A stretch of 64,000 nucleotides of DNA from Alcanivorax sp. (GTDB lineage: Bacteria > Pseudomonadota > Gammaproteobacteria > Pseudomonadales > Alcanivoracaceae), in contig PNLU01000006.1 in NCBI GenBank assembly GCA_013823245.1, positions 1-64,000 on the forward strand, read 5' to 3'. The notes under the pieces were generated by a model. It saw only the letters and a list, made by a program, of their open reading frames with translations. It had not been told where the DNA came from and did not search any database. How positions within the stretch are numbered: the stretch's first letter is position 1; every line of letters begins with the position of its first letter. The position numbers and the translations under genes were made by a program. Shown here in pieces: positions 1 through 64,000 of the stretch.

Positions 1-1152
1 CGACCACACCCCGAACATCACGCGCTTGGCGTGGCCGGCGTACTGCTTCTTGATGCTGACCACGGCGAGGCGATAGGAACAGCCTTCCGGCGGCAGATAG
101 AAGTCGGTGATCTCCGGGAACTGCTTGCGCAGGATCGGCACAAACAGCTCGTTCATGGCCACCCCCAGAATGGCCGGCTCATCCGGTGGGCGCCCGGTGT
201 AGGTGCTGTGATAGATCGGATCCCGGCGATGGGTGATGCGCTCCACCGTGAACACCGGGAAACGGTCCACCTCGTTGTAATAGCCGGTGTGGTCTCCGAA
301 CGGGCCTTCATCGGCGTAGTCATCCGGGTAGATATGACCCTCCAGCACGAACTCCGCACTGGCGGGCACCTGCAAATCACTGCCCAGGCAGTTGGCCACT
401 TCGGTGCGGCCGCCACGCAGCAGCCCGGCAAAGGCGTATTCGCTCAAGGTGTCCGGTACCGGCGTGACGGCGCCCAGAATAGTGGCCGGGTCCGCCCCCA
501 ACGCCACGGCCACCGGGAAGGGTTCACCCGGGTGTTGCTGCTGCCATGCCTGGAAATCCAGCGCCCCGCCCCGATGGCTGAGCCAGCGCATGATCAGCCG
601 ATTGCGGCCGATCAACTGCTGCCGATAGATGCCGAGGTTCTGGCGCGTCTTGTCCGGCCCCCGCGTAATCACCAGCGGCCAGGTCACCAGCGGCCCGGCA
701 TCGCCCGGCCAGCAGGTCTGGACCGGAATCTTGTACAGGTCGACATCGTTGCCTTCGATTACTCGTTGCTGGCAATCCGGCGAACCCACCACCTTCGGGT
801 TCATGGCCAGCACCTGCTTCAAGATTGGCAACTTCGACAGCGCATCGCGGAAGCCCTTGGGCGGCTCAGGCTCCTTCAGGAATGCCAGCAGCTCACCCAG
901 TTCACGCAGCGCACCCACATCTTCCTGGCCCATGCCCAGCGCTACCCGGCGCGTGGTGCCGAACAGGTTTCCAAGCACCGGAATCGTGCTGCCTTTCACA
1001 TTCTCGAACAATAATGCCGGACCGCCCGCGCGCAGGGTGCGGTCGCAGATCTCGGTCATCTCCAGATTCGGGTCCACTTCCGCCCGGATGCGTTTCAGCT
1101 CACCAAGCTGTTCGAGCTGCTGGATAAAGTCCCGTAAATCCTTGTATTTCAT
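1..1152 (-). CDS. ubiD: UbiD-family 4-hydroxy-3-polyprenylbenzoate decarboxylase (3' end cut by window)
   Basis: UbiD is the prenylated-FMN-dependent decarboxylase of ubiquinone biosynthesis. The minus-strand reading frame opens with [19 protein letters not shown] and runs off the left edge, so about 384 of a usual roughly 490 residues are visible. Recognisable family segments include the [10 protein letters not shown] region, the [12 protein letters not shown] region and the [11 protein letters not shown] region. The start follows a purine-rich stretch and matches the family N-terminus. The truncation is a window effect, not a broken gene. UbiX, which makes the cofactor, is not in the window. 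Confidence 0.96.
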
Positions 1153-1366
1153 CGCAAACCTCGGTCTGGTCCGGTGGGGCGGCCTGGGCCGCGCGACTGC
1201 GGGGAGAAGGAGGAGAGTATAGCACTACGCACATGAAGGGCAGGTTGTCATGGGACTGACACGCCCTGTGCACGAGATCGTAACGTACCGATAACCCACG
1301 TTTAACGCCTCTCTCCTAGTGTCGTGCGAACCCCATTTCGTCCAACTGTTACCGAGGAAGACTCTG
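1153..1366. other. Divergent ubiD/phoX intergenic region
   Basis: This 214-nt gap separates the divergent starts of ubiD and the PhoX phosphatase. It holds a Pho-box-like element, listed separately, and presumably both promoters. I see no small gene or RNA in it. Confidence 0.6.
1245..1266 (+). promoter_or_regulatory. Pho box upstream of phoX
   Basis: Two adjacent 11-mers, TTGTCATGGGA and CTGACACGCCC, fit the PhoB direct-repeat pattern of a CTGTCAT-like heptamer every 11 bp. The second copy has one mismatch in its core (TGACA for TGTCA). The element ends about 100 nt before the phoX start. The downstream gene is a classic PhoB target, which strengthens the call. Confidence 0.65.
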
Positions 1367-3439
1367 ATGAAGACGCTGGACCCCGTGACCCCAGAAATGC
1401 TGGCGCAGGGCGATGAGCCCATGAGCAACTATTCTGACAATCGCCATTTTGCCGACATTATCCAGACCCGCTATTCGCGCCGCACCCTGCTGAAGGGCTC
1501 CCTGGGCGCCGCAGCCATCGGCTTCCTGGGCGCCGGTGTAGCCGGGTGTGGTGGCTCCAGTTCATCCAGTGGTGGCGCGGCGGGTCCGCGCATTGGCTTT
1601 GCGCCGGTGCCGGTCAGCGACCAGGACACCTTCGTGGTGCCGGAAGGGTATACGGCAGAGGCCATTCTCCAGTGGGGCGAACCGATCACTGGCACCATGC
1701 CGGCTTACGACCTGATCAACAGCGGTGAAGAGCAAGGTATGCAGGTCGGTTCGCACCACGATGGCATGCACTTCTTCCCCATCGAAGGCGAAGATCCGTG
1801 GACTGGCAGCTCGGAAGATGGCCTGTTGGTGATGAACCATGAGTACGTTGAGCCGCGCTTCATGCATATGACGGCGGTTGGACTTTCTCTGGATCGCAAC
1901 GGCATCACCGTGCTGAACCCTGACAACGACCGCGATGCTGACGAAGTGCTGAAAGAGCTGAATGCGCACGGTGTTAGCGTGGCGCGTGTGCAAAAGCAGT
2001 CTGACGGCCGCTGGGCCGTGGTGGCTGATCCGCGTAACCGCCGCATCACTGGCCTGACTGAAATGGAAATCAGCGGCCCGGTGCGCGGTTCTGATTTCGT
2101 CAAGACTGCGTTCAGCCCGGAAGGCACCCGGACCCGTGGCACCCTGAACAACTGCGCCCACGGCGTGACGCCCTGGAATACGTACCTGGCGGCAGAGGAA
2201 AACTGGGCGGGTTACTTCCGCAACAGCACTGCAACGGCGGCAGAACGTCCCCGGGAGCAGGCACGCTATGGCGTGCGTCACTCCGGCCAGACCTCCCGCT
2301 ATCGCTGGGAACTGGCTGACGAAGATCCGGCTGCTAACCAGCAGCGTTTCGCCCGCTTTGATGTCGGCGCCACCGGCGGCTCCGCGCTGGAAGACTATCG
2401 TAATGAGACCAATGGTTTCGGCTGGATGGTGGAAATCGACCCGTTTGACGAGCACAGCACGCCGGTGAAGCGCACGGCCCTGGGTCGCTTCGCCCACGAA
2501 GGTGTCGTGTTTGCTCGCGCTGTGGAGGGTATCCCGGTGGTGTGCTACTCCGGTGACGATGCGGGCAACGAGTACATTTACAAGTTTGTATCCGCTCAGC
2601 CTTACTACAAGGCTACTGCTGGCGGCCACCTGCTGGACAGCGGCACCCTCTACGTGGCCCGGTTCAATGACGACGGCACCGGTGAATGGTTGCCGCTGGT
2701 TTATGGCCTGAACGGTCTGACCGATGCCAACGGTTTCACCAGCCAGGCCGATGTACTGGTGAATACCCGCACTGCCGCAGACTTTGTTGGCGCCACCAAG
2801 ATGGACCGCCCCGAGTGGGGTGCCGTTGACCCGGTGGACGGCTCGGTTTACTTCACCCTGACCAATAACAGCGGCCGGGGCTCCAGCTCTGATGTGGATA
2901 ATGCCAACCCCCGTGGCCCGAATCCCTTCGGTCATATCATTCGCTGGAAGGAAGGCAATGACTTGCCCACTTCGCTCAACTTCGACTGGGACCTGTTTGT
3001 GCTGGCGGGCGATCAGGATGACAGCGAAGACCTGGCGGGCAACAAGCTGACCGACGATAACATTTTCTGCTCCCCGGACGGCCTCTGGTTCGACCATGAC
3101 CGCCGGCTGTGGATTCAGACGGATATCAGTGAAAGCGTGATGAACAGCGGCATCTTCGAAGTGTTCGGTAACAATGCGATGCTGGCCGCGAACCCCGTCA
3201 GCGGCGAGATCCGCCGCTTCCTGACCGGGCCCCTGGGCCAGGAGATCACGGGTGTGGTGACGACCCCGGATGGCAAGACCATGTTCATCAACGTGCAGCA
3301 CCCGGGTGCGACCACGAGCGCGGCGGACTTTGCGGCGGGCAACATCAATAGCCGCTGGCCGGATTATGACAACAACACCTATCCGCGGTCCGCGACCGTG
3401 GTGATTACCAAGGACGACGGGGGTGTTGTAGGGACCTGA
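1367..3439 (+). CDS. phoX: PhoX-type alkaline phosphatase (DUF839), Tat-exported
   Basis: This 690-residue protein belongs to the PhoX (DUF839) phosphatase family, calcium- and iron-dependent enzymes that release phosphate from phosphoesters outside the cytoplasm. The start at 1367 has GAGGAAG six bases upstream. An in-frame start at 1319 lacks a ribosome site. The N-terminus has a twin-arginine motif SRRTLLK (Arg38-Arg39), a hydrophobic stretch, then VAGC with Cys61 as a lipobox, so it looks like a Tat-exported lipoprotein. The family signature SPDGLWFDHDRRLWIQTD lies near the C-terminus. A Pho box precedes the gene and a strong terminator follows it. Substrate range cannot be read from sequence. 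Confidence 0.92.
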   Translation: MKTLDPVTPEMLAQGDEPMSNYSDNRHFADIIQTRYSRRTLLKGSLGAAAIGFLGAGVAGCGGSSSSSGGAAGPRIGFAPVPVSDQDTFVVPEGYTAEAILQWGEPITGTMPAYDLINSGEEQGMQVGSHHDGMHFFPIEGEDPWTGSSEDGLLVMNHEYVEPRFMHMTAVGLSLDRNGITVLNPDNDRDADEVLKELNAHGVSVARVQKQSDGRWAVVADPRNRRITGLTEMEISGPVRGSDFVKTAFSPEGTRTRGTLNNCAHGVTPWNTYLAAEENWAGYFRNSTATAAERPREQARYGVRHSGQTSRYRWELADEDPAANQQRFARFDVGATGGSALEDYRNETNGFGWMVEIDPFDEHSTPVKRTALGRFAHEGVVFARAVEGIPVVCYSGDDAGNEYIYKFVSAQPYYKATAGGHLLDSGTLYVARFNDDGTGEWLPLVYGLNGLTDANGFTSQADVLVNTRTAADFVGATKMDRPEWGAVDPVDGSVYFTLTNNSGRGSSSDVDNANPRGPNPFGHIIRWKEGNDLPTSLNFDWDLFVLAGDQDDSEDLAGNKLTDDNIFCSPDGLWFDHDRRLWIQTDISESVMNSGIFEVFGNNAMLAANPVSGEIRRFLTGPLGQEITGVVTTPDGKTMFINVQHPGATTSAADFAAGNINSRWPDYDNNTYPRSATVVITKDDGGVVGT

Positions 3440-3453
3440 TACCCCAAGGAAGG

Positions 3454-3484
3454 AAAAAGGGAGCCGTAAGGCTCCCTTTTTTTG
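3454..3484. terminator. Bidirectional rho-independent terminator after phoX
   Basis: The stem GGGAGCC / GGCTCCC has a GTAA loop, with an A-run on the left and an eight-T run on the right. It can serve phoX on the plus strand and the convergent AraC-type regulator on the minus strand. Confidence 0.93.
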
Positions 3485-3501
3485 GACCGGAAACACGAGC
3501 G

Positions 3502-4578
3502 TCAATAGCCGTCAGCTGCTTGCGATTCCTGTACCGCTTTTCCGCCCATACGAATCCGCTGGCGAAATGCCTTGGGCGATTCCCCAGTCCATCTGCTGAA
3601 CGCGCGGGAGAAGTTGGCGGGATTCTGGTAGCCCAGCCGTGCCGCCACAGATTGCACGGATAGCGAACTGTGCTCCAGCAGTCGTTGGGCGTCAGCGCGC
3701 CGCACTTCCTCCAGCATCAATAAGAAAGACGTGCCTTGACGCTGCAATTTGCGTTTCAGGGTACGGGTCGACGTGCATAGCCTGGTGGCAACCTGTTCCA
3801 GATCCGGATAACCCCGATCAGTGAGGGTCAGTTCGGCGCGCACCTTCTGGCAGATATTGGCTTCATGATCGGCGGCCAGCGCCAACTCGCGCTCGCACAG
3901 GGCTATCGCGCCCTGAGAGGCGAGCGGGTCTGCCATCGCCGGACGAAGATCCAGGTATTCGACAGGCAGGCGAATCATGTTCACGGGTTGCTGGAAGCTG
4001 ACCGTGGGCAAGCGTTCACGCCAGGCGGCGTAGTAGGGCGGCTCCGGGGTATCGAAACAGATCTCCAGGCCGTCCAGATCAAGCAGATCGCGGCCGAGGA
4101 GCACCGCTGTGGCGCGGGCAACGCCGAGCAGGATGTTCTCGACAAAGAACTGACGCATCACGGGAATGGGTTGTCGCTCGCGCAGGATCAGCTGGCTGTA
4201 GCGGGCGTCCTCGGCGAGCTCAAAGGTAAACCCCGCCTGCCGTACCCGCGCATAGCGCGCCGAAATCTCCTGGGCCTGACGCAGGGTGGCGGCGCTCATG
4301 GCGGCGTAGCCAAGTACCCCGTGCACGGTCGGCCGCATGCGCAGGCCGTACTCGTATCCCAGTGCCGGGTCCTGCGTCAGTGCCTGGGCACGCATCGCCA
4401 GCAGAGTCCACTGGGCAGGGGACATGCGCGCCTGGCTGTCGGCCAGGAGTGCCGGGTCCAGACGGATGCCTTGTAGCAGCAGCGCTGGTGGAATCTCTCG
4501 CTCGGCCAGAATCTCCAGCAGCAGCTGCAAATAAGCGATGGAGATACTGGGTTCACGGGCACGGTAAGGGTCTTTCAT
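3502..4578 (-). CDS. AraC-family transcriptional regulator (OruR/ArgR-like type)
   Basis: The protein has 358 residues. The N-terminal two thirds match the arabinose-binding-like domain of long AraC regulators (start SISIAYLQLLLEILAER, then the RPTVHGVLGYAAM region). The C-terminal roughly 100 residues form the two-helix-turn-helix AraC DNA-binding domain (VATRLCTSTRTLKRKL, then the RLGYQNPANFSRAFSRWTG motif). The start at 4578 fits the family N-terminus; an upstream in-frame ATG at 4626 would add 16 unconserved residues. It is divergent from the monooxygenase gene by 180 nt, so control of the monooxygenase-patatin pair is likely. The ligand is unknown. Confidence 0.92.
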   Translation of the reverse strand: MKDPYRAREPSISIAYLQLLLEILAEREIPPALLLQGIRLDPALLADSQARMSPAQWTLLAMRAQALTQDPALGYEYGLRMRPTVHGVLGYAAMSAATLRQAQEISARYARVRQAGFTFELAEDARYSQLILRERQPIPVMRQFFVENILLGVARATAVLLGRDLLDLDGLEICFDTPEPPYYAAWRERLPTVSFQQPVNMIRLPVEYLDLRPAMADPLASQGAIALCERELALAADHEANICQKVRAELTLTDRGYPDLEQVATRLCTSTRTLKRKLQRQGTSFLLMLEEVRRADAQRLLEHSSLSVQSVAARLGYQNPANFSRAFSRWTGESPKAFRQRIRMGGKAVQESQAADGY

Positions 4579-4758
4579 CTCAGGCCGCCTTTGGGGTGGC
4601 CCATAATGATACGAAATCTGGCGCATCCGCGCATCACGCCCGTTGGCGGGGATGCTTACACTGAGCGCGAATTACAGCAGCCAATCCGTTGCCACCACTC
4701 CGGCTTCTGCCGGAGATTGGCAACGGCGCGCTGGCAGAAGAATGATGAGGAGCGTGTT

Positions 4759-6252
4759 ATGGCTACAAAGCAGTCTGCTTCTGCACCCCGGCCACGGAAC
4801 ACCGAAGTGGTGATCATCGGCGCCGGCATCAGCGGCATCGGCGCCGCCATCCGCCTGCGCGAACAGGGTGAAAGCGACTTTGTTATGCTGGAAAAAGCCG
4901 GCGCGCTCGGCGGCACCTGGCGCGACAACACCTACCCGGGCTGCGCCTGTGATGTACCCTCGGCGCTCTATTCCTATTCGTTTGCCCAGAACCCGCACTG
5001 GAGCAAGGTGTTCGCCGGTCAGGCGGAGATTCTGGATTATGTGAACGACGTGGCGGCCCGGCATCAGGTGGAGAAGCACATCCATTACCATGAGCCGGCC
5101 CTCAGCAGTCACTGGGACGAGCGCCGTTGCCGCTGGATCGTGCGCACCGAAAAAGCCGAGTACCATGCCCGCGCCATCATCTCTTGCGCGGGCTACCTGC
5201 ACGAACCGCAAATCCCGAACATTCCCGGGCTGAAAGATTTTCCTGGCAAGCTGTTCCACTCTTCGCGCTGGGATCATGACCATGACCTGCGTGGCGAGCG
5301 TGTTGCCGTGATTGGCACCGGCGCCTCCGCGATCCAGTTTGTGCCGGAAATCCAGCCCCTGGTGAAAGAGCTGGTGGTGTTCCAGCGCACCCCGCAATGG
5401 ATTCTGCCGAAACCGAATCAGACCATGAGCGGTGCGGCCCAGACTCTGTTGAAAGCGCCGTTTGCCATGACCGCCCTGCGTGCTGCGCTGTACTCGGGGC
5501 TCGAGGCCTTTGGCATCGGCTTTCGCAAGCCGCTGCTGTTAAAGCAGATCGAAAAAATCGCCCGAGCTCATCTGCAGCTCGCCATCAAGGATCCGGTACT
5601 GCGGGACAAGCTGACTCCGGATTACACCTTGGGCTGCAAGCGCGTGCTGCTGTCGAATAACTACTATCCGGCGCTGGCCCAGGCCAATGTGGATGTGCTG
5701 GCCACCGGGGTGAAAGAAGTCCGTGGCAATATCCTGGTGGGCCAGGATGGCAGCGAGCGAGAAGTGGACACCATTATTCTTGGCACCGGTTTTCATGTGT
5801 CGGACCCGCCTATTGCCGAGCGAGTGTGGGGCACCGACGGCTGCACCCTCGCCGACATCTGGAATGGCAGCCCGGAGGCCTATCGCGGGACCACCATCGC
5901 AGGCTTCCCCAATCTGTTTCTGGTGCTGGGGCCGAATCTCGCCATTGGCAACAACTCGGCCTTTATCGTCATCGAATCCCAGCTCAACTATGCCATGGGC
6001 GCACTGAAAGCCATGCGAGACAAGCAGCTGGTGCGTATCGAGGTGCAAGAAGCGGTGCAGCGTCGCTATAACAACAAGGTGCAAAAGGCCTTGCAAGGCA
6101 CCGTCTGGAACAAGGGTGGTTGCTCCAGCTACTACATCGATCGCAACGGCAAGAACAGCATCGGCTTCCCCTGGAGCAGCGGCACCATGCAGCGCCTGTT
6201 GCAGCACTTCGATCTGGAAAGTTACGACACCCTTAAAGAACTGGCGCGATAG
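4759..6252 (+). CDS. Flavin-containing Baeyer-Villiger-type monooxygenase
   Basis: This 497-residue FAD/NADPH monooxygenase has the FAD Rossmann motif GAGISGIGAA near residue 20, the GGTWRDNTYPGCACDVPS segment, the fingerprint FxGxxxHxxxWD at residues 161-172, and a second Rossmann motif GTGASAIQ near residue 185. Enzymes of this group convert ketones to esters or hydroxylate hydrophobic substrates. The start at 4759 has GAGGAG at good spacing. It is followed 15 nt later by a patatin-like hydrolase and is divergent from an AraC regulator. The substrate cannot be inferred. The fingerprint favours the BVMO class over simple N-oxygenases. Confidence 0.92.
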   Translation: MATKQSASAPRPRNTEVVIIGAGISGIGAAIRLREQGESDFVMLEKAGALGGTWRDNTYPGCACDVPSALYSYSFAQNPHWSKVFAGQAEILDYVNDVAARHQVEKHIHYHEPALSSHWDERRCRWIVRTEKAEYHARAIISCAGYLHEPQIPNIPGLKDFPGKLFHSSRWDHDHDLRGERVAVIGTGASAIQFVPEIQPLVKELVVFQRTPQWILPKPNQTMSGAAQTLLKAPFAMTALRAALYSGLEAFGIGFRKPLLLKQIEKIARAHLQLAIKDPVLRDKLTPDYTLGCKRVLLSNNYYPALAQANVDVLATGVKEVRGNILVGQDGSEREVDTIILGTGFHVSDPPIAERVWGTDGCTLADIWNGSPEAYRGTTIAGFPNLFLVLGPNLAIGNNSAFIVIESQLNYAMGALKAMRDKQLVRIEVQEAVQRRYNNKVQKALQGTVWNKGGCSSYYIDRNGKNSIGFPWSSGTMQRLLQHFDLESYDTLKELAR

Positions 6253-6267
6253 CCATCGAGGATTCAC

Positions 6268-7203
6268 ATGCCGACCCCGAATCGTGCCCTCGTGCTGGGC
6301 TGCGGCGCCGTCGCTGGCGCCGCCTGGCAAATCGCCACGTTGAACGCACTGCAGCAACAGCTTGGCTGGGACGCTCGTAACGCCAGTATTCTCATTGGCA
6401 CGTCCGCTGGTGCCGTACTCGCTACCTTGCTGGGTGCGGGGGTCAGTGTTGAGCGCATGATGGCCAGCCAGCGAGGCGATATCACCGACTGCCAATGGAA
6501 TCACGACACCGACACCGGCGGTGCCATTCCTTCGCTGCCGCGCCCGGGTGTCAGCGGCGTGCGGCTGGCATGGCATGGTTTACGTGGTCGTGTATCGCCG
6601 CTGACCGCCGTTACGGGCCTGATGCCCCCGGGCCGCACCAACATGCAACCGATGATGAATCTGATAGATCAGGTAGTGCCAGCAGGGCATTGGGTGCAAC
6701 ACCCGGCCACGTGGCTGATGGCGGTGGATGCTGCCACCGGCCAGCGCGTCGCTTTGGGTCGTGATGCCATCGACATCCCCGCCAACCGGGCTGTGTGCGC
6801 CTCCTACGCCGTGCCCGGCGTGTGCCCGCCGGTACACTGGCAAGGCACTACCTATCTGGATGGCGGCATTGCCTCGCCCGCCTCGGCAGACTTCCTGCTT
6901 GATACCGGCGTCGAGGAAGCCATCGTGCTGGCACCGATGGCGTCCATGCAGATGGACACGCCCCGTTCACCATTGGCAAAGGTCGAACGCCGGGTGCGCC
7001 GCTACATGACCCGCATCGTCGATCGCGAGGTGGCGCAGTTGCGCGCTGCGGGTATCCGGGTGATCCGCATCGATCCTGGCCCGGAGGACCTGGGTGCCTT
7101 CGGATTCAATATGCTGGATCCCGCGCGACGCGCTACAGTGTTTGAAACAGCCTGCAAGACAGCCGACCAGGCGGTGCAGGACGCCCTGCGAGCGGCGCGC
7201 TGA
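6268..7203 (+). CDS. Patatin-like phospholipase/esterase
   Basis: The protein has 311 residues of the patatin/RssA-type fold. The nucleophile elbow GTSAG places the catalytic serine at residue 46. The catalytic aspartate is in the YLDGG motif at residue 198. The glycine-rich oxyanion loop near residues 11-17 (GCGAVAG) lacks the usual basic residue. No signal peptide is evident. The gene lies directly downstream of the monooxygenase in a probable operon. I infer that it could hydrolyse the ester product or another lipid ester. Confidence 0.88.
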   Translation: MPTPNRALVLGCGAVAGAAWQIATLNALQQQLGWDARNASILIGTSAGAVLATLLGAGVSVERMMASQRGDITDCQWNHDTDTGGAIPSLPRPGVSGVRLAWHGLRGRVSPLTAVTGLMPPGRTNMQPMMNLIDQVVPAGHWVQHPATWLMAVDAATGQRVALGRDAIDIPANRAVCASYAVPGVCPPVHWQGTTYLDGGIASPASADFLLDTGVEEAIVLAPMASMQMDTPRSPLAKVERRVRRYMTRIVDREVAQLRAAGIRVIRIDPGPEDLGAFGFNMLDPARRATVFETACKTADQAVQDALRAAR

Positions 7204-7241
7204 AAAACATGGGATGATCACCCTTCAACCAAAATATCCTT

Positions 7242-7348
7242 GGGGTCAGGTCTCATACTTCCCATCAAGCGATGTCTTATGAGAAATGGGAGACCTGACC
7301 CCGAGGGATGCATTATGAGAAATGGGAGACCTGACCCCGAGGGATGCA
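7242..7348. repeat. REP-like repeat cluster sharing the GGGGTCAGGTCTC core
   Basis: A forward copy of GGGGTCAGGTCTCA starts at 7242. It is followed by two perfect 36-bp tandem copies at 7277-7312 and 7313-7348, each carrying the reverse complement, GAGACCTGACCCC. The forward and first reverse cores can form a stem. The same core recurs in a second cluster at 48231-48344. From memory, this core is common near REP-associated tyrosine transposase (RAYT) genes in proteobacteria, but no such transposase is in the window. Confidence 0.85.
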
Positions 7349-7363
7349 GAGGGGAGGCGGAGT

Positions 7364-7825
7364 ATGGTTAGCATAGTTCATCTCACTGAGAATGATGTTG
7401 CCTTGCTGAAGTCGATGAATGCGATGTTTGCGGAGGTCTTTGATGACGAAGAGAGCTATGCAAGCAAGAGGCCGTCATCAAGCTATCTTCAGACATTACT
7501 TGGCACATCCAGCTTTATTGCGCTGGCTGCGCTTGATGGCGACAGGGTCGTGGGTGCAATAGCTGCCTATGAGCTGCCGAAGTTCGAGCAAGAAAGAAGC
7601 GAGATTTATATTTACGATCTGGCGGTGCTGTCAACGCATCGTAGAAAGGGCGTCGCTACGGCGCTGATTCAGCAGTTGAAGGCTATCGGTGCCGAGCGCG
7701 GTGCCTATGTGATTTACGTCCAGGCGGATAAAGGGGAAGAGGATAAGCCTGCTATAGCGTTATATTCGAAGTTGGGGGTTATCGAGGATGTCTTTCACTT
7801 TGATATTGCAGTTCAGGACGAATAA
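7364..7825 (+). CDS. AAC(3)-I-like aminoglycoside N-acetyltransferase (GNAT family)
   Basis: The protein has 153 residues. Segments such as [54 protein letters not shown] and HFDI closely follow the AAC(3)-I aminoglycoside 3-N-acetyltransferases as I remember them. The [10 protein letters not shown] segment is the acetyl-CoA-binding motif A of GNAT enzymes. The start at 7364 has GGGGAGG upstream and lies just past the REP-like repeats. Base composition is visibly lower in GC than the flanking genes, which suggests acquisition. Resistance activity is an inference; a different small-molecule acceptor is possible. Confidence 0.85.
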
Positions 7826-7836
7826 GAGTGAAAGAA

Positions 7837-7869
7837 AAGAGGGCCGAATGCTGACGCATCGGCCCTCTT
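7837..7869 (-). terminator. Terminator between the acetyltransferase gene and rho
   Basis: An 11-bp stem, AAGAGGGCCGA / TCGGCCCTCTT, has an 11-nt loop. In the minus direction it is followed by a T-rich tract, so it mainly ends rho. It can also act on the convergent acetyltransferase gene. Confidence 0.8.
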
Positions 7870-7899
7870 CATGTTGCGGCTTTTGTTGCGGGTTCTGAC

Positions 7900-9159
7900 T
7901 TACTTCCGCTTCATCGAATCAAAAAACTCATTATTCGTCTTGGTCTGCTTGAGTCGATCAATCAGAAACTCAATCGCGCCAATTTCATCCATGGGGTGCA
8001 GCACCTTGCGCAGTACCCACATGTTCTTCAGTTCATCCTCGCTCACCAGCCGCTCTTCGCGACGGGTGCCGGACTTCTTGATGTGGATGGCCGGGAACAC
8101 GCGCTTCTCGGACACCTTGCGGTCCAGGTGCAGTTCCATGTTGCCGGTGCCCTTGAATTCTTCGTAGATCACTTCGTCCATCTTCGAGCCGGTTTCCACC
8201 AGGGCCGTGGCCAGGATGGTCAGGCTGCCGCCTTCCTCGATGTTCCGGGCGGCGCCGAAGAAGCGCTTCGGTTTTTCCAGGGCGTGGGCGTCCACACCAC
8301 CGGTGAGCACCTTGCCGGAGCTGGGCTGCACGGTGTTGTAGGCACGCGCCAGGCGGGTGATGGAGTCGAGCAGGATAATGACGTCCTGTTTGTGTTCCAC
8401 CAGGCGCTTGGCCTTCTCGATCACCATTTCGGCCACTTGCACGTGGCGGGCGGGCGGTTCGTCGAAGGTGGAGGCGACCACTTCGCCGCGCACGGTACGC
8501 GACATCTCGGTCACTTCCTCGGGCCGCTCATCAATCAGCAGCACGATCATGTGGGATTCGGGATTGTTACGGGCGATGGAGTGGGCGATCTGTTGCAGGA
8601 GCATGGTCTTGCCGGCTTTCGGCGGGGCCACGATCAGGCCTCGCTGGCCTTTGCCGATCGGGGCCACCAGGTCGATCACGCGGGCGGTGATGTCCTCGGT
8701 GGAGCCGTTGCCCAGTTCCATCACCAGGCGTTCTGTCGGGAACAGCGGCGTGAGGTTCTCGAACAGGATCTTGTTCTTGGCGTTTTCCGGCTTGTCGAAG
8801 TTGATTTCGCTGACTTTCAGCAGGGCGAAATAGCGTTCGCCTTCCTTCGGGGGCCGGATCTTGCCGGAAATCGTGTCGCCGGTGCGCAGGTTGAAGCGCC
8901 GGATCTGGCTGGGGGAGACATAGATGTCATCCGGGCCCGCCAGGTAGGAGCCTTCCGAGCTGCGCAGGAAGCCGAAGCCGTCCTGGAGGATTTCGAGGAC
9001 GCCGTCACCGTAGATGTCGGAGCCATTCTTGGCGGCTTTTTTGAGGATGGAGAAGATGACGTCTTGCTTGCGGGTGCGGGCGAGGTTTTCCAGGCCCATT
9101 TCCCGGGCAATATCCAGCAGTTCTCCAATCGGCTTCTGCTTTAATTCAGACAGGTTCAT
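7900..9159 (-). CDS. rho: Transcription termination factor Rho
   Basis: The 419-residue length equals that of E. coli Rho. The N-terminal helical domain opens [18 protein letters not shown]. The cold-shock-like RNA-binding domain carries DGFGFLRS. The P-loop APPKAGKT is near residue 180, Walker B is [15 protein letters not shown], and the Q and R loops follow. Rho is a hexameric RNA helicase that releases RNA polymerase. trxA lies upstream on the same strand, the conserved trxA-rho order. Confidence 0.99.
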
Positions 9160-9377
9160 CGGCGTGATTTGATTCCAGAAAGATTAGTGGTCATGTCCGG
9201 GCAGCAGGGTGCCGGCGGGTATTTGGTGTTTTCAGGAAATAAAGCCCCGGCAAGGTGCCGAAAGGCCAGAAGAAGTGCGAAGCTGTCTGGAATGTACCAC
9301 CGTCTCCGCCGGGCTGTCCACCCCTGGAGGCACCGGGGGCAAGGCGGCGCTGCCGGGGGCAGGCCGCCTGGGGTCCC
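9160..9377 (-). other. trxA-rho intergenic region / rho leader
   Basis: This 218-nt GC-rich stretch lies between trxA and rho on the minus strand. In enterobacteria the rho leader carries autoregulatory Rho-dependent attenuation, and this stretch probably holds the equivalent leader. I see no convincing intrinsic terminator or leader peptide. Confidence 0.4.
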
Positions 9378-9704
9378 TCAGAGGGTGCTGTCGAGGAACG
9401 CGGTCAGCTGTGACTTGGACAGGGCGCCGACCTTGGTGGCTTCCACATTGCCGTTCTTGAACACGGTCAGGGTGGGGATGCCACGCACGCCGTACTTGCG
9501 CGGGGTGTCCGGGTTGTCGTCGATGTTGATCTTGACGACCTTCAGGCGGCCTTCGTACTCCTTGACCACCTCTTCCAGGATCGGGGCGATCATCTTGCAC
9601 GGGCCGCACCAGGGGGCCCAGTAGTCCACCAGTACCGGCTCATCGGCCTTGAGGACGTCCGCCTCGAAGCTGCTGTCGGAGGCGTTGATAATCTCGCCGC
9701 TCAT
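9378..9704 (-). CDS. trxA: Thioredoxin 1
   Basis: The 108-residue protein has the WCGPCK redox motif (Cys33 and Cys36) and the cis-proline segment GIPTLTVF. It is the cytosolic disulfide reductase that serves ribonucleotide reductase, PAPS reductase and many others. It lies upstream of rho on the same strand and is divergent from ppx. Confidence 0.98.
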
Positions 9705-9879
9705 TGAAATCTCCTGAATTGGGTTAGCGTTGAGGATGATATCAGATCACAGCGTGCAATATTCAAGCCCGTATGCGGTGATCGCCGCCATAGGGGGGCT
9801 CGATAGCCGTCATCCCCTTGTCGTCCGGTTGGGCTACAATCGGCCTCACATGCCGTTATCACCAGCCAGGGAGAGGACA

Positions 9880-11388
9880 TTGCCGATCGCCACACGCCGC
9901 AACACGCCAGAGCAACTGGCCGCCATTGATCTGGGTTCCAACAGCTTCCATATGGTCGTGGCCCGGCTGGTTCAGGGCGAACTGCAGATTCAGGAGGGGC
10001 TCTCGGAGAAGGTGCAACTGGGGGCCGGGCTGGATGAGCAGAACCGTATTACCGACGACGCCCGGGCCCGGGCGCTGGAATGCCTGGGCCGCTTTGCCCA
10101 GCGGATTCGAGGCGTGCCGGCGGGCGGTGTACGGGTGGTGGGCACTAACGCACTGCGCATGGCCCGGAACGCGCGGGAATTCATTCGCGACGCCGAGGCG
10201 GTGCTGGGACAGGACATCGAGATCGTGGCGGGCCGGGAGGAGGCGCGCCTGATCTATCTGGGGGTCAGCCATTCGCTGGCCGACCAGCCCGGGCGGCGTC
10301 TGGTGGTGGATATCGGTGGCGGCAGCACCGAGCTGATCATCGGTGAGCGCTTCGAGGCGCTGGAGACCGAATCATTGCACATGGGCTGTGTCAGCTTCAC
10401 TCGTCGCTTTTTCCCCCAGGGGCAGTGCACCGACAAGGCTTTCGACAAGGCGATCACCACCGCCCGGCAGGAGGTGCTGAGTCTGGAGGCGGCTTACCGC
10501 CGGGCCGGGTGGCAGCAGGCGGTGGGCGCGTCGGGGTCGGTCAAGGCGATTGCCCAGGTGTGTCAGGAGAACGGCTGGAGCGACGGCGATATCACCCTGG
10601 ACGGGCTGCAGCGGGCGCGGCGCAAGCTGGTCAAGGCGGGCACGGTGGCGGAGGCCGAGCTCAAGGGCCTGCGCGACGACCGGATGCCGATCTTCCCGGC
10701 CGGGCTGGCGATCCTCACGGGCATATTCGAGCAACTGGGCATCACCAGCATGGCGGTCTCCGGCGGGGCCCTGCGCGAGGGTGTGCTGTATGACTTGCTG
10801 GGGCGCCTGGATCACGAGGACGTGCGGGAGCGCAGCATTGGCGTGCTGATGAGCCGCTACCACGTGGATCAGGCCCAGGCGCAACGCGTATGCGATACCG
10901 CGATGGATTTTCTGGGCCAGGTGGCGACGGCCTGGGGGCTGGAGGCAGAGGAGTATGCGGATGCCCTGCGTTGGGGCGCCCAGCTGCACGAGGTCGGGCT
11001 GTCGGTGTCGCACAGCCAGTTCCACAAGCACGGGGCTTATCTGATCGAGAATTCGGATCTGGCGGGGTTCTCGCGCCAGACTCAACAGGTGCTGGCGACG
11101 CTGGTGCGCGCCCACCGGCGCAAGGTGCCGATGGCGGCGCTGGAGGCGCTGCCGCAGGAGGATCAGGCGTCGACGCTGAAACTGTGCCTGCTGCTGCGTC
11201 TGGCGGCACGTCTGCACCATGCGCGCAGCGACGCGCTACTGCCGGGGCTGGTGTTGGAAGGGACGGACCAGCAACTGGCGCTGCGCTTTCCGGAAGGCTG
11301 GCTGGCGGAGCACCCGCTGACCCAGGCGGATCTGGAGCAGGAGCAGGAATACTTCGCCGGGGCCGGCGTGGCGCTGACGGTCAGTTAG
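9880..11388 (+). CDS. ppx: Exopolyphosphatase
   Basis: The protein has 502 residues, close to the roughly 510 of E. coli Ppx, and removes terminal phosphate from polyphosphate. The N-terminal half is the Ppx/GppA ASKHA domain ([18 protein letters not shown], then [14 protein letters not shown]). The C-terminal half is the HD-like domain. I chose the TTG start at 9880 because AGGGAG precedes it and the resulting MPI N-terminus matches E. coli Ppx. An in-frame ATG at 9850 lies about 10 nt after a TACAAT -10-like hexamer and has no ribosome site. The 3' end overlaps the convergent ppk by 4 nt. Confidence 0.95.
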
Positions 11389-13478
11389 CCGGTCAGCGTC
11401 TCCAGCAGGCGGCCCTGCGCAGCCAGCGGTGCGGCTGTATGAGGCGCTGTAGCGGGCACCACGCGCCGGTAGCTGCCATCTGCTGACAGTTCCCACGCCT
11501 GGACGTTGTCCTCCAGATAATATTCCAGCCCCTCTCGAATCACGCGCTTGCGCAGCTTCGGGTCGTTGATCGGGAAGCAGGTTTCCACCCGGTTGACCAG
11601 GTTGCGTTCCATCCAGTCGGCGCTGGACAGATAAACCTTTTCTTCGCCGCCGTTCAGGAAATAGTAAATCCGGGTGTGCTCCAGGAAGCGGCCGATGATC
11701 GAGCGCACGCGGATGTTGTCGGAAACGCCGGGGATGCCGGGCCGCAGGCAACAGATGCCGCGCACGATCAGGTCGATCTGCACGCCCGCCTGACTGGCGC
11801 CGTAGAGCGCACGCATGATCTGCGGATCGGTCAGGGAATTGAACTTGGCGATGATGCGCGCGCTCTGGCCCGCTCTGGCAGCCTCTGTTTCGGCGGCGAT
11901 CAGTTCCAGCAGGCCGGAGTGCAGGGTGAACGGCGAATGCATCAGCTGCTTCAGGCGTGCCGCCTTGCCCATGCCGGTCAGTTCCAGAAAGATCTTGTGC
12001 ACGTCCTGGCACAGGCCTTCGTCAGCGGTCAGCAGGCCGTAATCCGTGTACACCTTGGTGGTTTTCATATGGTAGTTGCCGGTACCCATGTGCGCGTAGC
12101 GGCGAATGCCGTCCGGCTCGCGGCGTACTACCAACAGCATCTTGGCGTGGGTTTTGTAGCCCACGATGCCATACACGACGATGGCGCCGGCCTCCTGCAA
12201 TCGACGTGCGCCTTCGATATTGCTTTCTTCATCGAAGCGGGCGCGCAGTTCGATCACCACGGTGACTTCCTTGCCATTGCGCGCTGCGGTTTCCAGATGG
12301 TCGAGAATTTCCGAGTCGCGCCCGGTGCGATACAGCGTCTGCTTGATTGCCAGCACTTTCGGGTCGCGCGCGGCTTCCGCCAGAAAGTTGACCACCGGCG
12401 CAAAGGATTCGAACGGGTGATGCAGCAGGATATCGCCCTGGCGAATCACGTCGAACAGGGATTCTGCGCTTTTGATGCGCGGCGGTATCTTCGGGGTGAA
12501 CGGCGTGTACCGCAGGCGCGGGCGCTGCACGTCGGTGAACATGCGCGCCAGGTTCACGGGGCCGTTCACTTCATACAAGTCTTCTTCGCCCAGCTCGAAC
12601 TTGCGCAGCAGGTAGTCGATCAGGTGTCGGGGACAGTTATCGGCCACTTCCAGGCGCACTTCATCGCCATAACGACGCAGCAGCAGTTCACCTTTCAGGG
12701 CGAGCGCCAGATCGTCCACATCTTCGTCCACTTCCAGATCGGCATTACGGGTCACGCGGAACTGATAGCAGCCGGTCGCCTTCATGCCCGGGAACAGGTC
12801 GCTGACATGGGCATGGATCATCGATGACAGGAAGACAAAATTGTCGTTGCCGTCGATACAGATATCGTCTGGCATGCGAATGATGCGCGGCAGGGAACGC
12901 GGGGCGGGCACGATGGCCAGGCCGGTCTTGCGGCCGAAGGCATCCTTGCCGTCCAGGGGCACGATAAAGTTCAGGCTCTTGTTCACCAGGCGCGGGAAGG
13001 GGTGGGCCGGGTCCAGGGCGATGGGCGTCAGCACGGGATAAATCTGGTCGCGGAAATAGCGTTTGACCCAGGCTTCCTGCTCCGGCGTCCAGTGTTCGCG
13101 GCGCAGGAAGTTCACGCCCTCGGCGGCCAGCGCGGGCAGCAGGATGTCATTGAGAATGTGATACTGGCGCGTCACCGCCTCATGGGCGGTTTCGCTGATG
13201 CGGCGCAGCACTTCGGCGGGCAGCAGACCATCGGGCCCTGGCTGGCCAGTGCGCGTCTGCACCTGGTTCTGCAAGCCCGCAACGCGGATCTCGAAGAACT
13301 CATCCATGTTGCTGGAGAAGATCAGCAGGAAGTTGAGCCGCTCCATCAGTGGATGGCGCTCGTCCATGGCCTGTTCCAGCACCCGCAGGTTGAATTGCAG
13401 CAGGCTCAGGTCCCGGTTGATGTACCACTCCGGAAGGTCCTGTTCCGTGGAGACGGGATCAATCACTGCATCGTTCAT
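11385..13478 (-). CDS. ppk: Polyphosphate kinase 1
   Basis: The 697-residue protein reversibly makes polyphosphate from ATP. The N-terminal domain opens with [20 protein letters not shown]. Phospholipase-D-like catalytic regions carry the histidines of YKTHAK (about residue 444) and EHTRIYYF (about residue 601), which correspond to the phosphohistidine and acid histidine of PPK1. Three Pho-box-like repeats lie about 40 nt upstream of the start. The gene is tail-to-tail with ppx, which degrades its product. Confidence 0.98.
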
Positions 13479-13519
13479 GGGTGCTGGCCTGTGCTGTCAG
13501 TCCGGTAAGGGGTCCTCTA

Positions 13520-13552
13520 TTGCATGACATTAATGTGACAGACGTATGACGC
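13520..13552 (-). promoter_or_regulatory. Triple Pho-box-like direct repeat upstream of ppk
   Basis: Read on the minus strand there are three consecutive 11-mers: GCGTCATACGT, CTGTCACATTA and ATGTCATGCAA. Each holds GTCAT or GTCAC at the same offset, matching the 11-bp PhoB direct-repeat spacing. The element ends 41 nt before the ppk start. ppk is under PhoB control in several gammaproteobacteria. Confidence 0.75.
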
Positions 13553-13565
13553 CGGGCGGCTCACT

Positions 13566-15066
<1,501 letters not shown>

Positions 15067-15067
<1 letters not shown>

Positions 15068-15582
15068 TGGGCCGCTGGCGTCCGCCGAGCACCCCGGCGT
15101 CAAAATACATTACCCCGGACGGTTATCGCCGCCTTAACGAAGAGCTGCAATACCTGTGGAAGACCAAGCGCCCGGCGGTCACGCAATCGGTGCAGGAGGC
15201 CGCTGCCCAGGGGGATCGCTCCGAGAATGCCGAATATATCTACGGCAAGAAGATGCTGCGCGAGATCGACAGCCGTATCCGCTTCCTGTCTCGACGTCTG
15301 GACGACATGGTCGTGGTGGACCGCCTGCCGGAGGACCAGAGCCGGGTGTTTTTCGGGGCCTGGGTCCATCTGCTGGATGAGCAGGACCAGACCCTGATCC
15401 TGCGTCTTGTAGGCCCGGATGAAACCGATTCGAAACGAAACTGGATCAGTATTGATTCACCCGTGGCGCGCGCCTTGCTCGGCAAGCGGGTGGGCGATGA
15501 GGTGCAGGTGGCTACCCCCACCGGCGAACGCTGCTATGATCTGATGGCAATACGCTACGGCGACAGCGGACAGGATGCATGA
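15067..15582 (+). CDS. greB: Transcription elongation factor GreB
   Basis: GreB binds the RNA polymerase secondary channel and stimulates cleavage of backtracked RNA. The 171-residue protein has the N-terminal coiled coil with the acidic tip region (QGDRSENAEYIYGKKMLREID) and the C-terminal FKBP-like domain. The basic, KYITPDGYRRL-type N-terminus and the GKKMLREIDSRI segment fit GreB rather than GreA. The start overlaps the VOC stop, so translation is probably coupled. Confidence 0.94.
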
Positions 15583-16259
15583 ATACGATTCGGGACAAAC
15601 ATATCAACTTTATTCGCAAATCCCTGGTGGGTGGGCTGGTGGTCCTGTTGCCGCTGGCGATCATTGCGTTCTTCTTTCGCTGGATTTACAGCCTGGTGAC
15701 CGACCTGACGTCGCCGGTGGCGATGATCTTCATTCGCGGTTTTGGTTGGCCCCAGTTTGCGGCAGATCTGATCGGCATTGCGACGCTGGTGCTGATCTGC
15801 TTTCTGGTGGGAAATCTGATCACGACGCGGCTGGGTAGCTGGGCCTGGAACCGTATGGAAGAAAGTGTCATGGCGCGCTTGCCGGGCTATCGCTCGGTGC
15901 GCGAGGTGATTGCCCAGATTCTCGGCGGCAAGGAAGACTCGCCGTTTTCCCGTGGCGAAGTGGCACGCATCTGGCTCTACGGGCGTCAGGTGGATGTGTC
16001 CGTGCTCGGGCTGGTGACGTCGCGCCATCCTGACGGGCGTGTGTCGGTGTTCGTGCCCACGGGGCCCAATCCCACGTCCGGGTTCATCTATCACTGCAGT
16101 ATGGACGTCGTGACCCTGTGCCCGGAAATCCGGGTGGAGCAGATGATGAAGGTCGTAGTAGCCTGTGGTGCGGGCACCAGCAGTCTGATCGAGATGTTGC
16201 CCGATGCTTCCTTGCGGCCGGGCGGCCGCACGGACTTTGACGACACGGAGAAACCATGA
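15579..16259 (+). CDS. DUF502 membrane protein
   Basis: The 226-residue protein has two N-terminal transmembrane segments (about residues 15-38 and 58-80) and a soluble C-terminal part typical of the DUF502 family. The conserved PTGPNPTSGF motif is near residue 165. Function is unestablished. It overlaps greB and elbB by 4 nt each (ATGA), so it belongs to this operon. Confidence 0.85.
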   Translation: MNTIRDKHINFIRKSLVGGLVVLLPLAIIAFFFRWIYSLVTDLTSPVAMIFIRGFGWPQFAADLIGIATLVLICFLVGNLITTRLGSWAWNRMEESVMARLPGYRSVREVIAQILGGKEDSPFSRGEVARIWLYGRQVDVSVLGLVTSRHPDGRVSVFVPTGPNPTSGFIYHCSMDVVTLCPEIRVEQMMKVVVACGAGTSSLIEMLPDASLRPGGRTDFDDTEKP

Positions 16260-16915
16260 AATTCGCGGTATTGCTGGCGGGCAGTGGTGTATTCGACGGC
16301 TCGGAAATCTATGAAACCACGCTGACCCTGCTGAACCTTGATCGGGCCGACATCGACTACCAATGCATGGCGCCGGATATTCCCCAGGCGCATGTGATCA
16401 ATCACATGACCGGTGAAGAAATGCCGGGTGAGTCGCGCAATGTGCTGATCGAAGCGGCCCGGGTGGCGCGCGGTGAGATCATTGATCTGGCCGAGGCCAA
16501 TCCGGCGGATTATGACGCGCTGGTTGTGCCGGGCGGTTTCGGGGTGGCGAAAAATCTGTGTGATTTTGCCTTCAAGGGCGACGCCATGCAGATCAATCCG
16601 TCGGTCAGGACGTTTATTCAGGCGGTGCACAAGGCGGGCAAACCCGTGGGCCTGATCTGTATTGCGCCCACCATGGCCGCACAGTTGTTTGGTGAAGGCA
16701 CAGCCTGCACCATCGGCACGAATGAAGACGTGGCGGCAGCCATTGGCAAGATGGGTGGCAAGCACATCAGTTGCCCGGTCACGGATGTGGTGGTGGACGA
16801 AGCGAAAAAGCTGATTACCACGCCGGCCTACATGGAAGCCGGTCGTATTCATGAGGCGGCGGACGGGATCGAGAAACTGGTGGCGCAGCTGATTGATATG
16901 GCCAGAACGGCCTGA
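16256..16915 (+). CDS. elbB: ElbB, DJ-1/PfpI-superfamily glyoxalase-like protein
   Basis: The 219-residue protein opens KFAVLLAGSGVFDGSEIYE and carries the nucleophile-elbow cysteine in LICIAPTMAA. It is the ElbB (enhancing lycopene biosynthesis protein 2) branch of the DJ-1 superfamily, reported to have weak glyoxalase activity. It is the last gene of the VOC-greB-DUF502-elbB operon, overlapping DUF502 by 4 nt. Confidence 0.93.
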   Translation: MKFAVLLAGSGVFDGSEIYETTLTLLNLDRADIDYQCMAPDIPQAHVINHMTGEEMPGESRNVLIEAARVARGEIIDLAEANPADYDALVVPGGFGVAKNLCDFAFKGDAMQINPSVRTFIQAVHKAGKPVGLICIAPTMAAQLFGEGTACTIGTNEDVAAAIGKMGGKHISCPVTDVVVDEAKKLITTPAYMEAGRIHEAADGIEKLVAQLIDMARTA

Positions 16916-16921
16916 GGCCGG

Positions 16922-17485
16922 TTACAGCCGCATCATGGGCAACGGACTGAAGGGGTGGGTGGCCATGCGTCGCAGGGTCATCTGCATCAGTCGGGTATGG
17001 AAGCCTTCGTCCGGAAACCGGTCACACACCTCGTTGATGAAGTCCCGGGGCAGGTCAAACGTCAGCCAGCGCAATGACACATCGATCCAGTCGGCGCGAC
17101 GGAACAGCTCGGCCAGCGGCGGCTCGCCTGGCCGGGCGGGTTCGGCGCCGCCATCGCGAATGCGGCGCATGCGGTGGTGCTGGGCAATCATGATATCGAT
17201 TTCGGCCTGCCAGGCACTGCGGGCGATGCTGTCCAGATAATCGCGCGCCAGGCGGCGCGAGGGCGGCAGATAATCGAAGGTACGTGCCGTCCAGATGCCC
17301 AGATCATGGAAGGCCGTGGCGATGGCCACCTTGCTGACGGTGTCGGCGGTGTTTTCGCATTGCGCCAGGGTGAAGTTCAGCACCCGGTAGCAATGATGCC
17401 GGTAGGGTTCATAGTCACAGCCCAGGGCGGCGCGGTGGCTGCCCAGAATTTCATCCAGCAGTGTGACTTGATCGTAGATCTGCAT
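16922..17485 (-). CDS. HD-domain protein
   Basis: The 187-residue protein has HD-superfamily metal motifs: a histidine in YRHHCYRV near residue 30 and the HD pair in AFHDLGIW near residue 60. The HD superfamily covers phosphohydrolases, but the substrate cannot be named. The start is preceded by GAGGGAAG. Its 3' end converges on elbB. Confidence 0.75.
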   Translation of the reverse strand: MQIYDQVTLLDEILGSHRAALGCDYEPYRHHCYRVLNFTLAQCENTADTVSKVAIATAFHDLGIWTARTFDYLPPSRRLARDYLDSIARSAWQAEIDIMIAQHHRMRRIRDGGAEPARPGEPPLAELFRRADWIDVSLRWLTFDLPRDFINEVCDRFPDEGFHTRLMQMTLRRMATHPFSPLPMMRL

Positions 17486-17552
17486 TCGCTTCCCTCGCCA
17501 GTTCCCCGATTCTAGCCTATTCTTGGCCGGTTCGTGTGTCGGGGGTCATAAA

Positions 17553-18029
17553 ATGCAGTTCAACACAGGCATGAAAACGATAAAAGGTGTGGTCGCGGCC
17601 GTAGTGCTGGCGTGTGCAGCGCCGGTTCAGGCAGCGGATTACGGTATCGGTATTGATCTTATCCGGGTGATCGACCAGAACCAGGATGACGGCATGTTCA
17701 ATGTCTTTGTCCAGGCGCCGGCCGGGGCGGGTGCGCTGTATGCCGCCTACGCCAGTGGCGATAACCTGAACATCGTCGAACTGGCCTACAAGCACTATCT
17801 GGGCGGGCGCATGAATGGTGCGTTTTTCCAGGCCGGGGTGGGCTATTACGACGGCAACAATGATGACGATCTGGGCTTTGTCGGCGCGTTCGGCTACGAA
17901 CGTAAACTGGCCAAACACTTTGCGGTCAGTGGCGCGGTGCGCATGGTCGCCGGGGTCGATGAAAACCTGATTGGTTACCGCGAAACCCCGGTGTACCAGC
18001 CGGTGCTCGGATTCATGCTGGCGTTCTAA
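17553..18029 (+). CDS. Small outer-membrane beta-barrel-like protein of unknown function
   Basis: The 158-residue product has a clear signal peptide (GVVAAVVLACAAPVQA, cleavage before ADYG). Alternating hydrophobic/polar strands rich in Gly, Tyr and Phe follow, ending in a C-terminal phenylalanine (VLGFMLAF), typical of BAM-dependent outer-membrane proteins. I chose the ATG at 17553 because GGGGG precedes it; the ATG at 17571 would also leave a signal peptide. I do not recognise a named family. Confidence 0.65.
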   Translation: MQFNTGMKTIKGVVAAVVLACAAPVQAADYGIGIDLIRVIDQNQDDGMFNVFVQAPAGAGALYAAYASGDNLNIVELAYKHYLGGRMNGAFFQAGVGYYDGNNDDDLGFVGAFGYERKLAKHFAVSGAVRMVAGVDENLIGYRETPVYQPVLGFMLAF

Positions 18030-18053
18030 CCGGTTTTATAACGGGTGTTCTAA

Positions 18054-19970
18054 CTACAGCAGCGCCTGCTCGGCGGCTTCCAGGGCCTCCATGGCATCGA
18101 GCAGGTCGGCTTCCAGGGCGTCCTGCTCTTGCCGCAGGCGGCCCTGGCGCGCCACCAGTTCTGTCAGGCGGGTTTTCTGATCCGGCTGGTACAGCGTCTC
18201 GTCGGCCAGTTCGGCTTCCAGTGCGGCCAGCGTTTGCTGGCACTGCTCCAGTTTTTTCTCCTGTTGCGTCACGGTTTGCTGCAACGGGCGCAGGGCGTTG
18301 CGTCGCTGGGCGGCTTCCTGGCGCTTGGCGCGGGCATCCACTTTGGGGGCCTCGCTGGTGGGCGGGCGGCTGTCGCTGCGTTGCGTTTTCTGCCGTTCGC
18401 GCAGCCAGCGGGCATAGTCATCCAGATCCCCGTCGAACGCCGTTACGGTGCCCTGCGCCACCAGCACCAGCTCGTCCACGGTGGTTTCCAGCAGGTGCCG
18501 GTCGTGGGAGACCAGCACCACGGCCCCCTCGAAAGCCTGCAAGGCCAGGGTCAGCGCCTCGCGCATGTCCAGGTCCAGGTGGTTGGCCGGTTCGTCGAGC
18601 AGCAACAGCGCCGGGCGGGTCTGTACCAGCAGGGCCAGGGCCAGCCGTGATTTTTCACCGCCGGAGAAGCGGGCCACCGGTGCAAAGATGTCGTCGCCCT
18701 GGAAGCCGAAGCGGCCCAGCTCGCTGCGCACGGCGCTCTCTTCCCAGCGGGGCTGGGCCGCCTGCATCAGCGCCATCGGCGTGCCATCGGCGGGCAGGGC
18801 GTCCACCTGCTGCTGGTGGAAGTAACCGATCACCAGGTCCGGGCCCACGGTAAAGCGGCCGGACAGTGGCGCCAGTTGCCCGGCGAGGGTGCGGATCAGG
18901 GTCGATTTGCCCGCACCATTGGGCCCGAGCAGGCCAATGCGGCTTTCCGGGCGCAGGCTCAGGTCCACCTGCGTGAGAATGGCGGTTTCGGTGTCGCCGT
19001 TGCGGTAGCCGCAGCGCACCTGCTCCAGATCAAGCATCGGGTTGGGCAGCTTGACCGGTTCAGGGAAGGTGAAGCGGAAGCCGTCGGCCACATGGGCCGG
19101 GGCGATCAGTTCCAGTTTTTCCAGGGCCTTGACCCGGCTCTGCGCCTGGCGTGCCTTGCTGGCCTTGGCCTTGAAGCGGGCGATGAATTTTTTCAGGTGC
19201 TCGGCCTGGGCCACCTGTTTGCGGTATTCGCTGTCCTGGTGGGCCAGTTGCTCCGCGCGCAGGCGCTCGAAGTCGCTGTAATTGCCGGTGTAATGGGTCA
19301 GCGTCTGGCGTTCGATATGCAGGATATGGCCGACCACCGTGTCGAGAAAATCCCGGTCGTGGGAGATCAGCACCAGGGTGCCGGGGAACTGGCGCAGCCA
19401 GTCCTGTAGCCAGAGCACGGCGTCCAGATCGAGGTGGTTGGTGGGTTCGTCGAGCAGCAGCAGATCGGCATCCGATAACAGTACTCGGGCCAGATTCAGG
19501 CGCATGCGCCAGCCACCGGAAAAGCTCGCCACCGGCTGTTGCTGCTGCGCTTCGGAAAAGCCGAGCCCCGCCAACACGGTGGCGGCGCGGGCGGGTTGCG
19601 ACCAGGCGTCCAGCGCTTCCAGCCGGGCATGGGCCTGGGCAATGGCGCTGCCGTCGGCGGCCTGTTCGGCGCTGGCCAGTGCCTGCTGGGCCGCGCGCAG
19701 GGCCTCGTGGCCGTCGAGCACGTAATCGAGTGCCGCCTGCGCCAGGGCGGGCACTTCCTGATCCATGGTCGCCACGCGCCAGTCTGCGGGCCGGTGGTAG
19801 TGGCCGCGATCGGCTTCCAGACGACCATTGAGCAGATTCAGCAGTGAACTCTTGCCGCATCCGTTGCGCCCGGTCAGGCCGACTTTCCAGCCGCTGTGCA
19901 AGCTGAGATTGGCGTCGCGGATCAGGACATCCGGGCCTCGGCGCAGATCCAGTTGTTCCAGGCGCAGCAT
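18054..19970 (-). CDS. yheS: ABC-F ATPase YheS
   Basis: The 638-residue protein has two ABC domains and no membrane segment. The P-loops are GLTGRNGCGKSS (near residue 32) and GLLGPNGAGKST (near residue 345). The signatures are FSGGWRMRLNL and FSGGEKSRLAL, and the linker is rich in Lys/Arg. A C-terminal coiled coil spans about residues 535-638. Length and motifs match E. coli YheS closely. ABC-F proteins act on the ribosomal E site; the cellular role of YheS is not settled. Confidence 0.95.
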   Translation of the reverse strand: MLRLEQLDLRRGPDVLIRDANLSLHSGWKVGLTGRNGCGKSSLLNLLNGRLEADRGHYHRPADWRVATMDQEVPALAQAALDYVLDGHEALRAAQQALASAEQAADGSAIAQAHARLEALDAWSQPARAATVLAGLGFSEAQQQQPVASFSGGWRMRLNLARVLLSDADLLLLDEPTNHLDLDAVLWLQDWLRQFPGTLVLISHDRDFLDTVVGHILHIERQTLTHYTGNYSDFERLRAEQLAHQDSEYRKQVAQAEHLKKFIARFKAKASKARQAQSRVKALEKLELIAPAHVADGFRFTFPEPVKLPNPMLDLEQVRCGYRNGDTETAILTQVDLSLRPESRIGLLGPNGAGKSTLIRTLAGQLAPLSGRFTVGPDLVIGYFHQQQVDALPADGTPMALMQAAQPRWEESAVRSELGRFGFQGDDIFAPVARFSGGEKSRLALALLVQTRPALLLLDEPANHLDLDMREALTLALQAFEGAVVLVSHDRHLLETTVDELVLVAQGTVTAFDGDLDDYARWLRERQKTQRSDSRPPTSEAPKVDARAKRQEAAQRRNALRPLQQTVTQQEKKLEQCQQTLAALEAELADETLYQPDQKTRLTELVARQGRLRQEQDALEADLLDAMEALEAAEQALL

Positions 19971-20087
19971 GGCAGATCACGGGGTGGTGAATGAGGCTGG
20001 CAAGTGTAGGCGGCAGCGTGGCTGGCGGCAATGCAGGGGCTGTGCGCACAATAGGCGCCAGGCAAGGTTCCGGAGGGGAGTTCTGAC

Positions 20088-20564
20088 ATGACATCAGCCG
20101 CAGACACGGCATCAATCTGGCACTACGCGGTGCGTTTGTGGAAACGCCCCGGCGTGACCAGCGCGGCGCTGGTGTTGCAGGACCGCCACGGGGTGTCGGT
20201 GTGCCTGGCGCTGGCGGCGTTATGGTTGGCCGACGAGGACGTGACCCCGGATGCCGCGCTGGCGGGCATGCTGGTGGACACCGCGCTGGATTGGGAGCAG
20301 CAGCGCATTGCGCCGCTGCGGGTCTTGCGTCGGCAGGCCTCGGCCCGGGCTGACTGGGCCGACTGGAAGCGGGCGCTTCAGGATGCTGAACTGGAAGCCG
20401 AACGGCTGCTGTTGCAGGAGCTGGCGGCGCCGCTCATTCACCGCCCCTGGCCCCGGGGCCAGGGTGACCGGCGTGCCTGGTTGTTGCTGGTGCTGCCGGA
20501 GATGGCGCAGTGCGAGAGCCTGGCGAAGGCGGTGACGACGCTGCTGGACACGTGTCAGGAATGA
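20088..20564 (+). CDS. TIGR02444/DUF2390-family protein
   Basis: The 158-residue protein opens SIWHYAVRLWKRPGV and has the VCLALAALWLA segment typical of the TIGR02444 family of small helical proteins. The function of the family is unknown; it is often next to yheS. AGGGGAG precedes the start. The stop is one base from the end of the convergent parA-like gene. Confidence 0.82.
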   Translation: MTSAADTASIWHYAVRLWKRPGVTSAALVLQDRHGVSVCLALAALWLADEDVTPDAALAGMLVDTALDWEQQRIAPLRVLRRQASARADWADWKRALQDAELEAERLLLQELAAPLIHRPWPRGQGDRRAWLLLVLPEMAQCESLAKAVTTLLDTCQE

Positions 20565-20565
20565 A

Positions 20566-21321
20566 TCAACGGAAGCCGGGCAGGGTGCGGATCAGATGCC
20601 GCTGGATTTCTGCCCACTCGACGATGCGACGCCAGTGCATCAGGTCTTCGCGGGCGCGCGGGTCTTCCAGGTCGCTGATGCCATGGCCATCCCCGGCGGC
20701 CTGCACATAGAACTGGGTGTCACGCAGGGTTGCCAGATACGGGATCTTCAGGCTGTTGAGGAACTGGCGAAGCCGGTTGTACATCCGTGTGCGTGCCCGG
20801 GTGCGGTTGGCAATCACCGCCAGGCGGCGCGGGCGGCGACGGTAGCAGGGCGACAGCATGACCGCTTGCAGAAAGCGCGTGGCGGCGCGGATGTCGATCG
20901 GGCTAGGCAGCACGGGCACCAGCACCACCTGAGTAATGCGCAGCACATGATCCAGCACCGGGCCATCCAGCCCGGCGGGCGAATCGATTACCAGGTAGTC
21001 GCGGGCGTGGGTAATGACTTCAGCCAGGCGGCCATAGGTAGTGTGGGCGTCCAGCTTCAGGCTCAGACCATGGATGTCCCGGCGCCCGCTTTTTTCGCGC
21101 TGTTGCAGCCAGGCGCTGGCGGCCTGAAGCGGGTCGAGATCAAGCAGGGTGACGGATTTGCCTTGTGCGGCCAGATGGCTGGCCAGATTGGTGGCGAGGG
21201 TGGTTTTGCCGCAGCCGCCCTTGGCATTGGCCACCAGCACGACAAAACGTCCCTGCGCGTCGGTCTCTACAACGCGCGCGGGTGAAATGATATCGTCGCG
21301 GACTTCGGCCTGGCCTCGCAT
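20566..21321 (-). CDS. Orphan ParA/MinD-family ATPase
   Basis: The 251-residue protein carries the deviant Walker A ANAKGGCGKTTLATNLA near residue 31, the LLDLDPLQAASAWL switch and Walker B YLVIDSPAG. It is a ParA-type ATPase that positions cargo on the nucleoid or membrane. No ParB, parS or MinCE gene lies nearby, so it is not the chromosomal parAB pair. It may have a short non-conserved N-terminal extension of about 20 residues. Cargo unknown. Confidence 0.85.
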   Translation of the reverse strand: MRGQAEVRDDIISPARVVETDAQGRFVVLVANAKGGCGKTTLATNLASHLAAQGKSVTLLDLDPLQAASAWLQQREKSGRRDIHGLSLKLDAHTTYGRLAEVITHARDYLVIDSPAGLDGPVLDHVLRITQVVLVPVLPSPIDIRAATRFLQAVMLSPCYRRRPRRLAVIANRTRARTRMYNRLRQFLNSLKIPYLATLRDTQFYVQAAGDGHGISDLEDPRAREDLMHWRRIVEWAEIQRHLIRTLPGFR

Positions 21322-21416
21322 GGTGATCCTGTCCCCTCCCCTGGATCATCGCGGATTCAGTATAAGGTATAACGGCACTCCGCGCTTGATTCGCGGTCCA
21401 CGATAGGGGGTGAGGC

Positions 21417-21737
21417 GTGAAGTATCTGTTGCTGGTGGTGGCACTGGGCGTCGCGGTCGCTTTGGCCGCCGTGTATGTGCCCCGCTCTGATGGTCAGCCT
21501 GCGTTGTCTGCCGAGCGTCTTGAGCAACTGCGGCAAGACCCCGGGGCCTTGCGGTTGCAGGCGTCAGAAGACGCCCGCACACTGTATCGCTGGCGTGGCG
21601 ACGGGGGTGGCTGGGAGTACGGCCACGCACCACCGTCGGGAGTCGATGCCGAGCCCGTGATACTGCGGGACGGCGGGGTGATCCCGGCCGAAGAATTACG
21701 TGCAGGATCCCGTTTGCCGGGACTGACGCGTGAATGA
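21417..21737 (+). CDS. Small DUF4124-like envelope protein
   Basis: The 106-residue product starts with GTG, preceded by GGGGGTGAGG. An N-terminal hydrophobic anchor (YLLLVVALGVAVALAAVYV) precedes a short domain with LYRWRGDGGGWEYG, resembling the DUF4124 fold seen in periplasmic proteins. Its end overlaps the region just upstream of the FKBP gene, so the two may be cotranscribed. Function unknown. Confidence 0.65.
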   Translation: MKYLLLVVALGVAVALAAVYVPRSDGQPALSAERLEQLRQDPGALRLQASEDARTLYRWRGDGGGWEYGHAPPSGVDAEPVILRDGGVIPAEELRAGSRLPGLTRE

Positions 21738-21759
21738 ATCACTTTATTCTGGAGGCAAG

Positions 21760-22464
21760 ATGAAGAAGTTAGGTCTGGTTGTAGCTGTAGCGGCCCTGGC
21801 GGCGTGCGGTCAGCAGGACAAGGCGGGGGATGTGGCCCTGGAGAGCGATGTGCAGCAGGCGTCCTACGCCATCGGCTATCGCACGGGTGAGCAGATGTAC
21901 GGGAACACCGAAGATCTGGATCTGGATGCGTTCCTGGCCGGGCTGCGCGCAGGTGCCAAGGGTGAAACCGATCTGCCGCTGGCGGCGGAAGAGATGGATG
22001 AAGCCATCATCGCCTATCAGCAGCGCAAGATGAGCGAGCGCGAGAGCAGCATGCGTGAGCGTGGCTCTGCCAATGCAGCAGCGGGCGAAGCCTTCCGTGC
22101 CGAGAACGCCGAGCGCGAGGGTGTGGTCACGACCGAGAGCGGCCTGCAGTATGAAGTGCTGGAGTCTGGTGAGGGTGAGAGCCCGACCCTGAATGATCTG
22201 GTGGTGGCGCATTACCACGGCACCCTGGTGGATGGCACCGTGTTCGACAGCTCCGTGGAGCGTGACGAGCCGGCCACCTTCCCGCTGGGTCAGGTGATCC
22301 GTGGCTGGCAGGAAGCGCTGCAACTGATGAGCGTGGGCGACAAGTGGCGCATCGTGCTGCCGCCGGAGCTGGCCTACGGCGAGCAGGGCGCTGGCGCTGA
22401 CATCGGTCCGCAATCCACGCTGGTGTTTGAAGTGGAACTGCTGGACGTTCAGTCGGCCGAGTAA
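21760..22464 (+). CDS. FKBP-type peptidyl-prolyl isomerase, lipoprotein (FkpA/Mip-like)
   Basis: The 234-residue product has a lipoprotein signal ending LAAC (Cys16). An N-terminal dimerisation domain (QQASYAIGYRTGEQM) leads to a long helix and then a C-terminal FKBP domain (VVAHYHGTLVDGTVFDSS, then GWQEALQLMSVGDKWRIVLPPELAYG). It assists folding of envelope proteins. The start at 21760 follows GGAGGCAAG; upstream in-frame codons lack a ribosome site. Confidence 0.93.
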   Translation: MKKLGLVVAVAALAACGQQDKAGDVALESDVQQASYAIGYRTGEQMYGNTEDLDLDAFLAGLRAGAKGETDLPLAAEEMDEAIIAYQQRKMSERESSMRERGSANAAAGEAFRAENAEREGVVTTESGLQYEVLESGEGESPTLNDLVVAHYHGTLVDGTVFDSSVERDEPATFPLGQVIRGWQEALQLMSVGDKWRIVLPPELAYGEQGAGADIGPQSTLVFEVELLDVQSAE

Positions 22465-22480
22465 CAGGCCCGGTGCACCG

Positions 22481-22513
22481 AAAAAGGCGGGCTTCAGGCC
22501 CGCCTTTTTTTTT
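22481..22513. terminator. Bidirectional rho-independent terminator
   Basis: The stem GGCGGGC / GCCCGCC has a five-base loop, flanked by five A on the left and nine T on the right. It separates the convergent FKBP gene and rsd and can terminate both. Confidence 0.93.
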
Positions 22514-22523
22514 ATACCGGTTT

Positions 22524-23012
22524 TCAGTGCCGGGCCAGGGCGCCGGTGTGGATGCTCAGGATCAGCTGGTCTTCCAGCGCAAAGCGCTCTTCCAGGTGTT
22601 CCAGCAATTCCGTCAGCCGGTCGGGCAGGGCGTCCAGCAATTGCTGGACATGCTCCGGCGTGTCGTATTCCTCGTTGAAGGCCAGGGCGGCGTCGGTGGA
22701 GCGTTCGAGCCGGTGCATGACGTGTTCCACCAGAGCCGGGTCGGCGCCGCGCAGCTGCTGCGCCTCAGCGGCCAGATCCCGGTAGATTTCGAAGTGCCCG
22801 GCGCTGATGTAATCCATCAGCACCTCGCAGAAGCGCTGGACCCGCTGCGGTACCGGCAGGCGGTCGGCGCCCAGGCCGCACAGTCCCTGTAGTGAGCAGA
22901 GCAGGGCCAGTAGTTCCTGACGCTCGCGTAACCAGACCTGAACCCGTTGTTCGATGCGATGCCACTGCTCCAGCGCCTGGCGATGGGGAGTGGACTGGAC
23001 CTCGGCTGCCAT
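22524..23012 (-). CDS. rsd: Regulator of sigma-70, Rsd/AlgQ family
   Basis: The 162-residue helical protein of the Rsd/AlgQ family binds domain 4 of the primary sigma factor. Family segments include RERQELLALLCSLQGL, FCEVLMDYISAGHFEIY and LEERFALEDQLI. The start at 23012 has AGGAGG upstream and gives the family length; the frame stays open upstream without conservation. It is divergent from dsbB. Confidence 0.93.
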   Translation of the reverse strand: MAAEVQSTPHRQALEQWHRIEQRVQVWLRERQELLALLCSLQGLCGLGADRLPVPQRVQRFCEVLMDYISAGHFEIYRDLAAEAQQLRGADPALVEHVMHRLERSTDAALAFNEEYDTPEHVQQLLDALPDRLTELLEHLEERFALEDQLILSIHTGALARH

Positions 23013-23361
23013 GGTCGTCTTGCCTCCTGAGTGTCTTGTCAGGGTCGGGTGTTCGAGACCGGGTTTTCGAGGGTAAGACAGCCCGGGGCAGGGCGACAAT
23101 GGGTCGAAAAGCGGGCGCGGGTCCGTATTGCGGCTGGCAGAGGTGGCGCGTCAGGGAAATCAGGCGGTTGGCGGCGTCAGACCATTTTGTCATAAGCGCC
23201 GCTGTGGTGGGCGGGGCCGGGCATATGAACCGCCCACCGGGCGTGTGGTCACATCTGGTGCCGGGCGCTGCTGGCGGCATGCCACCATTGTCCTGCGGGG
23301 GGAGATTTCCGCTACACTGCGGGCGTCCATTTATTCCGTTTGCTGCCAAGAACGAGAGACC
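23013..23361. other. Intergenic region between rsd and dsbB
   Basis: This 349-nt non-coding stretch between divergent genes presumably holds both promoters. A possible dsbB promoter is TTGTCC at 23288 and TACACT at 23313, but the 19-bp spacer is long. I see no conserved RNA or small gene. Confidence 0.4.
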
Positions 23362-23865
23362 ATGCTGACTTTGCGCCACCCTCTGTTGTCGTACCGGATG
23401 CTGAATCTGACAGGCCTGCTGATCTGCGTTGTGGCCATGGCCATTGCCCTGTGGCTGCAATACAGCGTTGGGCTGGAGCCTTGTCCGCTGTGTACCTTCC
23501 AGCGCCTGGCGATGATTGCTGTGGGGGTCTTCTTCCTGCTCGCTTTCCTGCATAACCCCGGTCGCACCGGGCAGCGGATCTGGAATGTGCTGGCGGGGTT
23601 GTCGGCCCTGGCGGGCGCGGGTGTGGCGCTGCGGCACATGTGGCTGCAAAGCCTGCCGGAAGATCAGGTGCCGGCCTGCGGGCCGGGCCTGGATTACATC
23701 ATGGATGTGTTCCCGCTGTGGGATGCATTGCGGATGGTGTTCAGTGGTTCCGGGGAGTGTGCGGAGATCGACTGGACGTTTCTGGGGCTGACGATTCCCC
23801 AGCAGGCATTGCTGGTGTTCGCGGGCCTGCTCGTGCTGTCGGTGGTGCAGATCGTACGTCGCTGA
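23362..23865 (+). CDS. dsbB: Disulfide bond formation protein DsbB
   Basis: DsbB reoxidises DsbA and passes electrons to quinones. The 167-residue protein has four transmembrane segments. The first periplasmic loop holds the CPLC pair (Cys41, Cys44) after LEP, and the second loop holds two cysteines (VPACGPGLDY and GSGECAEIDW). GAGAGA precedes the ATG at 23362; upstream in-frame sequence is not family-like. Confidence 0.96.
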   Translation: MLTLRHPLLSYRMLNLTGLLICVVAMAIALWLQYSVGLEPCPLCTFQRLAMIAVGVFFLLAFLHNPGRTGQRIWNVLAGLSALAGAGVALRHMWLQSLPEDQVPACGPGLDYIMDVFPLWDALRMVFSGSGECAEIDWTFLGLTIPQQALLVFAGLLVLSVVQIVRR

Positions 23866-23880
23866 TCCGGTGGTGTGCGG

Positions 23881-24096
23881 TCAGCCGACTTCCTGCTGCG
23901 GGTGGCGTTTCATGAAGGCTTCATAGCCTTCGCGCCAGCCAGCATGCCACCAGTCCATCAGGATATCTTCCTGATACGGACAGCCGCTGTCGTCCCGGCC
24001 ACTCATGCCCCACATGCAGCCACGGTCATAGGCCTTCTTGCACGGGTCGCGCGCGTCTTCGCGCTGATCTTCGCGTCGGTCGTTATGGTCTTGCAT
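23881..24096 (-). CDS. rmf: Ribosome modulation factor-like protein
   Basis: The 71-residue protein shares the RMF pattern: AYDRGCMWGMSGR, then CPYQ, then WWHAGWREGYEAF. RMF dimerises 70S ribosomes into inactive 100S particles in stationary phase. It differs from E. coli RMF in having three extra cysteines and an acidic N-terminus. The start at 24096 is preceded by a G-rich stretch. The call rests on the GWREG and CPY motifs. Confidence 0.75.
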   Translation of the reverse strand: MQDHNDRREDQREDARDPCKKAYDRGCMWGMSGRDDSGCPYQEDILMDWWHAGWREGYEAFMKRHPQQEVG

Positions 24097-24244
24097 CCTG
24101 CAACGTCCCCCTTCGGGAAAAGGTTGCCTCACTCCACACTGAGGCTAGCACCGATCATCCCACAAGGTTGTGCAGTACGCCACAGGATGGCCTGCGCTGG
24201 CGCGAACGGTGTCATCGTTCCGCCGAACGGCATGCCAGCCCCGG

Positions 24245-25810
24245 TCAATCGCGAAAATAAGTCGCCAGATACTCGGCGAAGGACGGGTGGGGGGCGGCCT
24301 CCAGTTCAACCTGGGCCGCCAGACTTTCACGGGCCTGTGTGGCGAACGCGGCTTCGCGGTCGGCGGCCAGCGGTTGCGCCAGAAAGTAGTCCCGATGGGC
24401 TTCGGCCTGTGCCTGGGCAAACTGGAAGAAGCTGCATGGTTGCCCGCTCAGCGCTGCCATCACCTGAGCCGAGGGCGTGGCGTCCGGGTTGTCGAGTTTT
24501 TCCTGCTGGGAGGCCAGTGCGGCAGCGTAGTGGTGGCCGCCGTGGGTGGTGTCCAGCAGTGCGGCAATGGGTGCCATGCGTTCGAGCAGGTCGCTGCCCC
24601 AGCTGCGCAGGCTGACCTGCTTGCCCCAGTCGCACAACAGCGTGCCGGTGTCGCGTCCCTGGTACACCGCCTTGCGAATGTTTTCCTTGCTCGCGCTCAG
24701 ATCGCAGTTCTCCAGCAGTGGTGACTCGCGCAGCAGGCAATAGGTGGCAAACAGATCCAGAAAACGGATTTGCGTCTGGTTGATGCCCAGGGGCTCGAAC
24801 GGGTTCAGATCCAGCGCGCGGATCTCCACGTATTCCACGCCGCGACGTGACAGTGCCAGCGTGGGGCGCTCGCCGGAGTCGGTGGTGCGTTTCGGACGGA
24901 TGGACGAGTAGTACTCGTTCTCGATCTGCAGGATGTTGCTGTTCAGCTGCCGGTATTCACCGTCCACCAGCACGCCGATGCGGGCGTATTCCGGTGCTTC
25001 GGTCTTGATCGCGTGGGTCAGGGTTCGGACATAGTCCTGCAGGGTGTTGTAGCTGATGTGCAGGCTCGACTGTGCATTGTTCTGGTAGCCCAGATCACTC
25101 ATGCGCAATGACGTGGCGCCCGGTGATGTCAGGGTATGCCCGGCGATTTCGGTCAGCGTGTGCGGGCGCCCGGCCAGAAACGATTTGCACAGGGCGGGGG
25201 ACGCGCCGAACAGGTAGATGAGCAGCCAGGAATAGCGCTGGAAGTTACGGGTCAGGTCGAAATAGCGCGCCGAAATGAAGTCCTGCAACGGGCGGGTATC
25301 GCCTTCCAGTTGCTGGTGCAACTGCCAGAAGGATTCCGGGAACGACAGGTTGTAGTGAATGCCCGCGATGGTCTGCATGCGGCGGCCATAACGGTAGCCC
25401 AGCCCCTTGCGGTAGATGTACTTCATCTGGCCGACATTGGAGCTGCCGTAACGGGCCAGGGGAATATCGTCATCCGGGCCCATGATGCAGGGCATGGAAT
25501 TGACCCACAGTCTCTCCTCGCCGATGTGCTGGTACACATAGCGATGCAGGTCTTCCAGAAAACGCAGCGGGGCGTCCAGCTGGTCGCTGGCCGGGGTGAT
25601 GAACTCGAGCAGGGCTTCCGAGTAATCGGTGGTCAGGTGTGGATGCGTGAGGGCCGAGCCCAGCGCCGCCGGATGCGGGGTCTGGGACAGCATCCCTTGC
25701 GGGGTGATGCGCAGGCTTTCCTTTTCGATCCCGCGCCGCATGCCGGCCAGCGTGGGTGCGGCCTTGTTATGCGTCAGGGCGTCCAGGCGCCGGGTCAGCA
25801 GGTCACTCAT
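24245..25810 (-). CDS. gshA: Glutamate-cysteine ligase
   Basis: GshA catalyses the first step of glutathione synthesis. The 521-residue protein shows the family segments GIEKESLRITPQG, DYSEALLEFITP, QTIAGIHYNLSFPE and YVEIRALDLNPFEPLGI. The ATG at 25810 is preceded by AGGA and overlaps the tex stop codon by one base (TGATG), so translation is probably coupled to tex. It reads toward the rmf-like gene. Confidence 0.97.
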   Translation of the reverse strand: MSDLLTRRLDALTHNKAAPTLAGMRRGIEKESLRITPQGMLSQTPHPAALGSALTHPHLTTDYSEALLEFITPASDQLDAPLRFLEDLHRYVYQHIGEERLWVNSMPCIMGPDDDIPLARYGSSNVGQMKYIYRKGLGYRYGRRMQTIAGIHYNLSFPESFWQLHQQLEGDTRPLQDFISARYFDLTRNFQRYSWLLIYLFGASPALCKSFLAGRPHTLTEIAGHTLTSPGATSLRMSDLGYQNNAQSSLHISYNTLQDYVRTLTHAIKTEAPEYARIGVLVDGEYRQLNSNILQIENEYYSSIRPKRTTDSGERPTLALSRRGVEYVEIRALDLNPFEPLGINQTQIRFLDLFATYCLLRESPLLENCDLSASKENIRKAVYQGRDTGTLLCDWGKQVSLRSWGSDLLERMAPIAALLDTTHGGHHYAAALASQQEKLDNPDATPSAQVMAALSGQPCSFFQFAQAQAEAHRDYFLAQPLAADREAAFATQARESLAAQVELEAAPHPSFAEYLATYFRD

Positions 25811-28203
25811 CACGATTTCCTGTTTCGTGCGACTTTTTCTTCCTGTGCCTTGGCAAACAGATCAGCAAAGGTACCGGTGCCTTTGCCCGCAGACTGGCCG
25901 CCGCGCGGCGCCTGAGCGCTACGCTGATCTCCCTGGCGCCCCCGGCCACCGGCCGGGCGCTGGCCTGTCGGTCGGCCGGCGGGTTTGTCCTCGGGCTGAT
26001 CATCCATGCGCATGGTCAGGCTGATACGGCGGCGGTCCAGATCCACCTCCATCACCTTCACCTTGACGATGTCGCCGGGGCTGACCACCTCATGGGCATC
26101 CTTGACGAATTTCTCCGACAAGGCTGACACATGCACCAGGCCGTCCTGGTGAACGCCGACATCCACGAAGGCGCCGAAGTTGGTCACGTTGGTCACCGTG
26201 CCTTCCAGCACCATGCCCGGCTTCAGGTCCTTGATGTCTTCCACCCCTTCCTTGAACTCCGCCGCACGGAACTCCGGGCGCGGGTCACGACCGGGCTTTT
26301 CCAGTTCGGCCAGAATATCGCTGACGGTCATGACGCCAAAGCGGTCGTCGGTGAAAGGCTCCGGTTTGAGCTTGCGCAGGAAGCTGCTGTCACCGATCAG
26401 ATCCTTGACCACCCGATCATGGGCGGCGGCGATTTTCTCGACCACCGCATAGGCTTCCGGGTGCACGCTGGATGCATCCAGCGGGTTCTCGCCCTGGCTG
26501 ACGCGCAGGAAGCCGGCGGCCTGCTCGAAGGTCTTGTCGCCCAGGCGCGGCACCTGCTTCAGGGCTTCGCGGTTCGGGAAAGCACCATGCTTTTCCCGGT
26601 AGCTGACGATGTTGCCCGCGATGGTGGCGTTGAGGCCGGAGATACGCGCCAGCAGTGCGGCAGAGGCGGTGTTTACATCCACGCCCACGGCGTTCACACA
26701 GTCCTCGACCACGGCGTCCAGACTGCGTGCCAGTTTCACCTGGCTGACATCGTGCTGGTACTGACCCACGCCGATGGATTTCGGGTCGATCTTCACCAGT
26801 TCGGCCAGCGGATCCTGCAGACGACGGGCGATGGAGACCGCACCGCGGAAGGACACGTCCAGATCCGGGAATTCCCGCGCGGCGGTTTCCGAGGCCGAAT
26901 ACACCGACGCCCCGGCTTCGCTGACGATGATCTTGGTCATGCGCAGTTTCGACAGTTTCTTGACCAGCTCGCCGGCCAGCTTGTCGGTTTCGCGGCTGGC
27001 GGTGCCGTTGCCGATGGCAATCAGGTTGACCTGATGCTTGACGCACAGGGCGCCGAGCGCGGCCAGCGACTGGTCCCACTGGTTGCGTGGCTGGTGCGGG
27101 AAAACCGTGGTGTGTTCCAGCAGCTTGCCGGTCGTGTCGACCACCACCACCTTGACGCCGGTACGCAGGCCCGGGTCCAGGCCCATGGTGGCACGGGCGC
27201 CCGCAGGCGGTGCCAGCAGCAGGCTGCGCAGGTTGCGAGCGAAGACATTGATGGCTTCTTCTTCTGCCATTTCCCGAACGCGGCCCAGCAGTTCAGTTTC
27301 CAGATGGGTGGCCAGCTTGATCTTCCAGGTCCAGCGCACCACTTCGCCCAGCCAGTTGTCGGCGGCGCGCTGCTGATGCTGCCATTCGATGCTGTTGGCG
27401 ACCATGGTTTCGCACGGATGCGGGGGCGTGCTCTCCAGCGCTTCCGGCAGCGCCATGCTGACATGCAGGATGCCTTCGTTACGGCCCCGGAACAGCGCCA
27501 GCGCCCGATGGCCGGGGATCTGCGCCAGCGGTTCGCGGTGGGCAAAGTAGTCGCTGAACTTGATGCCTTCCTTGTCCTTGCCGTCTGCTACGGTGGACAC
27601 GATATCGGCCTTTTCCCACAGCCAGGTGCGCAGGCGGGTGAGCAGTTCGGCGTTCTCGCTGAAGCGCTCCATCAGGATCTGTTTGGCGCCGTCCAGGGCG
27701 TCCCTGGCGGTGTCGATCTTGTGCTCGCTGTTGAGGAATCCGGCGGCGTGGGCGTCCGGGTCCAGGCTCGGGTCGGCCAGCAGCGCATCGGCCAGCGGTT
27801 CCAGCCCGGCCTCGCGGGCAATCTGTGCCCGGGTGCGGCGCTTCGGCTTGTAGGGCAGGTAGAGGTCTTCCAGCCGCGTCTTGGTGTCGGCGGCCAGAAT
27901 GTCGGCCTCCAGGGCCGGGGTCAGTTTGTCCTGCTCACGAATGCTCTTGAGGATGGCGTCGCGGCGCTCCACCAGTTCGCGCAGGTAGCGCAGCCGTTCC
28001 TCCAGGTTGCGCAACTGGGTGTCATCCAGGCCGTCGGTCACTTCCTTGCGGTAGCGGGCGATGAACGGCACGGTGGCGCCCTCGTCCAGCAGGGCCACAG
28101 TGGCGGCGACCTGACGGGGCTGCACCCCCAGTTCCTTCGCGATCAGTATCTCGATGGGCGGCAACGGGGTGGGGGACGCAGAAGCGGTGCGGGTATCGGA
28201 CAT
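25810..28203 (-). CDS. tex: Tex, S1-domain RNA-binding transcription accessory protein
   Basis: The 797-residue protein has the N-terminal Tex helical domain, a YqgF/RNase H-like domain ([17 protein letters not shown]), helix-hairpin-helix motifs ([16 protein letters not shown]) and a C-terminal S1 domain ([31 protein letters not shown]). A basic, glycine/glutamine-rich tail of about 60 residues follows the S1 domain. Tex binds nucleic acid in transcription complexes. It is cotranscribed with gshA. Confidence 0.98.
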
Positions 28204-28398
28204 GAGGTTCGCTGTATCCGTTAGTCAGTGAATGCAAGTGGCCGGAATCATAGGCCACGTATCGGGCGGGCGACAGATTGACAGTGCAGTTTTGCTGTGG
28301 CTGGCACAGAGGACGAGCCCGAGCGGGCGCTGGCCAGGAAGGCAGGGTGTGGCGGTGATATGGGGCAGCTGCCGTGGCGGCAGTGCCCCGAAGCGGGA
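28204..28398. other. Region between the PilH-like gene and tex
   Basis: This 195-nt non-coding stretch contains an imperfect hairpin at 28362-28389 (GGGGCA and CTGCC pairing with GGCAG and TGCCCC around one bulged base). It lies just past the PilH-like stop and has no T-tract, so its role as a terminator is uncertain. Confidence 0.35.
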
Positions 28399-28764
28399 TC
28401 AGGCGCCCAGCAGTTCCTTGATCTTCGCCACCAGTTCGTCTTCCTGCGGCGGCTTGACGATATAACCGGCGGCGCCCTGGCGCTCGCCCCACACCTTGTC
28501 GGTGTCCTGGTCCTTGGTGGTGACCAGTACGACCGGGATATGCTGGGTGTCCGGGTCGCGGGTGATCTTGCGGGTGGCCTGGAAGCCGTTCAGCTCTGGC
28601 ATCACCACGTCCATCAGAATGAGGTCGGGCTTCTCGCTGCGGGCCATCTCGACCCCCTGCATGCCGTTGCTGGCCGTGACGGTCTGGTGGCCCTGGGCTT
28701 CGCAGATGCGCACCATATTGGCCATTTGCGTGGGTGAGTCGTCAACCACCAGAATCTTCGCCAT
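28399..28764 (-). CDS. Single-domain response regulator, PilH-like
   Basis: The 121-residue receiver domain opens AKILVVDDSPTQM. The phosphoacceptor is Asp52 in LILMDVVMPELNG, and the switch region is VTTKDQDTDKVWGERQGA with conserved KPP. The segment after VTTKDQ closely resembles PilH of the twitching/chemosensory Pil-Chp system. No pilGIJ or chpA genes are adjacent. GGAGGG precedes the start at 28764. Confidence 0.88.
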   Translation of the reverse strand: MAKILVVDDSPTQMANMVRICEAQGHQTVTASNGMQGVEMARSEKPDLILMDVVMPELNGFQATRKITRDPDTQHIPVVLVTTKDQDTDKVWGERQGAAGYIVKPPQEDELVAKIKELLGA

Positions 28765-29092
28765 CACGTTCCCTCCCCAATGCCTGGGCTGTTGTAATAA
28801 GTCGGCGCTGTAGTCAGCAGGCGGCCCGCTTGTTATCGCGGGCTCGCGGAATGACAGCATGATAGCAGGATGACGCCACGGAGGAACCTGATCATTTCCG
28901 GCAGAAACTGCGGTATCGTGTCACATGATGCCCTGGAGTGCGGCGCGGGGAACCCCTTCGGGACCGACCGGTCACACTCTGTTGCGAATTCGCCAGTGCC
29001 GTCCGGTTGCAATCCCCGGGGGCCAGGGGGAAGATGCCGCCCGGCGGGGCAGCCCCCGATATAACAAGATCCCGCCAGGCTCGGAGATCGCT
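28765..29092. other. Divergent region between the PilH-like gene and ompR
   Basis: This 328-nt non-coding stretch separates divergent starts. A TATAAC -10-like hexamer at 29061 lies about 30 nt before the ompR GTG. I see no small gene or structured RNA that I can support. Confidence 0.35.
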
Positions 29093-29809
29093 GTGAGTGC
29101 AGACCAGACCCAGGACAAGATTCTCGTTGTTGATGACGATGCCCGGCTTCGCAGCCTGTTGCAGCGTTTCCTTGAAGAACAGGGCTTCCAGATCAAGGCC
29201 GTGGGCGATGCCCAGCAGATGGATCGGGCCCTGAGCCGCGAGATCTACTCCCTGATGGTGCTCGACCTGATGCTGCCCGGCGAAGACGGCCTGTCGATCT
29301 GCCGCCGCCTGCGTGACGCAGGCACCCGCATGCCGATCATCATGTTGACCGCCAAGGGCGACGACAACGAGCGCATTGAGGGGCTGGAAGCCGGCGCCGA
29401 CGATTACCTCCCCAAACCCTTCAATCCGCGCGAGCTGGATGCGCGTATCCGCGCTGTGCTGCGCCGCCAGGTGCGCGAAGTACCGGGCGCCCCCAGCCGC
29501 GACAGCCAGCATGTGGCGTTTGGCCCCTGGGCGCTGGACCTGTCACGCCGCATCCTCAGCCGGGGCGATGAAGAGCACAGCCTGACCACCGGCGAGTTCG
29601 CCGTGCTCAAGGCGCTGGTGCAGCACCCCCGCGAGCCGCTGACCCGCGACAAGCTGATGAGTCTGGCCCGTGGCCGGGAATGGAGTGCCATGGAGCGTTC
29701 CATCGACGTGCAGGTATCGCGCCTGCGGCGGCTGCTGGAAGACGATCCCTCCAAACCCCGATACGTGCAGACCGTCTGGGGTGTCGGTTACGTGTTCGTA
29801 CCTGACTGA
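29093..29809 (+). CDS. ompR: OmpR/AmgR-type response regulator
   Basis: The 238-residue protein has a receiver domain with Asp58 in MVLDLMLPGEDG and a C-terminal winged helix ending RYVQTVWGVGYVFVPD. It is the OmpR orthologue type; in Pseudomonas the gene near tex is amgR. The GTG start at 29093 has CGGAGA upstream and gives the E. coli OmpR length. Its usual partner envZ is not adjacent but lies 3.9 kb downstream on the same strand. Regulon unknown here. Confidence 0.95.
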   Translation: MSADQTQDKILVVDDDARLRSLLQRFLEEQGFQIKAVGDAQQMDRALSREIYSLMVLDLMLPGEDGLSICRRLRDAGTRMPIIMLTAKGDDNERIEGLEAGADDYLPKPFNPRELDARIRAVLRRQVREVPGAPSRDSQHVAFGPWALDLSRRILSRGDEEHSLTTGEFAVLKALVQHPREPLTRDKLMSLARGREWSAMERSIDVQVSRLRRLLEDDPSKPRYVQTVWGVGYVFVPD

Positions 29810-29887
29810 CGCCTTCAGCGGCTTCAGCCGTGACGCGCCGCCCTGCCCGACGGGGAATATCTGTATTTCCTCATTTATCCCCTGTAT

Positions 29888-29909
29888 GGGGGACGTCTTC
29901 ACGTCTCCC
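29888..29909 (+). other. Stable hairpin between ompR and the lipoprotein gene
   Basis: A nine-pair stem, GGGGGACGT / ACGTCTCCC with one G-T pair, closes a CTTC loop 78 nt after the ompR stop. No T-tract follows, so it may be a weak terminator or part of the leader of the next gene. Confidence 0.4.
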
Positions 29910-29969
29910 GGACAGCTATCGTCAAGGTATCCCTTGTCTTTGTCGGTCTGTGACCGAAGGAGTACCGCC

Positions 29970-31178
29970 ATGACGGCCCCTTTTTGTTCTCGTCGTACCC
30001 CCCGCTTCTGGCCGCTGGCCTGCGCGGGCTCACTTGCCTTGTTCGCCAGCGCCTGTGGCGGCGGTGGTGGCGGTGGTGGCCCGGGCACCGCCACCGGGCA
30101 GTTCAAGGACAGCAATGTGTCCGGCCTGGAATATGTCTCGGGCAGCCGCTCCGGCACCACCGATGAGCTGGGCTTCTTCACCTACGAGCGCAACAGCCCG
30201 GTGACCTTCTCCGTCGGAGCGGTAACCCTGGGTAGCGCGTCAGGTAATGATCTGGTGACGCCGCTGGATCTGGTAGCAGGCGGCAGCAGTGATCATCAGG
30301 CGGTGGTCAACATCGCCCGCTTCCTGCAGATGCTCGATGAAGACGGTGACCCGGATGAGGGCGGTATCTCCATCAGTGCTGACGTACGGGCGCAGGCCGG
30401 CGATTGGCCGGCGCTGGACTTCGATGTGGATGTGGATGATTTCGGTGATGACGCGGATGTGGCCCATATCGTGACCCAGGTGGGCGGCGTCCTGCCCGCG
30501 CCCGCCGTGGCGCAGGCCCATCTTGAGAAGACACTGCGCTGCGCCTATGCGGGTGCCTTTGTCGGCAACTATCGACAGAACGGCAATGGCAGTGCCCGGG
30601 GGCAATTCGGCCTGCTGGTCAGCGCGCTTACGGGCGATGTTCAGGGCTGGGTCTGGAGTCAGGTGGACGAATTTGGTGATGCGGACGATATCGACGCCAT
30701 CTCCCTCAGCGGCAGCCAGGCGGTCAGCTACGATCAGGATCGGGCCTTTGTCTCGGGCTTCGGTGGCGATGGCAGTAACTTCGAAGGTCGCTTCACCAGC
30801 CCGAACAGTCTCACGGGCACCTACGCGTTCGCCTACGCGCAGGGGGCCAATGGCGGCACCTTCTCCGGCAGCCGTATCGGTGGTTCCGCCAACGCTGTGT
30901 GGCGCTTTACCGGCCTGTACGGTGGCACCACCTACGGCGTCTTCGCATTCGATATCGATGCCAGCGGTAGCGTGATCGGGCGCGCGCACAACATCGAGGA
31001 TGACGAATCCACAGTGCTGGGTGGCAACCTGTCGGGCTCTACACTGACCGTGATGGCCGGCGGTGCGACGATTGCCACCGCCACCCTGAATACCGCCACC
31101 GGCACCCTGACTGGCGGCACGTGGGATGACGGTACTGACTCAGGCACCTTCAATGGTGATGGTTGCCGCCTGAATTGA
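29970..31178 (+). CDS. Large secreted lipoprotein with glycine-rich linker
   Basis: The 402-residue product has a lipoprotein signal ending ASAC, then a run of glycines. The next part (VSGLEYVSGSRSGTTDELGFFTYE) resembles the N-terminal repeat of surface lipoproteins in marine gammaproteobacteria. The C-terminal half is beta-rich, with repeats of the form GTFSG, GTWDDG and GTFNGDG. GAAGGAG precedes the start at 29970. It lies directly after ompR, where envZ would be expected. Function unknown. Confidence 0.75.
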   Translation: MTAPFCSRRTPRFWPLACAGSLALFASACGGGGGGGGPGTATGQFKDSNVSGLEYVSGSRSGTTDELGFFTYERNSPVTFSVGAVTLGSASGNDLVTPLDLVAGGSSDHQAVVNIARFLQMLDEDGDPDEGGISISADVRAQAGDWPALDFDVDVDDFGDDADVAHIVTQVGGVLPAPAVAQAHLEKTLRCAYAGAFVGNYRQNGNGSARGQFGLLVSALTGDVQGWVWSQVDEFGDADDIDAISLSGSQAVSYDQDRAFVSGFGGDGSNFEGRFTSPNSLTGTYAFAYAQGANGGTFSGSRIGGSANAVWRFTGLYGGTTYGVFAFDIDASGSVIGRAHNIEDDESTVLGGNLSGSTLTVMAGGATIATATLNTATGTLTGGTWDDGTDSGTFNGDGCRLN

Positions 31179-31191
31179 TGCGAAGGTCTCC

Positions 31192-31217
31192 TTAATGATG
31201 TATAAATGAGCCATTAA
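31192..31217 (+). promoter_or_regulatory. Inverted repeat TTAATG...CATTAA with TATAAA, upstream of the HipB-like gene
   Basis: TTAATG at 31192 and CATTAA at 31212 form an inverted repeat around a TATAAA -10-like hexamer at 31201. This is a plausible autoregulatory operator for the XRE protein that starts at 31247. Confidence 0.4.
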
Positions 31218-31246
31218 ATGAATCTGTGGCTTACAAAGGTATCGTT

Positions 31247-31582
31247 ATGGGAGGCCCGTATCGTCCTGCTCCTGCCGCCCGTCGTGCCCTGCGCAAGCTG
31301 GGCGAGGACATCCGTGAGGCGCGTTTGCGCCGCAATCTGCCCATGGAAGTGGTCGCGGAGCGGGCTTCTACATCCCGTAGCACGCTGGCCCGCGTGGAAA
31401 AAGGCGATCCCGGGGTCGGGTTGGGGGTTTTGGCGGGTGTCTTGCAGGCTCTGGGTTTGCTGGGGAGATTGGCTGATCTGGCCGACAGCGCCCTTGATGC
31501 AGAAGGGCTGGAGATCAATCGGCAGACGCTGAGGCAGCGTGCTTCAACACCGCGCAGGTCGCGTAACTCCGACGCGCATTGA
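31247..31582 (+). CDS. HipB-like XRE-family regulator without HipA
   Basis: The 111-residue helix-turn-helix protein has the segments GEDIREARLRR, MEVVAERASTSRSTLARVEKGDPGVGLGVLAGVLQALGL. This pattern is typical of HipB-type antitoxins that sit upstream of hipA kinases. Here the next gene on the strand is not hipA, so it appears to be an orphan or a new pairing. I chose the ATG at 31247 (AAAGG upstream); a GTG at 31226 is possible. Confidence 0.75.
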   Translation: MGGPYRPAPAARRALRKLGEDIREARLRRNLPMEVVAERASTSRSTLARVEKGDPGVGLGVLAGVLQALGLLGRLADLADSALDAEGLEINRQTLRQRASTPRRSRNSDAH

Positions 31583-31644
31583 TCGCTCGACGTGCGCAGG
31601 GCTATTGATCAGAGCATTGAGAGGCCGACAATGGTCTGCTGCGT

Positions 31645-32079
31645 TTACTCTCCTTCGTCTCCCTGCATGCGATTGAGCAGGCGCATGTGCTCCAAAGCAA
31701 GTGTCTTGTGCTCCGGACTGAGCCTCTGGAAATACCTCAATAATGCCAGTGTTTCAGGGGTGAGAGCGGGTACGGGCTGGGCTGCTTCTTCTTCATGCCA
31801 ATGAATATCTTGCGGTTCTGGCCTTCTGCAGAAATCTGGGCTGATGATTTCCTCCGCTGATGAGTTGATCGGCCCAGCCTGCTCTGTCATGACGTAGAGT
31901 TGGCTTGCGGAGGTGCCTAGGGCCAGCGCCAGGCGTTTGAGCAGGTTTTGCGTCGGCTGTCGTTGCCCATTCTCGATGCGTGACACATTGCTGGTGGCCA
32001 CTTGGGCCTCCAGGGCCAGCTGCTCCTGAGTCAGGCCGCGTTGTATGCGCAGTAGTCGTATGGCTTGCCCAATATGCAT
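31645..32079 (-). CDS. XRE-family transcriptional regulator
   Basis: The 144-residue protein has an N-terminal HTH (IRLLRIQRGLTQEQLALEAQVATSNVSRIENGQR) and a C-terminal part of about 80 residues without a recognised fold. It is divergent from four small genes at 32214-33603. Two TTGCC-N5-GGCAA palindromes lie in the shared promoter, one just upstream of its start and one near the operon start. A repressor of that operon and of itself is the simplest reading. Base composition is lower in GC than its neighbours. Confidence 0.8.
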   Translation of the reverse strand: MHIGQAIRLLRIQRGLTQEQLALEAQVATSNVSRIENGQRQPTQNLLKRLALALGTSASQLYVMTEQAGPINSSAEEIISPDFCRRPEPQDIHWHEEEAAQPVPALTPETLALLRYFQRLSPEHKTLALEHMRLLNRMQGDEGE

Positions 32080-32100
32080 CCGTACATTCTTCGGCTGGCA

Positions 32101-32115
32101 TTGCCTATAAGGCAA
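32101..32115. promoter_or_regulatory. Palindromic operator 1 (XRE side)
   Basis: TTGCCTATAAGGCAA is a 15-bp perfect TTGCC-N5-GGCAA palindrome 22 nt upstream of the XRE start. Its half-sites are identical to those of operator 2, 45 bp away. Binding by the adjacent XRE protein is inferred. Confidence 0.7.
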
Positions 32116-32134
32116 AACCAGGAAGGCATATTTG

Positions 32135-32163
32135 TTGACAGTTTATTGCCTCTAGGGCAATTT
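32135..32163 (+). promoter_or_regulatory. Candidate promoter of the four-gene lipoprotein operon
   Basis: TTGACA at 32135 is a perfect -35. A weak -10 around 32158-32163 (CAATTT) follows a 17-bp spacer. Operator 2 occupies the spacer and the first bases of the -10, which fits repression by occlusion. Confidence 0.45.
32146..32160. promoter_or_regulatory. Palindromic operator 2 (operon side)
   Basis: TTGCCTCTAGGGCAA has the same TTGCC and GGCAA half-sites as operator 1. It begins five bases after a consensus TTGACA -35. Confidence 0.7.
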
Positions 32164-32213
32164 ACGATTGATCAATGTGAGATGCATCACGGCAGATATG
32201 GGGGATCGAGAAG

Positions 32214-32618
32214 ATGGGAAAGAGGGTGCTGGAATACGCAGGACGTGTGGTGACTGGGATGCGGCGTATCGTGTTGCTGTCCGGGCTATTGGTTCTTGTC
32301 GGATGTTCGGCTTTCAGGCCGCACAGCCAGACTGTGAATGTTGTGTGCGATCCACCCGATTCAGTGCTGGTGGTCAATGGTCAGCGTTACACCAGTCCCG
32401 CGCAGGTGTCCGCCAAGCGTAATCGGGATGTATCCATCCAATGCCACAAGGCGGGTTATCACCCTGCTCAACGCACAATCGGCCACCATTTCAACGGGAC
32501 TGGTGCTCTGGATGCGGCGGGGACTTTCCTGCTCCTGCTGCCGGGTATTGGTTTGTTTACGCCCGGCGCCTGGTCATTGGATCAGGAAGATGTGCATCTT
32601 CAGCTATACCCGCAATAA
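32214..32618 (+). CDS. PEGA-like lipoprotein
   Basis: The 134-residue product has a lipoprotein signal ending LVGC after VLLSGLL, with a long basic n-region. The mature part contains VNVVCDPPDSVLVVNGQRY and a segment that fits a PEGA domain, a short surface-associated beta-sandwich. A hydrophobic GTFLLLLPGIGLF stretch is near the C-terminus. GGGGGAT lies seven bases before the chosen start; the ATG at 32259 is an alternative. It is the first of four genes downstream of the XRE operators. Confidence 0.65.
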   Translation: MGKRVLEYAGRVVTGMRRIVLLSGLLVLVGCSAFRPHSQTVNVVCDPPDSVLVVNGQRYTSPAQVSAKRNRDVSIQCHKAGYHPAQRTIGHHFNGTGALDAAGTFLLLLPGIGLFTPGAWSLDQEDVHLQLYPQ

Positions 32619-32635
32619 ATATATCGGGAGGTGTT

Positions 32636-32917
32636 ATGAGGTGTTTAGTGTGCTGCACCCTGGCTGGGATTGTTCTGCTGTCGGGCTGTACGACCACTAC
32701 GGGGGCCGGCGTTCAACGTATTGGTGAAAACAGGTACATGGTTTCGGCAATAGCACGGTCTTTCAATAGTGAAGCTGTGAATAGAAGAACGGCCCTTCGC
32801 CAGAGAGCAATCTTGGAAGCAGAGAGCTTCTGCGAGCAGCAGGGCAGGCAGGTGAGACTGCTTGAGCAAGAACTCAGTAATAATCAAGTGAGCGTATACT
32901 TCACATGTCAGGGGTAG
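32636..32917 (+). CDS. Small lipoprotein of unknown function
   Basis: The 93-residue product has a signal peptide ending LLSGC, then a small domain with AVNRRTALRQRAILEAESFCEQQG. Two further cysteines are in the mature part. GGGAGG lies four bases before the ATG. The 18-nt gap from the previous gene supports an operon. No family recognised. Confidence 0.65.
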   Translation: MRCLVCCTLAGIVLLSGCTTTTGAGVQRIGENRYMVSAIARSFNSEAVNRRTALRQRAILEAESFCEQQGRQVRLLEQELSNNQVSVYFTCQG

Positions 32918-32920
32918 GTT

Positions 32921-33208
32921 ATGGATGATAAGAAGCAACTGACTGATATCTGGAATGGCAAGAAAATGGATTACTGGCTCACTGACGAACGGGGGGAGAA
33001 GACATCGTTACGCATGGAAAAATGGGCCGCAGATATCCTGCATAAAGAGCTGCAGGATGTGCAATCCTGGCTTCAGGATATTTATTCGCGCGTGGCGGAA
33101 AAATACCCGGAGCTGTCGCGTAGGGCAAAAGGTAATCATGTGCGGCACGCGGCTGAAACTGAAGCTAGAAAAAGCCGCCTCTATGTTTCAGTAACGGATT
33201 TCCTTTAA
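32921..33208 (+). CDS. Small cytosolic protein of unknown function
   Basis: The 95-residue product has no signal peptide or membrane segment and is predicted mostly helical and charged (EKWAADILHKELQDVQSWL, then VAEKYPELSRRAKGNHVR). It starts 3 nt after the preceding stop, so it is part of the operon. It may be a small regulator or partner of the flanking lipoproteins; I do not assign a family. Confidence 0.6.
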   Translation: MDDKKQLTDIWNGKKMDYWLTDERGEKTSLRMEKWAADILHKELQDVQSWLQDIYSRVAEKYPELSRRAKGNHVRHAAETEARKSRLYVSVTDFL

Positions 33209-33234
33209 TGCACATCAATTAGGGTTGGGAATTC

Positions 33235-33603
33235 ATGAGTGAGGTGAAAGGGGTGGCAGGAAGGAGGCGAAGGGGTTCGGTTATTGTTGTCTTGGTTGTT
33301 GCGATGGCGGGCTGTGCTAGCCAGGCGGCTCGATTGAACGGGCAGATGGAGTTTTGCCGAGAGGCCGCTGATCTCGGGCGTAACATTATGTATGCCAGGC
33401 AGCAATCAGGGGTTGGTCCGGATGTCCTTTTGGAGCATTTGTTGAAGAAGGTTGGCGGTGACATGGAGATGGTGCCCGTCATTATTGAGGCATTTGTGGA
33501 GGAGGCCTACCAATGGCCGGAAGTTCAGGGCTTAGAAGCCAGGAATGATGTGGCAGATGAGTTCTCCAGAACTTTCTACGGCAACTGTATTAATGACGGT
33601 TAG
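33235..33603 (+). CDS. Lipoprotein of unknown function
   Basis: The 122-residue product has a basic N-terminus (GRRRRGS), a hydrophobic stretch and the lipobox VAMAGC. The mature part is mainly helical. AGGG lies upstream of the start and the gap from the preceding gene is 26 nt. It is the last gene before envZ. No family recognised. Confidence 0.6.
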   Translation: MSEVKGVAGRRRRGSVIVVLVVAMAGCASQAARLNGQMEFCREAADLGRNIMYARQQSGVGPDVLLEHLLKKVGGDMEMVPVIIEAFVEEAYQWPEVQGLEARNDVADEFSRTFYGNCINDG

Positions 33604-33741
33604 GAGGAGGCCGAAAACGGTCTTTATGGGCAAATCTATCCCTCGCCGGGGATATGGCGTGGCGCTCAAGGCGTGATAATCTGGCAGGCCTCTGCGTCCT
33701 GACAGGGACGCCCGATTCTGCCATGCCAGCCAGGAATCCTG

Positions 33742-35064
33742 ATGCGCCTGCGTCTGTTACCCCGCACTGCCTTTGCCCGTTCCGCCATGGTGGTGGGGCT
33801 GGTGATTTTCCTGACTCAGGTGCTGACAATCTGGTTTTTTGCACGTAATGCCTATTTGCCGGGGATTCGCGAGTACTCGCGTCTGACCGTCTTGCAGGCG
33901 GAATTGTCGTTCCACGACGAAACCCATGATCCGGAAGGCGCGCGGCGTCTGGGGGAGACCACCGGTATCATCGTTGCCGATCCGCCGGATGCCCGGGAAG
34001 GGCGGGTGCCCTGGATCACGCGCCCTGTGGTGGGCAGTTTCCGCAACGAGATACAGCGCGAGCTGGAAGAAACCGTGTTCGTACGCTTCGAGGACTCCCG
34101 GCGCCCGGTGATCTGGGTGACGGCGGCCTCGTTCAACGGCAAGTGGTTGCGGGTGCCGATGACCTTTTTCCGCGATTACGACCGCTACCTGCTGGTGGGT
34201 TGGGGTGTGACCGTGCCGCTGTTTGCCATTATTGCCGGGTTGCTGATTGCCCGGGGGCTGAACCGGCCCCTGAAACGCCTGGAGCAGGTGGCGCTGGTGG
34301 TCGGGCGCGGCGATCCGGTGCCACCCCTGGACGATGATGTGGGGCCGAAGGAAATCGACGCGGTAAACCGGGCGTTCAACCGGATGACCCGGGAGCTGGC
34401 CCAGGCTCAGCGGGATCGAGCCTTGCTGCTGGCGGGGGTGTCGCATGACCTGCGCACGCCGCTGACGCGCATGCGGCTGTCGGCGGAGTTCATCCCGGAT
34501 GCCGAACTGTCGTCGGGCATCATCAGTGATATCGAAGACATGGACGCCATTCTGGAACAGTTCATCGGCTTTATCCGCGACGGTGCGGACGAAGTGGCCA
34601 GTTACGAAAACCTGAACGTACTGGTGGAGGATGTATGCAGCAAGTTCACGGAGCTGACGCTGCATCTGTCATTGGGCGACGTGCCGCGCCTGATGATCAA
34701 ACGGCTGACCTTCAAGCGCCTGCTTACCAACCTGATCAGTAACGCCGTCAAGTATGGCGAGCCACCGGTGGATATCGAGACCCGCGTGGAGGGTGAAGAA
34801 GTGGTGCTGCGGGTGCGCGATCACGGTCAGGGCGTGCGTAATGAGGATATTCCCACCCTGTTGCAGCCGTTCTCGCGGGGCGAAAAGGCCCGTACGGTGA
34901 CCGGCTCCGGTCTGGGGCTGGCGATCGTCAAGCGGATCGTGGATATGCACCATGGCCGTATTCATCTGGGCAACCATGATGAAGGCGGACTGGCGGTGGA
35001 AATTCGCCTGCCGGTCACGGGGCGCTTTGTGCAGCCCGAGGCGCTGTCTGCCCGGGTGCGCTGA
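33742..35064 (+). CDS. envZ: EnvZ/AmgS-type osmosensory histidine kinase
   Basis: The 440-residue protein has an N-terminal transmembrane segment (residues about 15-36), a periplasmic domain, a second transmembrane segment near residue 150-170 and a HAMP domain. The HisKA box [14 protein letters not shown] carries His235. The N, G1 and G2 boxes ([29 protein letters not shown]) follow. It is the cognate type for ompR at 29093. AGGA precedes the start. Separation from ompR is unusual. Confidence 0.95.
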
Positions 35065-35074
35065 AGCGCGCATT

Positions 35075-35097
35075 AAAAAGGGCGCCCGAAGGCGCCC
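35075..35097 (-). terminator. Rho-independent terminator for the DUF4168 gene
   Basis: The stem GGGCGCC / GGCGCCC has a CGAA loop on the plus strand. On the minus strand it is followed by five T, so it is oriented to terminate the minus-strand DUF4168 gene; it also lies just after envZ. Confidence 0.85.
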
Positions 35098-35161
35098 TGC
35101 TACCCTGCGACGGGGGACCAATCCGCCCGGGCCTACTGCTTTGCTGCTTGCTCGTTGATGC

Positions 35162-35590
35162 TTACAGCATGCCCTCGACACGCTGACGCAGTTCATCGTC
35201 GTACGGCAGCATCTGGGCGATGCGGTTGTAAGTGCCTACATCAAGGCCCTCATCCTGAACCGCCTGCACCATTTCCTGCTGCATGTTCATCTGCACCTCT
35301 GCGACCTTTTCCGGGTCGTCCGCAGCCTGGGCTTCGCTGACATACTTCTCGCGAATTTCCTCAACCTGCTTGTGCGCAGACGCGAATTTCTCAAGCTCGT
35401 CATCGCTCACTTCCGTGGCGGCGGCATCCGGCGCGAAGCCCTGGCCTTGCTGACCCTGCTGAGCCTGCGCGGCAGGATTGTGCTGCTGGCCGCCGTCAGA
35501 ATAGGTACCCGCAGCGCCCTGGGCGAAGGCGGCACCCGTCAGACCGGTGGCGGCGATGGCGATGGCAAGTTGCTTCAGTCGGATTTGCAT
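35162..35590 (-). CDS. DUF4168 periplasmic protein
   Basis: The 142-residue product has a signal peptide (LAIAIAATGLTGAAFA) and a Gln/Ala-rich linker. A helical C-terminal DUF4168 domain follows (VSDDELEKFASAHKQVEEI, then YNRIAQMLPYDDELRQRVEGML). Family function is unknown. It has its own terminator and is separated from ndh by about 160 nt. Confidence 0.85.
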   Translation of the reverse strand: MQIRLKQLAIAIAATGLTGAAFAQGAAGTYSDGGQQHNPAAQAQQGQQGQGFAPDAAATEVSDDELEKFASAHKQVEEIREKYVSEAQAADDPEKVAEVQMNMQQEMVQAVQDEGLDVGTYNRIAQMLPYDDELRQRVEGML

Positions 35591-35749
35591 TATGCGTTCT
35601 CCTCGTTGGCTGCGTTTAAAAAATCTCGTTGCCTGGTCAGGTCCGACCGAGCGCAGCGGAGAAGTTCCTCTTTTGCATGGACCGCAGGCCCCGGCACCGG
35701 GTTGCGGCGCCCGCCATCCGTGGCTTCACGCCAGTTGTAACGAGATGTT

Positions 35750-37045
35750 TCAGTGCAGCTTCAGGCGCGGCCTGACCAGCCGGTTGAAGCGCCCGGCGAT
35801 CAGCAGCATCAGCGTGCGTGGCCAGCCATAGAGGGCCGCCTGATGCAGGCGATACAGGCTGATATACATGATTCGTGCCAGCCAGCCTTCGACAAAGAAG
35901 TTGCCGCCTTTGAGGTTGCCCATGAGCATGCCCACCGAGCTGTACTGGCTCAGTGACACCAGCGAACCATGGTCACGGTAGCGGAAGGGTTTCATGGGCT
36001 GGTGGCGCTCCAGCAGGCGTTCGAAGCTGCGGGCCATGTGGTGGGCCATCTGCTGCGCCGCCTGGGCGCGCGGTGGCAGTGGGCGCTCCGCGCCCGGCAG
36101 GGTGCAGGCCGCGCAGTCGCCGATGGCGAAAATGTTTGGATGCCCGACGGCTTGCAGGGTGGGTTCCACGACGACCTGGTTGATCCGGTTGCGCTCCAGA
36201 TCGTTCAGCGTGCCCAGCACGGCAGGTGCCTTGACCCCGGCAGCCCAGACCAGCAGGTCGGCCTCGATATTGTCACCGTCCTTGACCACAAAGGTGCCGG
36301 GCTCGGCCCGCTCCACCATGGTGTGGGTGTGTACCTTGACGCCCAGGCCTTCCAGGCGGGTGTGGGCGGCCAGCGACACGCGCTCTGACAGCGCCGGCAG
36401 AATACGCGGCGCGGCTTCGATCAGGTGCACGTTCAACTGCTTGCGATCCAGATGTTCATGGCCGTAGAGCTTGAGCATGCTGATGGCATGATGGATCTCC
36501 GCTGCCAGCTCCACGCCAGTGGCGCCGCCACCAACAATCGCCACCGACAGCGGGGAATTGTTGTGGTTGGCGTGCAGGCAGGCGTTCAGGAATTTTTCCC
36601 GGAAGCGATCGGCCTGCTGGCGGCTGTCCAGAAACAGGGCATGGTCACGCACGCCGGGCGTATTGAAGTCGTTGCTGCAACTGCCGATGGCGAGCACCAG
36701 GTAATCGTAGCGAAGGCTGCGCTCGGGCAGGACTTCCTGGCCCTGGTCATCGTTGACCGGCGCCAGACGGATTTCCTTCGTCTGGCTGTCCAGGCCACTC
36801 AATGTGCCCGGCTCGAAGCGGTAATGATTCAGCCGCGCATGGCCGCGATAGTCCACCGCGTCCAGGTCGGCATCGATCGCTCCGGTGGCGACTTCGTGAT
36901 AGCGCGGTTTCCAGACATGGATGTTGTTGCTGTCGACCAGGGTAATGTCGGCGATACCGTGTTTGCCAAGGCGACGCCCCAGCAGGGTGACCAGCGGCAA
37001 GCCGCCTGCACCACCCCCCACCACTACTATCTTTGTCGCTGCCAT
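35750..37045 (-). CDS. ndh: Type II NADH:quinone oxidoreductase
   Basis: The 431-residue flavoprotein transfers electrons from NADH to quinone without pumping protons. The FAD Rossmann motif [10 protein letters not shown] opens the protein. The NADH motif [17 protein letters not shown] is near residue 165, followed by the FAIGDCA motif near residue 300. The amphipathic C-terminal membrane-binding helices contain [13 protein letters not shown]. It is divergent from hemC. Confidence 0.94.
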
Positions 37046-37279
37046 GGCTGTGCTCCATTACCTGCAGACCTGCACGGACCTGAGGGCCGTCGGCAATGCC
37101 CACGCTACACCCGTGCGGGCGTGAAAAAAACGGCAAGTTTAGGCTTCGCCGGGTACTTGTCCAGCGGCGCAGCGGTCTATTTGTGTCCTGCTGGTCATGG
37201 CGGGCAGGGCGCGGCGGCCAACCGCAGTGCTTTCCGGTACACTGGCGGCCTTGAGATCACCCTGCTTTCCGGAGACACC

Positions 37280-38212
37280 ATGACCGATGCATTGCTGCGT
37301 ATTGCCACCCGTTCCAGCCCGCTTGCCGTGTGGCAGGCCGAGTATGTGCGCGAGCGTCTGGAGGCGCTGCACACCGGGTTGAAGGTGGAGCTGGTGCGCA
37401 TCAAGACCCAGGGCGACAAGATCCTGGATACGCCGCTGGCGAAGATTGGCGGCAAGGGGCTGTTCGTCAAGGAACTGGAAGAAGCCATGCAGGACGGTCG
37501 TGCCGACATCGCGGTGCACTCCATGAAAGATGTACCGATGGTGTTGCCGCCGGGTTTCCAGTTGCCGGTCATCTGCGAGCGACATGACCCGCGTGATGCG
37601 TTCGTCTGTGCCGCCCATGCAGATCTGGATGCCTTGCCTCAGGGCGCTCGCGTGGGCACGTCGAGTCTGCGCCGCCAGGCACAGATACTGGCGCGGCGCC
37701 CGGACCTGACGGTGATCAGCCTGCGCGGCAATGTGCAGACGCGACTGGGCAAACTGGATGGCGGCGACTTTGATGCCATTCTGCTGGCGGCGGCGGGACT
37801 GCGACGCCTGGAGATGGAAGACCGCATTCGTCAGTCATTGCCGCCGGAAGTGCTGTTGCCCGCAGTGGGGCAGGGCGCCGTCGGTATTGAATGCCGTGAG
37901 GGGGATGATCGGGTCGCGGGCCTGCTGGCGCCCCTGAACGATGCCGATACCTGGGACCGGGTGGTGGCCGAGCGGGCCATGAACCGGCGCCTTGAAGGTG
38001 GTTGCCAGGTGCCGATCGCGGGCTATGCCGTGCTGGAGGGGGACACCCTGTGGTTGCGCGGTCTGGTGGCCAGTGAAGACGGCAGCGAAGTGTTGCGCGC
38101 CGAGGCCAGAGCGCCCCGTGATCAGGCCAATGCGCTGGGCATCGCGGTGGCAGACGACCTGCTGCAACAGGGTGCCGACCGCATCCTGGGCGCGATTTAC
38201 CAGCGAGGCTGA
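37280..38212 (+). CDS. hemC: Porphobilinogen deaminase (hydroxymethylbilane synthase)
   Basis: The 310-residue enzyme builds hydroxymethylbilane from four porphobilinogens. It has [44 protein letters not shown] and the cofactor cysteine in [12 protein letters not shown] near residue 242. The ATG at 37280 has GGAGA upstream. The open frame extends far upstream over the antisense of ndh, but this part is not family-like. It is the first gene of hemCDXY. Confidence 0.97.
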
Positions 38213-38218
38213 AGCACG

Positions 38219-38971
38219 ATGCCCGGCACATCATCCGGCTCATGGCGGGTTCTGGTGACCCGGCCTGCTGGCCAGGCTGACGCGATAATGGCGGGCCTGC
38301 ATGAGGCTGGCTTTGCCGCCGTGCATGTACCGGTACTGTCGATCACGCCGCTGCCGCTGAGTGAGGCGGCGAAGCGTCAACTGCTGAACGTGGACGAATG
38401 CCACGCGGTATTTTTTGTCAGCCCGAACGCGGCGCGGCTGGGGTGTGCGGCCCTGGCAGATGTGTGGCCGCAGTGGCCGGTGGGGGTGCATTGGCTGGCC
38501 GTAGGTGAAGCCACCGCAGCGGTGCTGCACGAGGCGGGATTACCCGCCGAAGCGCCGCCGGAAGGGTTCAACTCTGAAGCGGTGCTGGCGTTGCCCTGCC
38601 TGCAATCCCTGGCAGACAAACGGGTCATGATCCTGCGCGGTGACGGTGGGCGGCCCCTGTTTGCGGACACGCTGCGCGATCGGGGGGCGAGCGTGCACAC
38701 TATTGCGTTGTACCAGCGCGACTGCGCCAGTGATTTTCGTTGGCCGGACGGCAGGCTGGACGCAGTACTGGTGACCAGCGTGGAAAGCTGGCACTGTTTA
38801 CACGAGCGAGCGGCGGCTGAACTTCAGGGGCCGCTGATTATCGCAGGTAGCGAACGGATTGCTCAGGTTATCCGTGCTGCCGGCTACCCGAGACTGCAAG
38901 TGGCGGCGAGTCCGCACGACGAGGATATGCTGGCATGTCTGAAAACATGTCTGGAAAGGAAGAACCGCTAG
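38219..38971 (+). CDS. hemD: Uroporphyrinogen-III synthase
   Basis: The 250-residue protein closes and inverts ring D of hydroxymethylbilane. It opens RVLVTRPAGQADAIMAGL and has FFVSPNAARLG, then VLVTSVESWHCL and ASPHDEDML near the end, matching the diverse HemD family. It begins 6 nt after hemC and overlaps hemX by 37 nt. Confidence 0.92.
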   Translation: MPGTSSGSWRVLVTRPAGQADAIMAGLHEAGFAAVHVPVLSITPLPLSEAAKRQLLNVDECHAVFFVSPNAARLGCAALADVWPQWPVGVHWLAVGEATAAVLHEAGLPAEAPPEGFNSEAVLALPCLQSLADKRVMILRGDGGRPLFADTLRDRGASVHTIALYQRDCASDFRWPDGRLDAVLVTSVESWHCLHERAAAELQGPLIIAGSERIAQVIRAAGYPRLQVAASPHDEDMLACLKTCLERKNR

Positions 38972-40041
38972 ACAACGAAGCGGCTACGAACGAAAAGGCC
39001 ACGGAGGTCCCGGTAACGGAGACTCCGGTGCCGCCTCGCCCCTCCCCGACTGCCCCGCGTCGCCCGCCGCGCCCACCTGCTGGTCGCGGGCGTGGTCTGT
39101 TGTGGCTGATCCTGCTGCTGATGCTGGCAGGTGCCGGCTACTTCGGCTGGCAGGTGTGGGACGGCCAGCAGCGTGAAAAGCAACGCGAACAGGATGTCTG
39201 GCGAGCCGCGCTGGCGGACCAGCAGGACGCCTGGCAACAGGCATTGAGTGATGCGCGCGCGGACAGCGAAGCCCAGGCGGAACGCATCGACGCGCTGGAG
39301 CGTACGCTGGAAGACACGGCCCGTCAGGTACAGGGCATGCGCGATGGCGGCCAGCAGTTCTGGCTGATCAGTGAAGCCCTGTCGCTGGCCAGCCTGGCGG
39401 AACAGCAGTTGATGCTGACCAGCGACTCGGAAGCGGCGGCACGACTGCTGCATGCGGCGGATGAACTGCTGGCCCGCAGTGATGACAGCGCCATGCTGCC
39501 GTTGCGCGAGGCCTTGCGCGAAGACATTGCCCGTCTGAACGCGGCGCAACGTGTCGACGTGACTGGCATCCTGCTGGAGCTGGGCGCACTGCAGGGGCGC
39601 GTGGCGAACCTGGCGCTGCCGCGCCGCGAGGCGCCCACCGGGGCAACAGCCCGGGAGCAGGACGAGGCCGAATACACCAGTCGACTGGAGCGGCTGCTGG
39701 CGCGCTTGCCGGTGCGCATCCGCACCCATGACGGACCCGCGCCGGTCCCTCTGGACAGCGACAGCCGACAACGGGTGCGCCTGGCGCTGGAGAACGAATT
39801 GCAGCAAGCCCGTCTGGCGCTGCTGCAAGGGCGCTTGGAGGTGTACACGGCCGCCCTGCAACAGGCCGATGATCTGATCCAGACCTGGTTCAAACAGGCT
39901 GACCCGGGGGTTGAGGCATTCCGGGAGGCGCTGCAGTCACTGGCGGATCAGGATGTCGCCCAGGCGCTGCCGGATATCGGCACGGGTCTGGCGGCGCTCC
40001 GTCGGACCCGCGCCGGGCGCCTGCCGGAGGGCGCTGAATGA
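38935..40041 (+). CDS. hemX: HemX-like membrane protein
   Basis: The 368-residue protein has a Pro/Ala-rich cytosolic N-terminus, one transmembrane segment (LLWLILLLMLAGAGYFGW, about residues 55-75) and a long periplasmic coiled coil (DARADSEAQAERIDALERTL), then the HemX domain (FWLISEALSLASLAEQQL). HemX accompanies hemCD in proteobacteria; its exact role is not settled. It overlaps hemD and hemY. Confidence 0.93.
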   Translation: MSENMSGKEEPLDNEAATNEKATEVPVTETPVPPRPSPTAPRRPPRPPAGRGRGLLWLILLLMLAGAGYFGWQVWDGQQREKQREQDVWRAALADQQDAWQQALSDARADSEAQAERIDALERTLEDTARQVQGMRDGGQQFWLISEALSLASLAEQQLMLTSDSEAAARLLHAADELLARSDDSAMLPLREALREDIARLNAAQRVDVTGILLELGALQGRVANLALPRREAPTGATAREQDEAEYTSRLERLLARLPVRIRTHDGPAPVPLDSDSRQRVRLALENELQQARLALLQGRLEVYTAALQQADDLIQTWFKQADPGVEAFREALQSLADQDVAQALPDIGTGLAALRRTRAGRLPEGAE

Positions 40042-41276
40042 GACGGCTGGTCCTGTGGCTGATCGCCGCCCTGGCGGTGGCGCTGGTGGCCGGGCTGTGG
40101 CTGGGCCGCCTGTTGCTGGAAGACGCCGGTTATGTGCTGGTGGTGTACGGCCAGCGCGAGATCGAAACCTCCGTGACGTTTCTGGCGCTGGTGCTGCTGG
40201 CGGCGGCGGTGGTGCTGGTGTTGCTGACCCTGCTACTTGCGCCGCTGTGGCGCCTGCTGACGCCCGCGCACTGGAGCGGATGGCGTCGTCGTCAGGCGGC
40301 GCAGCGGCAGTTGCGTGAGGGGCTGCTGGAGTTGTCAGCGGGCCACTGGCAGCGGGCCCACGGGCTGCTGAGTTCGGCGGGCAAGCGGCTGGACTGGCCG
40401 TTGCCCGCTTGGCTGGCGGCGGCCGTGGCTGCGCGCCTGCGGGGCGACAGCGACGGCATGCAGCAGGCGCTGGCGCAGGCGGAAACCGTGTCCAGCGGGC
40501 GCATGCCCACGCTGTTGCTGCGTGCCCGCATCGCGTTGCAGGACGGCCGTCCGCACCGGGCCCGGGAACTGTTGGAGCCCGAGCGCAAGCGCTACGGCGA
40601 CAGCCCGATCCTGTTGCACATGCTGGCCGAGGCTTATGGCCGCGAAGGCAACTGGGCGGCGCTGTGTGACTTGCTGCCGCAATTGCGCAAGATCGATCCG
40701 CAGGCCGGTAATCTGGATCAACGAGAGCAGCGTGCCTGGCTGGGCCGGATGCGGCAGGCGGCGAGCCTGCCCGGTTTCAACAACGCCACGCAGCGTCGCG
40801 ACAGCCTGTCGCGGCTGTGGAAGAAGATGCCGCAGCGCCTGCGCAGGGTGCCTGCACTGCGTGCGCAATATGCGGGTTATCTGGCGCAGTTCGGTGACGG
40901 CCCGGGGGCATACAAGGTCATCACCCGGCGTATCGAAGAGGACTGGGATGATGGCCTGGTGGCGGTCCTGGAAGCGATGGATGACGTGGATCCTGATGTG
41001 TTGCTGGCGCGCCTCGAGCGCTGGCTGGTGGACCGACCGGCCAATCAGGTCGTGCTGTTGACGGCCGGGCGGGTGGCGCTCAAGGCGCAGCTTTGGGGCA
41101 AGGCACGGGCTTTTTTCGAGACGGCCGCAGCGGCGGGCAATGTGACCGCCCAAGCCGAACTGGCGCGGCTGCTGGCAGCGCTGGGGGACGAAGAGGGCGC
41201 CAGGGCGTGCCTGGAGGCGCGCCTCGTGGCGCTGGGAACGACCTTGCCGCCCCTGCCGCAGCCGCGACCCCGTTGA
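40038..41276 (+). CDS. hemY: HemY-like TPR membrane protein
   Basis: The 412-residue protein has two N-terminal transmembrane segments (about 5-25 and 45-68) around GYVLVVYGQREIETS, then tetratricopeptide-like repeats. This is the proteobacterial HemY of the hemCDXY operon, not the Bacillus protoporphyrinogen oxidase of the same name. The start overlaps hemX by 4 nt. It ends 6 nt from the convergent hemH. Confidence 0.93.
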   Translation: MRRLVLWLIAALAVALVAGLWLGRLLLEDAGYVLVVYGQREIETSVTFLALVLLAAAVVLVLLTLLLAPLWRLLTPAHWSGWRRRQAAQRQLREGLLELSAGHWQRAHGLLSSAGKRLDWPLPAWLAAAVAARLRGDSDGMQQALAQAETVSSGRMPTLLLRARIALQDGRPHRARELLEPERKRYGDSPILLHMLAEAYGREGNWAALCDLLPQLRKIDPQAGNLDQREQRAWLGRMRQAASLPGFNNATQRRDSLSRLWKKMPQRLRRVPALRAQYAGYLAQFGDGPGAYKVITRRIEEDWDDGLVAVLEAMDDVDPDVLLARLERWLVDRPANQVVLLTAGRVALKAQLWGKARAFFETAAAAGNVTAQAELARLLAALGDEEGARACLEARLVALGTTLPPLPQPRPR

Positions 41277-41282
41277 TGGTAT

Positions 41283-42353
41283 TCAGATCCGTTTTGACAG
41301 GGTATCGCTGAGCACGGCATCCCGCTCCGGTTTGGCCAGCCACTGTTCAAGCTGCGGCGCCAGCAGGGCGGCCAGGGCGTCGATATGATCCGCACCGGCA
41401 TTCAGGGCAGGGATGTACTCATAGCGCTCGCCGCCCGCCTCCAGAAAGTAGTCCCGGTTTTCCTCACCGATTTCCTCGATGGTTTCCAGGCAGTCTGCTG
41501 AAAACCCCGGGCACACCACCTGCACGTATTTCACACCCTGGCCCGGCAGCGCCTTCATGGTCTCGTCCATGTAGGGCTTGAGCCATTCCTCGCGGCCGAA
41601 GCGCGACTGGAAGGTGGTCATGTACTCGTCAGGACCCAGACCGAGCCGCTCGGCCAGCAGGCGCGAGGTCTTGTGGCATTCGCAATGGTAAGGGTCGCCG
41701 TTGAGCAGATAGCGTTTCGGGATACCATGATAGGACAGGATCAACTTGTCCGGGCGGCCATGGGCTTTCCAGTGCGCGTTGATGCGCCCGGCCAGGGCAT
41801 CCAGATAGGGCGGGAAGTCGTGGTAATGGGTGATGAAGTGCAGGTCCGGCAGCCAGCGTCGTTTCTGGAAGTCGGCGGCCAGATCATCAAAGGTGGAGGC
41901 CGTGGTGGCTGCCGAGTATTGCGGATACAGCGGCAGAACGATCAACTGCCGTACGCCCTGATCCTGCAAGCGTTGCAGCGCATCGGTGATCGACGGCTGG
42001 CCATAACGCATGGCGAAGTCGACGACGACGCGCTCGCCGTAGCGGGCATGCAGCTGATCCTTTAATGCTTCGTACTGGTCGCGGGTGTGATACAGCAGCG
42101 GCGAGCCCCGGTCTGTCCACACCGTGCGGTAGGCTGCCGCCGAGCGGCGCGGACGAATGCGCAGAATGATCAGGTTCAGCACCAGCCACCAGATCAGTCG
42201 CGGCACTTCCACCACCCTCGGGTCGGACAGGAATTGCCGCAGGTACCGGCGCAGCGCCGGGGCCGTGGGCGCATCCGGTGTGCCCAGGTTGGTGATCAGC
42301 ACGCCGATACGATCCGGCTGGCTGTGGCGAAAGTGGTCTGCCCCCTTGTACAT
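41283..42353 (-). CDS. hemH: Ferrochelatase
   Basis: The 356-residue enzyme inserts iron into protoporphyrin IX. It has GVLITNLGTPDAPT, the iron-site histidine in LSYHGIPKRYL and the glutamate region CPGFSADCLETIEEIGEENRD. The HCECHKTS segment carries extra cysteines. It is the last gene of the operon ilvD, HCCA-like, MAPEG, reductase, hemH, with a 10-nt gap from the reductase. Confidence 0.97.
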   Translation of the reverse strand: MYKGADHFRHSQPDRIGVLITNLGTPDAPTAPALRRYLRQFLSDPRVVEVPRLIWWLVLNLIILRIRPRRSAAAYRTVWTDRGSPLLYHTRDQYEALKDQLHARYGERVVVDFAMRYGQPSITDALQRLQDQGVRQLIVLPLYPQYSAATTASTFDDLAADFQKRRWLPDLHFITHYHDFPPYLDALAGRINAHWKAHGRPDKLILSYHGIPKRYLLNGDPYHCECHKTSRLLAERLGLGPDEYMTTFQSRFGREEWLKPYMDETMKALPGQGVKYVQVVCPGFSADCLETIEEIGEENRDYFLEAGGERYEYIPALNAGADHIDALAALLAPQLEQWLAKPERDAVLSDTLSKRI

Positions 42354-42363
42354 GGTGATGTCC

Positions 42364-43362
42364 TTAGCGTGGTGCGTAGTCGAACACGTCGGAGTGCATC
42401 GCGGTGGCGGGTACTCCGGCAGCGTTGAGGGCGTCGAAGACGGCCCAGGCCATCACCGGTGAACCGCCGATGTGAATCTCCGCCTGCTGCGGATCGGTCA
42501 TGTCGGCCAGCACGGCTTCGTGAACCAGGCCTTGGCGGTAGTCCGGGTTATCTGACTCTGACAGCACTGGCACATAATGCACCTGGTTTGCTGCGGCCCA
42601 GGCGGCAGGCAGTTCGGGCAGGTAGATGTCTTCGGCCCGACGCGCTCCCCAGTAAAGATAGATGGGATGCGCAAAACGTTGCGTCAACAGATGCTCAATC
42701 ATCGCTTTGGCCGGGGCGAAGCCGGTGGAGCCGCAGACGAACCAGACCGGCCTGTCGGGCAGCGTGTCCGCCATGAACCGGCGCCCGCCGGGCAGCCGAA
42801 CCCGCATGACCGGCTCGCTACGCAGCTGTGCCATGATCTCCAGGGACGATGGATTGTCGGCCGTGTGCCGTACATGCAGCTCCAGATCCCGGCCGTCGCC
42901 CTGCCGGGCATTGGCGATGGAAAAGGCGGCCGGCATGTCGCCATGCAGCAGTTCCAGGTACTGACCGGCGTGCCAGCGCACGGGTTTGCCCGCAGGCAGG
43001 CGCAGTACGACCCGGCTGACGTCGTGGTTCAGGGGGGTGATGTCGGTGACCTGGCAAGCTGCCTCGACAATCGGCAGCTCGCCCGGTGCGGTAATGTCCG
43101 GCACGTTGATCTCGCAGTCTTCCAGCGCGTGGGCGACGCAGTATACCACCGTGCTGGCAGCGGCTTCGCCCGCACGAACCGTGCGGCCATTGCGCAGGCG
43201 TACGCTGCCGCGCACCAGAGTGCCCTGACAGCGCAGGCAGTTGCCATTACGGCAGGCGTTGGGAAAGCCGAAGCCGGCGCGCTGGCCGGCTTCGAGCAGG
43301 GTGTCACCGGGGGCGGCCAGATAGTGGCCGCGTCCGCTGACGGTGATGGTGTGGTCGCTCAT
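42364..43362 (-). CDS. 2Fe-2S ferredoxin / FAD-NAD(P)H reductase fusion
   Basis: The 332-residue protein has an N-terminal plant-type 2Fe-2S domain with the CRNGNCLRC motif (Cx4Cx2C) plus a fourth cysteine at VYCVAHAL. A C-terminal ferredoxin-NAD(P)+ reductase domain follows (FSIANAR and VCGSTGFAPAKAM). It resembles CDP-6-deoxyglucose reductase and other electron-transfer reductases. The partner oxygenase or substrate is unknown. It overlaps MAPEG by 4 nt. Confidence 0.88.
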   Translation of the reverse strand: MSDHTITVSGRGHYLAAPGDTLLEAGQRAGFGFPNACRNGNCLRCQGTLVRGSVRLRNGRTVRAGEAAASTVVYCVAHALEDCEINVPDITAPGELPIVEAACQVTDITPLNHDVSRVVLRLPAGKPVRWHAGQYLELLHGDMPAAFSIANARQGDGRDLELHVRHTADNPSSLEIMAQLRSEPVMRVRLPGGRRFMADTLPDRPVWFVCGSTGFAPAKAMIEHLLTQRFAHPIYLYWGARRAEDIYLPELPAAWAAANQVHYVPVLSESDNPDYRQGLVHEAVLADMTDPQQAEIHIGGSPVMAWAVFDALNAAGVPATAMHSDVFDYAPR

Positions 43363-43742
43363 GCACTCATGATAAACAGCGAGGCAATGATGGCCATACC
43401 GGCGAACCAGACCAGTGAACGGGCGCTGGCCCAGTCGGCGATGTAGCAGATGCCGAACAGCACGCGGCTGATCACGAAGGCGATGGCCAGCATGTCCAGG
43501 GTGCCCTGGGCGATATTGCCGATCACCGAGGCGACAATTACCGCCGCCAGAAACGCCGGGGTCACTTCAAAACTGTTCTGTTGCGCCCAGTGAGCGCGTT
43601 TGCGGGCGCCTTCCAGCCCTTCGAGAAATTCGCGCGGGTTATGGTTCTGACGCGGGCCAAAACCGCCCTGGAACTTGGCAAAGCCGGTAAACAGATACGG
43701 CAGGAAAATGGCGACAAGCATGCACCAGTAAGCTGTAGTCAT
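43359..43742 (-). CDS. MAPEG-family membrane protein
   Basis: The 127-residue protein has four predicted transmembrane segments and the MAPEG pattern, with NHNPREFLEGLEGARKRAHWAQQNSFEVTPAF in the first loop. The superfamily includes glutathione-dependent membrane enzymes. It overlaps both neighbours by 4 nt, in an operon with a glutathione-transferase-like protein and a reductase. Specific activity unknown. Confidence 0.88.
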   Translation of the reverse strand: MTTAYWCMLVAIFLPYLFTGFAKFQGGFGPRQNHNPREFLEGLEGARKRAHWAQQNSFEVTPAFLAAVIVASVIGNIAQGTLDMLAIAFVISRVLFGICYIADWASARSLVWFAGMAIIASLFIMSA

Positions 43743-45055
43743 GATGGGTCCTCGCTGCGGTGGTTATTTATGGTTGTTTCCATCAGGCCGAGACGATCCT
43801 GGCCCCAGAACAAGGTATTGCCAAACCGCAATGAGGGTACACCCCAACTGCCTGCAGACACCATGGCATCCCGGTTCGCCGTGGCCCGTTCTATCCATTC
43901 GCGGTCACCCAGCCAGCGACGGGCCCGGTTCCAGTCCAGCCCGGCCTGTGCGCAGATCTGCTTCAGACCGCTGTCGCTGGCGGTATTGATGCCCTGGCTC
44001 CAGATGCCGGTGGCGGCGCTCAGCAGAAACTCGCGCAGCCGACCTTCTTTTTCTGCAAAGGGCCACAGGGCCATGCAGCGTTCCACGCCCGGGCCCACCG
44101 GGTCACAGACAAAGCCGAAAGGGATGCCGTGCAAACGTGCTTCGCGGGCGGCGTCAGACAGAATGTAGAACCGCTTGGCGCGTGGTACGCTGAGGCCACG
44201 CATGACCATGGGCAACACCGGGCGCACCTGTAGTTCAAGTCCGTAGTGGTCAGCGAGTTGATACGCGCGCTGCAAGGCCAGCCAGGAGTAGGGGCTGCGG
44301 AACGAAAAGAACAGCTCCAGGGTTTGGCCCGCGACTGCCGCGTTGTTGCCAGTCAGGCGAAGCGATTTGGCGGCGCCGTAGGGGGCAGGCCAGTTGCCAC
44401 GATTGTGATCAGGCAACAGGGCGTCCATACGCCGCGCCAGATGATCCAGGCGGTCGATGCCCCAGTACCATTCGCCAGCATAATGAAGCGTGCCGGTGAG
44501 GTAGTGGCCGATACGCAGGAACTGATCCCGGCGCGCTTCCATGGCCATGCGGGTCTGGTCTTCCGGCTGGCGGCCATGCCGGTTGGCCAGCGCAGACAGA
44601 TCATCGCCATTCCAGAGCGCCTTGCAGACCTCGGTGGCCAGCGACAGAAAGGCCGGGTCCTGTTCATGGCGCAGCAGGATTTGCGTGGCCAGCAGGGCGC
44701 GATCATGGCTGGGCGGTTGCCAGTGTTCCGGGAAGTCGAGGCCGTAAAAGCGCGCCAGGGCGGCGGCGTCGCGGCAGCCCAGTTGCGCGAGCATTTCCGG
44801 CTCGGGATACATCTGCTGGTCCAGATACAGCATCAGGCGAGGCTGGATCTGCACGCCATAATGGCGGGCGAAAGCGGGCAGCCATTGCAGCAACAACACC
44901 GAGTAGGGGTCGTCCACCCGGCAATAGAAGGTGGCGATATGGGGTTGCCGACGCAGCCTGCGTTGCAGTTCATGCAGGCGGCGCCGGCTGTCGAGCAGCC
45001 CGGGGCTGGTCAACAGCCGGGCCACCCAGGGCATCAGACGATGCGCCAGGCTCAT
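43739..45055 (-). CDS. Tandem thioredoxin-fold protein (HCCA isomerase/GST-kappa-like)
   Basis: The 438-residue protein carries two related thioredoxin-fold halves. The first begins near ATFYCRVDDPYSVLLLQW, the second near LELFFSFRSPYSWLALQRAY. The second SxPYSxL motif matches the 2-hydroxychromene-2-carboxylate isomerase/GST-kappa family. Its start overlaps the ilvD stop by 4 nt. The substrate is unknown; a glutathione-linked role is inferred from the fold and the adjacent MAPEG gene. Confidence 0.8.
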   Translation of the reverse strand: MSLAHRLMPWVARLLTSPGLLDSRRRLHELQRRLRRQPHIATFYCRVDDPYSVLLLQWLPAFARHYGVQIQPRLMLYLDQQMYPEPEMLAQLGCRDAAALARFYGLDFPEHWQPPSHDRALLATQILLRHEQDPAFLSLATEVCKALWNGDDLSALANRHGRQPEDQTRMAMEARRDQFLRIGHYLTGTLHYAGEWYWGIDRLDHLARRMDALLPDHNRGNWPAPYGAAKSLRLTGNNAAVAGQTLELFFSFRSPYSWLALQRAYQLADHYGLELQVRPVLPMVMRGLSVPRAKRFYILSDAAREARLHGIPFGFVCDPVGPGVERCMALWPFAEKEGRLREFLLSAATGIWSQGINTASDSGLKQICAQAGLDWNRARRWLGDREWIERATANRDAMVSAGSWGVPSLRFGNTLFWGQDRLGLMETTINNHRSEDPS

Positions 45056-46728
45056 ATCTTGTCCGTGACCGCGCCTTCGGAGGCCGAGGAGACGGTGGCC
45101 GCGTACTTGGCCAGCACGCCGCGGGTGTACTTGGGTGCAGGGGCCTTCCAGTTGGCGCGGCGGCGCGCCAGTTCCGCGTCGTCGACCTTGAGGGTGATCT
45201 CGCGTTTCTCGGCGTCGATGATGATGCCGTCGCCGTTCTCCACCAGCGCGATGGGGCCGCCGTCCTGGGCTTCCGGTGAGATATGCCCGACCACAAAGCC
45301 GTGCGAACCGCCGGAGAAGCGGCCGTCGGTGATCAGTGCCACGTCATTGCCCAGCCCTTTGCCCATGACCGCAGAGGTCGGGGACAGCATTTCGCGCATG
45401 CCGGGGCCGCCTTTGGGGCCCTCGTAACGAATCACGATGACATCGCCCGCCACCACGTCGCCATCCAGAATGCCGCGCAGCGCTGACTCTTCGCCGTGGT
45501 ATACCCGGGCGGTCCCCTCAAAGCGCAGGCCTTCCTTGCCGGTGATCTTGGCGACGCCGCCCTCGGGGGCCAGGTTGCCGTTGAGGACCACCAGGTGCGA
45601 GTCCTTCTTCACCGGCTTGTCGAAGTCGAAAATGATCTCCTGACCTTCCGGATAGTCCTGCACAGTGGCCAGGTTCTCGGCCAGAGTCTTGCCGGTGACG
45701 GTGAGCACGTCGCCGTGCAGCATGCCTGCGTCGAGCATGCGCTTCATCAACGGCTGGATGCCGCCGATGGCCACCAGCTCACTCATCATGTATTTGCCGG
45801 ACGGGCGTACATCGGCGACCACCGGAGTGATTTCGCCCAGGCGCACGAAATCATCCAGCGACAGCTCTACATCCACGGCGTGCGCCATGGCGATCAGGTG
45901 CAGCACCGCGTTGGTGGAGCCGCCCAGCGCGATGATCACGCGGATGGCGTTCTCGAACGCCTTGCGGGTCATGATGTCGGTGGGCTTGATGTCACGGCGC
46001 AGCAGCTCCATGACCGCTTCGCCTGCGCGCTGGCAGTCGATCTTCTTGTCTTCGGAAATCGCGTCCTGAGCCGACGAGCCGGGCAGTGACATGCCCAGTG
46101 CCTCAATGGCGCTGGCCATGCTGTTGGCGGTGTACATGCCACCACAGGAACCCGGCCCCGGGATCGCCACTTCCTCGATCTGCTTGACCTCGATGGGGGT
46201 CAGCTCGCCCCGGGCATGTTTGCCCACCGCCTCGAACACGGAAATGATGTCGGTGTGCCCGGCGCCCGGCTTGATGGTGCCGCCGTATACGAACACCGAC
46301 GGCCGGTTCAGACGCGCCATGCCGATCACGCAGCCGGGCATGTTCTTGTCGCAGCCGCCGATGGCGATCAGGCCGTCGAAGCCCTCGCAGCCCGCCACCG
46401 TTTCAATGGAATCCGCGATCACCTCGCGGGACACCAGCGAATACTTCATGCCCTCGGTGCCGTTGGAAATGCCGTCGGACACCGTAATGGTGTTGAAGAT
46501 CACGCCCTTGCCGCCTGCTGCGTTGGCGCCTTTCTCGGCCTCAAACGCCAGGTCGTTGATGTGCATGTTGCACGGCGTGACATTGGCCCAGGTGGAGGCA
46601 ATGCCGATCTGCGGCTTGCGGAAGTCCTCGTCGGTGAAACCCACGGCGCGGAGCATGGCGCGGCCCGGAGCCCGCTCGATCCCGTCTACCATCTTCGAGG
46701 AATGTTTGCGCATCTTGTCGTCAGTCAT
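45052..46728 (-). CDS. ilvD: Dihydroxy-acid dehydratase
   Basis: The 558-residue iron-sulfur enzyme catalyses the third step of isoleucine/valine synthesis. It has GIASTWANVTPCN, GGCDKNMPGCVIGMARLN, PGPGSCGGMYTANSM and the C-terminal RFSGGSHGFVVGHISPEA. The cluster cysteines are in TPCN, GGCDK and GSCGG. The 558-residue length is the shorter ilvD class, not the 616-residue enterobacterial one. It lies downstream of argA by 51 nt. Confidence 0.97.
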   Translation of the reverse strand: MTDDKMRKHSSKMVDGIERAPGRAMLRAVGFTDEDFRKPQIGIASTWANVTPCNMHINDLAFEAEKGANAAGGKGVIFNTITVSDGISNGTEGMKYSLVSREVIADSIETVAGCEGFDGLIAIGGCDKNMPGCVIGMARLNRPSVFVYGGTIKPGAGHTDIISVFEAVGKHARGELTPIEVKQIEEVAIPGPGSCGGMYTANSMASAIEALGMSLPGSSAQDAISEDKKIDCQRAGEAVMELLRRDIKPTDIMTRKAFENAIRVIIALGGSTNAVLHLIAMAHAVDVELSLDDFVRLGEITPVVADVRPSGKYMMSELVAIGGIQPLMKRMLDAGMLHGDVLTVTGKTLAENLATVQDYPEGQEIIFDFDKPVKKDSHLVVLNGNLAPEGGVAKITGKEGLRFEGTARVYHGEESALRGILDGDVVAGDVIVIRYEGPKGGPGMREMLSPTSAVMGKGLGNDVALITDGRFSGGSHGFVVGHISPEAQDGGPIALVENGDGIIIDAEKREITLKVDDAELARRRANWKAPAPKYTRGVLAKYAATVSSASEGAVTDKI

Positions 46729-46779
46729 GAAACACTCACCTGGTCTGTCGTGTGTTGAAATAAGGTGTTGAGAAATCGG

Positions 46780-48138
46780 TTACAGCGCCTTGCGGAACAC
46801 CTTCGAGTTGCGCTGGTAGTTGTACATACTCTTGCGCTCGCCGGGCAGCTCATCCACCGACACCGGCTCGAAGCCCTGCTCCCGGAACCAGTGGGTCGTC
46901 TGGGTGGAGAGCACATACAGCGATCTCATCCCCTGGCTGCGCGCCCGCTTCTCGATAAAGGCCAGCAGCTTGTGGCCGCGCTGGCTGCTGCGGTAGTCAT
47001 TATGCACCGCCACGCACGCCAGTTCGCCGGATTCGCCATCGCTGAACGGATACAGCGCCGCGCAGCCGATCACCATGCCATCGCGTTCGATAATGGTGAA
47101 GCGCTTGATCTCGGCCTCCAGCAGCTCGCGCGAGCGGCGCACCAGAATGCCGGCTTCTTCCAATGGCCGGATCAGCTCCAGGATGCCGCCGACGTCCTCT
47201 ATATAGGCACCGCGAATGTTCTCGTAGGTCTCCCGCGTGACCAGCGTGCCGCAGCCGTCCCGGGTGAACAGCTCACGCAGCAGCGCCCCGTCCTCACGGA
47301 AATTCACCAGATGCGCCCTGGCCACGCCATTGCTGGCGGCGTGGCAGGCCGCCGTGAGCTGCCGCTCGGTATTCGGGTTGGTGATCACTTCCTTCGCCAG
47401 CAGCTGCCCGGCCTCCTGGGGCGAGATCTCGCGCACCAGCTTGCCCTCGGCGTCCTCCACCCCGGTGTCCTCACCCAGATAGATGATCTTGTCGGCCTTC
47501 AGGGCAATGGCCGTGGTGGACGCCACCTCCTCGGAGTTCATGTTGAACAGCTCGCCGGTGGGCGAGCAGCCGATGGGCGAGAGCAGCACCACATTGCCGA
47601 TCTCCAGCTGCCGCTGGATCGCCTCCACCTGCACCCGGCGCACCTCGCCGGTGTGCTGGTAGTCGAAGCCATCCCGCACCCCCACCGGCTTGGCAATCAC
47701 GAAGTTGCCGGACACCACCTGAATGCTGGCATTGTGCATGGGCGAGTTGGCCAGCCCCATGGAAAACAGCCCCTCGACCCGCAACCGCACCGCACCCACC
47801 GCATCCAGGGCGCACTCCAGCGCCGCACTGTCGGTAATGCGGGTATGCCGCTCGAAACGCGAATCAATCCCACGCGCCGCCAGCCGCGCACTGATCTGCG
47901 GCCGCGCCCCGTGCACCAGCACCAGCCGGATGCCCAGGCTGTTGAGCAGCGCCAGATCGTGGATGATGTGGTCAAACCCGGGCTCCTCCACCGCCTCACC
48001 GGAGATCATCACCACGAAGGTGCGCCCGCGATGGGCGTTGATATAGGGCGACGAGTTACGGAACCAGGTGACGTGGTCCTGGTGTGCCGTGGCGGTAGAG
48101 GGCGCCGTTGTGGTGTTGCCCGAGGTGTGTTGCGTCAT
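46780..48138 (-). CDS. argA: N-acetylglutamate synthase (amino-acid kinase + GNAT)
   Basis: The 452-residue enzyme catalyses the first step of arginine synthesis. The N-terminal amino-acid-kinase-like domain (FVVMISGEAVEEPGFDHIIHDLALL, then VLVHGARPQI) is followed by a C-terminal GNAT acetyltransferase domain (VAVHNDYRSSQRGHKLL, then WFREQGFEP). This is the classical ArgA architecture, feedback-inhibited by arginine. The N-terminal 20 residues are Thr/Ala-rich and variable. Confidence 0.97.
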   Translation of the reverse strand: MTQHTSGNTTTAPSTATAHQDHVTWFRNSSPYINAHRGRTFVVMISGEAVEEPGFDHIIHDLALLNSLGIRLVLVHGARPQISARLAARGIDSRFERHTRITDSAALECALDAVGAVRLRVEGLFSMGLANSPMHNASIQVVSGNFVIAKPVGVRDGFDYQHTGEVRRVQVEAIQRQLEIGNVVLLSPIGCSPTGELFNMNSEEVASTTAIALKADKIIYLGEDTGVEDAEGKLVREISPQEAGQLLAKEVITNPNTERQLTAACHAASNGVARAHLVNFREDGALLRELFTRDGCGTLVTRETYENIRGAYIEDVGGILELIRPLEEAGILVRRSRELLEAEIKRFTIIERDGMVIGCAALYPFSDGESGELACVAVHNDYRSSQRGHKLLAFIEKRARSQGMRSLYVLSTQTTHWFREQGFEPVSVDELPGERKSMYNYQRNSKVFRKAL

Positions 48139-48230
48139 CCTTAGTGTGTCCGGGTCGGGGGTGGCAGGTGCTCAAGCCACGAAGTATAGGGGACCAGCGG
48201 GCGGGCGGCTATGCAGCACGAAGCGGGAAC

Positions 48231-48344
48231 GCAGGCGGGGTCAGGTCTCACATTTCACGCATAGCACCGTGCGCAGGCGGGGTCAGGTCTCACATTTCAC
48301 GCATAGCACCGTGAAATGTGAGACCTGACCCCGCCTGACCCCGC
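48231..48344. repeat. REP-like repeat cluster with a perfect 27-bp inverted repeat
   Basis: Two identical 41-bp copies lie at 48231-48271 and 48273-48313, each carrying GCAGGCGGGGTCAGGTCTCA. A perfect 27-bp inverted copy at 48311-48337 pairs with 48274-48300 around a 10-nt loop. A short GACCCCGC remnant follows. The core is shared with the cluster at 7242. It lies between divergent genes and looks like a mobile or REP-type element. Confidence 0.88.
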
Positions 48345-48415
48345 ATTGGGGGTGGAAGGGGGTGTGTTGAGGGTGGGCTTCCTTTAACTGGTTGTAAGTA
48401 AATGGGTTTTTCATT

Positions 48416-48448
48416 TATGTGACAAGAAAGTTCACAGCGGCATGACGG
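48416..48448 (-). promoter_or_regulatory. Tentative Pho box upstream of the Na/Pi transporter gene
   Basis: On the minus strand three 11-mers can be read: CCGTCATGCCG, CTGTGAACTTT and CTTGTCACATA. The first two are in register with the PhoB pattern; the third is shifted by one base. It lies 90 nt upstream of a phosphate transporter but in the opposite orientation to transcription, which lowers confidence. Confidence 0.3.
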
Positions 48449-48537
48449 TTATCTTACAATTCGCGCGCAGCCCCGGAGTGACGCACAGCTGCCCTGTGTG
48501 GCGCCTGGCCATGTCGGCGAAACAGAAGGCCTGATTG

Positions 48538-50283
48538 ATGAATTACTCGCTTTTCGATTTCCTGCAGCTGATCGGCTCCCTGGGGATCTTCATTTTCGGG
48601 ATGAAAATCTTCAGCGAGGGGCTGCAGAATGTCGCCGGCGATCGGCTCAAGGGCATCCTGAGCGGGATGACCCGCAACCGGGCCACCGGCGTGGTGACGG
48701 GCCTGGCCACCACAGCGATCACCCAGTCCTCGACCACCACCACGGTGATGACGGTCAGTTTCGTTAACGCCGGGCTGCTGACCTTCGTGCAGTCCACCGG
48801 GGTGATCATGGGGGCCAATATCGGTACCACCATCACCGCCTGGATGGTGGCGCTGTTTGGCTTCAAGTTCCAGATCACGCCGATTGCCCTGGCCGTGATC
48901 GGCTTGTTCTTCGCGTTCCTGTTCTCCAGCAACAGCCGCTGGCGGAATATCGCCGAGGCGATGGTGGGCTTCGGTATTCTGTTTATTGGCCTGGAGTTCA
49001 TCAAGGGCTCAGTGCCGGACATCAACAACAATCCAGGCATGCTGGCCTTCCTGAACAGCTTCTCCGAGTATGGCTACCTGTCGCTCATCCTGTTTGTGGC
49101 CGTCGGCACCATTCTGACCTTGCTGACGCAGTCGTCCTCGGCGGCGACCACCATTACGCTGGTGATGCTGTTCGAGGGCTGGATTTCCTTCCCGATCGCG
49201 GCCGCCATGATTCTGGGGGAGAATATCGGCACCACGGTTACGGCCAATATCGCCGCGATGGTGGGCAACGTCCATGCGAAACGCGCCGCCCGGTTCCACT
49301 TCTTCTTCAATATGATCGGTGTGATCTGGATGATGATGATCATCTATCCGTTCCTGCACCTGATGGATCATATACTCCAGATCAGCACCGGCAGCACGGT
49401 GTCCATCATGGCCGGTGAGGTGGAGTCACGCTCCAACGCCACCCTGGCGCTCTCGTTGTTCCATACCTCCTTCAATGTGCTGAACGTGCTCCTGCTGTTC
49501 GCCGCAGTGCCTTACCTGGTGCGGTTCGTGGAGTACATCCAGCCAGATCGCGGTGGCGAGGAAGAAGACTTCCACCTGCGCTATATCAGTGCCGGGGTGA
49601 TGGTGTCCCCGGCCCTGGCGCTGGAGCAGGCACAGAAGGAGACCCAGCAGTTCGCCAGGGTGGTGGAGACCATGCACGATGCGGTCAACGAGCTGCTGTT
49701 CAACCCGGAGGTCGACAGCATCCGGGCGATCGAGAAGATCCACAAGCACGAGCAGACCACCGACCAGCTTGAAATCGAGATTTCGGACTATCTGGTGCGG
49801 CTGAGCGAGCGGGCACACCTGGAGCACCAGACCACCGAGCGGATCCGCTTTATCCAGACCATGATCAACGACATGGAGCGTATCGCGGACATCTACTACC
49901 AGATCGCCAAGCTGACCGAGCGGATGAAGGAGTCCGGCTCCGGCTGGCCGGAAGAGGCCAGCCAGGAGATGCAGCAGATGATGGCGGCGCTCCGCGAGGG
50001 CATCCAGTTCATGACGGCCAACGTCGCCAGATCGCCGAGTGCGGTGGACCTGAGGCGGGCTATCGAGCTGGAGGACAAGGTGGACCAGCTGCGCGATCAG
50101 TTCCGCGACAACCATTTTGCGCGCCTGGAAAAAAGCGCCTACGCACCCCGTGCCGGCGTGATCTTCATCGATATCCTGAACCGGCTTGAGCGTATCGGGG
50201 ATCACATCCTCAACGTCAATGAGTCGGCGTCGGGTCGCCGGCTCAAGGCGATGCGCATCATCGGCGGCAAGCTGCCGGTCTGA
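48538..50283 (+). CDS. Na/Pi cotransporter family protein with C-terminal PhoU-like domain
   Basis: The 581-residue protein has about eight to ten transmembrane segments with the duplicated QSS motifs ITQSSTTTT and LLTQSSSAATT of type II sodium/phosphate cotransporters (NptA, YjbB). Helices from about residue 350 to 560 form PhoU-like repeats (VVETMHDAVNELLFN, then LERIGDHILNVNES). It probably moves phosphate across the inner membrane; direction is not decided by sequence. I chose the ATG at 48538 (AGAAGG upstream) over an adjacent TTG. Confidence 0.9.
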   Translation: MNYSLFDFLQLIGSLGIFIFGMKIFSEGLQNVAGDRLKGILSGMTRNRATGVVTGLATTAITQSSTTTTVMTVSFVNAGLLTFVQSTGVIMGANIGTTITAWMVALFGFKFQITPIALAVIGLFFAFLFSSNSRWRNIAEAMVGFGILFIGLEFIKGSVPDINNNPGMLAFLNSFSEYGYLSLILFVAVGTILTLLTQSSSAATTITLVMLFEGWISFPIAAAMILGENIGTTVTANIAAMVGNVHAKRAARFHFFFNMIGVIWMMMIIYPFLHLMDHILQISTGSTVSIMAGEVESRSNATLALSLFHTSFNVLNVLLLFAAVPYLVRFVEYIQPDRGGEEEDFHLRYISAGVMVSPALALEQAQKETQQFARVVETMHDAVNELLFNPEVDSIRAIEKIHKHEQTTDQLEIEISDYLVRLSERAHLEHQTTERIRFIQTMINDMERIADIYYQIAKLTERMKESGSGWPEEASQEMQQMMAALREGIQFMTANVARSPSAVDLRRAIELEDKVDQLRDQFRDNHFARLEKSAYAPRAGVIFIDILNRLERIGDHILNVNESASGRRLKAMRIIGGKLPV

Positions 50284-50301
50284 GACCGGGTTCGGTATTG
50301 T

Positions 50302-50323
50302 CCGCCGTCGCGCTTGACGGCGG
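50302..50323 (+). other. Hairpin after the Na/Pi transporter gene
   Basis: The eight-pair stem CCGCCGTC / GACGGCGG has a six-base loop 18 nt after the stop. There is no T-tract, so it may be a Rho-associated 3' end or a leader structure of the next gene. Confidence 0.35.
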
Positions 50324-50380
50324 CGGCGTGACGCCGGACGCTAGGCAGATGTGAACCGCTGATCTGCAAGGGGAATCTGC

Positions 50381-52189
50381 TTGTCTGCCAAGGCTGCCTC
50401 GCCCGGCCCACATGCCGGGCTGGAAATCGATGTGCGTTGGGTCATGCGTGAGCTGCTCGATGAGGGCCGGGTCTCGCGTGAGGACTTCAACGTCATCTCC
50501 ACCACCCCGCGTGAAAAGAAGGAGCTGGGCTGGCACCCGTTGCAGGTGGTGGCCAAGCACCGTCTGCGGGATGCCTCGGTGCCTGACGGCAAGGGAGCCC
50601 CGCTGGACATCGACTGGCTGACCCGCTGGTTGGCGGAGAAGGCCAACCTGCCGGTCTATCACATTGATCCCTTGAAGGCCGATGTGGATCAGATCACCAC
50701 CCTGATGTCCTATGCCTTTTCCGAGCGCCACGGCATTCTGGCGGTCGAGGTCAATCGCGACCAGGTGACCGTGGCCTGCGATCAGCCGTTCCGGCGCCAT
50801 TGGGAAGAACATCTGTCCCAGGTGCTCCGTGACCGCACGCTGCGGGTGGTGCTGGCCAGCCCCGAGCAGATCCGTCGCTACCGGCTGGAGTTCTACAACC
50901 TGAGCCGCTCGATCGCCGGGGCGAAGGACCGGGGCGGCCAGAATCTGGGCTCCGTGGGCAACTTTGAGCAGTTGCTGGAGGTGGGCCAGGGCACGCCGGA
51001 TGCGGACGACACCCATGTGGCCAATATCGTCGACTGGATATTGCAGTACGCCTTCTCCCAGCGGGCCAGTGATATCCACCTGGAGCCGCGCCGGGAGACC
51101 GGGCGTATGCGCTTCCGGATTGATGGCGTGCTGCACGATGTGTACGAGATGCCTGCTGCGATTCTGGCCGCGGTGACCAGTCGACTGAAGATCCTGACGC
51201 GCCTGAATGTGGCCGAGAAGCGCAAGCCCCAGGACGGCCGCCTGAAGACCAAGGCGCCGGACGGCGGTGAAGTGGAGCTGCGGATTTCCACCCTGCCCAC
51301 GGCCTTCGGTGAAAAGATGGTGATGCGGATCTTCGATCCGGACGTACTGGTGCGGACGTTTGACCAGTTGGGGTTCTCGAAAGAGGACTACGCCGTCTGG
51401 CAGAAGATGACCAGCAACAACAACGGTATCGTGTTCGTCACCGGCCCCACCGGCTCGGGCAAGACCACCACGCTGTATTCCACGCTCAAGCAACTGTCCA
51501 CGCCGGAAGTGAACGTCTGCACCATCGAAGACCCGATCGAGATGGTGGAGCCCAGCTTCAACCAGATGCAGGTGCAGACGGCCATTGAGGTGGGCTTTGC
51601 CCAGGGTGTGAAGGCGCTGCTGCGTCAGGACCCGGACATCATCATGATTGGCGAGATCCGCGATCTGCCCACGGCGGACATGGCCATCCAGGCGGCCCTC
51701 ACGGGCCATCTGGTGCTCTCGACCCTGCATACCAACGATGCGCCCAGCTCGGTGACCCGTCTGATTGATCTGGGCGTCCCGCCTTACCTGATTACGGCCA
51801 CGGTGGTCGGCGTGATGGCGCAGCGGCTGGTGCGTACCCTGTGTCCGCACTGCAAGACGCCAGTGCCCACTGACCCGGCGGCATGGGAGGAGTTGACCCG
51901 GCCCTTCCGGATCAAGGCGCCGGAGCAGATTTACCGCCCGGTGGGTTGTCTGGAATGCCGGGGCACCGGGTATCTGGGGCGGATGGGCGTGTACGAGACG
52001 TTGCCCATGAGCAGCGCGCTCAAGGGTGTGATCAGCCGTGGTGGCGATCTGGAGGCCATCACCCGCGCGGCCCTCAAGGACGGCATGAAGCCGCTGCGCA
52101 TCAGCGGCGCCCAGAAAGTGGCCCGTGGCCTGACCACGGTGGAAGAAGTGCTGCGTGTGACGCCGCAACAGGATGTGTTGCTGAGTTGA
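50381..52189 (+). CDS. GspE/PilB-family secretion or pilus assembly ATPase
   Basis: The 602-residue protein has an N-terminal GspE/MshEN-like domain and a C-terminal ATPase. Walker A GPTGSGKTTT is near residue 358, the Asp box is TIEDPIEM, Walker B is PDIIMIGEIRD, and the His box is GHLVLSTLHTNDA. A four-cysteine zinc motif (CPHC near 487 and CLEC near 523) is present. The TTG start at 50381 follows AAGGGG seven bases upstream. No other pilus or type II secretion genes are adjacent, so it is an orphan. Function unassigned. Confidence 0.92.
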   Translation: MSAKAASPGPHAGLEIDVRWVMRELLDEGRVSREDFNVISTTPREKKELGWHPLQVVAKHRLRDASVPDGKGAPLDIDWLTRWLAEKANLPVYHIDPLKADVDQITTLMSYAFSERHGILAVEVNRDQVTVACDQPFRRHWEEHLSQVLRDRTLRVVLASPEQIRRYRLEFYNLSRSIAGAKDRGGQNLGSVGNFEQLLEVGQGTPDADDTHVANIVDWILQYAFSQRASDIHLEPRRETGRMRFRIDGVLHDVYEMPAAILAAVTSRLKILTRLNVAEKRKPQDGRLKTKAPDGGEVELRISTLPTAFGEKMVMRIFDPDVLVRTFDQLGFSKEDYAVWQKMTSNNNGIVFVTGPTGSGKTTTLYSTLKQLSTPEVNVCTIEDPIEMVEPSFNQMQVQTAIEVGFAQGVKALLRQDPDIIMIGEIRDLPTADMAIQAALTGHLVLSTLHTNDAPSSVTRLIDLGVPPYLITATVVGVMAQRLVRTLCPHCKTPVPTDPAAWEELTRPFRIKAPEQIYRPVGCLECRGTGYLGRMGVYETLPMSSALKGVISRGGDLEAITRAALKDGMKPLRISGAQKVARGLTTVEEVLRVTPQQDVLLS

Positions 52190-52214
52190 GCGTCTGCACG
52201 GACAATAGCGCCAC

Positions 52215-55088
52215 ATGACGACAACTCCGGATTTCTCATCCCTGCCCGGCTTTCTGGCCGAGGCCCTTGATTCCCAGTGGCAGCGCTATGTCGAGGCCGG
52301 TGGCGCTGTGCCGTCGGCGCTTCAGCAGGCGCTGCCGACCGTCTGGGCTGGCTCCGATTACGTTTCCGAATGCATGGTGCGCACGCCGTCGCTGGCGGAC
52401 TGGCTGGCCAGTCCCGGCCGTCTGCAGGCCCCGCTGTCGGCGGCGGCCCTGCGTGACGAGGTGGAGGCCGCGCTGGCGGACGCCGACGACGAGGCTGCAC
52501 TGCAGCGGGCGTTGCGGCTACTGCGCCACCGGCACATGGTGCGCATCATCTGGCGTGACCTGAACGGCCAGGGCGACTATCACAGCACCGTGGCGGATCT
52601 GTCCCTGCTGGCGGACACGCTGATCGACGCGGCGCTGCGGCGCCTTTACCAGCGCGCCTGCGAAAAAGAGGGCACGCCCCTCGGGCCGGATGGCCAGCCG
52701 GTGCAGCTGGTGGTCTTCGCCATGGGCAAGCTGGGCGCGCGTGAGCTCAATCTGTCTTCCGACATCGATCTGATCTTCGCCTACGAGCATGAGGGCGAGA
52801 TCGCCGATCATCGCCGTGGCATGACCCATCACCAGTTCTTTGTGCGCCTGGGGCAGCAGCTGATCCGTGCTCTGGACCAGGCCACCGCCGATGGCTTTGT
52901 ATTCCGCGTGGACATGCGCCTGCGCCCCTGGGGTGGTGCCGGTGCCCTGGCCGTGGGCTTTGACGCGATGGAAGGCTATTACGAGGAGCAGGGGCGCGAA
53001 TGGGAGCGCTATGCCCTGATCAAGATCCGCGCGGTGGCCGGTGATGTGGCGGCGGGCGGGCGCATGATCGAGCGTCTGCGGCCTTTCGTTTACCGGCGTT
53101 ATATCGATTACGGCGCTTTTGCCTCGCTGCGGGAGATGAAGGCGCTGATCGAGCGCGAAGTGCGGCGCAAGGGCATTCAGTCCGACGTCAAGCTGGGGCC
53201 AGGTGGTATTCGCGAGGTGGAGTTCATCGTGCAGGCGTTCCAGCTGATCCGGGGTGGTCAGCTGCCCGGCTTGCGTCAGTCGAACCTGCTCAAGGTGCTG
53301 CCCCAGCTGGTGGAAGAGGGCCTGATTCCCGACGAGGTGGCCAACGAGCTGAGCGAGGCCTATGTGTTCCTGCGCAATGTTGAGCATCGTTTGCAGGCGG
53401 TGGCTGATCGGCAGACCCAGCGCTTGCCGGAGAATGACGACGGCTGGGTGCGCCTGGCGCGCTCCCTGGGCTTCCGTGATCGCCGCAGTTGTGAACGGGC
53501 GCTGGCCCGCTACCGCGAGCAGGTGCGCTATCACTTCAGCCAGGTGATCGCCGACCCGGAAAGCGAGCAGCAGGATGTGGAGGGCGCCGACCGGGAACTG
53601 CTGGACCTGTGGCTGGGCCTGCTGGATGACCAGACGGCGGCGAGTATGCTGGCCGGTATCGGCATGGCTGAACCGGAGCCGATCATCGAGCAGCTCAGGG
53701 CGTTCCGCGAAGGGCGGGCGGTCACCAACATGCAGAATATCGCCCGCGAGCGACTCGACCGCCTGATGCCGCGCCTGCTGGAAACCCTGGGCTACCAGCA
53801 GGTGGGGCCGGTGACCTGCGAGCGGGTGCTGGCCTTCCTGGAGGCCGTGCTGCGTCGTTCCGCCTATATCGCCCTTCTGGTGGAAAACCCCCATGCCCTG
53901 ACACAGCTGGTCAAGCTGTCCGGCGCCAGCCCCTGGATCGCCGAGCAGCTGACCCGGCATCCGGTGCTGCTGGACGAACTGCTGGACGTGCGCACCCTTT
54001 ACTCGCCCCCCCAGCGCAGCGAGCTGGACGACGAGTTGCGGCAGCAACTGCTGCGCGTGGCCGAGGATGATCTGGAACAGCAGATGGAGGTGCTGCGCCA
54101 CTTCAAGCAGGCGCACCTGTTGCGGGTGGCGGCCTCGGAAGTGACCGAAGTGCTGCCCCTGATGAAGGTCAGCGATTACCTGACCTGGCTGGCCGAGGCG
54201 ATCCTGCATCAGGTGGTGCAATTGACCTGGAAGCCCCTGGTGGCCCGCCATGGCCGACCGCACCGGGAAGATGGCCAGCCCTGCTCGCCGGATTTCGTGA
54301 TCGTCGGCTACGGCAAGCTGGGCGGGATCGAGCTGGGGCATAACTCGGACCTGGATCTGGTGTTCCTGCATGACGCCGACAGTGCTGGCAATACTGACGG
54401 CGACAAGCCGGTCAGTAACGAGCAGTTCTTCGCCCGCCTGGGCCAGCGCATCATCCATATCCTGACCACCCGGACCATGAGCGGTCAGCTTTACGAGGTT
54501 GACAGCCGCCTGCGGCCGTCGGGCTCGGCGGGCCTGCTGGTCAGCTCAATGCGGGCGTTCGAGAAGTATCAGCAGGACCAGGCCTGGACCTGGGAACACC
54601 AGGCCCTGGTGCGAGCGAGGGTGGTGGCCGGGTGCGCGCGGGCCCGGGAGCGCTTCAACGCCATCCGCCAGGCGGTGTTGTGTCGGCCCCGTGAGATCGA
54701 GCCCCTGCGCACCGAGGTGCTGGCGATGCGCGAGAAGATGGTGACCCATCTGGGTAGCGGCCAGCGCGGCGAGCGCTTCCATATCAAGCAGGACCCGGGT
54801 GGTATCGTCGATATCGAATTTATGGTGCAATATGGCGTTCTGCGATGGGCTGCACAGCACAGTGACCTGACCCGGTACACCGATAATGTGCGGCTGCTTG
54901 AAACCCTTGCGGTGCTGGAGCTGATGCCGGCCCATGATGCCGGCCTTCTACGGGAAGCGTACCTCGCCTTCCGGTCTGCTGCTCATCGACTGGCCCTGCG
55001 CAATGAACCCTCCGAGGTAGACCCGGGAGAATTCGCCGACCTGCGGGACGGCGTGCGGGCGATCTGGGGCAAATGGTTTGCAATCTGA
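52215..55088 (+). CDS. glnE: Glutamine synthetase adenylyltransferase / deadenylase
   Basis: The 957-residue bifunctional enzyme adenylylates and deadenylylates glutamine synthetase in response to PII and glutamine. Two nucleotidyltransferase domains show the GxG...DxD pattern: MGKLGARELNLSSDIDLIF near residue 170 and VGYGKLGGIELGHNSDLDLVF near residue 700. The order is the deadenylase half, a linker, then the adenylylase half. It lies 25 nt after the GspE-like gene and 30 nt before ilvE. Confidence 0.98.
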   Translation: MTTTPDFSSLPGFLAEALDSQWQRYVEAGGAVPSALQQALPTVWAGSDYVSECMVRTPSLADWLASPGRLQAPLSAAALRDEVEAALADADDEAALQRALRLLRHRHMVRIIWRDLNGQGDYHSTVADLSLLADTLIDAALRRLYQRACEKEGTPLGPDGQPVQLVVFAMGKLGARELNLSSDIDLIFAYEHEGEIADHRRGMTHHQFFVRLGQQLIRALDQATADGFVFRVDMRLRPWGGAGALAVGFDAMEGYYEEQGREWERYALIKIRAVAGDVAAGGRMIERLRPFVYRRYIDYGAFASLREMKALIEREVRRKGIQSDVKLGPGGIREVEFIVQAFQLIRGGQLPGLRQSNLLKVLPQLVEEGLIPDEVANELSEAYVFLRNVEHRLQAVADRQTQRLPENDDGWVRLARSLGFRDRRSCERALARYREQVRYHFSQVIADPESEQQDVEGADRELLDLWLGLLDDQTAASMLAGIGMAEPEPIIEQLRAFREGRAVTNMQNIARERLDRLMPRLLETLGYQQVGPVTCERVLAFLEAVLRRSAYIALLVENPHALTQLVKLSGASPWIAEQLTRHPVLLDELLDVRTLYSPPQRSELDDELRQQLLRVAEDDLEQQMEVLRHFKQAHLLRVAASEVTEVLPLMKVSDYLTWLAEAILHQVVQLTWKPLVARHGRPHREDGQPCSPDFVIVGYGKLGGIELGHNSDLDLVFLHDADSAGNTDGDKPVSNEQFFARLGQRIIHILTTRTMSGQLYEVDSRLRPSGSAGLLVSSMRAFEKYQQDQAWTWEHQALVRARVVAGCARARERFNAIRQAVLCRPREIEPLRTEVLAMREKMVTHLGSGQRGERFHIKQDPGGIVDIEFMVQYGVLRWAAQHSDLTRYTDNVRLLETLAVLELMPAHDAGLLREAYLAFRSAAHRLALRNEPSEVDPGEFADLRDGVRAIWGKWFAI

Positions 55089-55118
55089 ATTCAACTGATT
55101 TTCGGGAGTGAAGTTGCC

Positions 55119-56039
55119 ATGTCGATGGCTGATCGTGACGGTTTTATCTGGCTTGACGGCGAACTGGTACCCTGGCGCGATGCCCGGGTGCATGTGCTGA
55201 CCCACACCCTGCACTACGGCATGGGCGTGTTCGAGGGTGTGCGCGCCTATGAAACCGCACGGGGCCCGGCGATCTTCCGTCTGCAAGAGCATACCGATCG
55301 GCTGTTCCGTTCGGCGCATATCCTGCAAATGAAAATCCCGTTCACGAAAGAGCAGGTCAATGCCGCCCAGATCGAAGCGGTGCGCGCCAACGGCCTGCCG
55401 CATGCCTACCTGCGCCCGATGGCCTTCTACGGCAGCGAGGGCATGGGCCTGCGCGCCGCCAACCTGAAAGTGCACCTGATGGTGGCCGGCTGGGAATGGC
55501 CTGCCTACATGTCACCCGACGCGCTGCAAGTCGGGATCAAGGTGCGCACCAGCTCCTACACGCGCCACCACGTCAACATCACCATGTGCAAGGCCAAGGC
55601 CAACGGCAACTACATGAACTCCATGCTGGCGCTGAACGAAGCGCTGTCCGGCGGTGCCGATGAAGCGCTGTTGCTGGATAACGAAGGTTATGTGGCCGAA
55701 GGCAGCGGCGAGAACATCTTCCTGGTACGTGACGGGGTGCTGTACACCCCGGAGTTGACCTCCTGTCTGGACGGCATTACTCGCCGTACCATCTTCACGC
55801 TGGCGGCAGACTGTGGTTATGAGGTGCGTGAGAAGCGCATTACCCGCGATGAGGTGTATGTGGCGGACGAAGCCTTCTTCACCGGCACGGCCGCAGAAGT
55901 CACGCCCATCCGCGAACTGGACGGGCGTATGATTGGCGAAGGGCGGCGTGGGCCGATCACTGAGCAGTTGCAGGCGCTGTATTTCGATACGGTGCAGGGC
56001 AAGGCTGAGCAGTACGGTGACTGGTTGACGTACGTCTGA
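55119..56039 (+). CDS. ilvE: Branched-chain amino acid aminotransferase
   Basis: The 306-residue PLP enzyme performs the last step of valine, leucine and isoleucine synthesis. It opens FIWLDGELVPWRDARVHVLTHTLHYGMGVFEG. The PLP lysine is in CKAKANGNYMNSMLAL near residue 160. The EGSGENIFLVRDG motif follows. GGGAG precedes the start. The glnE-ilvE order followed by LPS genes is the same as in Pseudomonas. Confidence 0.98.
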   Translation: MSMADRDGFIWLDGELVPWRDARVHVLTHTLHYGMGVFEGVRAYETARGPAIFRLQEHTDRLFRSAHILQMKIPFTKEQVNAAQIEAVRANGLPHAYLRPMAFYGSEGMGLRAANLKVHLMVAGWEWPAYMSPDALQVGIKVRTSSYTRHHVNITMCKAKANGNYMNSMLALNEALSGGADEALLLDNEGYVAEGSGENIFLVRDGVLYTPELTSCLDGITRRTIFTLAADCGYEVREKRITRDEVYVADEAFFTGTAAEVTPIRELDGRMIGEGRRGPITEQLQALYFDTVQGKAEQYGDWLTYV

Positions 56040-56116
56040 TTTTTAATGATACAACGAAGGTCAAGAGCTATGGTTGCGCCAAGTGTTCTGCGGCAAGTTC
56101 GACTTCGGAGGGCGCT

Positions 56117-57058
56117 ATGAACGTAGTTCACGTGCTTAAGAAGCGGATGCCGCCCGACGGAAGCAACGGGGGGCTCCCTGTTCTTGTTGATGAATTGGCG
56201 GAGGCCCAGGTTAAGCTTGGTCACGATGTTGTTGTGCTTACAACCGAGTTGGTCCCGTCGTTTCGACAGCATTGCGGATATAAGCTCCAGATGTTTTCAG
56301 GCTGTGATTGTCCGCAGGACGTCCTGTTATGGGGCGACATATTTCATCTCCATGGTGACTTCGGATCATTTTGCGAGATACTAAGGCTAAATAAAAAGCC
56401 ATTTGTCAGAACTATCCATGGGGTAGGAGGTAAGTCTGGTCCTCACGATATATATGTCTCAAGAAGTCATGCTGAAGCGCATGGCTCGCAGCGATATGTA
56501 TATAATGGCGTCAACATAGAAAAGTACTCCATATCCGAGGGAAAAGGTGATTTTGCACTTTTTCTGGGACAGGTGTCGCGTTCAAAGAAAGGTGTGGGTG
56601 ATGCGATTCGCGCTGCGCGTATCGCTGGTACTGAGATTGTGGTCGCCGGAGGGAGAAATAACCGATGGCCATCGACATGGTTCTCATGGCCTTTTTCAGG
56701 TGTTTCTCCTGTTGGAGTTGTTCGAGGAGACATGAAGGTGTCCCTGCTCTCGCGCGCTCGATGTGTGCTATTCCCCTCGAAGTGGCCAGAGCCATTTGGT
56801 TTGGTTTTGGTGGAGGCGATGGCCAGCGGTACCCCTGTTTTGGCGTATGATTGTGGCGCTGCCCGAGAAATCATTCTTGACGGGTATACAGGCTTTATTT
56901 GTAGGGATTATCGTGACATGAGTGCTCGCATTAATGATTGTGACGAGTTGTCTCCGGAAAAATGTCGCTGGCATGTTGAGCAAAATTTTACATCCTTTCG
57001 GATGGCTGAGGACTACAATAATTTTTACTTGAAGAGTGTCAATGAAGCCTTTTCTTGA
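56117..57058 (+). CDS. Glycosyltransferase family 4
   Basis: The 313-residue protein has a GT-B fold with an N-terminal GGLPVLVDELAEAQVKLGHDVVVLT and the GT4 donor-site motif EPFGLVLVEAMASGTPVLAYDCGAAREII, with the conserved EX7E pair. It probably adds a sugar to LPS core or another glycan. GGAGGG lies four bases before the start. It is visibly AT-richer than the flanking genes, which suggests transfer. Donor and acceptor unknown. Confidence 0.88.
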   Translation: MNVVHVLKKRMPPDGSNGGLPVLVDELAEAQVKLGHDVVVLTTELVPSFRQHCGYKLQMFSGCDCPQDVLLWGDIFHLHGDFGSFCEILRLNKKPFVRTIHGVGGKSGPHDIYVSRSHAEAHGSQRYVYNGVNIEKYSISEGKGDFALFLGQVSRSKKGVGDAIRAARIAGTEIVVAGGRNNRWPSTWFSWPFSGVSPVGVVRGDMKVSLLSRARCVLFPSKWPEPFGLVLVEAMASGTPVLAYDCGAAREIILDGYTGFICRDYRDMSARINDCDELSPEKCRWHVEQNFTSFRMAEDYNNFYLKSVNEAFS

Positions 57059-57155
57059 ATTTTAGATATATTTTTTTGTGGCCTTTGGAAATTTATGGTG
57101 CGGGTTGATGTGCTTCTATCGCGGTATAATTTAAACGGGTAAAAAAAGGACTTTT

Positions 57156-58106
57156 ATGAGTGATTTAGTTCACATTGCTCTCTGTTGTGATGCCAAGTAT
57201 CTACCGTATGCAGCTACCACTATAGCCTCATGTATAGATAGCTGTGCTGAGCCGGAATGGCTCCATTTCCATCTTGTTGCGCTTGATATTGGAAACGATG
57301 CTTTGGATAAGCTGAGAGTTTTCGTTGAGCAGAAGGGGTGCAAGATAGATTTTCATTGTCCTGGCCACGACATCTATGCTGATTTCCATACCCAGCGTTA
57401 TGGTTTGGCTGTTTACCACAGAATAAGTTTGCCCGTTTATTTGCGTGGTCGTGCTGAGTGGGTTATTTATTTGGATTCCGATGTTCTGGTTGTGGACGAT
57501 ATACGTAAACTTTGGGCCGAGAAAGATATAGATTCTGATATGATCACCGGTGCTGTTATTGATTACTCTCCTGCCACTGAGCGGCATGTCAAAATACCGA
57601 GAGAAAAATATTTTAACTCTGGTGTTCTTCTTATAAATATTCGAAAATGGCTGGATTATAAGATACATGAAAAAACAATCGATTATCTGAATTCAAACCA
57701 TAGAGCATTGACCTTTGTTGATCAATGCAGTCTCAATGTGGTCCATGATGGCTGTTGGCGGCGCCTTTCTCCCAGATGGAATATACAGGGGAATGTTTAC
57801 TCTTTTTGGCGCAGGGAGAGAAGTGGTCCAGCAATAACAGAAGTTGAGATAAAAGACGCAATATCTAACCCTGGGATTGTGCACTTCATTGCCTCTAAGA
57901 AGCCTTGGAAAATAAGGTGTTATCACCCTTACGAGTTTGCTTACAGAAAAACCCTCAAGTCAACACCTTTTTATGAGGGTGCTCTTCCCTCACTGGCTGA
58001 TGATATTTTCCGGGGATGGGTTACAAAGCCTTTCAGAAGATTGGGGCAGATGCTGAGGATGGTATACGTATACCTCCTCGGCAGAAGATGGAGGCGAGAT
58101 GTTTGA
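57156..58106 (+). CDS. Glycosyltransferase family 8
   Basis: The 316-residue protein has the GT8 pattern: HIALCCDAKYLPYAATTI near the start, the metal DxD motif YLDSDVLVVDD, then FNSGVLLINIRKW and a C-terminal HFIASKKPWK. This family includes LPS galactosyl- and glucosyltransferases (LgtC, WaaI, WaaJ types). A weak AAGGA ribosome site precedes the start. It is AT-rich like its upstream neighbour. Its stop overlaps the next gene. Confidence 0.9.
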   Translation: MSDLVHIALCCDAKYLPYAATTIASCIDSCAEPEWLHFHLVALDIGNDALDKLRVFVEQKGCKIDFHCPGHDIYADFHTQRYGLAVYHRISLPVYLRGRAEWVIYLDSDVLVVDDIRKLWAEKDIDSDMITGAVIDYSPATERHVKIPREKYFNSGVLLINIRKWLDYKIHEKTIDYLNSNHRALTFVDQCSLNVVHDGCWRRLSPRWNIQGNVYSFWRRERSGPAITEVEIKDAISNPGIVHFIASKKPWKIRCYHPYEFAYRKTLKSTPFYEGALPSLADDIFRGWVTKPFRRLGQMLRMVYVYLLGRRWRRDV

Positions 58107-58936
58107 CAAAAACAGGTGGTGTAGTGATTGAGGATGGGCGTGATAAGAATACGCTTTCGGTTTGCATCATCACAATGAATGAAGCGGACCGATTGAGGGC
58201 GTGCCTGGAGTCGGTAAAAGATCTTGCCGATGAAATCATCGTTTTCGATAGCGGCAGCTCGGACGGCACGGTGGAGTTGGCGCGCGAGTACACCGATAAA
58301 GTCCAGGTGACTGATTGGCCGGGCTTCGGCATCCAGAAACAGCGCGCGCTGGATGAGGCCCGCATGGACTGGGTGTTATCTATTGACGCAGATGAGGCGC
58401 TGGATGAGCAGGCCCAGCAGGCGCTGAAGGACTTGCTGGCGCAGGACCATATTGAAGAAGTCGCGTTCCGCATCCAGTGGGCAGTGATTCGCCATGGCAA
58501 GCGACTCAAACATGGTCGCAGTGCGCGCGCTCCGCTGCGGCTGTATCGCCGTGAAGGTGCGCGCTTTACTCCTGTCGCTGTGCACGAGACGATTGAGCAC
58601 CCGCCCGGCAAGGTGGGGCGTCTACCTGGCTATCTGCTTCATTACACTGCCCGTGATTACGGGCATGCGCTGGCCAAGAATGCGAAGTATGCCTGGCTGG
58701 GTAGTCAGAAGTACTTCGACAAGGGAAAACGTAACCGAAGCTTGCTGGTGGTGTGCCTGCGGGCACTGTGGACTTTCTTCCAGATATATATTTTGCGAGG
58801 CGGCTTTCTGGATGGCCGAATTGGCTTTATCGTAGCCATGAACTACATGCAAGGTAACTTCAACAAGCATGCAGGATTATGGATTCTCACACAGGAAGAA
58901 AAAGCCAGAAAGAAGAACGGAACAGCAGACCAGTGA
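58103..58936 (+). CDS. Glycosyltransferase family 2, WaaE-like LPS core transferase
   Basis: The 277-residue GT2 has LSVCIITMNEADRLRACLESVKDLADEIIVFDSGSSDGT, then DADEALDEQA and the RLYRREGARFTPVAVHETIEH segment of WaaE/KdtX-type transferases. I chose the TTG at 58103 because GGAGG lies eight bases upstream and it overlaps the GT8 stop (TTGA), implying coupling; ATG codons at 58016 and 58088 are in frame but poorly placed. It is GC-rich again after two AT-rich genes. Its 3' end is 2 nt from the convergent gene. Confidence 0.9.
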   Translation: MTKTGGVVIEDGRDKNTLSVCIITMNEADRLRACLESVKDLADEIIVFDSGSSDGTVELAREYTDKVQVTDWPGFGIQKQRALDEARMDWVLSIDADEALDEQAQQALKDLLAQDHIEEVAFRIQWAVIRHGKRLKHGRSARAPLRLYRREGARFTPVAVHETIEHPPGKVGRLPGYLLHYTARDYGHALAKNAKYAWLGSQKYFDKGKRNRSLLVVCLRALWTFFQIYILRGGFLDGRIGFIVAMNYMQGNFNKHAGLWILTQEEKARKKNGTADQ

Positions 58937-58938
58937 GT

Positions 58939-60012
58939 TCAGGGTTTCCAGTAACCCAGCTTCTTTCTTTCCTTCAGATTTCGTATCAGATTTAGTGGCT
59001 TTCTGCGCGGCGGCGGATTGTTCATGGCGCTATCTACGGCTTCCAGCACTCGCTGGCTGGCGCGTCCATCGTTCCGCGGGTGGAGTTGGCTCACGTACTC
59101 GTTGATGGCGCTCAGCAAGGGTTCGGGATGTGTCAGCGCCGTCTCGATAGCGCTCGCCAGGTGATCCGGATCTGTCACGTTCAACAGGTGATCCCGCGAT
59201 CCCTGGCTCTGATTGCGGAAGGTGACAACAGGTTTGCGCTGTACCAGAAACATCAGCATGACCGATGACGTATCGCACACCATCACGTCTGCACGACGTA
59301 GTAGTGGCAGTACGTTGTCGGTCTTGATGTAAGCCAGATTATCATCTGCCAGTGCCTTGTAGGCCTCAACCATGGCCGGGTCCATCTTCGGATGGAACTG
59401 CACCAGCCACTGCCATTGTCCGGTATCGCGCAGTACGCGCACGGCATCCAGCAGATGCGGTGCGCAGCTCAGGCTACGGGTAAAGGTGGAGCACAGCAAG
59501 ACCGTCGGGCGACCGTCAGGCGCAGGCAGCAGGGTTCGATCCGCATGAGTGTCCGCTTCCGGAGCAAACAGAGGATCCAGGGCCGGCCAGCCCGTCTCGG
59601 CGACCTGGAAGTAGCCGTATCGGGCGGCGCGTTCCTCGAAGCCCCGGGTGGTATTCGGCCCCTGGGTGCAATACAGATCGAAGCAGCCGCGAATGTTGAA
59701 GTGCCCCCGGTCATCACTGCGGGTCGCCTTGGCGACGTTGAAGCCGTGGAACACAGCGACCTTCAGCCCGGGGATAAAGCCGGGCACCATGTTGCCCGGG
59801 GCCAGCACGGCCTCGGGCGCCCAGGCGCGCACGGCGTCGATGTCGGTCAGTCTGTGTTCATCCGGTTGCAACCAGCTCGCATCGATCTCATCGCCCGCCA
59901 GGAACCAGCGGGCCTCGCCGCCGCGGGAGCGGATGGCGGTCTGCAGCGGCCGCAGAATCGCGTAGGCGTAGTTCTGCTCGGCGTACAGGAGAAAGCGCTG
60001 GGCCTCGGGCAT
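58939..60012 (-). CDS. CDP-glycerol glycerophosphotransferase-like protein
   Basis: The 357-residue protein has the GT-B-type features of the CDP-glycerol:polyglycerophosphate transferase family: KVAVFHGFNVAK, the HPKMD segment, then DTSSVMLMFLVQRKPVV in the donor-binding part. In Gram-positives such enzymes build teichoic acid; here it sits in an LPS-core cluster, so a phosphoglycerol or similar core substituent is plausible. I chose the ATG at 60012; the frame stays open upstream without conservation. It is divergent from the next GT4. Confidence 0.75.
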   Translation of the reverse strand: MPEAQRFLLYAEQNYAYAILRPLQTAIRSRGGEARWFLAGDEIDASWLQPDEHRLTDIDAVRAWAPEAVLAPGNMVPGFIPGLKVAVFHGFNVAKATRSDDRGHFNIRGCFDLYCTQGPNTTRGFEERAARYGYFQVAETGWPALDPLFAPEADTHADRTLLPAPDGRPTVLLCSTFTRSLSCAPHLLDAVRVLRDTGQWQWLVQFHPKMDPAMVEAYKALADDNLAYIKTDNVLPLLRRADVMVCDTSSVMLMFLVQRKPVVTFRNQSQGSRDHLLNVTDPDHLASAIETALTHPEPLLSAINEYVSQLHPRNDGRASQRVLEAVDSAMNNPPPRRKPLNLIRNLKERKKLGYWKP

Positions 60013-60106
60013 CGGATAACACTTCCATGGCAAATGGGCTACAATCTGGCCCGGCTGGCCATGATAGCCGCCACCAGCCTGCCGCGTCATGTCCAGGGAA
60101 CAATGC

Positions 60107-61192
60107 ATGAAAGTTCTGTGCGTCACGGACCGGGCCGACCGCCCGGAAACCGAACTTTTTATCCGGCTCGCCCGCCGTGTCGACCACCTGGTGGTGATGT
60201 GCAACACCACGGGGCGCAACTATCCGCTGCTGGAGGCGGCTGGCGTGCAGGTGATCCCCCTGGCGGTCAAGAGCCGCTTCGACCGGGAGGCCACGCAGCG
60301 TATCGGTGAAGAGATCCGGCGTGGGGACTACGATATCGTCCAGGCGTTCAATTCCCGGGCGCTGCCGTGTGTACTGCGGGCAGCACGCCGCCATCGCGCA
60401 AAGCTGCTGGGTTACCGGGGTGTCACCACGGGGGTCAGCTACCTCAAACCGGAATCCTGGCACACCTACCTGAGCCCGAGGCTCGACGGTATTTTCTGTG
60501 TGGCCGAGGCGGTACGCCAGTCGCTGCTGGCGGTGTCGTTTCTCTGGTGGCGTTTCCCCGCCCACAAGGCGCATACCGTTTACAAGGGGCATGACCGGTC
60601 CTGGTATGACGTGCCCGCAGTTTCTCCAACGGAGTTCGGCGTGCCGGAAGGCGGTCGCACCCTGTGCTGCCTGAGCCGCAATAGTGCGAAAAAGGGTGTC
60701 ACCACGCTTCTGGATGCCTTCGACCGGCTGCCGTCGGAGCTGAACTGTCGCCTGCTGCTGGTGGGGCGTATCGACGGCAATGAGGAAGTGCGGGAGCGTA
60801 TCCGCCAGTGCGTCCATCCTGACCGGGTTCATTTTACCGGCTATCGCGATGACGCAGTGGCGATCATTCGTGGCAGTGATGTGCTCGTATCAGCCTCCGA
60901 GAGCGGCGAGGGTTTGCCGCGTGTGGTGATCGAGGCCATGTGTGTCGATACACCGGTGGTGGCCACGGCGGCGGGCGGCACCGATGAGCTGGTGCTGGAC
61001 GGCGAAACCGGGTTGCTGGTGGCACAGCGTGACCCCGACGCGCTGGCCTCGGCCATAGCGCGCACCCTGACGGACGCCGCCGCGACCGCGCAGCGAGTTG
61101 CCAGCGCCCGACAGAGAATAGATGATGTATTTCATGCTGATCAGACGGTTGAAAACACACTGAACTGGTATCGGCAATTGCTGGCCGAATGA
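60107..61192 (+). CDS. Glycosyltransferase family 4
   Basis: The 361-residue GT-B protein opens KVLCVTDRADRPETELFIRLARRV. It has TLCCLSRNSAKKGVTTLLDAF in the middle and the GT4 motif ESGEGLPRVVIEAMCVDTPVVATAAGGTDEL. It is a probable LPS-core sugar transferase. The start at 60107 follows AGGGA. It is followed by gmhA, whose start is 12 nt after the stop here. Confidence 0.9.
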   Translation: MKVLCVTDRADRPETELFIRLARRVDHLVVMCNTTGRNYPLLEAAGVQVIPLAVKSRFDREATQRIGEEIRRGDYDIVQAFNSRALPCVLRAARRHRAKLLGYRGVTTGVSYLKPESWHTYLSPRLDGIFCVAEAVRQSLLAVSFLWWRFPAHKAHTVYKGHDRSWYDVPAVSPTEFGVPEGGRTLCCLSRNSAKKGVTTLLDAFDRLPSELNCRLLLVGRIDGNEEVRERIRQCVHPDRVHFTGYRDDAVAIIRGSDVLVSASESGEGLPRVVIEAMCVDTPVVATAAGGTDELVLDGETGLLVAQRDPDALASAIARTLTDAAATAQRVASARQRIDDVFHADQTVENTLNWYRQLLAE

Positions 61193-61203
61193 CGAGAGCC
61201 GCT

Positions 61204-61797
61204 ATGTCACAAGAGACCTTCAAGCCCGCTGAAAGCTTTCAGGCGGCGCTGGATCGACACCATGCCACTTTTGCTCGCATGCATGATTATCTGCCGCAGG
61301 CGGAGCAGCTGCTGGCGCTGACGCGCGAATGCCTGGCCTCGGGCGGCAAGGTACTGTGGCTGGGTAATGGCGGCAGCGCGGCGGACTGTCAGCATCTGGC
61401 GGCGGAGTTCATGGTGCGTTACAAGCGCGAGCGGGGGCCGTTGTCGTCCATCGCATTGACTACGGACACCTCCATCCTGACTGCGCATCCGAATGATTAT
61501 GCCTTCGAGACAGTGTTCGAGCGTCAGGTGCGTGGTTTGGCGCGTCCCGGTGATCTGGTGATTGGTTTGACCACATCCGGGCAAAGCGAGAACGTGAATC
61601 TGGCGCTGGCGGCGGCCAATGACGTCGGCGCCACCAGCGTGGCTCTGACCGGACGCGATGGTGGCAAGGTCAAGGACATTGCCCGGTTGTCGATCATCAT
61701 TGCCTGTGACGAGACGGCGCGTATTCAGGAGGCGCACATGTTCATCGGTCACTGGCTTTGCGAAGCGCTGGATGCGGCGCTGGCGCAGGAGGCCTGA
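61204..61797 (+). CDS. gmhA: Sedoheptulose-7-phosphate isomerase (phosphoheptose isomerase)
   Basis: The 197-residue SIS-domain enzyme makes D-glycero-D-manno-heptose 7-phosphate, the first step toward ADP-heptose for the LPS inner core. It has LWLGNGGSAADCQHLAAEFMVRYKRER and LTTSGQSENV, the phosphosugar-binding loops. I chose the ATG at 61204 (GAGAG upstream); an ATG at 61189 overlaps the previous stop but has no ribosome site. hldE follows by 3 nt and uses its product. Confidence 0.94.
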   Translation: MSQETFKPAESFQAALDRHHATFARMHDYLPQAEQLLALTRECLASGGKVLWLGNGGSAADCQHLAAEFMVRYKRERGPLSSIALTTDTSILTAHPNDYAFETVFERQVRGLARPGDLVIGLTTSGQSENVNLALAAANDVGATSVALTGRDGGKVKDIARLSIIIACDETARIQEAHMFIGHWLCEALDAALAQEA

Positions 61798-61800
61798 ACG

Positions 61801-63240
61801 ATGGCGGACGTGTCACACCTGAGTCGTCTGGGCGACGCCGCCGTGCTGGTGGTGGGCGACGTCATGCTGGACCGTTACTTTAACGGTGACACGCACAGGA
61901 TTTCTCCCGAAGCGCCCGTGCCGGTGGTGCATGTGGCGGGCATCGAGGACAAGGCGGGTGGTGCCGCCAACGTAGCGCGCAACATTGCCCACCTGGACGG
62001 TCGGGTTGGCCTGCTGGGGCTGATCGGCGATGATCGCGAAGGGGCGGCATTGCGTGACATCCTGGTGGCGGAACGCATTCATTCCGAGTTGCTGAGTGAT
62101 CCGGCGCTGCGCACCATCGCCAAGATGCGCATCATCTCGCGCCATCAGCAGGTGGTGCGGCTGGATATGGAAACCCCTTTCCCGGAAGCGGCGGCCGAAC
62201 GTCTGGCGGCGCGCAGCAGCGCACTGCTGGGTGACTACGACACCATCATTATCAGCGACTATAACAAGGGCGCCCTGCGTCGGGTCGGCGATATCATTCA
62301 GGCGGCGCGCGCGGCGGGCAAGACCGTACTGGTGGACCCGAAACAACCTGATTTTTCTGTTTATCGCGGTGCCGATGTGATCACGCCGAACCTGTCCGAA
62401 TTCCGGCACGCTGGCGGATGTGCTGACAGTGAAGCGGAGATGCTCGCGTCGGCGCGCGAGATGCTGGCCCGCGCTGGAATCGGCGCCATGCTGCTGACTC
62501 GCAGTGAGCAGGGCATGAGCCTGATTACGGCGGACAGCCACCATCATTTTCCCGCCGAGGTGCTGGAAGTCAGCGATGTCACCGGTGCCGGCGATACCGT
62601 GATTGCCACGCTGGGCGCCTTGTTGAGCGCCGGGGTGCCTCTGGTGGACGCCGCCGAACTGGCCAATCTGGCGGCGGGTATCGTAGTCGGGAAACTGGGC
62701 GCGGCGACCGTGTCGCCGGAAGAGCTGGCTGCGCGTATCAGCCGTACCCGTCATGCGGCCGGTTACACGCCCACGGTCGCGCAGGCGCTCCAGCATATTG
62801 CTTATGCCCGGGCACAGGGGCAGCGCATCGTCTTTACCAACGGCTGCTTTGATATTCTGCACGCTGGCCATGTGCGTTATCTCGCCCAGGCCCGCGCCTT
62901 GGGTGACCGACTGGTGGTGGGGCTGAACTGCGATGCCTCCGTGCGTCGTCTCAAGGGCGACGGCCGCCCCGTCAACACGCTGGAAGATCGCGCCGAAGTG
63001 TTGCGTGCACTGGCCTGTGTCGACTGGGTGCTGCCGTTTGGTGATGATCCCTCAGAGCAGGATACCCCCGCACAACTGATCGAGCAGGTCTGTCCCCACG
63101 TCCTGGCCAAGGGCGGTGATTATACGGTGGACACCATCATTGGCGCTGATTTTGTCCAGGCCAATGGTGGCGAAGTGCACGTGTTGCCTCTGGTGGAGGG
63201 GCGCTCAACCAGCGCCGTGATCAGCAAGGTGCGGGGCTGA
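61801..63240 (+). CDS. hldE: Bifunctional heptose 7-phosphate kinase / heptose 1-phosphate adenylyltransferase
   Basis: The 479-residue protein has an N-terminal ribokinase-like domain ([21 protein letters not shown], then [17 protein letters not shown]) and a C-terminal nucleotidyltransferase domain with [18 protein letters not shown] (the HxGH motif near residue 355). Length matches the fused HldE of E. coli (477). It acts on the gmhA product; the phosphatase gmhB is not in the window. Confidence 0.98.
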
Positions 63241-63242
63241 CA

Positions 63243-64000
63243 TTGACCCGCGCCACACCGCAATCCATCTGCATTTTACGCCTGTCCGCCATCGGCGATG
63301 CCTGCAACGCCGCTTCCGTGGTGCAAGCCATTCAGCGTCAATACCCTGCGGCGCAGATCACCTGGGTGATCGGCCGGGTCGAGGCGGCGTTCCTCGGCCA
63401 TCTGCCGGGCATTGAGTTCGTGATTTTCGACAAGTCTCGCGGCTGGCGTGCCTACCGTGATCTGTGTCGGGCCCTGGCGGGTCGGCGCTTTGATGTGCTG
63501 CTGCATATGCAGCTCGCCTTGCGCGCCAATATCGCCAGCCTGTGTATTCGTGCGCGTCGACGCATCGGCTTCGACCGCGCGCGTTCCAAGGAGCTGCATG
63601 GGCTGTTTATCAACGAGCGCATCGCGCCCCGGCAGGGGATGCATGTGCTGGATGGTTTTCGTCAGTTCGCCAGTGCCATAGGCGTGCCCCTGACGGCGCC
63701 GGAGTGGGACATCCCGGTGGCCGCTGCCGATGATGAGTGGGCGCGCGCGCAGCTCGACCCCGAGGCCCGTGGTCACCTGGTGCTGGTGCCGGCGGCGTCC
63801 GCGCCGGAGCGGAACTGGCCGGTGGCCCGCTATGCGGTGCTGGCCGAGCATGCGGCGGCGCAGGGGTTTGCGGTCTACCTGTGTGGTGGCCCTACCGACA
63901 CCGAGCGTCAATTGGCCGCTCGGATCATCGCGCAAAGCCGCGTGCCGGTGAGCGATCTGGTGGGGCGCAGCAGTCTGCGCCAGCTGTATGCACTATTGCG
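63243..64000 (+). CDS. Glycosyltransferase family 9 (heptosyltransferase-like), 3' end cut by window
   Basis: About 252 residues are visible. It starts with TTG two bases after the hldE stop and opens SICILRLSAIGDACNAASVV, the N-terminal motif of GT9 heptosyltransferases (WaaC/WaaF). Further segments include GFDRARSKELHGLF, VLVPAASAPERNWPVARYAVLAE and the VYLCGGPTDTE region. It probably transfers heptose made by the gmhA/hldE products. The exact position of transfer is unknown and the C-terminus is outside the window. Confidence 0.9.
   Translation, partial: MTRATPQSICILRLSAIGDACNAASVVQAIQRQYPAAQITWVIGRVEAAFLGHLPGIEFVIFDKSRGWRAYRDLCRALAGRRFDVLLHMQLALRANIASLCIRARRRIGFDRARSKELHGLFINERIAPRQGMHVLDGFRQFASAIGVPLTAPEWDIPVAAADDEWARAQLDPEARGHLVLVPAASAPERNWPVARYAVLAEHAAAQGFAVYLCGGPTDTERQLAARIIAQSRVPVSDLVGRSSLRQLYALL

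Follow-up and report, generated by a model that had tools for sequence, protein, structure and literature searches.

Phage immunity regions combine a CI-type repressor with divergent promoters and palindromic operators, and many of their repressors, although not all, carry an S24 peptidase domain for induction. XRE regulators of the CapH type control defense operons and are accompanied by a partner protease. On the periplasmic side, the lipoproteins Llp and Cor bind outer-membrane receptors and so close them to phages. Each of these arrangements resembles a part of the locus described here, which lies between ompR and envZ in the window (the whole 64,000-nucleotide stretch that was analyzed) and consists of an XRE gene divergent from four small genes, L1, L2, C95, and L3 (Table 1). 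We hold, with moderate confidence, that this is a cassette gained by horizontal transfer and placed in a variable ompR–envZ site, in which a phage-type autorepressor would control an operon of envelope lipoproteins.

Table 1. Features of the cassette and its flanks, with positions in the window
Feature	Position	Strand	Description
ompR	29093–29809	+	Start approximate, open frame from 28925; NCBIfam OmpR equivalog 422.8 bits (cut-off 331)
Orphan hipB-like XRE gene	31247–31582	+	Start approximate; left neighbor of the cassette
XRE regulator	31645–32079	-	144 aa, ATG at 32079, HTH N-terminal
Candidate operator O1	32101–32115	.	TTGCCTATAAGGCAA; nearest base 22 bp upstream of the XRE ATG
Possible -35, TTGACA	32135–32140	+	Lipoprotein operon side
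Candidate operator O2	32146–32160	.	TTGCCTCTAGGGCAA; 5 bp 3' of TTGACA
L1	32214–32618	+	134-aa lipoprotein, lipobox LVGC
L2	32636–32917	+	93-aa lipoprotein, lipobox LSGC, predicted beta-beta-alpha-beta-beta domain
C95	32921–33208	+	95-aa ORF product without signal peptide (by eye)
L3	33235–33603	+	122-aa lipoprotein, lipobox MAGC, phrog_2315, helical
Hairpin 3' of L3	33606–33625	+	8-bp stem, AAAA loop, tail not T-rich
envZ	33742–35064	+	Best NCBIfam model EnvZ, 351.7 bits (below cut-off 415); synteny

The gene calls agree with the initial annotation, which had described an XRE gene divergent from a tight run of four genes separated by gaps of 17, 3, and 26 bp. Lipobox-type motifs in L1, L2, and L3 bear out its count of three lipoproteins, which would be lipidated, next to a signal-less 95-residue protein. 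The label “PEGA-like” given to L1 was a resemblance seen by eye; the lipobox of this lipoprotein stands, but the Pfam PEGA profile gave no match at E up to 1 with L1 or three of its relatives. The four genes are probably read as a single transcript, and the hairpin after L3 (folding energy of 33600–33650, −12.6 kcal/mol) is a possible weak terminator, absent from the output of the terminator scan. That scan placed two sites on the + strand within the run, at 32322–32336 and 33064–33079, and its total of four is within chance (mean 2.3).

The composition of the cassette is foreign. As had been noted before, its GC content lies below that of its surroundings, with 0.534 for 31583–33741, whereas 576 steps of the same size across the remaining window average 0.626 (sd 0.038); 25 of these steps are equally low, and those listed fall at about 55.1–59.7 kb. 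Third-position GC agrees, being 0.52–0.61 in the five cassette genes versus 0.77–0.82 in tex, ompR, envZ, and ndh, with intermediate values (0.65–0.73) in a large ORF to the left, the hipB-like gene, and an ORF at 35162. No attachment-like repeats were found at the cassette borders, where the repeat search gave scattered imperfect pairs only. The identified neighbors are ompR, envZ, and the hipB-like gene, with no integrase or transposase among them, and the window gave no matches in Rfam and tRNA scans.

The site itself varies among relatives. In 25 of the 29 relatives compared, ompR is located directly 5' of envZ (gaps up to approximately 0.3 kb), and in the closest relative, G033, the gap is 69 bp. 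In the remaining four, other genes spanning 1.8 to 9 kb intervene. Here the two genes are 3.9 kb apart, and the cassette is absent from this site in the relatives compared. In one relative (G037), hipA (HipA_C, 1e-43) lies between hipB and envZ. The hipB-like gene of the window is 89% identical to the hipB-like gene that precedes this hipA, and positions 31165–31554 are 79% identical to the G037 hipB region. The site thus resembles a hipBA toxin–antitoxin pair in having a hipB-like gene where G037 has hipB–hipA, and differs from it in that the window is without hipA (no recognizable similarity; best tblastn E=2.0) and the cassette XRE is a separate, divergent gene. Judged by these alignments, the hipB-like gene is an apparent relic of a hipBA pair; it belongs to the older hipBA site, not to the cassette, which may stand where hipA was. 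A toxin–antitoxin reading of the cassette was set aside, as Pfam, NCBIfam, and PADLOC gave no toxin match for L1, L2, C95, or L3. The only further PHROGs match of L3, to a toxin-subunit family, is at chance level (E=0.18) and lies over the signal peptide. Of the roles that had been suggested earlier, nothing found points to toxin delivery; defense, to which the capH match of the XRE (below) relates, and envelope modification are candidates.

The twin identical palindromes reported just upstream of the XRE start and 45 bp farther on were confirmed: O1 and O2 are both perfect TTGCC-N5-GGCAA sites, and their starts are 45 bp apart. The expected number of such sites in the window is 0.19, two or more were obtained in 2 of 100 shuffles, and the 3,186,863-base assembly contains seven, two of which are O1 and O2. 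The proposed position of O2 between a consensus −35 and its −10 held in part. The TTGACA hexamer is real, but a good −10 at normal spacing is absent, the best TATAAT-like hexamer 16–18 bp downstream agreeing at no more than 2 of 6 positions; the best candidate, TACGAT (4 of 6), lies at 22 bp, and the promoter scan listed no site at this TTGACA.

The same motif was sought in viral contigs, where 48 stretches carry twin TTGCC-N5-GGCAA sites. Of 55 viral twin sites, 16 lie within 300 bp of the start of an HTH domain, positions that make up 5.2% of bases (binomial P ~1e-8, a value that treats twin sites as independent while some overlap or repeat, and that leaves aside the preference of both twin sites and HTH starts for intergenic gaps). 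For the other 39, an HTH domain was not within 300 bp, and some are inside long ORFs. In one viral contig (L093), the HTH adjoining the twin site shares 54% identity with the cassette XRE over 48 residues. This enrichment lends indirect support to the repressor-like switch, with operators in a shared promoter, that had been proposed for the locus.

The XRE protein matches Pfam HTH_3 (E=3.5e-15, in a scan that began at the second residue); a peptidase S24 domain was not found, Pfam returning HTH models alone. Its matches in PADLOC 2023 are all to HTH-bearing models (HTH_VI, 2.6e-17; capH, 5.5e-10; RmrA; Control_protein; PDC-M69A, 0.0025), and a sequence search of solved structures returned one chain, 8tac, with the molecule name DBP48. 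At E up to 1e-12, the protein occurs in one of 45 family genomes, its own, and no relatives were found in phages or plasmids at 1e-10. We infer that XRE acts as a phage-repressor-type dimer binding both operators. Binding to O1, in front of xre, would give autorepression, and binding to O2, just 3' of TTGACA, would repress L1-L2-C95-L3. Upon release of the repressor, the cell would make three lipoproteins anchored in the envelope, plus one cytosolic protein. These products may modify the envelope, most probably in favor of a resident mobile element, for example by blocking the entry of competing phages, a role that is a guess.

Whether the four genes form an undescribed system, as the initial annotation had suggested, was assessed from the surroundings of their relatives. 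We collected 37 loci (29 places), each holding a relative or weak match of one cassette gene. Relatives of L1, L3, C95, and, weakly, L2 occur separately: no two members are adjacent at any locus, and no TTGCC-N5-GGCAA site accompanies them, within flanks that are 1.5 kb in many of the loci, so that a distant partner could be missed. Matches to a second gene do not exceed chance (in L033, L3 at E=0.23 and 0.96; in L083, a piece of HTH at E=0.094; in L079, C95 at E=0.009). The weak C95 match in L079 (E=0.005–0.009) was set aside, the ORF reading by eye as a ParE-type toxin.

The individual families are sparse. Relatives of L1, 49–58% identical, were found in two MAGs and on two Nitrosospira sp. 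NRS527 plasmids, where one copy adjoins an integrase gene. In 151 genomes, the L2 profile found its own genome, G169 (a member of the profile), and G185 (8e-9); three plasmid records at E 0.01–0.07 are too weak for use. C95 has one clear relative, in G278 (E=2e-8), and its profile found its own genome alone among 150 genomes of the phylum. L3 is present in one of 46 family genomes, its own. No match for L1, L2, or L3 was found in 50,697 phage records, no relative of any of the four in viral contigs (also when using L1 and C95 profiles), and no C95 or L3 relative in plasmids. Pfam, NCBIfam, and PADLOC gave no function for the four proteins (PADLOC, 0 families at E up to 1), and a small literature search with few terms found no publication describing the cassette.

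The gene-by-gene distribution leaves a conserved new system not supported. A rare multi-gene envelope or defense system whose other members are unsampled would account for closely spaced genes that have a regulator and palindromes of their own, for four proteins that these databases do not assign, and for the match of the PADLOC capH regulator model to XRE residues 3–135; against it stands the lack of a second gene beside any relative, and we regard it as quite improbable. Since no shared history links the four genes, a single common role is not implied. They may also be four unrelated passenger ORFs that do not work together and were gathered by chance next to an autoregulatory XRE gene standing on its own. 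The separate occurrence of each family and the unequal GC of the four genes (0.479 to 0.565) agree with such a gathering; the short gaps, the open frames in all four genes, and the location of O2 at the TTGACA of the run speak against it, making it somewhat unlikely in our judgment. Overall, the cassette appears to have been put together once from mobile genes. The earlier interpretation is indirectly supported as regards a repressor switch, the gene set being foreign in composition and located in a variable site, and is not supported as regards a four-gene system.

Structural comparisons were made for the small proteins. The sequence search of solved structures gave nothing usable for L1 or L2. 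The AlphaFold2 model of L2 has a mean pLDDT of 75.9, with approximately 90 over the helix and the last two strands. Structural alignment to 995 chains gave Z-scores of 5.8–6.7 for the five best rows, including a DUF74 protein (3qkb; Z 6.7, 1.8 Å over 61 residues) and FvfA (5evg; Z 6.3, 2.4 Å over 65 residues). Identity to these is 10–11%, and because Foldseek E is at least 0.068 and Z is below 8, the modeled likeness is possibly a common arrangement only. In a viral fold library, L2 reached a best E of 0.023; the leading rows are proteins without a name or a characterization, and a phage “Lipoprotein” appears at 0.12. For the model of L3 (mean pLDDT 78.0), the best Foldseek E was 1.9 and the best Z 5.4, neither a clear match. 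By sequence, L3 matches phrog_2315, a viral family of unknown function, over most of the profile (E=1.3e-10; residues 17–120, profile positions 5–105 of 109), with the difference that L3 carries a lipobox. Among five aligned members, C41, Q56, A91, Y92, and C118 alone are invariant.

These residues include two cysteines besides that of the lipobox, and two further invariant cysteines are likewise present in the alignments of L1 (C45 and C77) and L2. Llp is reported to contain a disulfide (PMC9586334). Together with the phage-type regulator, the palindromes, and the small size of the three lipoproteins (identified by motif), the cysteines would fit a superinfection-exclusion cassette whose products act like Llp and Cor. 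The Cor profile gave weak matches to L2 (E=0.047, residues 1–38 of 93), an L2 relative (0.13), and three L1 relatives (0.003, 0.036, and 0.052, over about the first 50–65 residues). These matches, however, do not extend past the signal peptide and the beginning of the mature chain, the L1 of the window has no Cor match, and the phage records and viral contigs searched above hold no counterparts of the lipoproteins. As an explanation of the whole cassette, exclusion is unlikely; as its role, it is the likeliest one, weakly supported.

A very unlikely extension concerns the kinase gene. envZ lies 3' of the cassette promoter in the same direction, and the split of ompR from envZ might have captured the osmosensing kinase by placing it under the repressor-controlled promoter, so that derepression would yield both a lipoprotein shield and read-through EnvZ. 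If true, more EnvZ would reset porin levels and hence phage receptors. The promoter scan gave no site between L3 and envZ; a weak promoter that it placed inside L3 (33458–33485) could serve envZ. By eye, a possible extended −10 (TGATAAT) lies near 33674.

Should the acquired cassette be regulated as proposed, a phage-style repressor and its operators would have been re-used for an envelope operon outside a recognizable prophage, in an insertion that splits ompR from envZ. A phage-exclusion phenotype, if one were demonstrated, would give a function to three families of small lipoproteins.

Compared with CapH-type regulators, the cassette XRE shares the capH model match, whereas the cassette has no other match to a defense gene and a partner protease was not seen. 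Judged by sequence anatomy, the locus resembles a phage immunity region: an HTH gene and an operon diverge from a shared promoter that contains two palindromes, and twin sites of the same motif also adjoin HTH genes in viral contigs. It differs in its 144-aa regulator without a detected S24 domain, in the spacing of its palindromes (39 of the 55 twin sites in viral contigs are spaced 31–36 bp, and only one 45 bp, as here), and in that the gene opposite the repressor encodes lipoprotein L1 and not a Cro-type HTH protein. With Cor and Llp, the cassette shares small lipobox lipoproteins with two further cysteines each; the profile similarity covers no more than the signal peptide and the N-terminal part of the mature chain, and the cassette combines three different lipoproteins with a cytosolic protein.

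The best reading of the cassette, an XRE regulator gene and four small genes between ompR and envZ, is a one-off horizontal acquisition of rare, separately occurring gene families with a phage-type switch at a variable ompR–envZ site. The evidence does not support the idea of an undescribed system. The observation itself is mostly right and more than chance: the XRE gene is divergent from a tight run of four genes, three of which (L1, L2, and L3) encode predicted lipoproteins with lipobox-type motifs, and one (C95) a signal-less protein of 95 residues. The window is part of contig 6 in a 3.19 Mb assembly.

Genes and candidate operators of the cassette
Feature	Position	Strand	Remarks
XRE regulator	31645–32079	−	144 aa
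O1	32101–32115		TTGCC-N5-GGCAA palindrome
O2	32146–32160		TTGCC-N5-GGCAA palindrome
L1	32214–32618	+	lipobox-type motif; divergent from XRE gene
L2	32636–32917	+	lipobox-type motif; 17 bp after L1
C95	32921–33208	+	3 bp after L2
L3	33235–33603	+	lipobox-type motif; 26 bp after C95

The two palindromes in the shared promoter, the candidate operators, are perfect and their starts are 45 bp apart. The whole assembly contains seven TTGCC-N5-GGCAA sites, two of which are these, and at least two occurred in 2 of 100 shuffles of the window. The first lies upstream of the XRE ATG, and the second downstream of a TTGACA hexamer (32135–32140, + strand), which the initial annotation had paired with a −10 box on the other side of the palindrome. 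The TTGACA is present; the −10 box is unconvincing, as hexamers at 16 to 18 bp match at most 2 of 6 positions, and a promoter scan listed no promoter at this TTGACA.

The lower GC content noted earlier holds, with 0.534 in the cassette versus a mean of 0.626 (SD 0.038) in the rest of the window. Third-position GC is 0.52 to 0.61 in the cassette genes versus 0.77 to 0.82 in tex, ompR, envZ, and ndh, and 0.65 to 0.73 in three other neighbors. Within the family, L3 (1 of 46 genomes) and the XRE protein (1 of 45, E up to 1e-12) were found in the window's own genome only. A second low-GC stretch, with glycosyltransferase-like ORFs by eye, lies at 55100–59700; the lowest equal-sized step outside the cassette has a GC of 0.455, and the listed steps whose GC is no higher than that of the cassette fall in this stretch.

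The cassette is flanked by ompR (NCBIfam 422.8 bits versus a cut-off of 331) and by envZ, for which the best NCBIfam model was EnvZ, with a score under the model cut-off. A search with envZ matched in 45 of 45 genomes and yielded 30 loci, including the window's own, with 15 matches lacking a locus. Among the 29 relatives with a locus, ompR is directly upstream of envZ in 25 (the gap is 69 bp in the closest relative), and the remaining four, all from one genus, have 1.8 to 9 kb in between. The genes are adjacent in all 23 relatives from other genera with a locus, and other genes intervene in the window and in 4 of 6 congeners. Within this genus, the junction has the appearance of an insertion site (window 29810–33741, loci L035–L038). 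It holds hipB–hipA in genome G037 (HipA_C, 1e-43) and an RND efflux set in G032; G036 has an HTH gene and a histidine kinase, among others, and G035, by eye and among the ORFs listed, similar ORFs. The order in the window is ompR, a large lipoprotein-like ORF, a hipB-like region, the cassette, and envZ. Window 31165–31554 shares 79% identity with the hipB region of G037, and no trace of hipA was found in the window. The cassette thus occupies the hipA position of G037, at a site variable within the genus. The large ORF inserted after ompR (29970–31178) has a lipobox with a glycine run behind it and gave no Pfam match up to E = 1. Different ORFs, bearing a lipobox and CGGD, occupy this site in G035 and G036.

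In class samples of 274 or 369 genomes, which count the window's own genome in, the families are rare. Genomes with a match, out of 274, numbered 8 for the L3 family (phrog_2315), 6 for L1 (strong, 55%, in just one beyond its own), and 1 for the XRE protein (E up to 1e-12). L2 was matched in 7 of 369 (E up to 0.01; two with in-frame stops) and C95 in 6 of 369 (E up to 0.05; one strong, E = 2e-8). Two Nitrosospira sp. NRS527 plasmids also carry relatives of L1, and so do two MAGs from the genome_contigs collection (a pattern matched 37 stretches, two of which encode a relative, one of them coinciding in position with the G066 match of the class samples). C95 has a single clear relative (L078:4642–5568), which adjoins a parD–parE pair.

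The five proteins were also searched against 37 loci (29 distinct places, own loci excluded), in each of which one cassette protein has a relative or at least a weak match, with flanks of 1.5 to 6 kb where contigs allow. At none of the 29 places were two cassette genes side by side. Where a second protein matched, the E-value was no better than chance: for L3, 0.23 and 0.96 in L033; for an HTH piece of 31 residues, 0.094 in L083; and for C95, 0.009 in L079, where the match lies approximately 3 kb from the L2 relative of that locus, within an ORF resembling ParE. TTGCC-N5-GGCAA sites were found in 0 of the 37 loci. The initial annotation had named independent occurrence of the four genes in other genomes, or palindromes missing where the regulator is present, as what would refute its proposed four-gene unit; the findings in these loci are of that kind.

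Libraries named no function for the cassette proteins. The L2 model has a helix between two pairs of strands, and the top rows of 995 aligned chains include 3qkb (DUF74, Z 6.7) and Francisella FvfA (5evg, Z 6.3); the five top rows stand about 1 Z unit above the rest, in a range for which the alignment tool cautions that no more than a common arrangement may be shared. L3 is predicted to be helical. Beyond the lipobox cysteine, two cysteines are invariant in each of the small alignments of L1 (five sequences), L2 (three), and L3 (five). The conserved C-terminal stretch of L1 contains PGIGLFT-x-GAW, and C95 shares LSRR-x-KG with its one clear relative.

On indirect evidence, we read the XRE regulator as a putative phage-type repressor of the candidate operators. 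PADLOC capH, a regulator model, matches its residues 3 to 135 (E = 5.5e-10). Counting against the reading, no XRE relatives were found in phages or plasmids at 1e-10. Scanning viral contigs for two TTGCC-N5-GGCAA palindromes 15 to 45 bp apart gave 48 stretches (L084–L131) with 55 twin sites, counting overlaps. Sixteen lie within 300 bp of an HTH domain start, versus 5.2% of bases (binomial P ~1e-8, an overstatement given overlaps between some sites, repetition between two contig pieces, and a preference of both features for intergenic gaps). Also counting against the reading, the other 39 have no HTH domain within 300 bp, some sites are inside long ORFs, and the spacing is 31 to 36 bp in 39 of the 55 and 45 bp, as in the window, in only one. 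The HTH beside the twin site in L093 shares 54% identity over 48 residues with the window's XRE protein. Several twin sites are flanked by a divergent pair of HTH genes, the arrangement of a phage immunity region. The recurring viral twin palindromes are a candidate class of operators that could be matched to the recognition helices of repressors.

The direct evidence for a role of the lipoproteins in superinfection exclusion is a set of weak matches to a Cor profile, obtained for L2 and for relatives of L1 and L2 but not for the window's L1 itself, and covering the signal peptide and the N-terminal portion of the mature protein. Superinfection exclusion is our guess at the most natural role for lipoproteins behind a phage-type repressor, because the small lipoprotein Llp of phage T5 closes its receptor on the periplasmic face (PMC9586334), and in Streptococcus phages the lipoprotein Ltp serves superinfection exclusion (PMC3952083).
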